From a virus: 47,544 nt of DNA. The DNA lies in the IMG/VR virus record IMGVR_UViG_3300028800_000019, positions 1 through 47,544 of that record; one strand, given 5' to 3'. The notes beneath the pieces were generated by a model. The model saw nothing but the letters and a program-made list of their open reading frames with translations. It had not been told where the DNA came from and did no database searches. Shown here piece by piece: positions 1 through 47,544 of this stretch; positions within the stretch are counted from its first letter, which is position 1, and every line of letters starts with the position of its first letter. The translations under genes were made by a program, and so were the position numbers.

Positions 1-127
1 TCTTCATGCTTAACTTTACTTTAGGTGGGGCATCAGCAAAGTCCGCGTCAAACGCTGTCCCAAGGTGCTTCTCATAGATTCGCTCAGCCAGTACCATGTT
101 GGTATCAAACTTGTCGCCCAGTTCCGT
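1..127. repeat. Terminal direct repeat, left copy
   Basis: These 127 bases are identical to the last 127 bases of the window. An exact overlap of this length is what a de Bruijn assembler with k=127 leaves at the two ends of a circular contig. It therefore more likely marks a circular map (circularly permuted or terminally redundant virion DNA) than a true 127-bp phage terminal repeat. It lies inside the scaffold-like gene, which reads intact across the join. Confidence 0.97.
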
Positions 128-613
128 GCGTAATGCCTGCTCATCAGCCTTCATCTCAGCATCAGCTTTGGCTTTGAAGTCATCCACCAGCTTGTTAATG
201 CGGGCGTTATACTTCTTGCTAATGTTGAGTGCCTGCTGCTTAGTCAGTCCCTCTGCATAGAAGTCCTGCTTCCAAGGCATCGTTAGTTCTGGGGCGTTCT
301 TGTCTTCACCATCGAACTCATATTCGTCTGGTTTAGCGGGTCGGCCTAGAGCGTTTAGGTAGAGAGCACGATCCTCCTCAGATGCACCATCAGGGAGTTT
401 GGGGATGGAGTCCACTAGCTTAGTCTCAAGCTCACCTACCTTGCCCTTCCAAGTGAGGGCTTCCTTTGTGAAGTCGCCCACAGTCTTGTAGTTGGCTAGG
501 TCGGTGTTGGTCTTGAGATCGTCAGGGAGTCCAGCACGCCATCCTAGAGATGGAGCTTCAGTGGTTGTCGTAGTCGCTGTGACTGGCTGCTCTGCTACTG
601 CTGCTTCAGGCAT
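1..613 (-). CDS. Scaffold-like head assembly protein, N-terminal part (gene crosses the circular junction)
   Basis: The gene starts at ATG 613 and runs off the left end. Joined to 47417-47269 it gives an intact 253-residue protein. The N-terminus is Ala/Thr/Glu-rich. Next comes a motif of the form ALYLNALGRPAKPDEYEF, seen in scaffold-like proteins encoded just upstream of the major capsid protein in many podoviruses. A charged, probably helical middle ends in a basic, Gly/Asp-rich C-terminus (SVADKGGRGDRD). It is acidic overall and lacks cysteine, as expected of a scaffold removed from the procapsid. The major capsid gene follows 32 bp downstream. The scaffold role is inferred from motif and position. 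Confidence 0.75.
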   Translation of the reverse strand, partial: MPEAAVAEQPVTATTTTTEAPSLGWRAGLPDDLKTNTDLANYKTVGDFTKEALTWKGKVGELETKLVDSIPKLPDGASEEDRALYLNALGRPAKPDEYEFDGEDKNAPELTMPWKQDFYAEGLTKQQALNISKKYNARINKLVDDFKAKADAEMKADEQALRTELGDKFDTNMVLAERIYEKHLGTAFDADFADAPPKVKLSMK

Positions 614-647
614 CGGTTACTCCTAAATGGTTAGTTGTTAGTGGTTG

Positions 648-674
648 TGGGGCTATGCGCTATGCACAGCCCCA
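648..674 (-). terminator. Intergenic stem-loop upstream of the scaffold-like gene
   Basis: TGGGGCT (648-654) pairs perfectly with AGCCCCA (668-674) around a 13-base loop. It lies between the Ig-like protein gene and the scaffold-like gene. There is no uridine tract on the transcribed strand, so it may be an mRNA processing or stability element rather than a true terminator. Confidence 0.4.
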
Positions 675-681
675 GGTTGTT

Positions 682-1251
682 CTACTCGTTCAAGGGGCGC
701 TTGCCAGCTTTCAACGAGGCCGACTGAGTGCCGGGGGACAAGGTGCCAGTTGGATCAGTGAACTGGACAGCGACCGACTGAGTAAGCTGTCCCGGAGGCC
801 CACCAAGATTAGTGGTGATGGTGAATGTCTGAGTCCACTGAGAGACTGCACCATCAGTATCAGTAACAGTGCAAGTGGCAGTGCCAGTGACCGGCCCATT
901 GGAGGGGGCTAGACCTGTGCAGGTAGCTGTCAAGCCATCAGCATTGAGGACTACCGATGCTGAGGGATCATTGAAGGTGTAAGTGACATTGCTAACCGTG
1001 CCACCTGAGTTTGTGATGCCATCAGCCAGCAAAGGCATAAGTGACGCCTGTGAGGACTGCCCGACATTGAAGACGAGGGTATTGTTCGGTTGCATTGAAG
1101 CTCCTTTGAAACGTACCGCTACTGCATAAGTTAGTTGCTTATGTCTGGAGCGCCTAAGCAGCTCACGAACACCATCAAGTGTCTCGCGGACTGACCTAAG
1201 AATCTCCCTGATTCCCTTTTCAATATCGTGTTCGTGCTTATCGTGGGACAT
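682..1251 (-). CDS. Ig-like virion decoration protein with a possible internal start
   Basis: The 189-residue ORF has two unlike parts. Residues 1-45 are charged and helical (several Arg/Glu heptads). From about residue 53 the protein is Thr/Ser/Gly-rich beta structure, with a segment resembling bacterial Ig-like domains (TCTGLAPSNGPVTGTATCTV). A second ATG at about 1095 is preceded by AAAGGAGCTTCA, a good ribosome binding site, so a 137-residue Ig-like protein may be made separately, or the first part may be a distinct small gene read through. Its place between head genes suggests a capsid surface protein. Function is inferred. Confidence 0.65.
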   Translation of the reverse strand: MSHDKHEHDIEKGIREILRSVRETLDGVRELLRRSRHKQLTYAVAVRFKGASMQPNNTLVFNVGQSSQASLMPLLADGITNSGGTVSNVTYTFNDPSASVVLNADGLTATCTGLAPSNGPVTGTATCTVTDTDGAVSQWTQTFTITTNLGGPPGQLTQSVAVQFTDPTGTLSPGTQSASLKAGKRPLNE

Positions 1252-1499
1252 TACTTACCCCTCAAGGGGTGCTCGTCTGGGCGAAACCATGCTTCTACAT
1301 CAGCATTGCGAGTCTGCTTAGGTGAGCGTGTAGCCTTCCACATATCGAAGTTGCTACGCCGCCTCTTCATGATGAAGTCAGCATCATCAAGAATGGCACC
1401 AACAGGGTTCATGTGGCCAGCTGCACCAACACTGCGGGCACGTGAGCCTGTTGGCTTGCTGCCAGCACCTTTGTTAGCGTTAGCCATGTTATACCTCAC
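1251..1499 (-). CDS. Small basic protein in the head gene cluster
   Basis: An 82-residue basic protein; ATG at about 1487 (residue 5) is an equally good start. It is rich in Gly/Ala/Lys/Arg at the N-terminus and contains MKRRRSNFDMW followed by a Trp- and Pro-containing C-terminus. No family recognised. Its stop overlaps the start of the downstream gene at 1251, and its start overlaps the end of the preceding gene, so it is part of a translationally coupled head operon. A small virion or assembly protein is likely. Confidence 0.6.
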   Translation of the reverse strand: MRYNMANANKGAGSKPTGSRARSVGAAGHMNPVGAILDDADFIMKRRRSNFDMWKATRSPKQTRNADVEAWFRPDEHPLRGK

Positions 1500-1944
1500 T
1501 CAATACCCAGTTACCGTAGCTGACAACATTCCAGAAGCCATTGCTAGCTACCAGCAATGCAGCAGCTCCGTTGTGGGCTGGAGCAGTCAAGGTGTCGCCA
1601 GGAGTCCCAGAGCCATCAACAATCTTGTTGGCGGCGGTTTTCACAGCGTTCTGAGTGGTGTTAGTGTTAATCAGAATGAGTCGCTTGCCAACATCACCTG
1701 CACCAGGTGTGGCTAAGGTTGCAGCATCTGGCCCTGTGGAGGTAAAGACAGCAATGTTGGTCGCGTTGGCAAATGTGACGGCATCCGCAGTACCTGAGCA
1801 AACTTGAACAGAAGGTGATAGATTAACTGTCCCATCACTCTTCTGGGCAATGAAGGTGCCCGGTAGGGCCGTATCGGGGATTGTCCCAACAGGCCCACCA
1901 GAGGTCGTGCCGGGGTTCGTTGGCGTAATCGTGATATCAGCCAT
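1489..1944 (-). CDS. Probable head decoration or structural protein
   Basis: A 151-residue Thr/Ala/Gly/Val-rich protein with few charged residues and predicted beta structure, e.g. GKRLILINTNTTQNAVKTAA. The N-terminus (MADITITPTNP) is like that of phage capsid-decorating proteins. A ribosome binding site (GAAAGGATTGAC) precedes the ATG. It follows a similar beta-rich protein gene (2425-2024), so the two may be paired virion proteins. No enzymatic motif. Exact role not recognised. Confidence 0.7.
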   Translation of the reverse strand: MADITITPTNPGTTSGGPVGTIPDTALPGTFIAQKSDGTVNLSPSVQVCSGTADAVTFANATNIAVFTSTGPDAATLATPGAGDVGKRLILINTNTTQNAVKTAANKIVDGSGTPGDTLTAPAHNGAAALLVASNGFWNVVSYGNWVLSEV

Positions 1945-2023
1945 GTCAATCCTTTCAAAACTTTGAGATGGGCTGCTCTGGCACCCATAATCCTTTCAGG
2001 CCCATGCCCACCCCAACCCTTGG

Positions 2024-2425
2024 CTATGTGTCCGCAGTGACACGCACGATGTCACCTGAGGTCTTATCCATACGCAGGATAGCTGACTTAGTATCGGCTA
2101 CTGTGACACCAGTCTTGCCTGTCACCATCCACACGCTTGACTGACCACTAGCATTCTTGACAGTAAATTGAACGCCGGGAAGCACAGCAGGCCACTTTAT
2201 TGTGGTAGCTCCTGATCCTGCGTTGGTGAGGTAGTAGACACTGGAGCGGGTTTGATCCAACGATAGGTTAATGGTGTTGGTGCTTCCTGCACCGCCTACG
2301 TTGATATCAGTTTCTTTGGTGATGGCGAACGTGCCGGGGCCCGCCTCTTGCGGGTATCGAATGCCCCCACCAGACGATGGGCCACCATATCTCTCATTGT
2401 CATAATCAGGAGGATTACCTGCCAT
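2024..2425 (-). CDS. Probable beta-rich virion protein
   Basis: A 133-residue protein with a disordered Gly/Pro/Ser-rich N-terminus (about residues 1-30), then alternating hydrophobic and polar strands typical of small capsid-stabilising beta proteins (TIKWPAVLPGVQFTVKNASG). It sits in the packaging/head operon between the Bbp19-like gene and another beta-rich gene. The start has an AGAAAGGAAAGCAC leader. The decoration role is inferred from composition and context. Confidence 0.7.
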   Translation of the reverse strand: MAGNPPDYDNERYGGPSSGGGIRYPQEAGPGTFAITKETDINVGGAGSTNTINLSLDQTRSSVYYLTNAGSGATTIKWPAVLPGVQFTVKNASGQSSVWMVTGKTGVTVADTKSAILRMDKTSGDIVRVTADT

Positions 2426-2489
2426 TGTGCTTTCCTTTCTCTCCCTTGTCTAAGGGGAGCTTACTGACACCTCGGTTTCTAAGCGAGGG
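2426..2489 (-). other. Tandem intergenic hairpins in the head operon
   Basis: On the minus strand this 64-bp gap holds two consecutive stem-loops: CCTCG/CGAGG with a 9-base loop, and a CTCCC-CTT/AAG-GGAG stem with a 4-base AGAC loop, directly before the ribosome binding site of the 2425-2024 gene. There is no T-run, so an mRNA processing or decay-blocking element is more likely than a terminator. Confidence 0.4.
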
Positions 2490-2801
2490 TTACTTTACTT
2501 CTCTGCTACTACCAATCCCAAGTTGAGGATAGAGTGAGTCGAATCCACCCGCCATCTGCATGATGACTAAGGCGAAGTTGCGCTCGGCAACCTTTGCGAC
2601 ATCATCAGGAGCGATGGTATCGAAAACGTGACCGAGAGTGGCTATATCACCCAGCACCTTGGCTCCCTCTGAGGTGCCAAAGGTGTTACGGTAGCGTTGC
2701 TGCATTTCCTTAGCATACTCGGCAGTATTAAGTTTCCCAGCTGGGCAGTTACACATCAATCCACTTTGTGCTGGGCAATCTAGAGCGTGTTCATATTTCA
2801 T
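2490..2801 (-). CDS. Bbp19-like head protein
   Basis: A 103-residue protein. The N-terminus carries several Cys (DCPAQSGLMCNCPAG), a possible metal site. The middle (YRNTFGTSEGAKVLGDI, then AERNFALVIMQMAG) matches the pattern of the small Bbp19 structural family that follows the portal in BPP-1-like phages. The start overlaps the portal gene stop by 4 bp (ATGA-type coupling). A minor head or portal-associated protein is likely; the family match is from memory of the pattern. Confidence 0.65.
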   Translation of the reverse strand: MKYEHALDCPAQSGLMCNCPAGKLNTAEYAKEMQQRYRNTFGTSEGAKVLGDIATLGHVFDTIAPDDVAKVAERNFALVIMQMAGGFDSLYPQLGIGSSREVK

Positions 2802-4669
2802 TGCACAGTCTCCTCACCACCACTCATAAGTTCCTTGAGTATGCTCCCCGCTTCAGGTGCCTTGGTAAGTGATGCTGCTGCTCTGGCTACCTTGGGGAGA
2901 TTCTCTGCTGTGCGATCCTGTTGAGCAATCTGGCTAATCTGCTTCTGAATAGCTGCAATCTCCTCAGAAGTTCGCATACAGGAGACTGGTACGTTCACTG
3001 CATCACCAAGCTCACGGAGGACATATTCACTGTTAACGTAGTGAGGGACAGTGGGATCAAACTGAGCTACCTGTCCTGCAAGTTGCAAGAATGATGTAAT
3101 TGACCTTACCTTACTAAGCCTAGTCTGAGCCTGTGCCAGCATACCTAGATACTGAATCTCCACTGGCCCATGTACAGACTCAAGGAAGATATCGGGTGGA
3201 GTAGGTATCCTCCCTGCGGCAGCTTCAATGGAGTACACTCGGTAGATTAGAGGATCGAATGCTTCTGATTGAAGGTTGCCAACGCGGGTGCCCAGGATAG
3301 CGGCTTTCTCGCTTTGAAGCTCAGCAATCTGCTCCACAACAGGACGACCGTTGCCGTGCTGCTGGGAGATTTGAGACATCATCATAAAGACATCTGTGTG
3401 GAAGAATTGGTTGATGACCTGACGCACCCTATCTTGGAACTCTACATTGAATGGGAGCTGGGGGATGCCTGTTATGAGTTGCTGAGGCATCCTAGCCCTG
3501 ATGTCTCCACGATTGGCTTCAAGGTAAGTGATCCCCGCTGGCCCACGTTGGATAGCCCCACGCTGATCGCTATAGGCAACAAGGGGAGGTTCAGCAGCTT
3601 GGTGGGCAGTGATGAGATTAGTGCGCCCCATCTGATTAGCTAAGGCTATGCTCACGAAGGCATCATGCGCTGGCCCACGTCCGTAGACCTCATCACTATT
3701 CTTCCTCCACCTCCATGCAATCATGGGCATGGTATCATAGCCACCAACTGAGAGGGCTTTAACCTGATCGCCAGGGATTGAGCTTAGACTGCCGTTGACC
3801 TCGATAATTCTGCCACGCTGACGATAGACCCAGATAGACTCAAACTGCTTGTGGCGAGCATCAATACGGTTGGGATCATAGTCAGCACGCGGGTATATGG
3901 CGTGCAGCACCTCCCGCTCAGTGAACATATTGGACTTATAGTCCTGTTCAAAGTTATCATCTACACGCTTCATGGCAGCTTCGCCAAACTTCTGCATTAG
4001 CTGGCGTAGGGTCATCTTGTAGACTCGATAGATTGTGTCTACTTGACCGTATTGATTCTCTGCTATGAAGCACTCGCGGTAGTGGGGGACGGTGAAGACA
4101 TCGCGAGCACTGGAGATGTCCTCCTCAGTTAGCAAGTATCCTATACCTGTGGTAGCTCCATCGCTGATGAACTCAGTGATTACATCATAGAAGTTGGAGC
4201 GGTTGAAGGCTGAGTACATTACTGTCTGGGAGTCTTGGAGCCACTTCTGAACTTGGGGGTAGGAGTCCACCCGCTGGCCGTTCCAACTACGCATTCCACT
4301 GGTTCTAGGGAAATTGAACTTACCCGGCAACTCAAGAGCAAACCAAGGCTGGTTTCGCGAGCAGAGATACCCCACCATACCGTCAACAAGTAAGTTGCGG
4401 GCGAGCATCGCTGTATCATCAAACACCTCTTGACCTGTCTGCTGTCCCGGCCATTGGTCGCGGTATTGTACAAAGCGTCTGCCGTGGTTCACGTAGGCGA
4501 TGATGTTATCAATCATCGGCTCCCACCACAGGCGTTGCTCAGCAAGGACTTGGAGGTACTTCTGGCAGTCCCTAGCCTTCTCGTCATCAGTACGAGGATC
4601 GAACTTCGATTGGGGGTAGCCCATCGAGTTGATGTATTGCCTTGACGTAGATAGGACTGGGTATGACAT
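2798..4669 (-). CDS. Portal (head-tail connecting) protein
   Basis: A 623-residue protein with the features of T7-type head-tail connector portals: early DGMVGYLCSRNQPWFALELP, a middle MIAWRWRKNSDEVYGRGPA segment (the conserved 'yGrGP' element), a long helical crown with Gln/Asn-rich stretches, and a C-terminal coiled region (IAAIQKQISQIAQQDR). It would form the dodecameric ring through which DNA is packaged and ejected. It follows the large terminase and a short virion gene, and overlaps both neighbouring genes slightly. Confidence 0.93.
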   Translation of the reverse strand: MSYPVLSTSRQYINSMGYPQSKFDPRTDDEKARDCQKYLQVLAEQRLWWEPMIDNIIAYVNHGRRFVQYRDQWPGQQTGQEVFDDTAMLARNLLVDGMVGYLCSRNQPWFALELPGKFNFPRTSGMRSWNGQRVDSYPQVQKWLQDSQTVMYSAFNRSNFYDVITEFISDGATTGIGYLLTEEDISSARDVFTVPHYRECFIAENQYGQVDTIYRVYKMTLRQLMQKFGEAAMKRVDDNFEQDYKSNMFTEREVLHAIYPRADYDPNRIDARHKQFESIWVYRQRGRIIEVNGSLSSIPGDQVKALSVGGYDTMPMIAWRWRKNSDEVYGRGPAHDAFVSIALANQMGRTNLITAHQAAEPPLVAYSDQRGAIQRGPAGITYLEANRGDIRARMPQQLITGIPQLPFNVEFQDRVRQVINQFFHTDVFMMMSQISQQHGNGRPVVEQIAELQSEKAAILGTRVGNLQSEAFDPLIYRVYSIEAAAGRIPTPPDIFLESVHGPVEIQYLGMLAQAQTRLSKVRSITSFLQLAGQVAQFDPTVPHYVNSEYVLRELGDAVNVPVSCMRTSEEIAAIQKQISQIAQQDRTAENLPKVARAAASLTKAPEAGSILKELMSGGEETVQ

Positions 4670-4941
4670 TAAGTTCCTAGCGTTGCTGTTTGTGTAGTAC
4701 CTGATGCTGGTGCAGGTGCCCCCTGCGGGCTAGTGAGAATTGTTGATGCCAACCCTCTACGCTTCTGGAGGGCTTGTGCTTGAGCTAAGGCTGCTGCTTG
4801 TGCTGCTTCAGCTTGCTGAGCACTTGATTGAATCTGGGTTGGGGCAGTGGGAGACTTTGGCTGATGAGTCAACTCGACGCCGGTCACTGCCGCCGACACA
4901 CCGGCCACTATTAAGGGGATAAACGGTATAATAGGGGCCAT
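4669..4941 (-). CDS. Small Ala/Gln-rich virion protein with hydrophobic N-terminus
   Basis: A 90-residue protein. Residues 2-22 are hydrophobic (one possible membrane helix), followed by a Gln/Ala-rich helical region and the motif QKRRGLASTILTSPQG. Variants of this 'RxGxxSTILTxxxG' motif recur in small proteins next to portal genes of podoviruses. It starts 3 bases after the terminase stop and its end abuts the portal start. Probably a minor structural or ejected protein; function unknown. Confidence 0.7.
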   Translation of the reverse strand: MAPIIPFIPLIVAGVSAAVTGVELTHQPKSPTAPTQIQSSAQQAEAAQAAALAQAQALQKRRGLASTILTSPQGAPAPASGTTQTATLGT

Positions 4942-4943
4942 AG

Positions 4944-6671
4944 TTACCTCAACACCAGACCGTGGTATAGCGGGTTATAAGCTTCCTGTGGAGGCATAAC
5001 CGGCACCCAGTCATCAGGTACAGGCATCTGGTAGACGGGCTGCTCAAGAGCCAAGTAGCGTACAGTGTCAGCAAAGTCCTTAAAGTCAGGCTCAGGTTGG
5101 TCGCTGCCTTCTTTCCAGCGATAGTTGAATATGCTCTGAATTGGCCCCTTCTGACCTGAGCAGCCTTCCTTAGCGAATAGCAAGCCAGGGAACTCAGTTC
5201 CTTTGAGCTTGGAGTAGTGAGGCTGTAGGTATTGTTTCACTACCTTGTGCCCAAGTGCAATATCCCCCGGTGCGCTATGCGAGAGCACAATCTTCTTAAT
5301 CCCAGCCCGCTCTAGCTCATCCTCCCAGCTAGTCTCCTCTGCTGCCGTCTTGACAGTCTTGGTGCCAAACTTGGCATCGAGGACTACCATTGAAGGTTCG
5401 CGGTAGTCGTGGGTGGCACGTTTGACCTTTACTTGACGCGCAATAGAGTCAATGTTTCCCGATGCGAGGAGGTAATCGTATATGTATATCCTATTAGCAT
5501 TACGGCCATTGATGACGATTTCCTCTGGAGAAACAGCCGCGAAGAGCCAACAAGTAGGCCGAGCGTCATGCGGATCAACCGCCTCCACTCGCATCCAGTT
5601 GGTTGGGATGGTGAAGTCTTTGTAGAGGTGCTTCTCACGATCAAGCTCCTTATAAATAGCCCCACTCAGGTGCTTCCACTTGCCCTCCTCACGAGCCTCA
5701 CGTTCGTCATCATCGGTAATGGTCTTGAGATAGTTCTCAATACCTGCGCGGGGCATGAAGCCCATCACCTTACCACAGGAGGGGCACTTGTGCTTGGGGC
5801 GCTTTTGACCAGGTTCTAGCTTATCAGGCTCATTCTCAGGGATAGTGACGTTGCACTCCCTACACCAGTCCTGACAATTCTCCCACACTGAGCAGCGGAA
5901 GATGGCTATCTCATCATCACTGCCATTGTTGTTGAAGGCATTGAGGGAGAAGATGTCATAGATATATGGCTCCTTGAGGGGAGTCATAGTGAACCAGGAG
6001 GGAGCATTGGAGGCCATCTTGCCACGTGATGCAGCGTTGAGGATTGGCTGAGGGGGTGGCTCGTCCCAGTGTTGCCAATCACTTAGGACACCCTCGAAGG
6101 ACTCCGCGGGCTGAACGTAACTGCGAAAGTGCGCCGTGGAGCCACACTTATTCCCATCCCAGTCATAGGTAAGTGTCAATGATTTCAATGAGCCATCGCT
6201 GTAGCGGGTGTATTCTGGCTCGCAATGCGGGGGCACGAACTCGCGGAATTGAGGCTCTATCCTTTGTATTAGGTTCTGGCCTGCGACCTCGCAACCCACG
6301 AGGCCGTTGTTGGGCACCTTAACGCGGATACGGTAGTCGGGGTCAGTTCGCTTGAGCCAGGGGCGGAAGCCAAACATGTGCGCGATGTCTTCAGCGATGC
6401 CTAGAGTGGTCTTGCCGGACTGGTTGGCACCCTCAAACAGGCGTATGCGTGGAGTGCGTCCATGCCTATTCTTGCAACGAATGAACTCCTCCTGAATCCT
6501 GTTCATCTTCAGGAAGCGGAGCTTGTAGTGCTCATTAGCTGCTGCTGCAATGTTGGCTAGGGTTTCAGGCTTCTTAGGGTCGAATCCACTTAAGAGGGAA
6601 GCTATAGCTTGGTCACTGGCTGAAGGCTCAGGGGCAGCAGGGATGCTCGTTGATGAGCGGCGGCGTTTCAC
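4944..6671 (-). CDS. Terminase large subunit
   Basis: 575 residues. A Walker A motif GANQSGKTT lies at about 81-89 and a Walker B with catalytic Glu at about 200-205 (WQHWDEPPP). A four-Cys zinc module follows (C270, C273, C296, C299). The C-terminal nuclease has Asp residues in DPHDARPTCW, VVLDAKFG and FADTVRYLAL. It powers packaging and cuts concatemers at the portal. The start codon is GTG (6671-6669), overlapping the TAG of the preceding 45-codon gene, so it is translationally coupled. The N-terminal leader is basic and Ser/Pro/Ala-rich. Confidence 0.95.
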   Translation of the reverse strand: MKRRRSSTSIPAAPEPSASDQAIASLLSGFDPKKPETLANIAAAANEHYKLRFLKMNRIQEEFIRCKNRHGRTPRIRLFEGANQSGKTTLGIAEDIAHMFGFRPWLKRTDPDYRIRVKVPNNGLVGCEVAGQNLIQRIEPQFREFVPPHCEPEYTRYSDGSLKSLTLTYDWDGNKCGSTAHFRSYVQPAESFEGVLSDWQHWDEPPPQPILNAASRGKMASNAPSWFTMTPLKEPYIYDIFSLNAFNNNGSDDEIAIFRCSVWENCQDWCRECNVTIPENEPDKLEPGQKRPKHKCPSCGKVMGFMPRAGIENYLKTITDDDEREAREEGKWKHLSGAIYKELDREKHLYKDFTIPTNWMRVEAVDPHDARPTCWLFAAVSPEEIVINGRNANRIYIYDYLLASGNIDSIARQVKVKRATHDYREPSMVVLDAKFGTKTVKTAAEETSWEDELERAGIKKIVLSHSAPGDIALGHKVVKQYLQPHYSKLKGTEFPGLLFAKEGCSGQKGPIQSIFNYRWKEGSDQPEPDFKDFADTVRYLALEQPVYQMPVPDDWVPVMPPQEAYNPLYHGLVLR

Positions 6672-6808
6672 TATGTCTTACCAGACTTGAGCCAAGCATA
6701 CTGCACACGCCTATGGGTCATTACTTCGTCAAACAGAACATTCCACCACCACTGACGCCAGTGATCTTGAGTGAGTACATCAGTCGAAGTGGAGCGTCTA
6801 CGCTTCAT
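6671..6808 (-). CDS. Short basic protein upstream of terminase
   Basis: A 45-residue ORF, Trp-rich in the middle (DHWRQWWWNVLFDE) and basic. Its ATG overlaps the TGA of the upstream gene (ATGA), and its TAG overlaps the GTG of the terminase (TAGTG), so it is embedded in a coupled operon. Its first residues (MKRRRSTSTD) closely resemble the terminase start (MKRRRSSTSIP), as if the segment was duplicated. No family recognised; coding is supported by the double overlap. Confidence 0.55.
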   Translation of the reverse strand: MKRRRSTSTDVLTQDHWRQWWWNVLFDEVMTHRRVQYAWLKSGKT

Positions 6809-7026
6809 GCAGCCTTAGCAGGACACAAGAACTCAGAGCCTTGATACAGCCACACATCATACCCTTTACGCCTCATAGGATGATTAGGCGTCTCATCTAG
6901 AGTATAGAAGGCGGCAAAGCCATTCCAAGCAATCTCAATACGCACCTTAGCAAGATCACGATCCTTTAGTGAGAAGGAGAGGATTGGGTTGTGCGCTTTA
7001 GGCTTAGGCACCATCATCCTCTTCAT
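6805..7026 (-). CDS. Conserved-looking hypothetical protein
   Basis: A 73-residue basic protein (start MKRMM; the second or third Met could also serve). It has alternating beta-like segments (KVRIEIAWNGFAAFYTLDE) and a C-terminal GYDVWLYQGSEFLCPAKAA. It lies between the small and large terminase genes and is coupled to the next gene by a 4-bp overlap. No recognised domain; a packaging-associated or regulatory role is only suggested by position. Confidence 0.6.
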   Translation of the reverse strand: MKRMMVPKPKAHNPILSFSLKDRDLAKVRIEIAWNGFAAFYTLDETPNHPMRRKGYDVWLYQGSEFLCPAKAA

Positions 7027-7223
7027 CAGTCACCAAAGTGGGCATACAGTTCCTTTTTATGGTGAAAACTTGAGTGAGTGTGTCGGTACCCCAGCCTGCC
7101 CACCCCCCTCCCTATGGGGGGCTATGGGGGGTCTAATAAGCATTCTTAGTGGCACTATGAGCACCAGGATTGCGAGCTTCATTATGTGTTACGCTAGTCG
7201 GATCACTGTGCATGGTGCAAAGC
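7027..7223. other. G-rich structured gap between terminase small subunit and downstream gene
   Basis: This 197-bp gap holds an unusual C/G block. On the minus strand, 7112-7089 reads as four G-runs (GGG, six G, GGG, GGGG) with loops of 1, 1 and 6 bases, a canonical quadruplex pattern. On the plus strand two six-G runs at 7116-7131 can pair with the C-runs. Two short minus ORFs exist: 32 codons from 7231, just upstream of the terminase small subunit stop, and 41 codons from 7182 with a hydrophobic start. Both have poor ribosome binding sites, so I do not call them genes. Confidence 0.45.
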
Positions 7224-7685
7224 TCACTCATCTTGCTCACGCATCTCTGCTATAGCGTCAAGTACATTGACTAGGGCTGTGACATGTATACTAGTTGGTT
7301 GTCCCTTAAGCAAGCGAGACTTGTCAATGAGGATAGCAGCACCAGTCACTAGCTGGAGATAGGTAGCATTTGCTAACTTTTCGTCAGTAATGGATGCAAG
7401 AGTCTTCTCCCTAATCGCATCCAGGATGTCCGCTTCATTAGCCTGAAACTCGCGCAACTGCTCAAGCGAACAGCTCCGGGTGTAGCGACTGAGCACTCCA
7501 CGCACAGTAGACTCATCGCATCCCACCTTATTAGCGATTGCAGACGCGCCCATAGCGGGGAAACGATCATGCAGCAAGCGGATATGCTCCGCTGCGCCGG
7601 TATGAGCACCGAAGGTGTGTTGAGCACCCAGGATCCCACCCGAATCGACACCAGTCGAATGTGTGGAGTTTTCAGGCATAAACAC
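7224..7685 (-). CDS. Terminase small subunit (probable)
   Basis: 153 residues. The centre carries a helix-turn-helix-like segment (ASAIANKVGCDESTVRGVLS). The C-terminal half (TLASITDEKLANATYLQLVTG, DKSRLLKGQPT) follows a pattern common in small-terminase-type phage proteins. It would recognise packaging sites and load the large terminase. It is the first gene of the minus-strand packaging operon and faces the divergent regulatory region. Assignment is from motif pattern and position. Confidence 0.7.
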   Translation of the reverse strand: MFMPENSTHSTGVDSGGILGAQHTFGAHTGAAEHIRLLHDRFPAMGASAIANKVGCDESTVRGVLSRYTRSCSLEQLREFQANEADILDAIREKTLASITDEKLANATYLQLVTGAAILIDKSRLLKGQPTSIHVTALVNVLDAIAEMREQDE

Positions 7686-7791
7686 AGGTAGAATATCACG
7701 AGTGTCAAGCTGCTTTACAATTCTTTACAATTCTCTAGTTGACACAGCAGCAGCAGCAGCAGTAAGCTGAGTGCATTGGAGGCAAACGCTA
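7686..7791. promoter_or_regulatory. Divergent regulatory region between packaging and early operons
   Basis: This 106-bp gap separates genes that start in opposite directions. It has a plus-strand TTGACA (7739-7744) with a weak TAAGCT-like -10 after 18 bp, and a minus-strand TTGACA at 7708-7703. Two tandem copies of TTTACAATTC occupy about 7714-7733. A CAG trinucleotide is repeated six times at about 7745-7762. The plus gene has GGAGG before its ATG. Neither -10 is strong, so regulated or activator-dependent promoters are plausible. Confidence 0.5.
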
Positions 7792-8148
7792 ATGAACACC
7801 TCAGATTGTATGCGCACCGTTCGATTCTTTCCGTACCTCAAAGGCATGGGCCCAACCTTCACTCTCAAGTTGTTTTACCTCGGAATTGAACGAATCGGCT
7901 ATCGACTAACGCAACGGGATCACAGGCACACTGTGACCTTGTTTGAGGGAGAGGATTTCCGCCCTTCACCACTACATGCCCATGATAGCTATGAGGCAGT
8001 CAAGGCATTGATGGCATTTCTTACACTTAGGCATGGCGACACTGATCTGGAATACTTCGCCAATTACACGCCAGAGCAGCTTGACTACTGCTCACTACAT
8101 GCTGAGTCACTTAGTTGCGAGGTTGGCAATCGGTTTGGGTGGGATTAG
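7792..8148 (+). CDS. Conserved phage hypothetical protein, first gene of the early arm
   Basis: 118 residues from ATG 7792, chosen over an upstream in-frame start because TTGGAGG lies 11 bases before it. Contains PYLKGMGPTFTLKLFYLG near the N-terminus, then GYRLTQRDHRHTVTLFEGED, and ends in FANYTPEQLDYCSLHAESL. This pattern is widespread in short proteins of phages and prophage-bearing bacteria, but I know no function. It is followed by an intergenic stem-loop. Confidence 0.75.
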   Translation: MNTSDCMRTVRFFPYLKGMGPTFTLKLFYLGIERIGYRLTQRDHRHTVTLFEGEDFRPSPLHAHDSYEAVKALMAFLTLRHGDTDLEYFANYTPEQLDYCSLHAESLSCEVGNRFGWD

Positions 8149-8157
8149 CTCCCACAC

Positions 8158-8183
8158 TAGCTTATGCCAATGGACATGAGCTA
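8158..8183 (+). other. Intergenic stem-loop 1 (TAGCTTATG/CATGAGCTA)
   Basis: TAGCTTATG (8158-8166) pairs with CATGAGCTA (8175-8183) with one G-T wobble around an 8-base loop. It lies between two small early genes. Two related hairpins follow the next two genes in the same relative position. Confidence 0.55.
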
Positions 8184-8219
8184 CTGAGTGAGCTAAGGCA
8201 CACTAGGGAGAGAACAACT

Positions 8220-8423
8220 ATGGCACTGCACGTCTACCAGCTATGGATTGAATACGATGAGCGGCCCGGATACCATCCGGTTAACGTCTACATCAAACGT
8301 GGAACTGGCAATCAAGCCGAAGAACTACCAGCACAGGAGCATGGCAAGACACTGAAACCGCTACTTCGTCGGGCTATTGACGTAGTGGTGAATGAAGAAC
8401 GCGAAGATGGCATGATTGCTTAG
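8220..8423 (+). CDS. Small hypothetical early protein
   Basis: 67 residues from ATG 8220, preceded by AGGGAGAG; a longer upstream ORF in the same frame overlaps the preceding gene and lacks a better site. Contains YQLWIEYDERPGYHPVNVYI and an acidic/basic C-terminal helix (RRAIDVVVNEERE). Function not recognised. One of a train of very small genes typical of host-takeover regions. Confidence 0.65.
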   Translation: MALHVYQLWIEYDERPGYHPVNVYIKRGTGNQAEELPAQEHGKTLKPLLRRAIDVVVNEEREDGMIA

Positions 8424-8432
8424 CTGCCACAT

Positions 8433-8454
8433 TAGCCACTGCACAGAGTGGCTA
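8433..8454 (+). other. Intergenic stem-loop 2 (TAGCCACT/AGTGGCTA)
   Basis: Perfect 8-bp stem, TAGCCACT (8433-8440) and AGTGGCTA (8447-8454), loop GCACAG. It follows the stop of the 8220 gene by 9 bases. It shares the TAGC-stem/GCTA-stem form of hairpins 1 and 3 and has no T-tract. Confidence 0.55.
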
Positions 8455-8494
8455 TTGAGTTAGCCAAGCGCAACTAGCGCGGAGGGTGGGAGAG

Positions 8495-8692
8495 ATGATG
8501 GGAGCAAGTTACCAAACGAAGAAAGCACTCAAGGAGTCCATCGGTAAGCCTTTGGACTACATCGAAACCAGTATGTTTGGGCCTGAGTACCGAGACAATG
8601 GAAAGTTCTGCGTAGTCGGGCCATCACCAACACAGCGTAAGTGGTTTGCTGAGGTTACTATGAAAGACGGGTTGATAGCTAAGGTTGCCTAG
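8495..8692 (+). CDS. Small hypothetical early protein
   Basis: 65 residues from ATG 8495 (8498 also possible) with GGAGG at 8481-8485. The protein (KALKESIGKPLDYIETSMFG, then KFCVVGPSPTQRKWFAEVTM) looks like a compact alpha/beta fold, with KWFAEVTMKDGLIAKV ending it. A similar pattern occurs in other phage small proteins, without known function. Flanked by the stem-loop series. Confidence 0.65.
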   Translation: MMGASYQTKKALKESIGKPLDYIETSMFGPEYRDNGKFCVVGPSPTQRKWFAEVTMKDGLIAKVA

Positions 8693-8701
8693 CCACCCCA
8701 T

Positions 8702-8726
8702 TAGCTCATGGCAATGTCATGGGCTA
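8702..8726 (+). other. Intergenic stem-loop 3 (TAGCTCATG/CATGGGCTA)
   Basis: TAGCTCATG (8702-8710) pairs with CATGGGCTA (8718-8726), one G-T wobble, loop GCAATGT. Nearly the same as stem-loop 1. It precedes the GGAGGATACA ribosome binding site of the next gene. Confidence 0.55.
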
Positions 8727-8748
8727 TTAGGTTGACTTGGAGGATACA

Positions 8749-8943
8749 ATGCTTGACACTAGTCAATACTCACACTTGACGCTAACAGGTTACTATGCTG
8801 GCAGCACGCTATGCGGTAACCCTAAGAATCCTGATAAGCAGCATTATCATGCGGCATATGCACCTAAGTTTGTGTTCACGGATGAGCACACGTGCCCTAT
8901 ATGCCTGCAAATCTGGAATGCTCCCGATGAGGACGAACAGTGA
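8749..8943 (+). CDS. Small Cys-containing protein
   Basis: 64 residues from ATG 8749, preceded by TTGGAGGATACA. It has GYYAGSTLCG near the N-terminus and EHTCPICLQIWNA at the C-terminus. The CPIC pair with the upstream Cys/His residues suggests a small zinc-binding fold. Its stop overlaps the GTG start of the next gene. No family known to me. Confidence 0.7.
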   Translation: MLDTSQYSHLTLTGYYAGSTLCGNPKNPDKQHYHAAYAPKFVFTDEHTCPICLQIWNAPDEDEQ

Positions 8944-9095
8944 GCACACAGACAACAGTACCAGCTAAGTTAGTCTGCCAACGCTGCCAGTTTGGAGCTG
9001 ACGGCAGAGTGTGGGACTCGCGCCTTAAGGATGGCAAGTTGCCAGTGAGATGTCCCAGGTGTAGCAGTATTAAGTGGAATGAAGCAAAGCAATAG
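8940..9095 (+). CDS. Small zinc-ribbon protein
   Basis: 51 residues starting at GTG 8940, overlapping the TGA of the previous gene (GTGA). Two CxxC knuckles, CQRC near residue 13 and CPRC near residue 38, make a classic zinc ribbon of the kind that binds nucleic acid. Role unknown; possibly a transcription or translation modulator. Confidence 0.65.
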   Translation: MSTQTTVPAKLVCQRCQFGADGRVWDSRLKDGKLPVRCPRCSSIKWNEAKQ

Positions 9096-9120
9096 CCCTA
9101 TGGGCATTGGAGGAATTGAG

Positions 9121-9405
9121 ATGACACAAAGCATTGAGATTCGCGTATCGCACAGCCAAGTCGGGATGCTGGTAGAGGCTCGCAACGGCGGCGACTGGCA
9201 GCCGATTCAGCTCACGAAGTATCAGGAGCGCAACAGTCCAACGGTACGGCAATATTCGACCTGCATTGACCCTGCGAGGGATGAGTCCGATTGCGTGGCT
9301 GAGGCCGCACCGAACGAGAATTACGTTCCCGCTGACGAATCGCTGCTCGCTGGCCTTACGCAGCTCTGGATTGAAGGCGGAGCGCGTTACTACGGGTGGC
9401 TGTAA
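9121..9405 (+). CDS. Hypothetical early protein
   Basis: 94 residues from ATG 9121, chosen because GGAGGAATTGAG immediately precedes it; an in-frame ATG at 9079 lies in the preceding gene. Sequence includes IEIRVSHSQVGMLVEARNGG and an acidic middle. Codon use is more G+C-rich than in the genes upstream, suggesting a separate origin for the 9100-10990 block. No known family. Confidence 0.65.
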   Translation: MTQSIEIRVSHSQVGMLVEARNGGDWQPIQLTKYQERNSPTVRQYSTCIDPARDESDCVAEAAPNENYVPADESLLAGLTQLWIEGGARYYGWL

Positions 9406-9650
9406 TGCCAGTCCATGACGAGGTTCCATTTCGCAAAGGTCAACGCGTTCTGGTCAGACAAAACTGGATTCGCGATCACACTGACGAACGCAAAGGTAAT
9501 CCATGCTTACGATTCAGTGGCAAGGTGCTGGCCGTTCTCCCACGCTACTTCGCAGATGAAGACTTAGGCCAAAGCTGGACAGTGGTCAAGTGGGACGATA
9601 AAGACGATCCAGAAACGTTCAAAACGGCTGGATTGGAAGCTGGTCGCTAA
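9405..9650 (+). CDS. Small hypothetical protein, possible SH3-like fold
   Basis: 81 residues from ATG 9405, which overlaps the previous stop (TAATG), so it is translationally coupled. It contains FRKGQRVLVRQNWIRDHTDE and later GKVLAVLPRYFADEDLGQSW, the short beta pattern of SH3-like small proteins. No specific function recognised. Confidence 0.65.
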   Translation: MPVHDEVPFRKGQRVLVRQNWIRDHTDERKGNPCLRFSGKVLAVLPRYFADEDLGQSWTVVKWDDKDDPETFKTAGLEAGR

Positions 9651-9685
9651 CCCCAACTGACAGCCGATGGAGGGAGGAGAAGAGA

Positions 9686-9880
9686 ATGCCGTTATTTGAT
9701 CGCATGGACGAAGCCGTTAAAGAGGCACATCCCGACGAGTTTATTGTCGCCATTGAATGGCAAGGAAAGTCACTGACATTCGCGACTGTAGTCGAACCTC
9801 AGAAGCTACCAGTGCCAAAGATCGTGATAATGCAACGCCCAAAGGTAATGGGCAGCGTGTCACCCTTCAAGATCGCCTAA
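9686..9880 (+). CDS. Small hypothetical protein
   Basis: 64 residues, preceded by a strong purine-rich ribosome binding site (GGAGGGAGGAGAAGAG). The N-terminus is charged (DRMDEAVKEAHPDEF), then beta-like strands (VAIEWQGKSLTFATVV). Nothing more can be recognised; coding is supported by the start context and by packing with neighbours. Confidence 0.6.
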   Translation: MPLFDRMDEAVKEAHPDEFIVAIEWQGKSLTFATVVEPQKLPVPKIVIMQRPKVMGSVSPFKIA

Positions 9881-9923
9881 CGCCCCCAAAGGGCACAACC
9901 AGGAGTACGCAAAAGGAGACGTG

Positions 9924-10160
9924 ATGAGCATGAGCAAGAAAGACTTTATCGCGCTGGCAGACACACTTCGCGGAATGGAACCGATCCTACCTGCAGGAGC
10001 AAGTGAGATCGGAAAAGCTCGCTGGGACAAGTGGCGTGAGATGGTAGACAAGCTCGCAGACTTCTGCCGCGAGCAAAACCCACAGTTCAAACGTGACCGC
10101 TGGCTAGGCTACATCGCTGGCACCAATGGTAAGAATGGCGGCACAGTCAAAGCCGCGTAG
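9924..10160 (+). CDS. Small helical hypothetical protein
   Basis: 78 residues from ATG 9924 with AAAAGGAGACGTG before it. It contains FIALADTLRGMEPILPAGAS, then KWREMVDKLADFCREQNPQF, a helical pattern often found in small phage proteins of unknown function ('F..lA..L'). It lies directly upstream of the membrane-protein cassette. Confidence 0.65.
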   Translation: MSMSKKDFIALADTLRGMEPILPAGASEIGKARWDKWREMVDKLADFCREQNPQFKRDRWLGYIAGTNGKNGGTVKAA

Positions 10161-10168
10161 CAGGGAGC

Positions 10169-10489
10169 GTGGGCACCGCAGCCACGAGCTGGGCACTGCG
10201 GTTGTTGACTGAGCTGCTAGCTGGCAATGTACCGGATGCCACGCTGTACAAAGTGGTACGAGTGCTGGCTTTGCTGGCTAGTGGCTCAGTGAATGGAGGC
10301 GGAGAAATGGCAAGCGTTGAGGAACTGTTGGCGAAGGCGACGAAAGCACCTTGGGAAGTGTGGCCTAACGAAACTAAGCTGTCCTTTGATAGTGAGCTTA
10401 GTCCTCGCCCTCGCGCTGTCGGTGCTCTTGGCCGTGCCCTGCTACTTCCTCGTTCCTGCGGTCGGGCCTGCACACATCGGAGATGCGCT
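10169..10489 (+). other. Ambiguous coding segment upstream of the metalloprotease
   Basis: An open frame starts at GTG 10169 and runs in frame through to the metalloprotease stop at 10846. A second in-frame start at ATG 10307 has a good GGAGG site. Its first part (ASVEELLAKATKAPWEVWPN) looks like the N-terminus of a small phage protein. From about 10390, however, this frame becomes Arg/Cys/Pro-rich and atypical, while the +1 frame encodes a membrane helix with better codon use. I read this as a remnant joined to an imported module, with the true metalloprotease start at 10490. A fused 179-residue or 225-residue protein cannot be excluded. Confidence 0.4.
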
Positions 10490-10493
10490 ATGA
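10392..10493 (+). CDS. Possible membrane micro-protein (33 aa)
   Basis: From GTG 10392 this frame encodes one strongly hydrophobic helix (SLVLALALSVLLAVPCYFLV) and a short polar tail. Its TGA overlaps the ATG of the metalloprotease (ATGA), a typical coupled arrangement, and third codon positions are G+C-rich as in the next gene. A longer version from ATG 10293 would add a basic N-terminus. There is no clear ribosome binding site for the short form, so translation is uncertain. Confidence 0.35.
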   Translation: MSLVLALALSVLLAVPCYFLVPAVGPAHIGDAL

Positions 10494-10846
10494 AATTCGC
10501 CATGTTCACGACCGCTCTTTACGTTCTGGCGTGCCTCATTCACGAAGCCGGACACGCCTCCGCTGCCGCCTGGTTCGGATTGCCGTGGAAACTGCGCTTT
10601 GGCTGGCTTGGCCCCTACGTCCGCGTCCAGGGTCGCTATGTCGCCCACGAGAACGCTGCCGTGGCGTTGGGTGGCCCCATTGCCAGCATCGTCGGCGGGT
10701 TAATTGTGTGGATCGCCGGACTTCCCGCTTGCGCGATTATCGTAGGCGCGATTGGCGCGGCGAACGTGCTTGATTTCTGGCACGCTATCAAGGCTTTGCA
10801 GTTATCTCGAATGAAAGGAGGAAACCATGAAAACGCTACTTCGTAA
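10490..10846 (+). CDS. M50-like membrane metalloprotease (site-2-protease type, short)
   Basis: 118 residues. HEAGH at 18-22, within a hydrophobic segment, is the HExxH zinc site. GGPIASIVGG (61-70) resembles the conserved 'GP' region of M50 proteases. An Asn/Asp pair in a third hydrophobic segment (NVLDFWHAIKAL, about 92-103) could supply the third zinc ligand. M50 enzymes cut membrane-spanning helices of other proteins inside the membrane. It is shorter than usual family members but has the core elements. Its 3' end overlaps the pilin gene by 20 bp, so both are coupled. High G+C content suggests bacterial origin. Activity is inferred. Confidence 0.65.
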   Translation: MKFAMFTTALYVLACLIHEAGHASAAAWFGLPWKLRFGWLGPYVRVQGRYVAHENAAVALGGPIASIVGGLIVWIAGLPACAIIVGAIGAANVLDFWHAIKALQLSRMKGGNHENATS

Positions 10847-10991
10847 CCTGTTGGCCGAAGAGTCTGGGCAGGATCTGATCGAGTACGCCCTGATCGCTCT
10901 GCTTGTGGCTTTGGGCGCAATCGCTGGCATGGCGACACTGGCGACTAAGATCAATGCCGAGTTTACCCACATCGCGGCACAGTTGACCTAG
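10827..10991 (+). CDS. flp: Flp-family (type IVb) prepilin
   Basis: 54 residues from ATG 10827 with an ideal AAAGGAGGAAACC leader. A short basic leader is followed by EESGQDLIEYALIALL. The prepilin peptidase site falls after Gly14, giving a mature protein with Glu at +5 and Tyr at +6, the hallmark of Flp pilins exported by Tad systems. A single hydrophobic helix and a short polar tail complete it, and the length is normal for the family. A Flp pilin in a phage early region, overlapping an M50-like protease, is unexpected. It may enter or poison the host Tad pilus. The family call is firm; the role is inferred. Confidence 0.85.
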   Translation: MKTLLRNLLAEESGQDLIEYALIALLVALGAIAGMATLATKINAEFTHIAAQLT

Positions 10992-11002
10992 TGCCCCGTA
11001 CT

Positions 11003-11026
11003 CCCAGCATTAGTGACAGTGCTGGG
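11003..11026 (+). other. Stem-loop after the pilin gene
   Basis: CCCAGCA (11003-11009) pairs with TGCTGGG (11020-11026), extendable by one wobble and one A-T pair. It lies 11 bases after the pilin stop, with no T-tract, and just before the AGGAGG of the next gene. It may set mRNA stability, allowing high pilin expression. Confidence 0.45.
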
Positions 11027-11040
11027 ATTAGGAGGCAGCT

Positions 11041-11184
11041 ATGCGAGAGAGTGACACGATCTACCGGGAGTATCGACGCAGAGTGGGGCGAGTCCAGTTG
11101 GCTCAGGGCATCATAGAGGCTGTTGGGCTGGTGGGGTTTGTGGTGACGATGGGGATGCTCTTGTGGATATTCTCAGGACACTAA
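11041..11184 (+). CDS. Small single-pass membrane protein
   Basis: 47 residues from ATG 11041 with TAGGAGGCAGCT before it. The first half is charged and Arg-rich (REYRRRVGRVQLAQ), the second is one transmembrane helix (GLVGFVVTMGMLLWIF). By the positive-inside rule the N-terminus faces the cytoplasm. It closes the cassette of small membrane proteins that includes the pilin and metalloprotease. Function unknown. Confidence 0.65.
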   Translation: MRESDTIYREYRRRVGRVQLAQGIIEAVGLVGFVVTMGMLLWIFSGH

Positions 11185-11193
11185 AGAAAAGTG

Positions 11194-11225
11194 TTGACAC
11201 AGTGACCGAATAAGCGTATGGTCAC
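11194..11225 (+). promoter_or_regulatory. Strong sigma70-type promoter with overlapping operator dyad
   Basis: TTGACA (11194-11199), a 17-bp spacer and TATGGT (11217-11222) make a near-consensus promoter. GTGACC (11202-11207) and GGTCAC (11220-11225) form a perfect 6-bp inverted repeat separated by 12 bp, covering the spacer and -10, a natural site for a dimeric repressor. It drives the gene at 11262 about 30 bp downstream of the likely start point. Confidence 0.8.
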
Positions 11226-11261
11226 TCCATCGAGCTAATCAAGCTCTGAAAGGTGGACATT

Positions 11262-11606
11262 ATGAGTGATGGAACCGCTGTAATTGATGAGAAGGCTGAG
11301 ATGGAAGCTGCGAAGACTCGCACTCCCTTGACGGCTGAGCAGAAGAAAGCTGCTGGCATTCGCCGGGAGATCACGCTGCTCCAGAAGTATCCCGGCAATG
11401 AGGCAACGATTGCTAAGTTGCAGGCTGAGGCTGATGCACTGGCTCCTGCGAGTGTGCACGCGAGTAGGGTTGACCCGATGACTGCGCTGACTCCTGAGGA
11501 GCAGCAAAAGCTCCGCACTCACTTCCAGTGCAGCAAGGCTGGTTTCCCGGCTATTGCGGCTGTTGTGAGCTATAATAAGTTGGTTGAGATCGCTAGCAAG
11601 CTCTAG
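11262..11606 (+). CDS. Unknown protein in its own regulated transcription unit
   Basis: 114 residues from ATG 11262 (AAAGGTGGACATT leader). Mostly helical and charged: PLTAEQKKAAGIRREITLLQ, then an Ala-rich region, then LTPEEQQKLRTHFQCSKAG and a hydrophobic C-terminal helix. No family recognised. It is the only gene between a near-consensus promoter with an operator-like dyad and a clear intrinsic terminator, so it is expressed alone, probably early and strongly. It lies beside the symmetric GCCGTCA array, so a DNA-binding or regulatory role is possible but unproven. Confidence 0.75.
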   Translation: MSDGTAVIDEKAEMEAAKTRTPLTAEQKKAAGIRREITLLQKYPGNEATIAKLQAEADALAPASVHASRVDPMTALTPEEQQKLRTHFQCSKAGFPAIAAVVSYNKLVEIASKL

Positions 11607-11639
11607 GCCGATCCCAAGGTTGTTCGATCCCTCCTTGAA

Positions 11640-11671
11640 GACCCCCAAGTGAACCTGCTTGGGGGTTTTTG
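11640..11671 (+). terminator. Rho-independent terminator
   Basis: ACCCCCAAG (11641-11649) pairs with CTTGGGGGT (11658-11666) around an 8-base loop and is followed by a T-run (TTTTTG counting the last paired base). It ends the single-gene unit that starts at 11194. Confidence 0.9.
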
Positions 11672-11691
11672 TTGCCTATGTAAATCTTACC

Positions 11692-11904
11692 GCCGTCACT
11701 TTTGCCGTCACCCAAATGACGGCAGATAACACCATGACAATAAGCCACTTACGCGAAATGCCGTCAATTTATGCCCTCGGTATACCTAATACTGTAATTA
11801 CTATAGGGGGTGTATATACTATAGAAAAGTGACGGCATTTGGGCTATCTGGATTGTTTTGTATAGGATAGGTGCCGTCAAAGAAGTGACGGCAAGACTGA
11901 CGGC
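11692..11904. repeat. Mirror-symmetric eight-copy GCCGTCA array, candidate replication origin
   Basis: Eight exact copies of GCCGTCA (+) or TGACGGC (-) lie at 11692(+), 11704(+), 11717(-), 11760(+), 11830(-), 11873(+), 11886(-), 11898(-). Copy 1 pairs with 8, 2 with 7, 3 with 6 and 4 with 5 in reverse complement, and every pair is centred on position 11798. Spacings of 12 and 13 bp within each outer triplet are near one helical turn. The 63-bp centre (11767-11829) is AT-rich and carries an imperfect dyad (TATAC at 11781, GTATA at 11812). No gene starts here: it lies between a terminator and the 3' end of the DUF3987 gene. Iteron-type origin is the best reading. Confidence 0.75.
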
Positions 11905-11914
11905 ATTAGTCAAT

Positions 11915-13075
11915 TTACTGGACTATCTGGGCCTTGGACTTGGGCAGAACTTCAGCCACTTGGTCGGTCAAACGGTAGTGACCCAGGCGAGTATCAAAGC
12001 TCACCACCTTCACATTCATCATGTTTTCTAGGGCGGTGCGGAATATCCAGTCCCCTGTACGGTGGGCATTGCAGTACTTGGCAAGGTTACGACGATCTAG
12101 TGGGCCATGTATATCAAGCACACGCACAACCTTCTGTTCCATCTTGGCAATGGCGTTGTCTGCATCTATTGGCTGTAGGGCTTTACGCACCTCAAGCTCA
12201 TGGTCAAGCATGGAAGTGACCATTGAGATAATCTCACCATCAACCTCAGTCTTGTCACAAGTGGCTGTGAGGATCGGCATCAACCTAAAGCCGAGTCCAT
12301 CTAGACGCTTGGCAAACTCACTCTTAGGTAGTCGCTCGTACCAAGCTGCCCACGAGTCATCAGCTTCTTGTGTGAACTTATAGGGATTGGTTGGGGGACA
12401 GGTGAGTTGCTTGTGGATACGCTCAGAGAGGTTTTGAAGGGCGAGAGCGTTGGGCGGCTTGGGACGAGCTACACGAGGTCTGGCACCGTTGGTTACTAGG
12501 TAAAGACGGTTGACTAGTCCGATTGCCAATGACTCGTGATCCCATAGAGATTCGTAGGTATCTAGTGTTGAGTTAGCCATGATGCAGAGTCGGGCATCAT
12601 CAAGGAGGATTGCTGCTTCCTTGGTGTAGTTTTCGTAGTCGGTACGCTCATAGAGGCTGGTTATCATAGGCAGGAGCACTGAGCCACGGATTTGAGTCTT
12701 CTGGAGGAGTTGCTTTAGCTCATCAATGGCAAGGACTACTCGGCTACAGTTATTGAGTGCCTTAGTGAGTCCTTCAGCACTGCCCACCCCATGACATATA
12801 GACCAATCAGGGATGTTCATGCTGGTAAAGAAGCGGGTGATCTTCCGCTGAGCTGTGGTCTTCTTAGTGTCGGCTGATTCGCCCACGGTGACGGTGTAGA
12901 GCCGGGTGTCCGATTCTAGGCCCAGATCGAGCACGAACCGGCCTGACATGACCGTCCCGGCCACGGTGAGGGCGTCAGCGAATAGAAACTCCTCAGGCAC
13001 CTCATTGTCCTTGCCCAGCTCGCGGGCGAGGTCGCCCAGCGAACCAATCATTGCGCTCTGGGGGAAGCTGGGCAT
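11915..13075 (-). CDS. DUF3987-like replication ATPase
   Basis: 386 residues. A modified P-loop GESADTKKT lies at about 65-73, a Walker B with DE at 118-119 (VVLAIDELKQL), a sensor-like MANSTLDT, and NRLYLVTNG downstream. A C-terminal helical region (HGPLDRRNLAKYCNAHRTGD) looks like a winged-helix DNA-binding domain. This fits the DUF3987 family of plasmid and phage replication proteins with helicase or primase-helper roles. It is the only minus-strand gene inside the early arm, has GGAGGTC before its ATG, and ends 11 bp from the symmetric array. It is the obvious candidate initiator or helicase; that role is inferred. Confidence 0.7.
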   Translation of the reverse strand: MPSFPQSAMIGSLGDLARELGKDNEVPEEFLFADALTVAGTVMSGRFVLDLGLESDTRLYTVTVGESADTKKTTAQRKITRFFTSMNIPDWSICHGVGSAEGLTKALNNCSRVVLAIDELKQLLQKTQIRGSVLLPMITSLYERTDYENYTKEAAILLDDARLCIMANSTLDTYESLWDHESLAIGLVNRLYLVTNGARPRVARPKPPNALALQNLSERIHKQLTCPPTNPYKFTQEADDSWAAWYERLPKSEFAKRLDGLGFRLMPILTATCDKTEVDGEIISMVTSMLDHELEVRKALQPIDADNAIAKMEQKVVRVLDIHGPLDRRNLAKYCNAHRTGDWIFRTALENMMNVKVVSFDTRLGHYRLTDQVAEVLPKSKAQIVQ

Positions 13076-13344
13076 TCAGATGACCTCCAGGCCCACCGAT
13101 GGGGAGATCGTGCGTGTACGGTCATCCTGACGCAAAATTTGGGGGGTTAAATCGAGGCTCGCGGCGTTCTGTGTCATTTACGACCCTTCACACGAAGCAA
13201 GGAGCCGTGGTGTGAAGGCACGGCCCCCTACTTCGAGTCGTCAAGGATGGAACCCCAGGTTGCGGAGAGCAACCCAGCAGGCTCCTTTGTAACACGCTAT
13301 CCACAAACGGGGAAGGGCCAAAGGTGATAGGCACCTCTAGGCTA
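13076..13344. promoter_or_regulatory. Structured intergenic region between divergent genes
   Basis: This region lies between the divergent DUF3987 gene and the 13383 gene and is dense in inverted repeats. CCTTCACAC (13185-13193) pairs perfectly with GTGTGAAGG (13210-13218). GCCGTG (13204-13209) can instead pair with CACGGC (13219-13224). AAGGAGCC (13199-13206) can pair with GGCTCCTT (13280-13287), enclosing GGTTGC/GCAACC (13258-13263/13269-13274). These pairings are mutually exclusive in part, as in attenuators or riboswitch-like leaders. It would be the untranslated leader of the minus-strand transcript. No tRNA-like T-arm is present. Confidence 0.45.
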
Positions 13345-13372
13345 TTGACAGGTTTATTAAAAGGTTTATTAT
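13345..13372 (+). promoter_or_regulatory. Sigma70-type promoter with tandem 10-bp repeats, near-leaderless
   Basis: TTGACA (13345-13350), a 16-bp spacer and TATTAT (13367-13372) form a strong promoter. Two direct copies of AGGTTTATTA (13350-13359, 13362-13371), offset by 12 bp, overlap it and may bind a regulator. Transcription would begin at about 13379-13380, only a few bases before ATG 13383, so the first mRNA would have almost no leader. Confidence 0.75.
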
Positions 13373-13382
13373 CGTAACCGTT

Positions 13383-13550
13383 ATGCAATCTAACCGACTG
13401 AAACGAAAGGTTTGGACGTGCGCCTGTGGCTGCGGTGCAACGTTTATCCCCAAGCGCAAGACTCAGAAGTATGCCTCTGGGACATGCAAGAATAGGGACG
13501 CCCAGCGTAGGTGGCGAGATCGGCAGGCAGTGGAGCAAGTCAATGCATGA
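13383..13550 (+). CDS. Small basic zinc-finger protein
   Basis: 55 residues from ATG 13383. It begins with basic residues, then TCACGCGATFIPKRKTQKYA and a further Cys (GTCKN), a spaced Cys pattern like small zinc ribbons, followed by an Arg-rich tail (RRWRDRQ). Probably binds nucleic acid. The promoter places the start codon almost at the 5' end of the mRNA. The end overlaps the next gene by 8 bp in another frame. First gene of the nuclease/replication operon. Confidence 0.65.
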   Translation: MQSNRLKRKVWTCACGCGATFIPKRKTQKYASGTCKNRDAQRRWRDRQAVEQVNA

Positions 13551-13668
13551 ACACTACTGTCCCTATCATCAAGGCGAATGGGCACATGATGATGAGGCTC
13601 CCTGTGATGGGGATAGACAGAAGACGTGCCCTCAGTGCGAGACGTGGAGAGGAGATGAGTATGACTAG
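13543..13668 (+). CDS. Small Cys/His-rich protein
   Basis: 41 residues from ATG 13543, overlapping the preceding gene end. Cys and His residues are spaced as CPYHQGEWAHDDEAPC and then CPQC, enough to bind one zinc ion. Highly acidic. Overlaps the next gene by 14 bp. Too short for family assignment; coding is supported by the tight overlaps and the zinc-type spacing. Confidence 0.55.
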   Translation: MHEHYCPYHQGEWAHDDEAPCDGDRQKTCPQCETWRGDEYD

Positions 13669-13969
13669 GATCGCTGAAACCGCTGGTCAGTTACTACAGC
13701 TTGAGGAAGATTCTACACGTCCAGTGCCACGCGGCGTAGAAATCTCCCGCCACAATCACAATACTCTCTTGGTAAATCGTGGCCTTGAGTCCTGGGTTGG
13801 GCCGGACACTATGTTTACCAATGTGAGGCATGAGGGATATTGGAACAGCTCACATATGGCATTTGAGAGGTTTCCGGCAATAGCACGGTTCTTATATGAT
13901 ATTAAGCACTTCTCCGATGGCACTCCAGTAGCTCTCTATGAGGGGCTTGAGACACTTGAGAACACCTAA
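13655..13969 (+). CDS. Hypothetical early protein
   Basis: 104 residues from ATG 13655, chosen because TGGAGAGGAG precedes it; the frame is open further upstream but only over the previous genes. It contains a polar N-terminal helix, PRGVEISRHNHNTLLVNRGL and a C-terminal FPAIARFLYDIKHFSDGTP. No recognised family. It overlaps the next gene by about 32 bp. Confidence 0.6.
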   Translation: MSMTRIAETAGQLLQLEEDSTRPVPRGVEISRHNHNTLLVNRGLESWVGPDTMFTNVRHEGYWNSSHMAFERFPAIARFLYDIKHFSDGTPVALYEGLETLENT

Positions 13970-14126
13970 GTGTGGTACTCATTCTAAGTATATACTTGGG
14001 TGTAGGTGCGTGGAGTGTAGGAAGGGTCACGCAACCTACAATCGGTCGCGTAAGCAGGACAGGGAGCATAGGGAGCTAGAGAGGTTACTAAGGAGTTTTA
14101 TCAATGAGCACGCACTACTTCGATAG
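13938..14126 (+). CDS. Small zinc-finger protein
   Basis: 62 residues; ATG 13938 or an in-frame TTG shortly after could be the start. It contains CGTHSKYILGCRCVECRKGH, a four-Cys motif seen in many tiny phage proteins, followed by a basic helix (RSRKQDREHRELERLLR). Probably nucleic-acid binding. The stop lies 20 bp inside the nuclease gene, so the two are coupled. Confidence 0.65.
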   Translation: MRGLRHLRTPKCGTHSKYILGCRCVECRKGHATYNRSRKQDREHRELERLLRSFINEHALLR

Positions 14127-15393
14127 GTCACGCACAGAGGTAGATCATCGTTGCCCACGTAGGCTCTATTGGGAGTACTACTTTGATGGCAAAGGACTCC
14201 AACCAGTTAAGCTCAACCAGCATTTGGCGTTTGGTGGGGCGGTGCATGAGGCACTTGCTCATGTACTACGCTATTGTAAGGAGTTTGATAACCTTCCAGA
14301 TATGGAACAGGTAGCTGGCACCATTAAGGTATCACAAGTCGGACTCCGTGATGAGTTCACCAAAGCTCAAGGATTCCAATCCCAAACCACCCTAGAGGAA
14401 GGCTTCGATGGTGAGATGATCCAGGTTACTGAGGATCAGACTTGGCTCATAGATCACTATTGCGATCTACTTGAAGGGTTGGTCATCGGCTGGTGTCTAG
14501 TCAGGCTCCCTCTGCTTATGCAGCAGTATAGGGTTGTGGAGGTTGAGACTGAGGAACGTCTAACACTCTTATATGATACCGTGTTTACTCATGGCTATGA
14601 TATGACAAAGTGTGATCTGGTGTTCCTCTCCCGCCCAGACGCCATCTTGGAACGTCGCACAGATGGGGCACTAGTTATCCTGTCATTCAAGACAGTCTCT
14701 CAGGTCAATCAAATGTGGCTAGAGAACTTCAAGACTGACCAACAGACTATCAGTGAAGTGCTCCCTGTCGAGTCCCGGCTAGGCCGCGAGGTAGCTGGAG
14801 TGCAGATTGAAGGACTCACCAAAGGCTCACAGTCTGTTGAGTGGCCCTATAAGTCAGGCCATAAGCACCATAGCTCCCCGCTAGTGTGGGGATATCTTAT
14901 GGAAGCTGGTGGGCTTGACCTTGAGTGGAAAGCTCAGTTTGAGTATCTAGACGAGGCTGGCAACAAGCGTAGGCTGGGTAAGGGTTGGAACAGGCAGCGG
15001 ATCAATGAGCGTTACCCAGGTGGGATTGCTGAGTGGGTGGGGTGGCTCTACCAAAAGGAGAATGATCTGCTTCGTGCTCAGTTCCCCAACCCTCCACTCA
15101 TTAGCCGGTCAGCGCATGAGCTTGAGGAATGGCAGACTCAGGTTAAGTATAGGGAGATTGAGGTTGCTAATGGGCTAGTCAAGCTAGAGGCTAACGGTCA
15201 TGCTACCGACTTCACCTATGCTCAGGAAGTCCTTGCTCAAGTCTTCCCCAAGCACACCACCGGATGTGCTTATGATGCTCAGTTTCACTCTAAGTGTCCT
15301 TGCTATGGTCTTTGCTGGGGATCACAGGGTCAAAACCCTCTTGGGTGTGGAGAGTTTAAGTATCGAGAGCCTAATCATCCTGAGCGAGAGTAG
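14104..15393 (+). CDS. PD-(D/E)XK nuclease family protein (RecB/Cas4-like)
   Basis: 429 residues. The N-terminus has the Cas4/RecB-type opening (CPRRLYWEYYFDGKGL, Cys17) and FGGAVHEALAHVL (His48). The catalytic core has RPDAIL (Asp179), then VILSFKT with Lys196; the usual acidic residue before the lysine is Ser here, so catalysis may be altered. A C-terminal Cys-rich segment (about 400-420) could, with Cys17, hold an iron-sulfur cluster as in Cas4/AddB-type nucleases. It probably acts in recombination or end processing with the downstream ATPase and DNA-binding protein. Confidence 0.8.
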   Translation: MSTHYFDRSRTEVDHRCPRRLYWEYYFDGKGLQPVKLNQHLAFGGAVHEALAHVLRYCKEFDNLPDMEQVAGTIKVSQVGLRDEFTKAQGFQSQTTLEEGFDGEMIQVTEDQTWLIDHYCDLLEGLVIGWCLVRLPLLMQQYRVVEVETEERLTLLYDTVFTHGYDMTKCDLVFLSRPDAILERRTDGALVILSFKTVSQVNQMWLENFKTDQQTISEVLPVESRLGREVAGVQIEGLTKGSQSVEWPYKSGHKHHSSPLVWGYLMEAGGLDLEWKAQFEYLDEAGNKRRLGKGWNRQRINERYPGGIAEWVGWLYQKENDLLRAQFPNPPLISRSAHELEEWQTQVKYREIEVANGLVKLEANGHATDFTYAQEVLAQVFPKHTTGCAYDAQFHSKCPCYGLCWGSQGQNPLGCGEFKYREPNHPERE

Positions 15394-15408
15394 CGGTATA
15401 CGTCATGA

Positions 15409-15428
15409 GGTGAACAGTCTTGTTCACC
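15409..15428 (+). other. Perfect stem-loop after the nuclease gene
   Basis: GGTGAACA (15409-15416) pairs exactly with TGTTCACC (15421-15428), loop GTCT. It lies 15 bp after the nuclease stop and is not followed by Ts. It may be an RNA processing or stability element. Confidence 0.5.
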
Positions 15429-15436
15429 GGAATGAC

Positions 15437-15454
15437 AGACTAGGAGAGTCTATG
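15437..15454 (+). promoter_or_regulatory. Ribosome binding site presented in a hairpin loop
   Basis: AGACT (15437-15441), AGGAG (15442-15446) and AGTCT (15447-15451) form a 5-bp stem with the Shine-Dalgarno sequence as the entire loop, abutting ATG 15452. The stem would hold the site at a fixed distance from the start, or gate it. Confidence 0.5.
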
Positions 15455-15910
15455 TGCCTACCAATTAAGCCTTTCAAGATCGAGCGTGAGTGGGTTCATG
15501 CTGGCTTATCCTGTGCAGTAGTGCAAGCACGCGAAGACCAGCACCGTTGTGGCTACGTGAGAGTCCCGCAAGGACATCCACTGTATGGCGCTAGCTACGA
15601 AACCCCCAACGTAGAAGTTCACGGCGGGTTAACCTTCGCTGAACTGGAGCCATGTACTGAGCATAAGGATGGTCAAGGCTGGTGGTTCGGTTTCGACTGC
15701 GCTCACTTTATGGATGCTACCCATGATCCTAACTTTGATCCTAGCCAAGCCACTAAACCTGATACTGTGCGTTTGATGAAGATTCACCAAGACATTCGCA
15801 AGAAGTATCCTTTGGGGCTGGGTGAGGAACCTGAGCACTACTGGACTCAGGATGAGGCAGTAGCTGAGACTGAGAGACTGGCTGAACAGTTGGCGGTTGC
15901 TAGTGTCTAG
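15452..15910 (+). CDS. Conserved phage hypothetical protein
   Basis: 152 residues from ATG 15452. Characteristic runs are REWVHAGLSCAVVQAREDQ, HRCGYVRVPQGHPLYG, VHGGLTFAELEPC and GWWFGFDCAHFMDA. This 'HGGLT...WWFGFDCAH' pattern is shared by many phage and prophage proteins of unknown function. Conserved Cys/His/Asp residues suggest a metal site or enzyme. It lies between the nuclease and the ATPase. Confidence 0.75.
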   Translation: MCLPIKPFKIEREWVHAGLSCAVVQAREDQHRCGYVRVPQGHPLYGASYETPNVEVHGGLTFAELEPCTEHKDGQGWWFGFDCAHFMDATHDPNFDPSQATKPDTVRLMKIHQDIRKKYPLGLGEEPEHYWTQDEAVAETERLAEQLAVASV

Positions 15911-16117
15911 TTCACCGGAGACACAGACTTGAATAGTATCAAAGCTAGTAGGAGCAGACCCAGTGGGAAGGGAGTCCTACTCGGCATAGCACGAAGGCTG
16001 TCAGCCATTACTGCGATGCCGTGAGATAAGTGGATAAACGGAGTGGCGGGACGCATGTGACAATGCAAATGTGTCCACACCGGCTAGCTTTTAACCAGCA
16101 CTAATACGAGGAGAGAG
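15911..16117 (+). other. Structured leader upstream of the P-loop ATPase gene
   Basis: A 207-bp gap with consecutive hairpins: GTGTCT/AGACAC at the upstream edge, GTAGGA (15948-15953)/TCCTAC (15975-15980), and CGGCATAGC (15982-15990)/GCGATGCCG (16013-16021) with one mismatch, enclosing the small palindrome GGCTGTCAGCC. The gene itself has GAGGAGAGAG before the ATG. No open frame is convincing. It may be a cis-regulatory RNA or a small RNA. Confidence 0.45.
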
Positions 16118-17173
16118 ATGACAACTGGCGCGAAAGCCGATCTATACTACGGTGCATCCGGCACCCTCAAGACTTCCAACATTGGCAAAGCTGCACTCTG
16201 GGCCTACAAACGCTTCGGTAAGCCTACTCGCCTAGTCAGCGCAGATGGTGGAGGGTGGCAACCTATCGAGTCCCTTGTTGAGTCAGGTATCGTCATTCCT
16301 TGGATGCTCCGCGACAGGGCTAACCTCATCGAATGCGTAGACAAGGCATGTAAGGGCTACTGGCCTGCTGATCCTGAGAACCCGCATAGCCAGCTCCTCA
16401 GCCCCTTCATCATCCAATACAGCGGGACATGTCCTAAGTGTGGTGATGAGATGGTTAGCTCCAAGCCCCAGCAGCAGGTGCCCTGCACAAAGTGTAAGAC
16501 TATCACAACCTTCACAATGAAGCGGGGTGTGAATCCATCCAACGACCTCAGCAAAGTAGCAATGATCGCCTATGAGGGACTAACCAGCTTTGGTGATGCT
16601 ATGATGAGTCACCTACAGGCTACTAAGGCCAGTCTCAGCCAAGACCCCAGCTACGTATGGAAAGATGGTGAGACTGAATACGCTGGTGGTAATATGACTT
16701 ATTATGGCTTTATTCAGCAACGTATCTGTGAGTTCGTAGCCAGCACAAATAGCCTTCCTGTCGAGAAGATCATCTGGACTGCGCTTGAGTCCAAGGGTGA
16801 GGATGAGGTGACGAAATCACCTATCATGGGGCCAGCTATTGTAGGCAAGAAGTCCACAGGCAAGGCTGGTGCCTGGTTCGGTAACATGCTCCACTTTGAG
16901 GCTGTAATGACTGGTGGGACTGCTGAGGCTGATCCCAAGGTGAAGAGTGAAGCTGCCCTAGTGCCCATAACCACCGAGTTTAGGATGTACCTCAGGCCGC
17001 ACGCGGAAGCCCTCACCCGCATCATGTTCCCAGCTAAGACTAGGGCACCATTTCAGTTTGCGACCGAGCTGGGAGCTTATGATGTGGCTGATGTAGGCAA
17101 GCTCTATGACAAGATTGACGAGTTGCAGAAACGGGCAACTGAACAAGTTATGACGTTAACAACTAACAAGTAA
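16118..17173 (+). CDS. P-loop ATPase of the replication module
   Basis: 351 residues. A P-loop variant GASGTLKTS (12-20) is followed by KPTRLVSADGGGW. A four-Cys zinc module (C105, C108, C123, C126) is inserted before a Walker B-like strand (KVAMIAYEGLTSFGD, about 146-160). This pattern occurs in RecA/AAA-like ATPases of phages lying beside Cas4-like nucleases. It may load onto single strands or act in recombination. Downstream by 10 bp is the putative DNA-binding protein, so the two are cotranscribed. Confidence 0.75.
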   Translation: MTTGAKADLYYGASGTLKTSNIGKAALWAYKRFGKPTRLVSADGGGWQPIESLVESGIVIPWMLRDRANLIECVDKACKGYWPADPENPHSQLLSPFIIQYSGTCPKCGDEMVSSKPQQQVPCTKCKTITTFTMKRGVNPSNDLSKVAMIAYEGLTSFGDAMMSHLQATKASLSQDPSYVWKDGETEYAGGNMTYYGFIQQRICEFVASTNSLPVEKIIWTALESKGEDEVTKSPIMGPAIVGKKSTGKAGAWFGNMLHFEAVMTGGTAEADPKVKSEAALVPITTEFRMYLRPHAEALTRIMFPAKTRAPFQFATELGAYDVADVGKLYDKIDELQKRATEQVMTLTTNK

Positions 17174-17183
17174 AGGAACTTAC

Positions 17184-17858
17184 ATGACTACACTTGATGA
17201 TAGCACACAACCAACAAGCACAACAACACTGGATGACCCGACACTCAATACCCTTGCTGACGATGACATTGGCTCAGTGGACTGGGATGCTCCTGAAAGC
17301 CGTAGCGGTGGCTCCTACACCCCCCAAGTCTATCCAGGCGTCCACAACTTCCTCTTTGCCCTTGAAGATGAGAAGCCATTTGAGACTCGTGAGTACACCA
17401 CCAAGGATGGCACTAAGGTAAAGGAGTTCACGGTCAATCATAAGGGGACTGTGAGCTACGTTGATGGGAGCGGGGAGACTAAGGAAAGCACGATCCGTTT
17501 TAACCAAGCTGGCTTCCGCCGCACCCCCAAGATGGTTGAGAAGAAGATGAACAGCCGTGGTGGGGAGCTGCTACGTACCCTCAACATCAACCTTGGTAAT
17601 AGCATCACTCACGCTAAGGTAGAGGAAGCTCTGCGTCAGGCTGATGGCCGTGTGATGGGCCGTGGTGTGGTGAACTGGGAGGCTTACTGTAAGGATGACA
17701 AGCAGGTGGTGAGCACCAATCCCAACACCAAGCGTGGTGACGCTCGCTGGCCCAAGGGAACTGATGGGAAGTATCTCACTGAGGTGCAGTGCCCTAAGTG
17801 TGGAGCTGCGCTGAGCGGGAGAGAGAAGATTACTGACTACAAGTTACCTCAGGGGTAG
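17184..17858 (+). CDS. Putative single-stranded DNA-binding protein
   Basis: 224 residues. A Thr/Asp-rich disordered N-terminus (1-35) is followed by a beta-rich middle (NFLFALEDEKPFETREYTT) and a C-terminal CPKCGAAL half-ribbon. It lies immediately after the ATPase and before replication genes. Size, charge pattern and context fit a phage SSB-like protein, but I do not recognise a defined OB fold, so this is an inference from context. Confidence 0.5.
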   Translation: MTTLDDSTQPTSTTTLDDPTLNTLADDDIGSVDWDAPESRSGGSYTPQVYPGVHNFLFALEDEKPFETREYTTKDGTKVKEFTVNHKGTVSYVDGSGETKESTIRFNQAGFRRTPKMVEKKMNSRGGELLRTLNINLGNSITHAKVEEALRQADGRVMGRGVVNWEAYCKDDKQVVSTNPNTKRGDARWPKGTDGKYLTEVQCPKCGAALSGREKITDYKLPQG

Positions 17859-18086
17859 CAAAGTTCGTGGGATGCCTTGCCTGCTTACACAGGGTATCAA
17901 ACGAGGCTGGGGCCAGATAGTGAGTTCGGCTCTGCTGGCTCCAGTTCATAAACCTTAGAGGGTGCGGGCGTACCCCGCATAGGATCACTAGCGAGCCAAC
18001 GAAAGTGCATTGTCAACGACTGGAGTTGGGCAAGGGAGCATGAGTAGAAAGCCAAGACCTAGTGATCCTGTGGGTGGTATAACAAC
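17859..18086 (+). other. Structured non-coding region closed by a perfect 10-bp stem
   Basis: A 228-bp gap. TGCGGG and CCCGCA (about 17963-17979) form a compact hairpin. GGATCACTAG (17982-17991) pairs perfectly with CTAGTGATCC (18059-18068), enclosing 67 bases in which CCAAC (17996-18000) can pair with GTTGG (18025-18029). The overall shape is a multi-branch RNA. The closing stem looks like a tRNA acceptor but is too long, and no T-arm precedes its 3' strand. No convincing ORF; a small RNA or regulatory leader is possible. Confidence 0.5.
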
Positions 18087-18437
18087 ATGAAGATAGCAAT
18101 AGTAGGCTCCCGTGATTATCCAACACGCACTGATGTAGAGAGCTTTATTGCTGCTCTACCACAAGACACTGAGATAGTATCAGGTGGTGCTCGTGGGGTG
18201 GATACATGGGCACAGATAGCCGCAGTGAGGCGTGGGCTTAAAGTCAAGGTATTCAAAGCTGAGTGGAGCCTATACGGCAAGTCTGCTGGGTTTATTCGTA
18301 ATCAAACTATTGTGGACTACGCTGACCGTGTTGTGGCATTCTGGGATGGCTTCTCCAAAGGTACAGCACATATAATCGGCCTAGTATCCAAGGCTGGTAA
18401 GCCATACGATGTTCACGTTCCCTGGAAGTCTTTATGA
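18087..18437 (+). CDS. SLOG-family (DUF2493/YspA-like) nucleotide-binding protein
   Basis: 116 residues. KIAIVGSRDYP at the start, VSGGARGVDTWA at about 31-42 and KSAGFIRNQTIVDYADRVVA form the Rossmann-like SLOG pattern that binds nucleotides or their derivatives. Family members occur widely in phages and in some nucleotide-signalling immune systems. Here it may bind or hydrolyse a nucleotide-derived signal. The end overlaps the lipoprotein gene by 4 bp (ATGA). Confidence 0.85.
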   Translation: MKIAIVGSRDYPTRTDVESFIAALPQDTEIVSGGARGVDTWAQIAAVRRGLKVKVFKAEWSLYGKSAGFIRNQTIVDYADRVVAFWDGFSKGTAHIIGLVSKAGKPYDVHVPWKSL

Positions 18438-18619
18438 AGCTACCAAAGCTACTCGAACTAATCATAACTCTAGTCATAGTCTTCAGTGTGTGGAGCTGTG
18501 CATCCCACAGGAACTACAAAGTATGCAAGATGCCCACCACTGTGCCTACAGCGGGCACAGAGTGGTGTGAGAAGCATCCTGATGTGGATTGTTGCTATAG
18601 ACCTGATAGGGAGAAGTAA
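18434..18619 (+). CDS. Small predicted lipoprotein
   Basis: 61 residues. A hydrophobic signal (LLELIITLVIVFSVW) is followed by Ser-Cys22, a plausible lipobox (VWSC), then a short Cys-containing polar tail. It would be lipid-anchored outside the inner membrane. Small phage lipoproteins serve as spanin (Rz1-like) subunits or superinfection-exclusion proteins; its place in the early arm favours the latter, but this is a guess. The gene is coupled to the SLOG gene. Confidence 0.6.
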   Translation: MKLPKLLELIITLVIVFSVWSCASHRNYKVCKMPTTVPTAGTEWCEKHPDVDCCYRPDREK

Positions 18620-18620
18620 C

Positions 18621-18803
18621 ATGTCTAAGTGTTGTAGAACTATCACCGTTATAGAAGATACCAGCATCATTGGTAAAGGTGTAGCAGGTGATCCTTATCG
18701 TCGCGTTATTATGTATTGGTCATTGGGGGGTGAACTACTTGCTACGCGGGACACCTGGGTTGATGAGCACATAAATAGACCTGATATGGAGACAGTGAAA
18801 TGA
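18621..18803 (+). CDS. Small hypothetical protein
   Basis: 60 residues from ATG 18621, one base after the previous stop (GGGAGAAG serves as ribosome binding site). An early CC pair, then ITVIEDTSIIGKGVAGDPYR and RDTWVDEHINRPDME. This resembles short beta-rich phage proteins without known function. The end overlaps the next start by 4 bp. Confidence 0.55.
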   Translation: MSKCCRTITVIEDTSIIGKGVAGDPYRRVIMYWSLGGELLATRDTWVDEHINRPDMETVK

Positions 18804-19231
18804 CCCTATCACGAACTGAACTGCTGGCGATCATGTCTGGGATTTATGGGGCACAGCTTCTCACTAGTTCACTGTCTACGGCTGAGATCGTCGATGAGGC
18901 AGACAAAATGCTGCGCGAAGTGGAGTCCCGCGAGGTAGCGACACCCGAAGGCCAGTGTGCTGTGTGCAGCAAGCCGGGAGTGTGTGTGGTGATCGGTGGA
19001 TTGCGTTGCCCTGAACACCGCGAGGTAGCTCAAGGGGCGGGGGCGCCGCTCGGTTCGATAAAGGGTGAAGTAGAGGCAATATGGAAATCCGGTCTCACCG
19101 CTGGGCTGGATGGGGCCATGACAGTATTCCGCGATATCTGCGACGATTTTGCACCAGAACGCATGGATGAAGTTAGAGACGCTATCGAGGCGCTGAAGTC
19201 CCAGCCTCCAAAGGAGCAAGGCAATGGCTGA
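18800..19231 (+). CDS. Hypothetical protein with a Cys-rich centre
   Basis: 143 residues. An N-terminal helical region, a central CAVCSKPGVCVVIGGLRCPE with four Cys (possible zinc site), and a helical C-terminus ending in a SQPP tail shared with the next two genes. Its G+C-rich codons mark the start of a compositionally distinct block (18800-20850). The end overlaps the next gene by 8 bp. Confidence 0.6.
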   Translation: MTLSRTELLAIMSGIYGAQLLTSSLSTAEIVDEADKMLREVESREVATPEGQCAVCSKPGVCVVIGGLRCPEHREVAQGAGAPLGSIKGEVEAIWKSGLTAGLDGAMTVFRDICDDFAPERMDEVRDAIEALKSQPPKEQGNG

Positions 19232-19919
19232 CAAATATCCAGAGCACGAAAAGCTGGCCAAGATCAAGGATCGCAGTCAAACGATAGGCGAATTTGTGGA
19301 CTGGCTGCAAAACGAGAAGTCTTACATCCTAGCCAGTTGGAACGAGGATCGGCACGCTCCTCGTCTGTATCCAGCACACGTCTCTACCGAGAGGCTGTTG
19401 GCGCAATACTTTGACATCGACTTAGTGATTGTGGAGCAAGAGAGGCGCTCTATGCTCAAAGAAATGCGGGCGTCCCAGCCTCCACAAGGAGGGAGCAATG
19501 GCTAAATCCTACGGGAGTGGAAGCGGCGAGCACATAGCCTATGCCGTAGAAGCTCGCTCAACTTATACCGAGCCTCAGACGCACTGCGGAATGCTGCTCG
19601 ACAACCGCTGGCGGAGAGTAGAGTTCATGGAAGGTTCGCCCGGAGTCCAGATTAACAACTACGACCCGGTAAGCGACCATCTCCGATTGATGAACTACAG
19701 TGCGGCGTGCGCTCTAGCGGCTTGGTTCTTAGCTGGATATTCGTGGCGTGATATGTCGCGGCACTCCTCCCACGGACTTTGTGTCGAGGTGCGTCTTGTT
19801 AAGGTGAAGGTGAAATATACCTACAGTTCTGAAGAGGTAGGCGTTGGAGAGCCGTTGAACTCGCATGAGGCTGAACGTGCAGAGATATTCACGGTGCGTG
19901 AGGCCGAGTCCCAGCCTCC
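19198..19919 (+). repeat. Three copies of GTCCCAGCCTCC at successive gene ends
   Basis: The 12-mer GTCCCAGCCTCC occurs at 19198-19209, 19472-19483 and 19908-19919, each near the 3' end of one of three consecutive genes and always in the frame that encodes SQPP. The first two copies extend into the next ribosome binding site (AAGGAG) and the start ATGGCT. The entry spans all three copies. They may be gene-boundary recombination linkers or a shared C-terminal tag. Confidence 0.8.
19224..19505 (+). CDS. Conserved phage hypothetical protein
   Basis: 93 residues. Opens with YPEHEKLAKIKDRSQTIGEF, then VDWLQNEKSY, and later TERLLAQYFDID and EQERRSMLKEMR. This 'PEHEKL..I...SQ.IGEF..WL' pattern is common in small phage proteins of unknown function. 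Mostly helical and charged. Ends with a SQPP tail. The start overlaps the previous gene and the end overlaps the next. Confidence 0.75.
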   Translation: MADKYPEHEKLAKIKDRSQTIGEFVDWLQNEKSYILASWNEDRHAPRLYPAHVSTERLLAQYFDIDLVIVEQERRSMLKEMRASQPPQGGSNG

Positions 19920-19959
19920 CACCGGCAAGGACGGCGGATCGGGCCGCAGAACGCCATGA
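19498..19959 (+). CDS. Hypothetical protein
   Basis: 153 residues from ATG 19498 (GGAGGGAGC leader). It contains a basic N-terminus, THCGMLLDNRWRRVEFMEGS, and LMNYSAACALAAWFLAGYSW, a hydrophobic stretch that is probably buried rather than membrane-spanning. The C-terminus is charged and carries the SQPP repeat. No known family. G+C-rich codon use as in neighbours. Confidence 0.6.
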   Translation: MAKSYGSGSGEHIAYAVEARSTYTEPQTHCGMLLDNRWRRVEFMEGSPGVQINNYDPVSDHLRLMNYSAACALAAWFLAGYSWRDMSRHSSHGLCVEVRLVKVKVKYTYSSEEVGVGEPLNSHEAERAEIFTVREAESQPPTGKDGGSGRRTP

Positions 19960-20065
19960 CAGGGAGCTTGATGTAGATTCACTGGAAGAAATTGAACTTG
20001 AGCCATTCTGCCATGAGTGTGGACATATTCATTCCGCGAGGGAGGCCAAACGTGTCCACGGATAG
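19865..20065 (+). CDS. Possible small Cys/His protein, start uncertain
   Basis: This frame ends with the plausible segment VDSLEEIELEPFCHECGHIH, whose CxxC and His residues suggest a zinc knuckle. The first part is Arg/Pro-rich and overlaps the previous gene, so it is probably not coded from ATG 19865; a later non-ATG start is possible but none is obvious. The stop lies 14 bp inside the next gene, which suggests coupling. Confidence 0.35.
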   Translation: MRLNVQRYSRCVRPSPSLPPARTADRAAERHDRELDVDSLEEIELEPFCHECGHIHSAREAKRVHG

Positions 20066-20849
20066 CGACGGTATGCCAATTGCTCCTGCGGATGTGGTTG
20101 AAACTGCCCGGAGGTTAATTGCAGAGGTATACGGAGAGTTTGTAAGTCATCACTATATTCAGTGCGGAGTTCCTCCAGTTGACGGCTCCAAGGATACTCG
20201 ATGGATGCGAGAGGCAAAGATGTTTCTAGACGACACTGTTCCTACCGCCCCTCCAGCACAGGAGCCAGCGGCGACCAGCGATATATTTTGCGAAGGCTGT
20301 ATGCTCGGCCCCGGAATAGGAACACATACCTGTCAGCCAGCCGCACCCGCACAGCCGGAGACAGAACTGGCAGACATTGCTGCGAAGTATTCTCACTTCG
20401 TCGAGACTCGCCAGATGCACCTACGTGACGCTATCGAAGCTGCTTTGGTTGATCTCTCCCGCCAGTACGAGGAGCACCGAGAGTCGTGCAAATCGCCTGA
20501 CTACTTGGAGTGCGACAACATACACGGACACCCTAGAATATGCCACTGCAACGATCCTGTGTACTGGAAGCAGCGTGCCGAAGCCGCCGAGTCCGCAGCA
20601 AGAGATGCTGGAGCGAAGCAGTGGATTCCAGTCAGCGAGCGTATGCCTGAGTCGTGGGCGATAGTCGTATGCAACGGCCATGTACAACGCCAAGCGGCTC
20701 GACTGACCTACACCTCCGACACCGGAGAAGTATGGGAATGGGCCGACGAAGAAGCGGACTGCGCTCCGAGAGAGGTCGTCACTCACTGGCAACCGCTACC
20801 CGAACCGCCTGCCGCCAAGCTCCGCAAGCTCGCAGAGGAGACTAAATGA
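20052..20849 (+). CDS. Protein with C-terminal DUF551-like domain
   Basis: 265 residues from GTG 20052 (AGGGAGG leader); an upstream ATG at 19992 is less well placed. The N-terminal part is helical (ADVVETARRLIAEVYGEF), the middle is Cys/His-rich (CEGCMLGPGIGTHTC and nearby), and the C-terminus has QWIPVSERMPESWAIVVCNG and VVTHWQPLPEPP, the signature of the DUF551 family common in phages. Function unknown. Its TGA overlaps the next ATG. Confidence 0.75.
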   Translation: MSTDSDGMPIAPADVVETARRLIAEVYGEFVSHHYIQCGVPPVDGSKDTRWMREAKMFLDDTVPTAPPAQEPAATSDIFCEGCMLGPGIGTHTCQPAAPAQPETELADIAAKYSHFVETRQMHLRDAIEAALVDLSRQYEEHRESCKSPDYLECDNIHGHPRICHCNDPVYWKQRAEAAESAARDAGAKQWIPVSERMPESWAIVVCNGHVQRQAARLTYTSDTGEVWEWADEEADCAPREVVTHWQPLPEPPAAKLRKLAEETK

Positions 20850-20983
20850 TAGTACCTTGCCCACACTGTGGTAAGCCTATAGATGTCCTGGAGCTTGCAT
20901 TTGCTAATAGTCAAGCTAAGGAAAAGGTACGCGAGAAGGAGCAGCAGGAGTTTGATAAGGTTCCTATAGCTAGGGGGGGCTAG
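20846..20983 (+). CDS. Tiny zinc-knuckle protein
   Basis: 45 residues from ATG 20846 (ATGA overlap with the previous stop). The N-terminus MIVPCPHCGKPIDVLEL has one CxxC; the rest is a charged helix (KEKVREKEQQEFDKV). Its TAG overlaps the GTG start of the DNA polymerase (TAGTG), so polymerase translation is coupled to this gene. It may dimerise to bind zinc. Confidence 0.6.
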   Translation: MIVPCPHCGKPIDVLELAFANSQAKEKVREKEQQEFDKVPIARGG

Positions 20984-23640
20984 TGCCAACCAATCTTGAC
21001 CTCCTAGACATTCTCCCACAGAGCCTTGGGGTGCAGGGTGCCCACTGTGGTGGATGCGATAACAGGCAAGCAGGCATCCGTATGATCCCCCCAGATGGTA
21101 AAGGCTACTCTGGAGTGATGATTGTGGGAGATAGTGGGTGGGAGTGGGAAGCTAAGGAAGGTAGACCGTTTGCTGGCCCTGCTGGACAGTTTCTTGATAA
21201 GCATATCTTTCGTAGGCTGGGTGTGCAAAGGGATGCCTTTACCTTAACTAATACTACATGGTGCAAAGCACCGAGGTTGAATTTCTATGACTATGCAGGA
21301 GCCGAAGCCACCGCTATTATTCAACACTGTAGTCCCTATCTTGATGAACTCATACACAAAACAGCTCCTAGAGTCATCATCCCAATGGGGAACGTTGCAC
21401 TACGGCGCATCTGCAATGTCAACGGAATTAACGGACACCAATGTTACGTTCACGATAGTCATTACGGCATCCCGGTAGTCCCTACATTCCATCCTAGCTT
21501 TGTCATGCAGGACAACTTAAAATATGTCCCGACCATGCTCTTTGCTTTTCGTAAAGCATTGGAGATAGCCAAGGGTACATTTGCTAGACAGCCAGTAGAC
21601 TACTGCCTAGACCTCCCACTCCCAGAGATGGAACAGTGGATGGCTGACCTTGGCTACACACCTGACCTGCCCTTAGCAGTAGACATTGAGACTCCTGAGA
21701 CAGATAAGATCAATGAGGAGGATGCTGATGACCCTGAAAAGACCTCTTATACTATTATCAGGTGTGGCTTTAGTTTTCGTGGGGGCACTGCTGCTAGTTA
21801 TCCGTGGACAGAGCCGTACATATCGTTCACACGGAAGTTACTACGTAAAGCTCATAACGTGGTCTTTCATAATGGTGGGTTTGATCGTCCTCGTCTTGAA
21901 CGCGCCGAATGCTCAATAGTAGGCCGAGTCTATGACACCATGTGGATGTTCCACTTCCTCCAGAGTGACCTACCCAAGAGCCTTGAGTTCATAGCTCCCT
22001 TCTACACTGACCTCCCACCTTGGAAGCACCTCAGCCAAGCTGAGCCTGCTTTCTATAATGCTACTGATAATGATGCTACTATCAGGTGCTTCTATGAGAT
22101 GAGGGCATGGCTAGTTAAGCAGGGTAGATGGGAAAGGTTTGAGAGACATTGTGTGGATGCTGGAGCGATCCTTGGGGAGATGAGCAAGGCTGGCGTACTG
22201 GTGGATGTAGAGGCTCGTAGCACACTACAGGATGGGTTGAGAGCTGAGATAGCTACGCTTGATACTAGTATCCAAGCTGCTATCCCTCGTGAGTTGTTAC
22301 CAATCAAGGAACTCAAAACTGAACGAACTCTAAAGGAGCTACCTGATGATGAGCGAGCAGATTGGGAACCTATCGATGTCCGATGCGAGTGCAAGCGAAC
22401 ACGAAAAGCTACTGGCCGTTGTCTCCTTTGCGATGGACTTGGGACTGTCACTCACTATAGGAAGCTACTGCCTTTTAATTGGAATTCCACTGACCAAGCC
22501 CAAGACCTCGCACGCCACTATGGATTTACTATCCCAAAGAAACGTGGAGAGGATAGAGAAGCGTTAGAGAGTAAGACGCTGAGGGCGTTTGGCAAGAAGA
22601 AAAAGGTGTTCCTTGATATATGGAATGCGCGTAAACGTTACAAGCTCATCAGTACATATGACTGGGACTTGGATGACACTGGAAGAGTACATTCTAAGTT
22701 TGGCTTCCATCCGAGTACTTGGCGTAAATCCTCCAGAGAGCCTAATCTACAAAACATCCCTAAGAGGAATGAGCTTGCAGCCGCCTTCAGGAGGACTCTT
22801 ATCGCATCGCCGGGACACGTCCTCATCGAGGCCGACTCAGCCGCCATCGAAGCAGTCTTAGTAGGCTACTGTGCTCAATCACCCCGCTACATCCGAGCTT
22901 GCAAGGCGGGTATCCACGACATCTTCATGTCCCATGTCAGGGCAGCTCGTGAGGGGGGTAGGGGCATTGATATAGGCTTAGGTGACAAGGAACTCATAGC
23001 AGCTTGTAAGGAAGCTAAGCGTGAAGATGCCTCCCGGCCTGTGTTGGAGCAGATCAGGGATGCTTGTAAGAGGGTGATTCATGGTACTAACTATGGACTC
23101 ACTCCCTATGGGATGTTTGATGAGTACCCTGATGAGTTCGCCACACAGAAGGTTGCAACTGAGCTACAGGAAATGTACCTTGGGTTGTTCCCTGAGATCA
23201 AGTCATGGATGAGGAAGACTAGGGAGCTAGCCGACCGTCAGACATTCCTTGATAATCATTATCAGTATAGACATTACTTCTATGCTGTTACTAAGTGGAA
23301 TAGCAAGTATCAAAGGTTTGATTTGGGCAATGATGCTAAGCGGTGCATAGCATTCCTTCCGCAGAGTGATGCCAGTGCGATACAGACTGAAGACCTCCTG
23401 CTGCTGGCTGACAACCAGTTCATTCGCCCAATGCTCAGGCTCATTATCCACGACAGTCACGTACTTGAGTGTCCACTTGATATGATTGACTACACCTGTG
23501 CCGCACTTAACTATACCATGTCGCGTAAGCGCCCAGAGCTAGGTGGACTTGAGATTGGGGTGGAGATTAAGTATGGGCCTAATCTATGTGACACAACACT
23601 GTGGCAACCGAGACTAGCGGCCTCTAGTCCACTTACGTAA
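20983..23640 (+). CDS. UDG-like domain fused to family A DNA polymerase
   Basis: 885 residues, GTG start. Residues 1-200 look like a family 4/5 uracil-DNA glycosylase: VGDSGWEWE (48-56), PFAGPAGQFL, four Cys (22, 25, 94, 116) spaced for a 4Fe-4S cluster, and a HPS motif at 170-172. Residues 230-380 form a 3'-5' exonuclease (DIE at 234-236, HNGGFD at 296-301, YDTMW, NATDND). The polymerase follows, with a CxC/CxxC insert (468-483), motif A EADSA (D618), motif B KRVIHGTNYG (696-705) and motif C HDS (D824; the usual Glu after Asp is Ser). It should be the replicative enzyme and might sense or reject uracil ahead of synthesis. Confidence 0.92.
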   Translation: MPTNLDLLDILPQSLGVQGAHCGGCDNRQAGIRMIPPDGKGYSGVMIVGDSGWEWEAKEGRPFAGPAGQFLDKHIFRRLGVQRDAFTLTNTTWCKAPRLNFYDYAGAEATAIIQHCSPYLDELIHKTAPRVIIPMGNVALRRICNVNGINGHQCYVHDSHYGIPVVPTFHPSFVMQDNLKYVPTMLFAFRKALEIAKGTFARQPVDYCLDLPLPEMEQWMADLGYTPDLPLAVDIETPETDKINEEDADDPEKTSYTIIRCGFSFRGGTAASYPWTEPYISFTRKLLRKAHNVVFHNGGFDRPRLERAECSIVGRVYDTMWMFHFLQSDLPKSLEFIAPFYTDLPPWKHLSQAEPAFYNATDNDATIRCFYEMRAWLVKQGRWERFERHCVDAGAILGEMSKAGVLVDVEARSTLQDGLRAEIATLDTSIQAAIPRELLPIKELKTERTLKELPDDERADWEPIDVRCECKRTRKATGRCLLCDGLGTVTHYRKLLPFNWNSTDQAQDLARHYGFTIPKKRGEDREALESKTLRAFGKKKKVFLDIWNARKRYKLISTYDWDLDDTGRVHSKFGFHPSTWRKSSREPNLQNIPKRNELAAAFRRTLIASPGHVLIEADSAAIEAVLVGYCAQSPRYIRACKAGIHDIFMSHVRAAREGGRGIDIGLGDKELIAACKEAKREDASRPVLEQIRDACKRVIHGTNYGLTPYGMFDEYPDEFATQKVATELQEMYLGLFPEIKSWMRKTRELADRQTFLDNHYQYRHYFYAVTKWNSKYQRFDLGNDAKRCIAFLPQSDASAIQTEDLLLLADNQFIRPMLRLIIHDSHVLECPLDMIDYTCAALNYTMSRKRPELGGLEIGVEIKYGPNLCDTTLWQPRLAASSPLT

Positions 23641-23649
23641 GGAGCTAAC

Positions 23650-24033
23650 ATGAATAAAGTATGGATTACTGGCTTGGCACTGTTACTGTGTGTGGGCTGC
23701 GCCAAGAAAACTCCAACAGGTACTCCACAACCACCTAAGCTCAGCCCTGCTAAGGTAGCTGCACTGGAGGGTATCGCTTGTAACCTTGGCAAGGACTTGA
23801 TCCCGAACCTCAAGCCTGCTGATGTGACGCGCATTACCAACAGCTGCAATGCGCTGCAAACCGCTACGGCCAACTGGCAAAGCGGCACAGGCACGTCGGC
23901 ACAGGTACTGACCGCAGCCAACGATGCCGAGTCCATCTGGAAGTCGATCAACATCGGCAGTCCGGCGCTGAATCAGAAGGTGGACGAGATCGTGGCGTCG
24001 TTCGAGGCCATCGTGGTCGTTGTCTCGCCCTAA
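23650..24033 (+). CDS. Predicted lipoprotein
   Basis: 127 residues. A signal sequence (WITGLALLLCVG) ends in Cys17 within a lipobox-like CVGC, followed by a Thr/Pro linker and a helical domain with two more Cys. It would be anchored in a membrane facing the periplasm. Base composition changes within the gene, from backbone-like before about 23815 to G+C-rich after, suggesting a chimera. It sits 9 bp after the polymerase gene and is followed by a strong stem-loop. Confidence 0.7.
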   Translation: MNKVWITGLALLLCVGCAKKTPTGTPQPPKLSPAKVAALEGIACNLGKDLIPNLKPADVTRITNSCNALQTATANWQSGTGTSAQVLTAANDAESIWKSINIGSPALNQKVDEIVASFEAIVVVVSP

Positions 24034-24038
24034 CACGA

Positions 24039-24066
24039 AAGGCCGCTTCCTTTCGGTTGCGGCCTT
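24039..24066 (+). terminator. Stem-loop, probable terminator
   Basis: AAGGCCGC (24039-24046) pairs with GCGGCCTT (24059-24066) around 12 bases. An alternative CGAAAGG/CCTTTCG pairing overlaps it. No T-run follows, so termination may be partial or Rho-dependent. It closes the replication operon. Confidence 0.55.
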
Positions 24067-24123
24067 CGTCCATTCATCCAAGCTGCGTACCGCTCTGCGG
24101 AGCAGGGGAGAGGAAGCAGAGAC

Positions 24124-24591
24124 ATGAGGCCGACAAATAACTATCACCCCGATGACTGCGGCTGTGACATTTGCTGCCCCGAAGCCGACCGTCAGGATCA
24201 TCCTGCACGCGAGAGGGCGAGTGCGGAAGCTATAGCGCAGGAATTTCTGCCAAGGAACCTCCAAGGTAAACAAGTTGAGCTAGAGCAAGCTATTCATGAC
24301 TACGCCAAGACTCTCGAATCCAGCCTGCGGGAGTTGCGGGAGGAGAAGCAAGATTACTGCGACAAGTACATTGCGGTTAGGCATCAACTGACCAATTCGG
24401 TGCTAGCAAACAATTCTTTACAGCGCGAAAACGAACAACTCAAAGCAGAGAAATCTGACATAGATGATTACGGTTATGTTCTCAATGTGGCTCGAACGTG
24501 GAAAGAGGCATCACAAAAGTTAGAAGCCGCCGAAGCTGAACTCGCCCGCTGCAAAGAGCAGTTGGAAGCTGAAAGGAGCAGGAAGAAATGA
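24124..24591 (+). CDS. Coiled-coil hypothetical protein
   Basis: 155 residues. The N-terminus is Cys/His-rich (DDCGCDICCPEADRQDH), a possible metal site, and the rest is long coiled coil (KTLESSLRELREEKQDYCDK and KLEAAEAELARCKEQLEAE). No recognised function. G+C-rich codons. The end overlaps the next gene by 4 bp, so the two coiled-coil proteins are made together. Confidence 0.65.
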   Translation: MRPTNNYHPDDCGCDICCPEADRQDHPARERASAEAIAQEFLPRNLQGKQVELEQAIHDYAKTLESSLRELREEKQDYCDKYIAVRHQLTNSVLANNSLQRENEQLKAEKSDIDDYGYVLNVARTWKEASQKLEAAEAELARCKEQLEAERSRKK

Positions 24592-25064
24592 AAAAGGAGA
24601 AGCCATGTTCAATTTTTGCAGGTCATACAAGTGCTGTCTCGACTGTTACGAAGAGTGCCTTGGCGAATGTCGAGAATGCCGCCGAAGACGCTACGGGAGT
24701 ATTAGGTATCGTATTGGAGCAATCCGCCGCCGAGTTCAAAGCTCTTATTGAACGAGCTGAATCCGCCGAACGCCAACTAGCCACATTTCAGCAGCAGGCA
24801 GCGGAAGCGGAGGCGAGAGCCGAGGGGATGCGAGAGGCGCTGGAAGAGGCAAAGATAGCTCTGGCTGCTGATCCACTGAACCGCGAAATCTGGGAACGGT
24901 GCCGAGCCGCTCTCTCCCTCCCCGCAACTTCAGCTCTGGCGCTGCACGAAGTACGGACTTTGAGACGTGAGGCCGCAATCGCTAAGGACTTACATGGCAG
25001 CATTGGATCGTGGCTCGAAACACGCGCCGCCGCACTGGAGCGCCCTTGCTGCACTCTCCTGTAG
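24588..25064 (+). CDS. Helical/coiled-coil hypothetical protein
   Basis: 158 residues, coupled to the previous gene by a 4-bp overlap. Ala/Glu/Arg-rich coiled coil in the centre (AESAERQLATFQQQAAEAEA), with Ala/Leu-rich helices after it. The C-terminal part is Arg/Ala-rich. Similar Ala/Glu-rich proteins of unknown role are common in phages. G+C-rich composition, unlike the flanking methyltransferase region. Confidence 0.55.
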   Translation: MKKEKPCSIFAGHTSAVSTVTKSALANVENAAEDATGVLGIVLEQSAAEFKALIERAESAERQLATFQQQAAEAEARAEGMREALEEAKIALAADPLNREIWERCRAALSLPATSALALHEVRTLRREAAIAKDLHGSIGSWLETRAAALERPCCTLL

Positions 25065-25096
25065 TGGGGGCGCTTACTTTAACATTGGAGGATGGT

Positions 25097-25309
25097 ATGT
25101 CACAGTTATTCGGTAGTGAAGGAATGTCTGCTGAGTGTGCTTACTGGAGAAATGCTGGTAGAGATGGTGACTGCTTTGAGTGTGGGGTGATTATTGAGAC
25201 AGGTGAGAGGATTGTGTGGGATGAGCGTGAGGAGCGTACTTGGTGCGCTGCCTGCGGTGAGGAGATCGCCGGGTATGCTGATCCGAATGGGGATGAGGAT
25301 AGAGCATGA
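25097..25309 (+). CDS. Small zinc-ribbon protein
   Basis: 70 residues from ATG 25097; ATG 25124 is also possible. Contains DGDCFECGVIIETGERI and RTWCAACGEEIAG, two CxxC knuckles that form a zinc ribbon. Acidic. The end overlaps the methyltransferase-like gene by 4 bp. A regulator or partner of that enzyme is conceivable. Confidence 0.65.
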   Translation: MSQLFGSEGMSAECAYWRNAGRDGDCFECGVIIETGERIVWDEREERTWCAACGEEIAGYADPNGDEDRA

Positions 25310-25851
25310 GAGTTCTTATTGCTTGCGAGTTCAGCGGGATAGTGCGGAATGCCTTTATTGCGCGGGGTCACGACGCAGTCTCTTGCGATCTACTCCCCAC
25401 CGAGCGCCCTGGGCCACACATTCAAGGTGATGTGCTTGAGCACTTAGGGGGCGTATGGGACTTACTGATCGCCCATCCACCCTGTACCTACCTAGCTGTG
25501 AGCGGTGCTCGTTGGTGGAAGGATCGGCAGAAGGAGCAAGCCGAAGCTCTAGACTTCATCAAACAGCTTTTGAATTGCACTATTGAGAAGGTTGCACTGG
25601 AAAACCCCATCGGGAAAATTGGTACTTACTTCCGCCCCGCGGATCAGATCATTCAACCGTGGATGTTTGGTCATGGCGAGACTAAAGCTACCTGCCTGTG
25701 GCTCAAGGGACTACCTAAGCTGGTTCCTACAAATGTGGTGTCGGGCCGGGTGCCGCGAGTGCATCATGCTTCACCTGGGCCGAATCGCTGGAAAGAGCGT
25801 AGCAGGACGCTGCCGGGGATTGCGGCGGCGATGGCTGAGCAATGGGGCTGA
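25306..25851 (+). CDS. C5-cytosine methyltransferase-like protein
   Basis: 181 residues, short for a C5 methyltransferase. The start RVLIACEFSGIVRNAFIARG resembles the SAM-binding motif I, HPPCTYL (57-63) carries the Pro-Cys pair of motif IV, and ALENPIGK (98-105) corresponds to the ENV/ENP motif. A target-recognition domain is minimal. Many phages carry such compact proteins, annotated as DNA methyltransferases, that could protect viral DNA. It is the last gene of the plus-strand arm. Confidence 0.7.
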   Translation: MRVLIACEFSGIVRNAFIARGHDAVSCDLLPTERPGPHIQGDVLEHLGGVWDLLIAHPPCTYLAVSGARWWKDRQKEQAEALDFIKQLLNCTIEKVALENPIGKIGTYFRPADQIIQPWMFGHGETKATCLWLKGLPKLVPTNVVSGRVPRVHHASPGPNRWKERSRTLPGIAAAMAEQWG

Positions 25852-25862
25852 AAATCGCGCCA

Positions 25863-25885
25863 GGATCGCCTGAGAGCGACGATCC
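25863..25885. terminator. Stem-loop between convergent gene ends
   Basis: GGATCG (25863-25868) pairs with CGATCC (25880-25885) around 11 bases, in the 79-bp gap where the early (+) and late (-) arms meet. It could act on both strands; there is no clear T-run, so it is only a candidate bidirectional terminator. Confidence 0.4.
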
Positions 25886-25930
25886 CGAACGCGGTGGACT
25901 CTCAAGGGCGTCCGAATCGCCAGACGCGCT

Positions 25931-26245
25931 CTACGAGGCTTTTGCGGAGGCTGGAGCCTCGTTTGCAGCGGCAGCGTGAAGCTGGGCATCGGGCACCGAT
26001 CCGCTGGCCAGTGTCGTTCCTCCGGTGACTCCCGAATCCTTAGCTGTAATCAACCCTGCACCTGTTGACCCAAGCATTAGGTACTTAGCTGCCTCAGTCA
26101 CCCAAGGCCACTTGGTAAACAGCCCAGGGCTGAACGCTACGAACCCCGCTATCAAGCTCACAACACCTGCTAATGTAGTCTTCCAACTCCCTAGCTTACT
26201 TGTGTCAAATGTCATCCTTCTTATCCTCCTCAATCTCAAGAGCAT
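25931..26245 (-). CDS. Holin-like membrane protein
   Basis: 104 residues from ATG 26245 (TAATG overlap with the upstream stop); ATG at about 26215 has its own AGGATAAGAAGG site and gives a 94-residue form. Two hydrophobic segments (TTLAGVVSLIAGFVAF and AAKYLMLGSTGAGLI) separated by FTKWPW, then a polar Ala/Ser-rich tail. Two starts and two membrane helices are typical of holin genes with inhibitor forms, but this is not proof. Last gene of the late arm. Confidence 0.6.
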   Translation of the reverse strand: MLLRLRRIRRMTFDTSKLGSWKTTLAGVVSLIAGFVAFSPGLFTKWPWVTEAAKYLMLGSTGAGLITAKDSGVTGGTTLASGSVPDAQLHAAAANEAPASAKAS

Positions 26246-26397
26246 TATGTACTACCCACACGTAGATGGGCTGCTACGACCCTAGCAGCATCCCGTCTGC
26301 TCATAGCGTCAGCTTCAAATGGGCAGTCCTCACACTTAACCTTCCATGAAGCTCCACTGCCAGTGGCCTTGACTCTGTGGCGCGTTGTTTCCACCAT
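26245..26397 (-). CDS. Small zinc-knuckle protein
   Basis: 50 residues from ATG 26397, directly after the TAG of the upstream gene. Basic N-terminus, then WKVKCEDCPFEADAMSRRDA, a CxxC with downstream His (AAHLR), like a half zinc finger. The stop overlaps the next start (TAATG). The double coupling supports coding. Role in a membrane/lysis cassette unknown. Confidence 0.6.
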   Translation of the reverse strand: MVETTRHRVKATGSGASWKVKCEDCPFEADAMSRRDAARVVAAHLRVGST

Positions 26398-26616
26398 CTA
26401 CCCTCTAAATGGGAACATACATGGCATACCACTCAGAAGCCAGTAGATAATGAAGATGACTAGCACGAGGGCACAGATCACCTTCACTGCTAGTACAACC
26501 TTTGGGTTAACTGGAGCTGGTAACAATCCCAGCGCCATATTGAGCACCCACCACAGTAGGGCCAGAACGACTATCCCTATGATGAGGGTGACGAAGATAC
26601 ATAACAGGTGTGTCAT
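26398..26616 (-). CDS. Two-helix membrane protein, holin or antiholin candidate
   Basis: 72 residues, nearly all hydrophobic: helix 1 LCIFVTLIIGIVVLALLWWV, a short Pro-rich loop, helix 2 VVLAVKVICALVLVIFIIYW. Few charges. It fits a small holin, and lies between the lectin-like gene and the zinc-knuckle gene. No sequence family can be named. Confidence 0.6.
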   Translation of the reverse strand: MTHLLCIFVTLIIGIVVLALLWWVLNMALGLLPAPVNPKVVLAVKVICALVLVIFIIYWLLSGMPCMFPFRG

Positions 26617-26624
26617 GGTTCCTC

Positions 26625-27263
26625 CTAGAATCCAACTACGTTACACTCGTTAAGCCACAGAGCGATAGGCGCCCCCTGACCTTTGGAGTCAAGTTGAACT
26701 GCGTTGTTGATGTAAGGATGCTGTGCCTCATTCACCGCTGGGAATGAGATGTTGATGGGGGCGTATACTCCATCAAGTGCAGCACCAAGGTAGGATACCT
26801 GCGACAATGTGCGGGAGAACATGAAGGCGATACGCAGTGGTTGTCCAGCGGTAAATGGCTTAAACTGCATCACCGGCGTCGGCGTCCAACGAGCGTTGGC
26901 TCTATCCCAGATGCGTAGCCCAGTACCAATAAGGAACTGCCATCCCCAGTTGAAGATGGACTTACCATCGTTAATCTGGAAGTCTTGCTCGTAGGCGTTA
27001 CAGTTGGCAATGTCGGCGGCAGTGGGAAATGTGATGCTGGTCACGTAGGCAAACAGCATGGCATCCGTGTAGGCGTTACGGTGGAGGATATAGACGTTAT
27101 CCCAAGGTTTGCCCTTGTCACGCTTAGCTGGAGTGAATATAACCTTGAGTGGTGTTGTTGCTGTGCCTATAGCCAGTGGACACGTCCCATGAGGCCCAGG
27201 TGAGTCAGCTTGTGTAGTCCATGCACTAGAGAGTTCAAGTGATGGATAGCATGTTGGGGTCAT
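26625..27263 (-). CDS. Lectin/concanavalin-like beta-sandwich protein
   Basis: 212 residues without a signal peptide. AYEQDFQINDGKSIFNWGWQ, GLRIWDRANARWTPT and a terminal QLDSKGQGAPIALWLNEC follow the pattern of jelly-roll, lectin-like modules common in secreted proteins of Acidobacteriota, where the equivalent ends in a Gly-rich loop and Trp/Val strand. It might bind host polysaccharide as a tail appendage. It lies between membrane-protein genes, where an endolysin would be expected, but I see no lytic catalytic motif. Family assignment is by pattern. Confidence 0.5.
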   Translation of the reverse strand: MTPTCYPSLELSSAWTTQADSPGPHGTCPLAIGTATTPLKVIFTPAKRDKGKPWDNVYILHRNAYTDAMLFAYVTSITFPTAADIANCNAYEQDFQINDGKSIFNWGWQFLIGTGLRIWDRANARWTPTPVMQFKPFTAGQPLRIAFMFSRTLSQVSYLGAALDGVYAPINISFPAVNEAQHPYINNAVQLDSKGQGAPIALWLNECNVVGF

Positions 27264-27273
27264 TGTTACTCCT

Positions 27274-27585
27274 TTACTTCACTAAATATCTAAACAGTGC
27301 CCACGCCGCGATCAGTCCGCCTATGGCCTTCCACATGTTGCGCTCTACGCTGGTCATGCGTGCCCGCAGCTCGTTAAAGCTGCTATCGGCAACCTCTCTC
27401 GGCATGTAGGTGGCTTGCATCGCTTTCAGTTGCTCCGCTTCGTGGTTTAGGGAACTAAGCCGACGCTCGTACTCCTTTGCCTGTAAAGCCAATGCCGCCT
27501 CGCTACGGTTCATAAGTTCGCGCAAGTGCGTGATCTCCACACGCTGAACTTCAATGGCAACGGACTGCTTTTCACTGTCAGTCAT
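27274..27585 (-). CDS. Coiled-coil protein with C-terminal membrane anchor
   Basis: 103 residues. A long coiled coil (EITHLRELMNRSEAALALQA, then ERRLSSLNHEAEQLKAM), YMPREVADSSFNELRARM, and a C-terminal helix (AIGGLIAAWALFRYL). The 'MPREV' linker plus terminal membrane helix occurs in many phage membrane proteins annotated as holin-like or of unknown function. Overlaps the upstream gene by 4 bp. Confidence 0.6.
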   Translation of the reverse strand: MTDSEKQSVAIEVQRVEITHLRELMNRSEAALALQAKEYERRLSSLNHEAEQLKAMQATYMPREVADSSFNELRARMTSVERNMWKAIGGLIAAWALFRYLVK

Positions 27586-27797
27586 TTCCCTGTCTTAGCC
27601 AGTTGTAATGCCAAATCCACTATGGCTGCAACGAATGTGCCAATACCCAAGCGGATCAGCCATCGCAGGTTAGACTCCACTCTGCCCACGCGCCCTCCTG
27701 ACGGGTCGATTCCATTGCCGTCGAGTAGCGCAAGTCTGCGTTCCAGTTCCCGAATGGCGTGATCGGGAGATGATCTCGCTCCGTATCCGCCGTTCAT
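27582..27797 (-). CDS. Small XhlA-like membrane protein
   Basis: 71 residues. A charged amphipathic N-terminal half (HAIRELERRLALLDGNGID) is followed by RVESNLRWLIRLGIGTFVAA and a membrane helix. This resembles haemolysin XhlA-type phage proteins, with a coiled coil plus one C-terminal helix, that help holins. It opens the membrane-protein cassette downstream of the secreted fibre-like genes. Confidence 0.55.
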   Translation of the reverse strand: MNGGYGARSSPDHAIRELERRLALLDGNGIDPSGGRVGRVESNLRWLIRLGIGTFVAAIVDLALQLAKTGK

Positions 27798-27839
27798 TAG
27801 GGGCCATCCTCTACGTTCGGGGCCATGCCTACTCCTCCT

Positions 27840-28565
27840 TCATTGAGAGTTGATGACATAAGTGTTACGGCGCACAGTGTTGGTCGCTTTCTCCAGGGCA
27901 AAGGTATTTCCTAAGCTGCTCCCACCAGGGCATCCCATAGTTGGTATGTATGTGCTAGTCATGGTAACAATCTGATACTCTGAACCTACACTGAAGTTGT
28001 TTGTAGGATCAGTGAGAGTACCAATTAGCGTATACCCAGAGCCAGCAGTCCATGCACCATGATTACCGCCACGAGAAGTGGCTGAGCCAATCACCAAGTC
28101 ATCAGCATTGGTGGTGGTGATTGATGGCAGCGTAGCTGGTGGAATACATGGAAAGAACGCTAGGAAAGCGGTCTGATCCACTGGCATAGATGTAGCCAGG
28201 TCAGCCCACTCTTCGCCAAGTATCGTTGCCTGCTGTGCCCCACCCGACGATGTGCAAGATACAGATGTGCTCCCCGATGGGGCGGCTAGATAGAAGTCAA
28301 CAATTGTCTGACCTGAGTTATCTGCACACTGAATCATCGTGTAGGCATTAGAGTTATTATCCTGACACGTTGGAGTCAATGTTGTACAGTTAGCAGAGTT
28401 CATATCAGCAGTTATGTGGAGAAGATGTCCAACAACTGGCGTTCCTGTCCACGTACACACCCAAGGTGGAGCACCATTAAAGGTACACGATGGAGTAGTC
28501 TGTACCTTAGTGATCTGGGCTGACATGCCTACGCTAAGTGCGATGATAGTAAGTAGTGTCTTCAT
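27840..28565 (-). CDS. Secreted beta-rich protein related to the 513-aa tail protein
   Basis: 241 residues. The N-terminus (MKTLLTIIALSVGMSA) is a signal peptide with likely cleavage after Ala16. The body has the pattern CQDNNSNAYTMIQ, DFYLAAPSGSTSVSC, GEEWADLATSMPVDQ, shared with each half of the 513-residue tail protein (41303-39762), a domain style frequent in Acidobacteriota. Many Cys suggest disulfides formed after export. The ATG overlaps the upstream TGA (ATGA). It may be a virion or host-surface protein. Confidence 0.65.
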   Translation of the reverse strand: MKTLLTIIALSVGMSAQITKVQTTPSCTFNGAPPWVCTWTGTPVVGHLLHITADMNSANCTTLTPTCQDNNSNAYTMIQCADNSGQTIVDFYLAAPSGSTSVSCTSSGGAQQATILGEEWADLATSMPVDQTAFLAFFPCIPPATLPSITTTNADDLVIGSATSRGGNHGAWTAGSGYTLIGTLTDPTNNFSVGSEYQIVTMTSTYIPTMGCPGGSSLGNTFALEKATNTVRRNTYVINSQ

Positions 28566-30577
28566 GGCAATGTGTATGTCACCACCATATGGATTGAGGT
28601 GCCGTTGGGGGAGGCCATGACAGGATTGATATTGCTACCTGCTGTGAGACTAGCATTAGACACTGTGCAGGTTGAGCTATAGGCTCCACTCGTCCCGCAA
28701 GTCAGAGCACCTGAGCAAATGTTAGTCCCTGTGCCTGTAGCGCCAAAGCTGGGGTTAACCGTAGGTGGGCTACTGCTGGCATCTGACCTACACTTAACGC
28801 TAATGATAGTCTCAGTTACTCCAATATCATTGAGGCACGATTGATCCGCAGCAGCATCATCACCAGACTGCAACGCTCCAGCCGATCCAGTACCAGCCCA
28901 TACGACCTCACAGGAACGCTTAGATGCAGCGGTAGATGTGCCAATGGTGAGGCTATTTGTAGCTGCCGTGAGCGTGGTACTCGTGCCTGCCGCTGGTGGC
29001 GGACTACCAAAGTAGTTTGAACCATCACTATAGAAGCACCACTGATTATACTTAATAAGCACTGGTACGCTAGAGGCTCCATTGTAGTTCAGGCTATTCA
29101 AGCTAACCGTGGAGGTGCTAGACCCTATGGACTCAATGCAGGCTTTATAGGTGGACGATGGAGTGCCATACATTGTCACAGTGCAGGACGATCCGCAATT
29201 CATCACCACTAGCTTACCTACATCAGATGCCTGTAGGGTGTAGTTGGCGGTTTGTAAATTAACCCCACCACCAGTTACGTTGAGCGTAGAACAGGTAAGA
29301 GTATGCGATGGATAGCTAATAGCGTGCACACCATCATTGGCACAAGCCGGGATAGCTTGGGTGCTTGCTGGAGCTGATGACCCTGTGAAGTTCCCATAGA
29401 TAGCATCGGCTACAAAGTTCGACGCTGAGAAGCTGAGTCCTGGTGTGGAGGTTGGATTGGTCACGGTGACGTTGAATAGTGGTGACAGACTGCCAGAGCT
29501 AACCGAAGTAACTGTGCCTGCACCTGCTGTACCGCCATCAATGATATTACCACTAGCGTCAAACTTGGCTACGTGAGAGCTAGTAAGGGTGCCCGTTGTG
29601 GTAGCTACTGTGCTTGTGTTTCCGGAGATAGCCGTGACTGAGTGCCCTGCTATCTGATTAGCATTAACCACTCCAGTACCGGTAGCCGCGAGTGATGAGC
29701 CGGTGCCAACCAGCATAGCCGCTGTAGTGTTGGTGCCAGAGGTAAGACTGCTAAAGCTCCCCGCACCAAAGATAATAGCTGTGCAACCTAGGGTGTGGGA
29801 AGCGTATGTGAGTGAGTGTGCTCCATCAGCAGCGCAGCTTGGAATGGCCTGAGTGCTAGGAGTAGCTGTACTCCCCGTAAAGTTCCCATAGATATTATCA
29901 GCAGTAAAGGTCTTCTGATGCAGCGTCACCGCCCCAGTTGAACCTGAGTTGTCGAACAACACTCCATCACCACTAACTGAGCTAACTCCTGATCCACCTC
30001 CACCACCTGTAACAGTCACGAGATAGTTAGTTACAGTATTAGGAGGTATACCAGTCTGTGATCCTGTAACAGTAGCCCCTACAAAGTTCCAGTTGATTAT
30101 TCCACCACTGGCGGGGGCTAGAAAGTTTACTCCACCCACCTGCATTTGCAGAGAGTGCACCGTCTCCCCCCACACTTCTTGGGTGATCTCAGTGAGCTTA
30201 TCGAGACTCCTCCCAAAGGTGGTGAAGGGTGTAGGCATGTTGTCATAATACTGAATAGTCTGAGTCTTGGGAGTAGCTCTCAGAATCTCTAGCGTGCTGA
30301 GGCTGTTGCAGGGGCCATACCCAACAGTGAGGGTAATACTTCCACCATTGTTGAAGTTGTTGTTCACTGGAATAGCAGCCCAGTTGCCTGTAGGAGTAAC
30401 AAGTGCTCCATCAATGTACACTGAGATAGAGCCAGCATCACTTACAGGAAAGGTGAACGGATACGGCCCATAGCTCCCACTGCACGAAAAGGAGACGAAG
30501 TAGGGCACGTCAGGCACGGTTGCCCACAGCGTTCCAGTACAGCCTAGCAACAGTAATACTAACAATGCCCTTTTCAT
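28562..30577 (-). CDS. T7-tail-fibre-like protein with N-terminal signal peptide
   Basis: 671 residues. A signal peptide (MKRALLVLLLLGCTGTLWA) precedes a region that looks like the virion-anchoring domain of T7-type fibres: FTFPVSDAGSISVYIDGA, GSITLTV, STLEILRATPKTQTIQYYD, RSLDKLTEITQEVWGE (about residues 20-150). The rest is Gly/Ser/Thr-rich fibre sequence with a repeated unit (YGNFTGS, STQAIP, CANDG, HTL) seen twice, near residues 226 and 391, and a Cys-containing C-terminal domain. It is odd for a fibre to carry a secretion signal. GGAGGAACG precedes the ATG. Confidence 0.75.
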   Translation of the reverse strand: MKRALLVLLLLGCTGTLWATVPDVPYFVSFSCSGSYGPYPFTFPVSDAGSISVYIDGALVTPTGNWAAIPVNNNFNNGGSITLTVGYGPCNSLSTLEILRATPKTQTIQYYDNMPTPFTTFGRSLDKLTEITQEVWGETVHSLQMQVGGVNFLAPASGGIINWNFVGATVTGSQTGIPPNTVTNYLVTVTGGGGGSGVSSVSGDGVLFDNSGSTGAVTLHQKTFTADNIYGNFTGSTATPSTQAIPSCAADGAHSLTYASHTLGCTAIIFGAGSFSSLTSGTNTTAAMLVGTGSSLAATGTGVVNANQIAGHSVTAISGNTSTVATTTGTLTSSHVAKFDASGNIIDGGTAGAGTVTSVSSGSLSPLFNVTVTNPTSTPGLSFSASNFVADAIYGNFTGSSAPASTQAIPACANDGVHAISYPSHTLTCSTLNVTGGGVNLQTANYTLQASDVGKLVVMNCGSSCTVTMYGTPSSTYKACIESIGSSTSTVSLNSLNYNGASSVPVLIKYNQWCFYSDGSNYFGSPPPAAGTSTTLTAATNSLTIGTSTAASKRSCEVVWAGTGSAGALQSGDDAAADQSCLNDIGVTETIISVKCRSDASSSPPTVNPSFGATGTGTNICSGALTCGTSGAYSSTCTVSNASLTAGSNINPVMASPNGTSIHMVVTYTLP

Positions 30578-30585
30578 CGTTCCTC

Positions 30586-30771
30586 CTAGTGCTTTGTGTC
30601 GTGCGGCGGGTTGGCGCTCTCCGACAACAGCGGCGTGATGTCGGCAATGGCTTGGTTGATTGCTGACAAAGCAGCCGACGAATCCCCGTTGCTCAGAGCT
30701 GTGTAGGCGTTATTGAGATCGTTGCCAGTTGCTGTAATGGCATCCGTTACTTGCCCGATGAGCGATTCCAT
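30586..30771 (-). CDS. Small helical protein between fibre genes
   Basis: 61 residues, preceded by TAAGGAGAAAGC, where the TAA is the stop of the upstream gene. Helical and Ala-rich (TDAITATGNDLNNAYTALSN, SAALSAINQAIADITPLL). No Cys, no signal. It may be a chaperone or small subunit for the neighbouring fibre proteins. Not recognised. Confidence 0.65.
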   Translation of the reverse strand: MESLIGQVTDAITATGNDLNNAYTALSNGDSSAALSAINQAIADITPLLSESANPPHDTKH

Positions 30772-30780
30772 GCTTTCTCC

Positions 30781-31845
30781 TTAGTTGAAGGTGATGATGC
30801 GATAGGTGATGAAGAACGTTACTGTACTGCCCGTACCGCTGGTGGTGGCTAAGGCTTGGTTAACGAGTATTAGGGGCTGGTTAGCTAGATCGGTCAAGGG
30901 ATACGGCTCTTGACTAGTGGTAACACCCCCACCCCCAATGGAGAAATTACTGGCCGCTACTGCTTGAGAAGTTGCTTGATCTAAAAAACCGGCGGAAGGC
31001 CACGCTATCCAAGAAAGATCAACTCCATCGTTGTATCCAAGGTAGAATCCAGCCGAGATTGAACCAGCAAACGCCGCACTCCCATGTTTGTACTCAATCA
31101 CTATGTCAATCGGGTCAATGAAGGTATTGGCTCCCTGCGCCGCGATCAGCGTCACTGGCGATGTAGCTCCGTTGACCTGCGAAGCCGTGAGAGTGGTGGA
31201 ACAGGTGCCCGATACCGGGGATGCGCTCGTAACCGAAGAACAGGCTATGGTGGCAGGGCCATTAGCCACTGCCCTGTCAGCATAGGCCGTGCTTGCGGCC
31301 TTGGTTGAGTTATCGTTGGCTGCTTGAGTAGTAACGGAAAGTGTGGTGCCGTTGGAGGTAGCCCCACTAATCCCCCCAAAGGCACCTGAGTTGTTATACT
31401 GGACTTGGGTGTTGGAGCCCCCAGGCGTACCTCCACTCCCACCCCCACCATTACTTTTAGCGGAAGCTGCCGATGGCGTAATAGTAGCTGTAGCTGCCCC
31501 AGTCACCGTAGCCGAAGCTCGCATACGGATGCCAGTGAAGCCCGATGCGTTAATCTGCCAGGTACCATTAGCGGTTGTGGAAGTAACGGTAGTAGATGAT
31601 CCAACTGGAGTAACGCTGGCAGAAGCCCATGTAGCCCCACCATCCACCGTGACTTCAAACTGGATAGTTCCAGTCCATGTACCTGAGAGTGATAACCCAG
31701 CCCCGCCCTTGTCCTGTGGAAGATTGACTACCAGGCACCGTGTAGATACCGAGCAGTCAGAGCCGTTGGTTGTGATTATCCCGCTAGCTGCCCATGCAGG
31801 GATAGCAGCCAAAGCGAGCAAAGCAATAAGCAAGTAGCGTTTCAT
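30781..31845 (-). CDS. Secreted fibre-like protein
   Basis: 354 residues. A signal peptide (MKRYLLIALLALAAIPAWA, AxA site) precedes a beta-rich domain (DKGGAGLSLSGTWTGTIQFE), a Gly-rich hinge, and a tail-fibre type segment (NTQVQYNNSGAFGGISGAT, TTQAANDNSTKAASTAYAD) typical of phage fibres. The C-terminal domain is beta-rich. It is one of three signal-bearing proteins in this cluster and lies between the ATP-grasp and 671-residue fibre genes. Virion fibre or exported decoy are both possible. Confidence 0.7.
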   Translation of the reverse strand: MKRYLLIALLALAAIPAWAASGIITTNGSDCSVSTRCLVVNLPQDKGGAGLSLSGTWTGTIQFEVTVDGGATWASASVTPVGSSTTVTSTTANGTWQINASGFTGIRMRASATVTGAATATITPSAASAKSNGGGGSGGTPGGSNTQVQYNNSGAFGGISGATSNGTTLSVTTQAANDNSTKAASTAYADRAVANGPATIACSSVTSASPVSGTCSTTLTASQVNGATSPVTLIAAQGANTFIDPIDIVIEYKHGSAAFAGSISAGFYLGYNDGVDLSWIAWPSAGFLDQATSQAVAASNFSIGGGGVTTSQEPYPLTDLANQPLILVNQALATTSGTGSTVTFFITYRIITFN

Positions 31846-31856
31846 GTTTGTTGCTC

Positions 31857-33113
31857 CTATACGAAATCAATACCCCATGATGCCAGTTCCTTGAGATTCC
31901 CCTTGAGGTCATTCATACTGCCTGTAGTAACTGTTAGCTGAGTTCCTTTAATCTGTTTACCAATCTCCTCAACTTCCTCCATGCACGAGTCAAGGCTATT
32001 ACCGTAGGCCACAATAGCTCCTGCCTCCTCACCTGAGTTCTGTGGGAGTATCCAGGTTTCCTTGCCGAACTGAGCTGCATAGCGGAGCTTAATCTGATCC
32101 CTATACTCCTCTGGGAACTCAATCAGCATAGGCTTCTCTGGCGACCATTGAGACTTGATGAGGACTTCACAGCCATACTTAGCTTTGTATTGTGGTTCCA
32201 CTAGATGTCCAGCCGCCCCTTCCCACATAATCTCAGGAAGGTTACTAATCAAGTCTAGCTCCAGCTCAGATACAGGTGAACCAAATCGGCAACAAGGATC
32301 AGCTAGCCAAATGCCACCCTTACCTACGCGAGACTCCAACGCGAACAAGTTGCGGAACTGATACTGAGCTAGCGTGGGAGATAACTTCTGGTAGATGTCA
32401 ACCAGGGCTGGTGGCATCTGCATCCAATCCTTCACACAGCACACATAGCCCATATCCTTTTGCTCTACACCCAGCATAGCTATCTGGGGATACTGACCAT
32501 CTACACTATAAGTATCTATAGCTATATCAAGAGTATCAGGTAGATTATCCTCCACCACAAACTCTCTACGCTCAGCTATAGGCCCAAACTCAGCTTCCAT
32601 GAAGTCAAGTCTGTTTTTGGCTAGGTCGTAGCCCTCAACTGGGAATGTCTCAGTATCCCCACGTGTGCGGTTAATCTTGATCCATAGCTTAGCGTTGCCA
32701 CGAGACTTGATATACTTACGTAGCTCACTCATGCCTGTGACTACCACGTAAGGTGCTTGTGGAATGTCAAGCCCAGCAAAGTGCTCCTTAGCCTCAGTGC
32801 GGCAGCACTCTAGCTCGTCAGCGTTGCGTGATCCCCACACGCGCTTGCCTTGGCTAACGAGGTATTCCTGCAACGGCCCTTGATGTAGGTCAGTAAACAC
32901 GAACAAGTCTACACCATCCACAATGTCCCAAATGTCATCCACCCGCTCAAAGTCAGGGAACCCCTCACCTAGCTCAGTTTTGTAGCTCGTGGGGAAATCT
33001 GCTACCCAAGGGGAGGTGTAGTAGACCTTACCAAATGAGCGTGACAATGACCTCGCTATCTCGGCAAAGATGCCGTTGTCTACCACACATACCGAACTGG
33101 CGGTGAAGTCCAC
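31857..33113 (-). CDS. ATP-grasp ligase-like enzyme
   Basis: 418 residues. The order of motifs fits ATP-grasp enzymes of the PurD-like type: an N-terminal nucleotide-fold region (VDLFVFTDLHQGPLQEYLVS), a GSRNADELECCRTEAKEHFA helix, an ATP-binding strand with Lys146 (LWIKINRTRGD), a hinge FVVEDNL (about 185-191), and a metal-binding end (WLADPCCRFGSPVSELE, 269-285). Such enzymes join a carboxylate to an amine with ATP. It is not PurD itself by sequence. It is cotranscribed with the ejection protein, HExxE and fibre genes, so it may modify a virion or cell-surface molecule. Substrate unknown. Confidence 0.75.
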   Translation of the reverse strand: MDFTASSVCVVDNGIFAEIARSLSRSFGKVYYTSPWVADFPTSYKTELGEGFPDFERVDDIWDIVDGVDLFVFTDLHQGPLQEYLVSQGKRVWGSRNADELECCRTEAKEHFAGLDIPQAPYVVVTGMSELRKYIKSRGNAKLWIKINRTRGDTETFPVEGYDLAKNRLDFMEAEFGPIAERREFVVEDNLPDTLDIAIDTYSVDGQYPQIAMLGVEQKDMGYVCCVKDWMQMPPALVDIYQKLSPTLAQYQFRNLFALESRVGKGGIWLADPCCRFGSPVSELELDLISNLPEIMWEGAAGHLVEPQYKAKYGCEVLIKSQWSPEKPMLIEFPEEYRDQIKLRYAAQFGKETWILPQNSGEEAGAIVAYGNSLDSCMEEVEEIGKQIKGTQLTVTTGSMNDLKGNLKELASWGIDFV

Positions 33114-33506
33114 CTAGAACGTCCCCCCAGCGTCAATGAATCGCTGTACAGCCTTGCCATACTCATCCCAACGCACATCAAGCAATCTAGCCATAATCCA
33201 CTCAGCGACAAGTGCATCGTTGTGCTGAGCCTGATAGGGAGCTTCACCATAACCGCTGAGGCTATCAGGATTACCCTCTGGCTCATTACACCAGTCATCT
33301 ACACACTTGGTAGAGATACCGTTGTGCTTACACAGAAAAGCCTCATCCATCTCATGACGAGCATAGAGTAGATTATAACGCCAGTCTCCAAGGTCAACCA
33401 TATGGATGATAAGCTCCTCACCTTTGAAGAACCAATCACCAAGGATAGGTTTGCCGTTAAACTTGCGTTGCTTCTTGAATGGGACTGTCTCGATAGTAAT
33501 CTTCAT
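33114..33506 (-). CDS. HExxE-motif protein of unknown function
   Basis: 130 residues. Residues about 48-60 read LYARHEMDEAFLC, an HExxE arrangement that may bind metal, followed by GISTKCVDDWC, a Pro/Gly-rich loop and APYQAQHNDALVAEWIMARL. The pattern recurs in small phage proteins of unknown function. It abuts the ATP-grasp gene (1-bp spacing) and the gp16-like gene, so the pair may act together. Whether it is a peptidase is unproven. Confidence 0.6.
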   Translation of the reverse strand: MKITIETVPFKKQRKFNGKPILGDWFFKGEELIIHMVDLGDWRYNLLYARHEMDEAFLCKHNGISTKCVDDWCNEPEGNPDSLSGYGEAPYQAQHNDALVAEWIMARLLDVRWDEYGKAVQRFIDAGGTF

Positions 33507-36500
33507 CTATTGCGCTCCCTTCACTTTGAACCTACCCCTGCTAGTTCCCTTTAGGGTGAATCCACCACGACCTTTAGGCTGCTTAGCTCCTTCGTGATAC
33601 ACAGGTGCTCCTACCAGCCCGGCTATGAAGTCCTTGTAGCTTAGGCTCTCATCAGGATTCATAAACCGCTCAGTCATATCCTTGACTACAAAGGGAGCTG
33701 GGAATAGCTGCTCAGCACCAAATCCTAGTTCCTTCCCAGTCTTCTCACCAAAGCTATCACTCTGTTTCATAATTGGCTTACCCTGCCAATCTTTGTTGAG
33801 AAGCATACGGGAGCCGGTGCCGAATAGTGGTGAGGCTTTGTTGATTGAGAACTCGATAGCGCCTGTCGGGAAGCCATCCTTCATTACCTTGGTAACTAGC
33901 CCAACAGCATCCTTGGGAGCGCCTGCTAGGAAGATGCTGGAGTACATTTCTTTGCCCTTGTCATCCTTGCCTAGATAGACATTGAAGGGTTGCTTGGATG
34001 GCTGGCCTGTGAGTAGTAAGCTCATCCCCTGCGTCATCACATAGGCTGTGGCAAATGATTTGATCCAGAACGCTCTAGCAGCCTTACCACCAGGGCCACC
34101 CTCACCAGCGTATTTCAAGTTAGCTACGTTGCTGAATGTCCAATCAGGAGCAAGTAGGAACATACGCCCGATAGCTTGAAAGTTAGAACTCACTCCCATT
34201 ACTTCCCAGTTGAGTCCACCGTAGACTGCGTTGACTTCCTTAGCGATGGAGCGCATGGCGGTGCCATACTGGGCATCCGTAGCGTTGGGGTTCTTAGCTA
34301 GCCATTGTGCTTCCTTAGTGGAGAAGTCAATAACCTTAAACTTACGCTGAGCTACTTCAAACGTAGCTTTGGTCATACCCTTGAAGATGGCGTCAATAGG
34401 CTCGTAGGCAGTCTTGGCCTTAGCGAGCAAAGTGTTACGTGATTCAATGCTTGATGGCTTCAGACCTTGATAGGCTTCATAGGGCGTGCTAGTCTTGGTG
34501 GTAGTTAGCCCGTAGAGTGCTCCCTTACGTTCCTGCGCTTCAAATTCAGGTGAGCGGTTATCAGATGCTAGTGCGTTCTGGTAAGCATCAATCCCAGCAT
34601 TATTCATAAATGAGAGTGTCAAGGCTCTCATGTGGAAGGGACTTAGGCCAAGCTCGATAGACTTGATGTATGCCTGTGTCAGCTTAGCAGCCTTCCAATA
34701 CTTAGCCCCTGAGAGTACATCATTCTCAAGGATGGGCTTCATAGCCTCAGCTACCTTAGGAGGAACTTGTAGGCCAGTGCGAATCTGCTTTCCTTCAGGA
34801 GTTACGATGGTCTTCTCTGTGCCGGGGAGGGCTACCCAGTTCTTGGGGATAGCGCCAAGAGCCTCTAGCTCAGACTGAGAGAGGATGCGAGGATCGGGCA
34901 GCACTTGCAGCAGCCCAAACGGTATCTGCCCCGGTATTCCATGCTTCCCAAGCTCAGAGTTCTTGAGTTCCATTTCAAGCGTTGAGCGAGCTACTGAGGT
35001 AGCTAGACGATCACCATAGACTCGTAGTTCATCAACAGCGTTGAAGGTACGAGCTTCTACTTCACCAGACTTTAGTGGGTCTAGGATGCGGAGGTATTCA
35101 CGCCGGATGTCGTGGGGGGAACGCTTAGAGAACTTACTACGGCCTACACCACCCTGAGCTTCTTCTTCCTCAGCTACCTGAGCAAACAGACGAGGGCTAT
35201 AGCGTGATGGATCAATCGCGCTGGTAGTTCCTACAAACTGCGTCCGTAACTGGTTAGCTTGTGTGAAGTAGTCTGTAAGTTGCTTATCAGCTTCAAGCAT
35301 AGCTGGAGTAGGAGCTAGAGCACGTTCCATTGAAGGGATAGATTGCTTTAGCTTCTCATTGTCACCATTACGTACATTCTCAATCTCAGCACGTAGCTCA
35401 TCAGGATCGTCACGGTAGTCTCGCATGAAGCTAAGAGCTTCCTGATCTATGTAGTCTGGGACTAGCTTAGCTATCTTGCCAGCCACTTGCTCAGCTTGAG
35501 CACGTACCATGTTGCGGGGGCCAGTGAAGGTAGTGCGGATAACTGATTTACCATAGCCATCGCTCTCGTTGCCAGCCTTGATCTTATTTAGTGATTCACG
35601 ATTCTTAGCTAGGAACTCATTGAGTTCAGCAGGAGTTCCAGTCAGCTTAGGATCACCCTCCAACGTAGTCCTATCAGCAACCCGCTTTCTAGCCTCCATG
35701 TAGTCTTGACTATGAAACTCAGCCTTCTCATCTCCACCTTGGGAGTCAAGCCACATCTGATGAACTTCTGGCTCGTTGGATTTGACCCAGTTCTTAGCTT
35801 GAGAGCGGTTGAGATACTTGCCATCTAGTGCAGCAAACCCTCTACTTGACTTTAGGTTAGCATTAGCATAGCGTTCCTCACCAGGGTCGATGTCTTCCTT
35901 GAGTTGGAATGCTTTGTCAATCACTGACTGCTCGTGAATCTCAGGTTGGTTGAGTACCTTATCAGCTAGCTTAGGGTTAGCTTCAAGCTCCTCAATGGTG
36001 ACAGGTCGCTCCCCAGTCACCCTCTCAGCAAGCTCAGAGTGAGTCTCATTCTGACCTACAATAACTTGAGTGCTACCATCCTTGGCGGTGAGCCTGATAG
36101 CGGGTTGTAACCCCTCAGGCTGTTCAGGCTTAACTGGAGGTTGGGCTTGGAGCTTTACCGCCGACTGATCTGGCGTAGTGCCATCCTTGGCGTAGACATC
36201 TATGAGTCCTTGCTTAGCGTCTGGGATGACTGACGTAGCTGCATGGGTGATGAGGTTCAGTCCAGTAACGGTGACCGCATTACGTTGGAACTCATCGTAG
36301 CTGGGCATACGCAGATTGAGGATGTCACCCGCTACAGTCATAGCACTAGACTGATAAAGTCCACGGAGGAGGAGTTGTTTACCTCCTGGGATCATCTCAG
36401 CATAGTGCATAGCCTCACCCATAGCTGCACCTTTGCTGGCTTCCCAGATAGCTGCAGCTACACGAGAGGTTATCTCACCAGGAGTCTTAGCTGTACCTTT

Positions 36501-37043
36501 GGTATAGTGATCTGCTAGAGCCTTACGTAGCCCAGCGTCAATAGTGAAGCTTGCTGTTGTACCTACTCTAGCCCCAGCACTTCCACCGAATAGACCGCCA
36601 ATCAGTGCAGGCCCATACTGTACAGGATCACCTATGAACTCACTCACATCATGGATGAAATTCTCTAGCATGTCATGAGATTCAAAAGGTTCTGGCCCGC
36701 GCTTCTTCATGAACATGTAGAGAGGATCATCCTTGACTGTAGCTGCCTTAGTGATGCGTTGGTCAAAGTCACTAGCTACAGAGCGTAACTGTTGCTCAAT
36801 CTCGTCTTGGTGCTGGTAGGCCAAGTGCCCTGCGTTGCGGTCAAGGCCCAGCATCCGGCCAAAGGTTAGCGCAGTCCCTAATCGCCCCATGTCGATCAGC
36901 TCGCCAAACGTGCTCTGCTGGGGCGCTGTGGGGGCGCTGAGCGACGATCCGGCATCGGGCGCTATCTCGGCCCCAGACGGGATCGGGACGCCCCCAGAAA
37001 CGCTAGCGTCAGCGGGAATCGGGACTGTAGCCTGCTGTGGCAT
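33507..37043 (-). CDS. Large internal virion (DNA ejection) protein, gp16-like
   Basis: 1178 residues, the largest gene. A Pro/Ser-rich N-terminus, hydrophobic Gly-rich segments at about 135-165 (GPALIGGLFGGSAGARVG), a polyvalent-protein-type region (SRGFAALDGKYLNRSQAKNW), long helical stretches, and a C-terminal membrane-active-looking region. Size and place after two smaller internal proteins match T7 gp16-type ejection proteins. I see no lytic transglycosylase motif, unlike T7 gp16. It would be expelled into the host envelope to form the DNA conduit. Confidence 0.8.
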   Translation of the reverse strand: MPQQATVPIPADASVSGGVPIPSGAEIAPDAGSSLSAPTAPQQSTFGELIDMGRLGTALTFGRMLGLDRNAGHLAYQHQDEIEQQLRSVASDFDQRITKAATVKDDPLYMFMKKRGPEPFESHDMLENFIHDVSEFIGDPVQYGPALIGGLFGGSAGARVGTTASFTIDAGLRKALADHYTKGTAKTPGEITSRVAAAIWEASKGAAMGEAMHYAEMIPGGKQLLLRGLYQSSAMTVAGDILNLRMPSYDEFQRNAVTVTGLNLITHAATSVIPDAKQGLIDVYAKDGTTPDQSAVKLQAQPPVKPEQPEGLQPAIRLTAKDGSTQVIVGQNETHSELAERVTGERPVTIEELEANPKLADKVLNQPEIHEQSVIDKAFQLKEDIDPGEERYANANLKSSRGFAALDGKYLNRSQAKNWVKSNEPEVHQMWLDSQGGDEKAEFHSQDYMEARKRVADRTTLEGDPKLTGTPAELNEFLAKNRESLNKIKAGNESDGYGKSVIRTTFTGPRNMVRAQAEQVAGKIAKLVPDYIDQEALSFMRDYRDDPDELRAEIENVRNGDNEKLKQSIPSMERALAPTPAMLEADKQLTDYFTQANQLRTQFVGTTSAIDPSRYSPRLFAQVAEEEEAQGGVGRSKFSKRSPHDIRREYLRILDPLKSGEVEARTFNAVDELRVYGDRLATSVARSTLEMELKNSELGKHGIPGQIPFGLLQVLPDPRILSQSELEALGAIPKNWVALPGTEKTIVTPEGKQIRTGLQVPPKVAEAMKPILENDVLSGAKYWKAAKLTQAYIKSIELGLSPFHMRALTLSFMNNAGIDAYQNALASDNRSPEFEAQERKGALYGLTTTKTSTPYEAYQGLKPSSIESRNTLLAKAKTAYEPIDAIFKGMTKATFEVAQRKFKVIDFSTKEAQWLAKNPNATDAQYGTAMRSIAKEVNAVYGGLNWEVMGVSSNFQAIGRMFLLAPDWTFSNVANLKYAGEGGPGGKAARAFWIKSFATAYVMTQGMSLLLTGQPSKQPFNVYLGKDDKGKEMYSSIFLAGAPKDAVGLVTKVMKDGFPTGAIEFSINKASPLFGTGSRMLLNKDWQGKPIMKQSDSFGEKTGKELGFGAEQLFPAPFVVKDMTERFMNPDESLSYKDFIAGLVGAPVYHEGAKQPKGRGGFTLKGTSRGRFKVKGAQ

Positions 37044-38830
37044 TATTGCGCTGGAGCCTCCACCGGCGTCATCGTTTTGCCATCAGTCGTGTAGCCAATA
37101 ACCTTGCCATCTTTCATAACCGCACGACCTTGAGAGGTCTTGGCTGGGGCAGCTTGAGTGGTCGATGCACCTGGAGCACTCCCACCAGCCCACCCCCACT
37201 TAAAGAAGTTCTGCAAGATATTAGTAGTCTCAGCTTTCCCAGTCTGCTCAGCTATGCTCTGAGCTTCCTTGAGGATGTCACCACCATGTAGATTCTTCTC
37301 CTGAACCGCCTTGCGGAAGGAGCTTATGGCATCATCGTACTTGCGGTTATTGTCAGGATTATTAGGTAGCGCCTTATACACTTCACCAATGATGCCGATC
37401 CCTTGACCAATCTGAGGGAATTGATCGCTATCCTTATACATCCTCCATACCTTAGCTCCATCAGCTTCAGTCATCTGACCTTTGGAGATTGGAGTAAGGA
37501 TGTCATTGTTATAGTCCAGCACATCCCCCTTAGACATCCTATCAGCAAGGTTAAGTGAGGTAAGTGTGCTCCTATCCTCAAGCTCCCTACGCTTCTCCTG
37601 GCGCTCCTGTAAGCTGAGGCTCCGCTCCTCGTTACGCAACACACGCGCATTACGTTGCTCTTGAAATAGAGCAGTCTTGAGTTGATTGACTGCTCGTGAG
37701 CTAGCGTGCTCAGTCTGTGGTAGGTTCTCAATCTCAGCAATGGTCATAGGATGCTTAGGATCATAGATACGTGGTGAATACTTCTCAAGCACCTCCTCAT
37801 CCTTATCCCGCTGCACCTTCTGGTGCATGTTCCACTGCCTAGCATCATCCTCCTGCATCTTCTCAGCCATTACATAGTTTGGCTTACCATCGGGAGTGAC
37901 AATGCCATGAGACTTGAGCCAGTCACTATCTTGTAACGCACTCTCTCTAGCCTCATAATCAGGAGTCCCATCAGGATGCTTGAACTCAGGAGAGCTAAAT
38001 GCTTCAGCTTTGATATTGAGAGCGTTATTAAGATTCCCAGCCTCTTCCTTCTCAGTAAGCGAATGGTCAGTATCAACTGCATGAGTGCGTAGCTGGTCTA
38101 TCTCTTCAGCACTGAGCTTTGAGTGCTCTAGCTCATCTCCACCTGCACTAAGTTGCTTGATGGCATACTGCCTCGTAGCTGGATCACCACTGTTAATCTT
38201 AGCTAGAATAACCCCCTTCTCATACTTCTTATCCCATACCTGCATAAACTCATCAGCTTCAGCAGGAGTCATTGTGCCATGAGCTACGGAGGATTGAATC
38301 TGTAATCTCATCTGCTCACGATCAGTGGTGGGATCACCACCGCCCACCTTAGTAGTGATAGCCTTGTTGAGCTTATCTTCAGCTATGGTAGCGTTAGCCG
38401 CACGATCAGACTCAGTGATAATCGTAGCCTTACGAGCATTGAGCGTATGCTGTATCTCAACATCTTCCTGTTGGCGATATATGCCTAGCTCACGAGCTAG
38501 CTGGCGGTCAGTCTCATAAGGGGCTAGAGTGCTATCAAGCTGCTTCCTTGAGTTCTCATATACCTGCTGAGCCTGCTCAGCAGTGGTAGACTTGCGTAAC
38601 GCATCATAGACCTGTAGCTTGGCTCTACCAAAGGCTATCTCAGCTTGCTTAGCCTTGAGCTGTCGATTGGCCTGAGCAATACCATACTCAACATCAGCCG
38701 CATGTGCAGCTAGCTGCTCACTCTCCTGCCCAAGATCAGCAACAGCTTCACCTGAGCTAGCAAACAGCCCAGGCTTAGCCTTTGGTTCGGCTACTGGTTC
38801 GACAGTCGGCAATCCAGGGATTTGTGGCAC
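37043..38830 (-). CDS. Internal virion protein, gp15-like
   Basis: 595 residues, highly helical and Gln/Glu/Lys-rich: ESEQLAAHAADVEYGIAQAN, ALRKSTTAEQAQQVYENSRK, then long heptad-like stretches. The C-terminus is Gly/Pro-rich and ends beside the next start (1-bp overlap). Order and composition match T7 gp15-type core proteins that form the ejection tunnel with gp14 and gp16. Confidence 0.8.
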   Translation of the reverse strand: MPQIPGLPTVEPVAEPKAKPGLFASSGEAVADLGQESEQLAAHAADVEYGIAQANRQLKAKQAEIAFGRAKLQVYDALRKSTTAEQAQQVYENSRKQLDSTLAPYETDRQLARELGIYRQQEDVEIQHTLNARKATIITESDRAANATIAEDKLNKAITTKVGGGDPTTDREQMRLQIQSSVAHGTMTPAEADEFMQVWDKKYEKGVILAKINSGDPATRQYAIKQLSAGGDELEHSKLSAEEIDQLRTHAVDTDHSLTEKEEAGNLNNALNIKAEAFSSPEFKHPDGTPDYEARESALQDSDWLKSHGIVTPDGKPNYVMAEKMQEDDARQWNMHQKVQRDKDEEVLEKYSPRIYDPKHPMTIAEIENLPQTEHASSRAVNQLKTALFQEQRNARVLRNEERSLSLQERQEKRRELEDRSTLTSLNLADRMSKGDVLDYNNDILTPISKGQMTEADGAKVWRMYKDSDQFPQIGQGIGIIGEVYKALPNNPDNNRKYDDAISSFRKAVQEKNLHGGDILKEAQSIAEQTGKAETTNILQNFFKWGWAGGSAPGASTTQAAPAKTSQGRAVMKDGKVIGYTTDGKTMTPVEAPAQ

Positions 38831-39336
38831 TATGCTGGCTCTCCTATAGCCTCTGGACTACCACTATCTGTAGCATAATCACCTGTATCCTGCCCAGACG
38901 CCCGCGACTTTGCAAACTGTGAAGCAGCCCCACTAATGCCCTTGAGGAACGCCCCAATCCCAGCTAGTCTACCTTTCCATGCAGCTAGCTTACCGTAGTA
39001 GCGATCAAGCGCAGCTTCCTCTGTACCAGCCTGATAAAGCTCCGCAGCCTGTCTACCACCCCTACCTGCTGTAGCTGCCATCATAAGGAGCGGTGAGCCT
39101 CGTGTGATGTCTACTCCAGCAGCGGCATAAGCTGTAGCCTGCCTACCCACCAGCGATGAATACCGCTGCTCACTCGCTACGATCTCATTGCGAGTGTTCT
39201 GGAGCGTGACATCAGCATTGTAGTCATAAGCCTTCTCAGCCTGTTTACCAGAAGCAATATCACCGCCCGCTGTGAGGATTGACGAAGCTATGCCAATCCC
39301 AAAGGCACCACCAGACATAGCTTGGTCTTGACTCAT
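38830..39336 (-). CDS. Internal virion protein, gp14-like
   Basis: 168 residues. A Gly/Ala-rich hydrophobic N-terminus (GGAFGIGIASSILTAGGDIA), then a helical region with RNEIVASEQRYSSLVGRQAT and GVDITRGSPLLMMAATAGRG, the pattern of T7 gp14-like proteins, which insert in the outer membrane upon ejection. It sits first in the 14-15-16 series, just after the GNAT-like protein. Confidence 0.8.
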   Translation of the reverse strand: MSQDQAMSGGAFGIGIASSILTAGGDIASGKQAEKAYDYNADVTLQNTRNEIVASEQRYSSLVGRQATAYAAAGVDITRGSPLLMMAATAGRGGRQAAELYQAGTEEAALDRYYGKLAAWKGRLAGIGAFLKGISGAASQFAKSRASGQDTGDYATDSGSPEAIGEPA

Positions 39337-39762
39337 TTAGAAGAACCTCGCGTACATATGACAAGTCTCACCGTTCTTGCCCCAACACTTCATTGTGCCT
39401 TCATACTCAAAGCCTAAGTGCTCAAATAGTCGTGTAGAGATCATAACAGAACATGTAGCTTGCACACGCTTGAATCCACCCTCAATAGCCAACAAGGGTA
39501 TAATGTCCTTAATCCTTCGATAACAGTCCCGTACATGGCTACGAAAGAATGGGGTTGGAAGCATCCATATCTCACCACGATTCCACTGACCGTTAACCAC
39601 TCCACCAGCAAATACAGGTTCACCATCAGCTAGTAAGCAATAAGCTATGCTTCCCTCGGAGAAGTATGCCTTCTCTATATCCTCACGCTCAACATTAAGC
39701 TGCACTTGTGGAAGCAGCTTATCAAGATGATCCGAGTTGAGCCTTACTACTTGGTAGGTCAT
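39337..39762 (-). CDS. GNAT-fold protein, T7 gp13-like position
   Basis: 141 residues with the compact GNAT acetyltransferase pattern (YCLLADGEPVFAGGVVNG, then KRVQATCSVMISTRLFEHLG, FEYEGTMKCWG). In T7-like phages the small gp13 assembly protein in this position shares this fold, so the role is probably assembly of the internal core rather than acetylation. The ATG overlaps the previous stop by one base (TAATG). Confidence 0.75.
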   Translation of the reverse strand: MTYQVVRLNSDHLDKLLPQVQLNVEREDIEKAYFSEGSIAYCLLADGEPVFAGGVVNGQWNRGEIWMLPTPFFRSHVRDCYRRIKDIIPLLAIEGGFKRVQATCSVMISTRLFEHLGFEYEGTMKCWGKNGETCHMYARFF

Positions 39763-41303
39763 TAGTCTTGGTTATACTCCATCCTCAACACTATCCCACG
39801 TAGGGTAAAGGGGAATGGAGCGGACTGAGTGATGATAAAGGTTGATTTGTCAGTCCAGTTAGCATCCATATCACGAGTGACCTCTAGCGTGTTCAGCGTC
39901 CCAGATAGCGGTACGTTATAGCAACGCATCGGGGTAGGCGCTGGAGGTGCAGGAGTCTGGGTGAAGCCTAGTATTGCTCCCTCTAGGTTGGCCGTGATAG
40001 GAGTGCTATCAAAGACGTTGTGATAGCTACCTATAGAGTTAGGGGTTACATCAGCTAACGCTACTGTATGTGGAGTCTCCTGTAGGAACCCAGGGTCGCT
40101 GAACTGATAGCGTAGAGTCTCCAGTTGGCTGAGAAGCGGAGGGCTGGTTGCACCCTCAGGGTCAAGCGCAGTAGAGGTGAACATCGAGATTACGAGCGAC
40201 GGCAGAGTACCAACTGCTACATATCCCGTATCAACCGTCTCACCAGGGTTAACTGGCCCACCGCGACTCGATGCTGTGAATGACCCATTGAACGTGTATT
40301 CGGCCACACAGAACTGGATAAGATCATCGTCTCCACCACCAAGGGTGTTGAGCGTCACCGTGTTGGCCCCAGCCTTGCAGCTCAACGCATAAGCCATCAC
40401 AAGGAAAGTGTTATCACCCGTAGCAGCATTGTAGACCACTATCCAAGTGTTGCCTTGGCTATCGGTCACGACAGCGTTAGTACGCTGATACAATACCCCA
40501 GCCAGCACGAGTAGATTCCCAGACGTGTTAGGATATGGGAAAGCAACACTAGTCTCTGGTCCTTGAATGGAGGATAGTGCATAGGCTGCTAGCTGCACAA
40601 GGGGACGTGTAGGATTGGCAGAAGCTAGTCCAATAATGTTAGTGTGTAACGTAAGCGGCACTGCGGAGGATGTCGCAGTGTTGCTAAATGATCCACCACT
40701 CGATAATTGATCGTAAGTACCCAGTGTTCCTGAGTAAACTCCATCGTAGGTGAATCCATCTAGTTGACGTTGCGTGAATCCTGCTGTCACGCCTAGCGTA
40801 GTGGGATCAGCTACCGCGAATACCGCCGTGTAGACCAGCTCACCTGACGCAGCAGTGATCGAGCCACTACCAATTGAGCTTAATCCTGATTCATAGGCTG
40901 TGGATGCAAATGATACTTGATCTATTGGGTAAGTACCAGTAATTCCACTATACTCATCCACCGCTATCATCCATAACCCGAAGTGCTCAGACTCGTGGAT
41001 AGTGAACTCGGTATCTCCAGCAGCTACATTAGGAGCTACAAAGGTAAGGAGTTGGAAATCACAGAATGTCTCACCACTTACATTGTCCACTTGTGATGGA
41101 GTAGTAATTGGGGCTAGCCAGATGTTTCCGTTACTGTCAGTAATGTAAGGAAGTCCATGAGCGTCAGTCACGTTCCTACGCATTCCTACTGACATAATCA
41201 GGCAGTTACCAGCACCCACACCGGGGTAAGTAAAGGTAATAGGAGTTCCAGGCCCACCTTCAGGAGCGTGATATGTAATCCCACCTACGTGAGCAATAGC
41301 CAT
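39762..41303 (-). CDS. Tail-associated protein with two Acidobacteriota-style repeats
   Basis: 513 residues. Two homologous halves (about 1-235 and 240-420) share the pattern ITDSNGNIWLAP, YSGITGTYPIDQVSF and Gly/Ser-rich strands, seen in secreted proteins of Acidobacteriota and in the signal-bearing 241-residue protein here. A short C-terminal domain (YNVPLSGTLNTLEVTRDMDA) differs. It has no signal peptide. Position after tail tubular protein B suggests a tail knob or fibre adaptor. Confidence 0.7.
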   Translation of the reverse strand: MAIAHVGGITYHAPEGGPGTPITFTYPGVGAGNCLIMSVGMRRNVTDAHGLPYITDSNGNIWLAPITTPSQVDNVSGETFCDFQLLTFVAPNVAAGDTEFTIHESEHFGLWMIAVDEYSGITGTYPIDQVSFASTAYESGLSSIGSGSITAASGELVYTAVFAVADPTTLGVTAGFTQRQLDGFTYDGVYSGTLGTYDQLSSGGSFSNTATSSAVPLTLHTNIIGLASANPTRPLVQLAAYALSSIQGPETSVAFPYPNTSGNLLVLAGVLYQRTNAVVTDSQGNTWIVVYNAATGDNTFLVMAYALSCKAGANTVTLNTLGGGDDDLIQFCVAEYTFNGSFTASSRGGPVNPGETVDTGYVAVGTLPSLVISMFTSTALDPEGATSPPLLSQLETLRYQFSDPGFLQETPHTVALADVTPNSIGSYHNVFDSTPITANLEGAILGFTQTPAPPAPTPMRCYNVPLSGTLNTLEVTRDMDANWTDKSTFIITQSAPFPFTLRGIVLRMEYNQD

Positions 41304-43969
41304 TAGTGGCCCTCACTTTCTGGGCCGTAGGTGATGTCATACATGTGATCTAGGCTGGTGCCATATTGACCACCTATCGACTGATAGAGGGAGATAGTCA
41401 CTCTACTGAGTTTCTGCTTCTGGCCACGAGTAGTGCTAGCTTGGCTGCTCAGCACAGGGTTGGTAGGCTGGATGGTCACAGTGTAGGGGATACCTATTGT
41501 GATCTTGGCACAGTAATAGTCAAAGGTGATACTATCACTAGTCACCACCGTGGGGGGTAGAATGAGCATAGCATCCCCCACCGCCGTCACGGTGTTGCCC
41601 AGCAGGTAGCTCATCCCCGTTACTTCATTAGTCACAGGCAGAGCCTCACCACCACCCGTGTATGTGCCAAACCCAGTTGTGTCCATACCCTGTAGTTGGA
41701 AGGTGCCCGCCACGGTATCGCTGTTGATGACGGTGTAGGCTTCCGTCTTGTCCTGATTGATCTGGGTCATGCCCAGTACGTCAGTGATCTGCACAAAGCT
41801 ACCATTGGCAAATGTCTGCCCTGGTGCAGTCACAGTGGGTGGATTAGCGTTGGTAATGCCTGTGATAGCTACAGCAGGGCCAAGGTCAAGTGTCAAGCCA
41901 GCATGTACAAAGAATGCGTTAGAGAGCTGATTATAGAGTTGCTGAGGATAGAAGTATTCAACGTAGCGTACAGTGGCCCCGCTGACCAATCGGTTTACCA
42001 CAATCACTACCATATCCTCTTCACTCTGCCCGCTGATGACCGCTACTGACTCGATGTCTCCGCCATTGACCGTTTGCATGTTGATGCGGAACCATGCGAA
42101 TACCTGATCCTGACGGTTGAATACTAGACCGATAAGCTGCCCATCAGCACGCACAGCCCAGAATATCGGATAGGGTTCCACTTGGAATGCAGTCTGCACA
42201 ACTCCACTACAAGACTCGCTATTCCCAAGCATGATTTGGCGGTTGAGCCGAGTGAGGTCATAGTTAGCCCATTGGTTGCTCACGAAGTCAAACACAAGGA
42301 ACATGACCTGCTTAGTAGAGCGGGACACAAAGATTGCTGCATCTCCTACAAGCTGCGGCTGGAGTTGTGATACCCCCTGAGTAGATTGCTTCTGAGCATT
42401 GACGTTAGTTGGGCTAATTGAGGAGCCTGTGCTACCCGCTACCGACCACACTCCACTAGCTGTACCAAGGAGCAAGTTGTTAGGACTCCCTACCATACTG
42501 ATGATCTGGTCAATCTGCGTGCTCAGAAGGGTGAACTGAATAGCGTAATCATCCTCAGTGGGATCAGCTATGAAGTCAGGGAAGTCCTCAATTACACTGC
42601 CGTTGAACTGGAGGGGATTGTTGTTACTACCACCTGTACAGAGTCGACCTTGATAGAATGTTCCGCAGGCGGGGTAGTCACCCGCGGTCGCGAATACTGG
42701 GATGACCTTCACCGCGAAGCCTCCACCAGCATAGGGAAGGTAGGCAGTGGAGACTACTGGGATAGTTGAGATTTGACCTGAGAATGAGTTTGAATTGTTG
42801 AGGGTGTAGACTCCAACTCCACCGGGGGTGCCACTTACTTGACCTGTGATAATTGTGCCTGCTGCCACACCCGGGAAGTATAGCCCCTGATCCCCATAGA
42901 TATAGCCTGCGGTCACTGAGGTTACTATCAAGGTAACGCCTGAGATTGAGCCTTGGAAGATAGAACCAAACTCAGCGGGGATTAGGTTGTAGGCGAAGCC
43001 CCCTTGACCTGTCATGCTGGTGCCACTGACCACTAGCTGAGGGATATTGACCTGATAGGTTCCTGTTCCTCCTGTGCCTGAGAGGTAGGCTGTAATGATA
43101 GTGTTAGGCGACACGTTAGCGCCACTCACCTGCATACCTACAAGGATAGTTCCCGTCACGCTACCCACGTCTAGTATCGTCCCAGACACCGTGCTGGAGC
43201 CTCCATTGATTGAAGCTCCAAAGGTGGCTTGGTCACTACTCTGTAGCACAGGGGTAACATAGAACTCACCCTCGTTGATCTCAACCATCCCTGCACATTG
43301 GTTGATGTAGACACGATCACCATTGGCGAATGGCTTATCGGTAATCATCACCAAGGGGAAGGCTTGAGTGAGCTGGAGGATCGGTACACCTAAGCCTGAG
43401 AATCCTGTTGTGATTGTCTCTGATGTTCCCCGGTAGGCTGGGCTATTCACGCCAATCTGCACGCCGGGAGGCACAGTGCCATAAGTCCACACTGTAGGGC
43501 CGTGGCGTTCTACACAGGCTGGAGGGTAGTTAGGGTGGAATATCCACAGAGTGTCTGCGCTCTGAGTGCCACAGTCGAGGTTAAATAGATCAGCGTCAGT
43601 GTAGGGAGTGACCAATTCGAGTGGCGTGTTAGGGGCACTTAGTACCAATCCAAGTGTCCATGTGCCGGGTGCTGTAGGTTCCCAGATGCGGATAACACCA
43701 GCACTGAGTTCCAGTATAGCTCCTTGGGCTGTGGAGAATTGGAATGAGACTAAGCGTGAGTGAGCATTACCCTTAGTTGGCCCAGCAAAGTAAGTACCGG
43801 GCATCTTCTGTGCTCCACCCTCTACCAGTGGGAAGGCGTTCTCTAGCACACGACAAGCAGATTTGTACTTGGTTATATCTTCGCGATTATAAAGGAGTTC
43901 TGAGATTTCTCCCGCATTAAACGAATTAAAATAAGGGTAGATTTTAGGCATCAATCCCCCACTTGACAT
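41303..43969 (-). CDS. Tail tubular protein B-like nozzle protein
   Basis: 888 residues; ATG 43951 is an alternative start. The N-terminus (PKIYPYFNSFNAGEISELLY, then LENAFPLVEGGAQKMPGT) is diagnostic of the podovirus nozzle/tail tubular B family. An inserted region at about 250-390 carries two copies of a Gly/Thr beta unit (ANVSPNTIITAYLSGTGGTG, and a similar YFPGVAAGTIITGQVSGTPG). The C-terminal half continues the nozzle fold. It follows tail tubular protein A and a tiny zinc protein. Confidence 0.88.
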   Translation of the reverse strand: MSSGGLMPKIYPYFNSFNAGEISELLYNREDITKYKSACRVLENAFPLVEGGAQKMPGTYFAGPTKGNAHSRLVSFQFSTAQGAILELSAGVIRIWEPTAPGTWTLGLVLSAPNTPLELVTPYTDADLFNLDCGTQSADTLWIFHPNYPPACVERHGPTVWTYGTVPPGVQIGVNSPAYRGTSETITTGFSGLGVPILQLTQAFPLVMITDKPFANGDRVYINQCAGMVEINEGEFYVTPVLQSSDQATFGASINGGSSTVSGTILDVGSVTGTILVGMQVSGANVSPNTIITAYLSGTGGTGTYQVNIPQLVVSGTSMTGQGGFAYNLIPAEFGSIFQGSISGVTLIVTSVTAGYIYGDQGLYFPGVAAGTIITGQVSGTPGGVGVYTLNNSNSFSGQISTIPVVSTAYLPYAGGGFAVKVIPVFATAGDYPACGTFYQGRLCTGGSNNNPLQFNGSVIEDFPDFIADPTEDDYAIQFTLLSTQIDQIISMVGSPNNLLLGTASGVWSVAGSTGSSISPTNVNAQKQSTQGVSQLQPQLVGDAAIFVSRSTKQVMFLVFDFVSNQWANYDLTRLNRQIMLGNSESCSGVVQTAFQVEPYPIFWAVRADGQLIGLVFNRQDQVFAWFRINMQTVNGGDIESVAVISGQSEEDMVVIVVNRLVSGATVRYVEYFYPQQLYNQLSNAFFVHAGLTLDLGPAVAITGITNANPPTVTAPGQTFANGSFVQITDVLGMTQINQDKTEAYTVINSDTVAGTFQLQGMDTTGFGTYTGGGEALPVTNEVTGMSYLLGNTVTAVGDAMLILPPTVVTSDSITFDYYCAKITIGIPYTVTIQPTNPVLSSQASTTRGQKQKLSRVTISLYQSIGGQYGTSLDHMYDITYGPESEGH

Positions 43970-43990
43970 CGCGTTTTATTCCTGCTACGC

Positions 43991-44140
43991 TCATTCATTG
44001 GTCACTAGGAACCTACATACACCACACACCCTCTTACCGCGCATCTCACCTGTCGCTCTCCGTCTCTTGCATAGATCACACATAGTCCTACCAACTTTAG
44101 TGGTGACTAGCTTAGTGTTGTAGTTTACCTTGGTCATCAT
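43991..44140 (-). CDS. Tiny zinc-ribbon protein between tail genes
   Basis: 49 residues from ATG 44140 (44137 possible), overlapping the TGA of tail tubular protein A. After a basic N-terminus, TMCDLCKRRRATGEMRG and RVCGVCRFL give two CxxC knuckles. A longer ORF in this frame only covers the upstream gene. Probably a zinc ribbon; unusual among tail genes. Confidence 0.6.
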   Translation of the reverse strand: MMTKVNYNTKLVTTKVGRTMCDLCKRRRATGEMRGKRVCGVCRFLVTNE

Positions 44141-44937
44141 CCACCCCAGTCTCCACCACCCCAGCCGTAACCGTTCCAGTTGCCTGCATTGCGCCCTGCA
44201 CGTAGCCATGAGGTTGAACCTGTCTCATCCTTCTGGAAGTCCATAGTCTCGTTCTGAGCTTCAGCAGAGTTAAGGGATTCAAGATACATCTGGTGCATCC
44301 CTTCAGCTTTCTGCTTGTCCTCAGTGATGGCAATGGCTAGTTCCTGAGCGAGCCTAAAGGCTAAGCAGTTCACAAACCCCGGTTGCAACGAGGTCATGTC
44401 TGTGATGAGACGGATGTAGTTGATGGCAGCAGGCACCGTCACAGTTTGACCATTTACTACTGCTTGACACCCTATGTAGTTAGTCAACACACACTGCTGG
44501 TAGATAATCTGCTGGCCCTCAGTGTTGTTAACTGTAACAGCCTCAACGATATAGTCAAACCCAGGCGGCCAGAATGGAGGGTTGAAGCGTTGGTAATATC
44601 CCGGCCACGGCCCCCAAGCCCACCATGAGCAGTCAGGGTCTTGACGCTTACGTGGGCGTACAAAGCGAAGGAAGTCACTAGGCAATGCCCATGCTGCTAG
44701 CCAGCCATAGAGAGGCACGTAGGGGAGCTGTGTGGTTGGGTCAATCAAGCGTTGCAAAGGTATACGTACCTTAGCAAACTTCCAGTCCCGCTCAGCCATT
44801 ACCTCCTGAAAGATAGCATCCCAGACATTCAGTACTTTTTTGGCATTAGGTGTGTTCTCGTTGATGTCGGTAATATCACCACGCGCACCTATGCGGCCTA
44901 ACGCGAGATTAGCGATGCTGGCGATGCTATAGTTCAC
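44137..44937 (-). CDS. Tail tubular protein A-like adaptor
   Basis: 266 residues. The start YSIASIANLALGRIGARGDI, then ENTPNAKKVLNVWDAIFQEV and ERDWKFAKVRIPLQ, is the hallmark of gp11-like head-tail adaptors that sit under the portal. The C-terminus is Gly/Trp-rich. Coupled to the next gene (overlapping ATGATGA). Order portal, capsid, adaptor, nozzle matches T7-like phages. Confidence 0.88.
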   Translation of the reverse strand: MNYSIASIANLALGRIGARGDITDINENTPNAKKVLNVWDAIFQEVMAERDWKFAKVRIPLQRLIDPTTQLPYVPLYGWLAAWALPSDFLRFVRPRKRQDPDCSWWAWGPWPGYYQRFNPPFWPPGFDYIVEAVTVNNTEGQQIIYQQCVLTNYIGCQAVVNGQTVTVPAAINYIRLITDMTSLQPGFVNCLAFRLAQELAIAITEDKQKAEGMHQMYLESLNSAEAQNETMDFQKDETGSTSWLRAGRNAGNWNGYGWGGGDWGG

Positions 44938-44940
44938 GCT

Positions 44941-45381
44941 CTATGCTCCTGCTGCCCGCGAGTCTTCAGCAGCTTCCTCGGCTATCTTAGCCGCCAACAA
45001 CCGCTCCTCTTCCTCATCATCGTTCTCTTGCTTAGTCTTGTTCATCAGCTTGTCAGTGGGATTGTGTTTGCTGCGCGTGTGCGTACCAATCTCGCTGAGC
45101 TTATAGAATGGCTCACCGCAGTCTTTGCAGAACCAGATACGCGCGTTAGTGTCGGATGCGTTAGCACGGTCAAACATGAACACCCAGCGCCCACCTAGAG
45201 TCTTGCCCTCAACTAGCTTCCGCTGATGCTTATCAGCTAGGTTAACATCTTTGAATGACTGCCGATCCCGCTCGTCATAGATGATGTTGACTATCTCATC
45301 TTTGACATATTGAATAGCGTTGTTACTCTCAAATGCCCAGTCGGTGAGTTTAGCCTGCAACACGTTCATTGGAATCTCCAT
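44941..45381 (-). CDS. C2H2-type zinc protein in the head-tail operon
   Basis: 146 residues; ATG 45369 is an alternative start. IWFCKDCGEPFYKLSEIGTH and TRSKH contain CxxC and HxxxxH spaced like a C2H2 zinc finger. A Glu/Asp/Ala-rich tail follows. No family named. It lies between the head-protein terminator and the tail adaptor; it may act in assembly or late regulation. Confidence 0.65.
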   Translation of the reverse strand: MEIPMNVLQAKLTDWAFESNNAIQYVKDEIVNIIYDERDRQSFKDVNLADKHQRKLVEGKTLGGRWVFMFDRANASDTNARIWFCKDCGEPFYKLSEIGTHTRSKHNPTDKLMNKTKQENDDEEEERLLAAKIAEEAAEDSRAAGA

Positions 45382-45385
45382 GAAA

Positions 45386-45407
45386 GGGGGCAGCTTATGC
45401 CACCCCC
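45386..45407 (-). terminator. GC-rich stem-loop downstream of head genes
   Basis: GGGGG (45386-45390) pairs with CCCCC (45403-45407), with inner GGCA/TGCC pairing possible. On the minus strand the stem is followed by TTTC. It lies just after the capsid and Bbp16-like genes and before the 45381 start, fitting a partial terminator that raises capsid mRNA relative to tail mRNA. Confidence 0.6.
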
Positions 45408-45422
45408 TCCGGTTAAGGTTGG

Positions 45423-46172
45423 TTACTGCTCGCCACCAGTGCGCGGGCCAAAGTAGGCAACGATAGTGCCCAGCGTTGGGTTACTACCAGTCACGTCTGC
45501 GTAGAAGCGCAGGAACTCAAGCACAGCGAAAGCGTTAACAGGGATGTAGTAATGCGCCCCGTTGACCTGAAGCTGAGCTAGAGTAAGCAAGCGTGACGCG
45601 ATTGGGTTGGGAGCACTACCCACCAACGCTGAGGAAGTAGCCGAAGTCACTACCTCAAAGTTAATGTTGGTGAGAGTGTTGAACGGTGAGGTAACGATGA
45701 TGTGTAAGCCAATCTCGTAGCCACCAGCACCAGGGAACTCAGGCGGGAAGGTGTAACCCTTCTCGGTGAGTGATGGGAACTGAGGGAGCCACGGATAGGC
45801 TGCACCAGCGTTGGGTGCACCAAAGTCAAGTTCAAGGTTCGAGTATTGATCGCCACTGGCGCAGATTACATCACCAATGAGCGGAGGGTAGCCAGTTGCA
45901 GTGGTTGTGGTTACGGTCTGTGAGTAGTTCACAGTTGCCGTACCAGAGCCACCACCACCAGAAAGGATAGCCACAATGGTCACGTTCTGGTAAGTGTAGG
46001 CACCACCAGCGAGAGTGTAAGTCTGGCCGGGGATTACCTGACCTGTTGCGACAGTATAGGTCAAGGTTGTGCCTGACTGAGATACTCCAGTCAAGGCGTT
46101 AGCAGTTGAGGTAAGCGGCCCAGAGGTGGTGCTGCTACCATGAAGATATGCAAGTGCATCACTGTATGGCAT
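45423..46172 (-). CDS. Bbp16-like head protein with inserted beta domain
   Basis: 249 residues. The C-terminal two thirds (DVICASGDQYSNLELDFGAP, GGYEIGLHIIVTSPFNTLTN, PNPIASRLLTLAQLQVNGAH) fits the Bbp16 family of capsid-associated proteins encoded next to the capsid in BPP-1-like phages. Residues about 25-90 are an inserted Thr/Gly-rich Ig-like segment that may be displayed on the surface. It starts 11 bp after the capsid stop, so the two are made in similar amounts. Confidence 0.75.
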   Translation of the reverse strand: MPYSDALAYLHGSSTTSGPLTSTANALTGVSQSGTTLTYTVATGQVIPGQTYTLAGGAYTYQNVTIVAILSGGGGSGTATVNYSQTVTTTTATGYPPLIGDVICASGDQYSNLELDFGAPNAGAAYPWLPQFPSLTEKGYTFPPEFPGAGGYEIGLHIIVTSPFNTLTNINFEVVTSATSSALVGSAPNPIASRLLTLAQLQVNGAHYYIPVNAFAVLEFLRFYADVTGSNPTLGTIVAYFGPRTGGEQ

Positions 46173-46183
46173 CGGCAGCCTCC

Positions 46184-47236
46184 TTAGCTTACGATAGTCT
46201 CAGTGTTGAAGATTTTCTCAGTCATCAGGATGGGGATGTTCTGGAACTTGGATACCGAGCGTCCAAACACATCCGTTTCCTTAGAGCTGAAGTAGGTGTA
46301 GGCGTTGAGCTTCTGCGATACTGAGCGAATGTCAACCTGAGTGCACATCTGGCGATTCATCAGCAGCACAGTACCGGGAGCTTCACCCTTACCGGGCAGT
46401 TGGTTCTTGGCAGCAATAAAGATGTTCTCATCGAAGTTATTGCTGCTCAGGATGGTCGGGTTGATGTTGGCGATACGCTGCACGCAACGCTCATCATTAA
46501 CCTGAAGACCCATACGCCAAGTGAGGTGGGTACGGAGCACCTGATACAACGAGTTCAGGTAAGGCCCACCATTGCTGGCAGAGGAGAGTTCCTTAGTCAT
46601 CTCACCAAGGTCTTCAATGTTCATCCCACCAGGAGTGTTGGGCGGGAAGATACCGTAGACCTTCATGGGGCCGAGTTCAAGGAACCATGCCGAGGTCACA
46701 CCACCAGTGGTAGCGCCGTTGTTCCACACGTTCGGGAGCCAAGAGGTGTCACCGTTGGGGTAGGATTCGAGGTTGTTGAAGCGGGTGGCTAGGCCGTTGA
46801 AGGAGCCAGGATCGAAGGCAATGTTGCCATAGAACAGGATCGCTTCCATGAACTGCTTGAAGCCCTCAACGTGGTTCATATCCTGATCCATGCGCCACAT
46901 CATTGGGTCATTCTGAATCTTGTACAGTTCCTTATCAACTTCACTGTAGCCCTCGAAGAGAGCCATAGGGTCGTTGATGGGAGTGTTCTTCGCTGCTGTC
47001 GGTTGAACACCAGTGTTGAAGCGCCGAGTGTTCGGGACGGGCAGCGAGTCAGTGCGGGTTGCAACGTTGCTCAGGATTTGATTCGCTGGCACCATCGGGA
47101 GATAGCGAATGAGTGGACATACACGGTCAAGGACACGTGCGGCCATGACATACTTAGCCATAGCGTCTGTCGTAGAGTAGTTAATAATCACATCTTGGAG
47201 TGTACTGTACCCAAGTTGTGATACTTCAGTGGACAT
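46184..47236 (-). CDS. Major capsid protein (GP7 family, HK97 fold)
   Basis: 350 residues. The N-terminus (STLQDVIINYSTTDAMAKYV) is helical, and the body has LYKIQNDPMMWRMDQDMNHV, GFKQFMEAILFYGNIAFDPG and RLxxQVNDERCVQR-like segments that match the major capsid proteins of BPP-1-like podoviruses. Length is typical. It follows the scaffold-like gene and precedes the Bbp16-like gene. It forms the shell lattice. Confidence 0.88.
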   Translation of the reverse strand: MSTEVSQLGYSTLQDVIINYSTTDAMAKYVMAARVLDRVCPLIRYLPMVPANQILSNVATRTDSLPVPNTRRFNTGVQPTAAKNTPINDPMALFEGYSEVDKELYKIQNDPMMWRMDQDMNHVEGFKQFMEAILFYGNIAFDPGSFNGLATRFNNLESYPNGDTSWLPNVWNNGATTGGVTSAWFLELGPMKVYGIFPPNTPGGMNIEDLGEMTKELSSASNGGPYLNSLYQVLRTHLTWRMGLQVNDERCVQRIANINPTILSSNNFDENIFIAAKNQLPGKGEAPGTVLLMNRQMCTQVDIRSVSQKLNAYTYFSSKETDVFGRSVSKFQNIPILMTEKIFNTETIVS

Positions 47237-47268
47237 AGCCGAAGCTCCTGTAATGGTACATCAGCCAG

Positions 47269-47544
47269 CTAGATACGCGGGGGAGTAATGGGAGTATTAG
47301 GATACATACTCTTCATTAGAGTGTCTCTGTCACCCCTACCACCCTTATCAGCCACAGAGGTACTACCTGTGGGTGAGGTATCCTCGCCGGTTAGGGAAGC
47401 AAACTTGAGAATCAGCTTCTTCATGCTTAACTTTACTTTAGGTGGGGCATCAGCAAAGTCCGCGTCAAACGCTGTCCCAAGGTGCTTCTCATAGATTCGC
47501 TCAGCCAGTACCATGTTGGTATCAAACTTGTCGCCCAGTTCCGT
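47269..47544 (-). CDS. Scaffold-like head assembly protein, C-terminal part (continues at 613-1)
   Basis: This is the 3' end of the gene split by the window ends; its unique part is 47417-47269 because 47418-47544 repeats 1-127. It is read in the same frame from ATG 613. An apparent ATG at 47514 is internal. The C-terminus is basic helical followed by Ser/Gly/Asp-rich sequence, as in other scaffold-like proteins. Confidence 0.8.
   Translation of the reverse strand, partial: TELGDKFDTNMVLAERIYEKHLGTAFDADFADAPPKVKLSMKKLILKFASLTGEDTSPTGSTSVADKGGRGDRDTLMKSMYPNTPITPPRI
47418..47544. repeat. Terminal direct repeat, right copy
   Basis: Exact copy of bases 1-127. Removing one copy gives a 47417-bp circle in which the scaffold-like gene is intact. 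Confidence 0.97.

Follow-up and report, generated by a model that had tools for sequence, protein, structure and literature searches.

Eight copies of the word GCCGTCA at positions 11692-11904 of a viral genome probably make up a phage replication origin, which appears to form one cassette with the neighbouring DUF3987 ATPase gene; the product of that gene would be loaded onto the sites head-to-head as helicase/initiator. We put the probability of this reading at about 75%. A bidirectional iteron-type origin was among the options listed in the first-pass annotation of this DNA, and it appears well supported by comparison of related phages: the layout of the sites is kept in a relative, and the array evidently travels with the ATPase gene.

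The mirrored array and its surroundings

The window (the whole stretch of DNA that was analysed) is one entire virus record of 47,544 bases. Portal and terminase genes lie at its left end and the major head protein gene at its right end, all on the same strand, and this gene order suggests a nearly whole, circularly permuted genome. Two genes converge on the array with their 3′ ends, one for a 114-aa protein (+) and one for the DUF3987 ATPase (-), as expected from the earlier statement that no gene starts there. The array is crossed by short overlapping open reading frames alone, and an Rfam search of the array gave no match. By inspection, a stem followed by a T-run probably separates the 114-aa gene from the array as a terminator. 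In the product of the reading frame at 20983-23640, a uracil-DNA-glycosylase-like domain (PF03167) at the N-terminus is joined to a DNA polymerase A (PF00476); this protein is kept in relatives L005 and L021. The frame at 7224-7685 directly precedes the large terminase gene and probably encodes a small terminase-like protein, for which helix-turn-helix matches were weak. That at 25306-25851 closes the replication gene block and encodes a phage DNA methyltransferase (PHROG 757).

Table 1. Features of the array and of the genes beside it (positions in the window)
Feature	Positions	Strand	Remarks
114-aa protein	11262..11606	+	function unknown; left flank of cassette, conserved in all relatives
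Stem then T-run	11638..11669	+	probable terminator, by inspection; not flagged by consensus scan
Site 1	11692..11698	+	GCCGTCA
Site 2	11704..11710	+	GCCGTCA; 12 bp from site 1
Site 3	11717..11723	-	GCCGTCA on opposite strand; 13 bp from site 2
Site 4	11760..11766	+	inner site on the left; 43 bp from site 3
Core	11767..11829		33% GC; proposed unwinding region
Site 5	11830..11836	-	mirrors site 4
Site 6	11873..11879	+	mirrors site 3
Site 7	11886..11892	-	mirrors site 2
Site 8	11898..11904	-	mirrors site 1; 10 bp from stop codon of ATPase gene
DUF3987 ATPase, 386 aa	11915..13075	-	proposed origin-binding helicase/initiator
Exonuclease-like protein	14104..15393	+	weak PHROG match; conserved right flank

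The eight sites form four reverse-complement pairs about one common centre, 11798.0, with strands + + - + in the left half and - + - - in the right half. All coordinates and strands given in the first-pass annotation were borne out, and so were the matching 12- and 13-bp spacings of its outer triplets; the start-to-start spacings across the window array are 12, 13, 43, 70, 43, 13 and 12 bp. The extended word TGCCGTCA is present at seven of the eight sites, and sites 2 and 3 together form a 22-bp inverted pair, TGCCGTCA-N6-TGACGGCA. GCCGTCA occurs 13 times in the entire record (5.2 expected); 8 of these 13 copies fall inside the 213 bp of the array, and no further cluster was found elsewhere in the 47,544 bases.

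Symmetry was scored around every possible centre of the record from complementary runs 5 or more bases long. The score was 36 at centre 11798.0, and the runner-up centre in the 47.5-kb record scored 18. The intergenic stretch was dinucleotide-shuffled 200 times; the best shuffle scored 15, and none reached 36. When eight sites were placed at random, the inner pairs were all mirrored in 0 of ~200,000 trials, counting those trials whose outer pair was correctly oriented. These findings agree with the earlier judgement that the symmetry is improbable by chance, and selection is clearly acting on the eight sites. Outside the sites, the arms match each other at 22 of 47 positions vs. 29% expected (P = 0.007). 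The arms are no clean recent inverted duplication; this modest excess of pairing possibly reflects a remnant inverted duplication or extended flanks of the sites.

The core has 33% GC, vs. 52% for the genome, and ranks within the top 73 of 47,482 63-mers by AT content; the AT-rich region expected of a replication origin is thus present. It contains CGGTATACCTAATA, which was also found in relative L004. The core had been described as AT-rich and as itself an imperfect dyad. Its AT-richness was confirmed; the dyad is less pronounced than described: only 6 of 31 positions pair about 11798, and the core palindrome GTAATTAC is a weak dyad (16 of 31 paired) centred half a base off, at 11797.5. Cumulative GC skew, proposed earlier as a check, gave the origin reading no support: skew was positive to the left and right of the array, and no turning point was found at it. 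GC skew in this genome may mainly follow gene direction.

ATPase genes and repeat arrays in related phages

Among the relatives, only L004 (IMGVR_UViG_3300041809_000336) carries the same ATPase class as the window. Its helicase-like ATPase is 83% identical to that of the window, and its array lies directly after the ATPase gene, as in the window. The L004 word is GTCGTCA at seven sites (extended form, TGTCGTCA); the remaining one sits where the layout predicts and has a degenerate sequence (TGACTGC). In the same orientation, the L004 spacings are 12, 12, 43, 60, 44, 12 and 11 bp. Every spacing is therefore within 1 bp of its window counterpart except the core, which is 10 bp (~one helical turn) shorter in L004. 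Spacing and orientation of the predicted sites are kept between the two phages, and the word is altered in concert at all intact sites. Such a pattern would be predicted if the sites all bind one protein and its specificity has shifted. The first-pass annotation had asked whether related phages keep the site positions while the spacers vary; L004 retains the layout, and even the recognition word has changed along with the spacers. Identity between the window and L004 ATPases is 92-96% for residues 1-200, 74% for residues 201-294, and 68% for residues 295-386. The diverged C-terminus is consistent with a DNA-reading part that tracks the changed word.

Three other relatives share genes with the window and differ at the ATPase locus. 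The exonuclease-like protein has 69-72% identity in L005, L019 and L021, the polymerase 68-73% in L005 and L021, and the terminase 75% in L019. The place of the DUF3987 gene is taken in all three by non-homologous ATPases: an AAA_25 protein in L005 (E = 5e-21), for which a search for further relatives returned L005 alone, and members of a third P-loop family in L019 and L021, which are 81% identical to each other. The three ATPase classes are mutually exclusive in the available records, some of which are fragments, and no DUF3987 gene was found in L005, L019 or L021.

Each of these three phages has inverted repeats of its own beside the 3′ end of the ATPase gene. The three copies of the L005 repeat, TCACNNGTGA, are the only ones in 22.6 kb, where 0.35 would be expected. 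The repeats of L019 and L021 are TCATCTACC/GGTAGATGA, in arrays (L019, 8431-8526; L021, 417-522) with the conserved core ATAAGTCCTTTGTTTTCAGTT. The repeats lie directly 3′ of the gene for the putative P-loop helicase in the window, L004 and L005, and overlap the 3′ end of the gene in L019 and L021. The stretches between the innermost repeats of L005, L019 and L021 have 32-41% GC. These arrays are simpler than that of the window: the observed symmetry was reached by 3 of 200 shuffles for L019, 30 of 200 for L021, and 7 of 200 for L005. Taken alone, their symmetry is only suggestive.

Across the five phages, three ATPase classes occur with three classes of repeat word. Because a change of ATPase class goes with a change of word and leaves the flanking genes in place, we regard array and ATPase gene as one exchangeable cassette. 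Two neighbouring proteins had been named as candidate binders of the array. The DUF3987 ATPase appears to be a good candidate, since ATPase class follows the repeat word. The 114-residue protein is not: it is 46-48% identical to its counterparts in the relatives (L004, 47%), with 53% over 45 residues in L021, so that it is about equally diverged in phages whose repeat words are unrelated, and its divergence does not follow the word. A phage protein search with this protein gave no match.

Two further observations were made on these arrays. The outer distance differs by ~10 bp between L019 and L021, like that between the window and L004. In L005, inverted copies of AAATCACTGGTGA (866-930 and 943-952) surround an AT-rich stretch beside the RepA-like ATPase, and may represent a second candidate type of origin.

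The ATPase, a loading model and known origins

The window ATPase matched DUF3987 (PF13148) with E = 4e-7 and 30 bits (Pfam gathering cut-off, 27), and the L004 ATPase with E = 1e-8 and 35.2 bits. Pfam returned DUF3987 alone for the window protein, which also had weak matches to PHROG helicases/primases. No match was found among PDB sequences or in a protein search of phages and plasmids, and a scan of bacterial and archaeal genomes revealed no relative. By inspection, the Walker B-like motif is VVLAIDEL and the Walker A motif is degenerate (GESADTKKT), which makes ATPase activity uncertain. Among the convincing genes elsewhere in the window, a canonical Walker A motif was found in the terminase alone, in a scan that divergent helicases could escape. 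The DUF3987 ATPase is the sole candidate replicative helicase found in the window. DUF3987 domains take the place of MCM, RepA and DnaB domains in primases of mobile elements and were for that reason predicted to be helicases; C-terminal winged helices were proposed to read the origin (Kazlauskas et al., PMC5862659). In two low-confidence models (pLDDT 35 and 48), built for the full ATPase and for its C-terminus, residues 305-370 of the window ATPase follow a helix-helix-helix-strand-strand order that is winged-helix-like. A fold search with the models gave no significant match, and many of the weak matches were winged-helix proteins. We take this as only a hint of a winged helix at the C-terminus.

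We infer origin activity, binding, and the steps from binding to unwinding as follows. The ATPase would serve as helicase/initiator of the phage, and its winged-helix-like C-terminal domain would bind each TGCCGTCA. The four sites per side would position one oligomer on each side, face to face across the AT-rich core, and ATP-driven remodelling would lead to melting of the core. The two helicases would then depart in opposite directions, and the phage's own UDG-PolA polymerase would replicate the DNA both ways.

At the SV40 and papillomavirus origins, large T and E1 assemble as head-to-head helicases on short inverted sites close to an AT-rich region. The proposed model shares this head-to-head assembly; however, those proteins belong to other families, their DNA-binding domain is N-terminal, and their origins have fewer sites than the array described here. 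The lambda O-type origin and the P4 alpha/crr system share with the model iterons recognised by a phage initiator. Lambda O iterons are part of the initiator gene itself and show no mirror order about the AT-rich region, and P4 alpha is a primase-helicase fusion.

The closest parallels were found in the mobile-element proteins SaPI Rep and SCCmec Cch2, self-loading initiator helicases. Each uses its C-terminal domain to bind iterons that directly follow its own gene, and SaPI Rep apparently binds as two hexamers (PMC7581432). Like them, the present locus combines a helicase-like ATPase of a mobile element with short repeats directly downstream of its gene, a proposed C-terminal DNA-reading domain, and an ori type coupled to the helicase. 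It differs in that the helicase is DUF3987 rather than DUF927 or Primase_Cterm/D5 and that the locus lies within a tailed-phage genome. The eight sites are exactly mirrored, whereas Cch2 binding needs a 23-bp direct-repeat region and not its inverted repeats (PMC7581432). Because no homology between the helicases was found, we say that the locus would work like a SaPI Rep/Cch2 origin, not that it is one.

The literature was searched, and no cognate origin was found for the DUF3987 family. An array 3′ of the DUF3987 gene is not general to the family, since described phages P318 and AAS23 leave no room for one there. The odds are about even, in our estimate, that two further aspects hold together: a DUF3987 origin with a self-loading ATPase on an exactly mirrored eight-site platform, and one phage lineage that swaps three non-homologous ATPase-origin pairs. 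DUF3987 proteins are encoded by phages, satellites and mobile elements, and their helicase role is a prediction. The locus supplies a test substrate: a defined word, a defined candidate partner, and two natural variants (GCC and GTC) whose ATPases diverge chiefly in their C-terminal halves. With its exact mirror order, the array would reveal the geometry of loading two helicases head-to-head. The non-homologous ATPases and repeats swapped at one locus would be a clear case of initiator-origin modules exchanged as a unit.

Alternative readings and wider searches

Short repeated words are typical of operators, and the array might be bound by a repressor or activator or mark a transcription boundary. 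This is very unlikely: the array lies between two convergent gene ends, the word is clustered nowhere else in the genome, and the sole promoter-like match at the array is at chance level. Symmetric arms around a core are typical also of recombination and packaging sites (attP with arm sites, resolution, telomere-resolution, pac/cos). No integrase, resolvase or protelomerase was recognised among the proteins scanned, which included part of the small ORFs. The terminase genes are ~4-7 kb from the array, and inheritance of the array follows the ATPase rather than the terminase; L019 has a 75% identical terminase and a different array. A role in recombination or packaging is accordingly highly improbable. 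Short sites arrayed at a single locus would also suit a role in partition, or as a centromere-like element to which a segregation protein binds. However, no ParA/ParB-like protein was recognised among the proteins scanned, there is no sign of plasmid maintenance, and the gene that adjoins the array encodes a helicase-like ATPase; we give this reading the slightest chance. Neither a partition-like site nor a replication terminus, both suggested in the first-pass annotation, gained supporting evidence.

A different kind of origin was also considered, in which the arms form a long imperfect hairpin recognised by a replication protein, as suggested for pRN1. In that plasmid, a 100-bp stem-loop 3′ of the rep gene was suggested as a structure-based origin (PMC4234260). 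The array likewise is an inverted element 3′ of a putative replication-protein gene, with letters poorly conserved and layout conserved, and its single strand folds far better than shuffles (window, z -6.7; L004, z -9.1). Any mirrored sites would yield a good folding energy, however, and the spacers pair modestly (22/47). The pRN1 element (~100 bp) relies on stem-loop integrity and belongs to a primase-SF3-WH fusion (PMC4234260), whereas the present array has multiple copies of one word. Sites within one arm are direct and inverted copies of each other, which a hairpin does not need. Conservation of pairing rather than of words was not observed: the words are repeated in each arm and have changed in concert between the window and L004. 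Because one word repeats within each arm, protein-binding sites are favoured, and we consider the hairpin unlikely.

A search for DNA similarity to annotated phages gave no match for the array or for a 20-kb stretch. A scan of viral contigs for the 22-bp inverted pair returned 11 other contigs, none with a same-word array. A degenerate triplet scan returned 25 contigs, one of which was L004. Several of the others carried GTGACGTCAC-like repeats within reading frames; the window layout was absent from them. Clusters of GTGACGTCAC-like repeats ~10-12 bp apart were seen in unrelated phage contigs (L023, L024, L028, L029, L031, L033, L036, L039, L044, L045 and L046), mostly within a 230-420-aa open reading frame. 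Two such frames matched the phage families DUF1376 and Phg_2220_C. These clusters resemble lambda O-type origins, which lie within the initiator gene.
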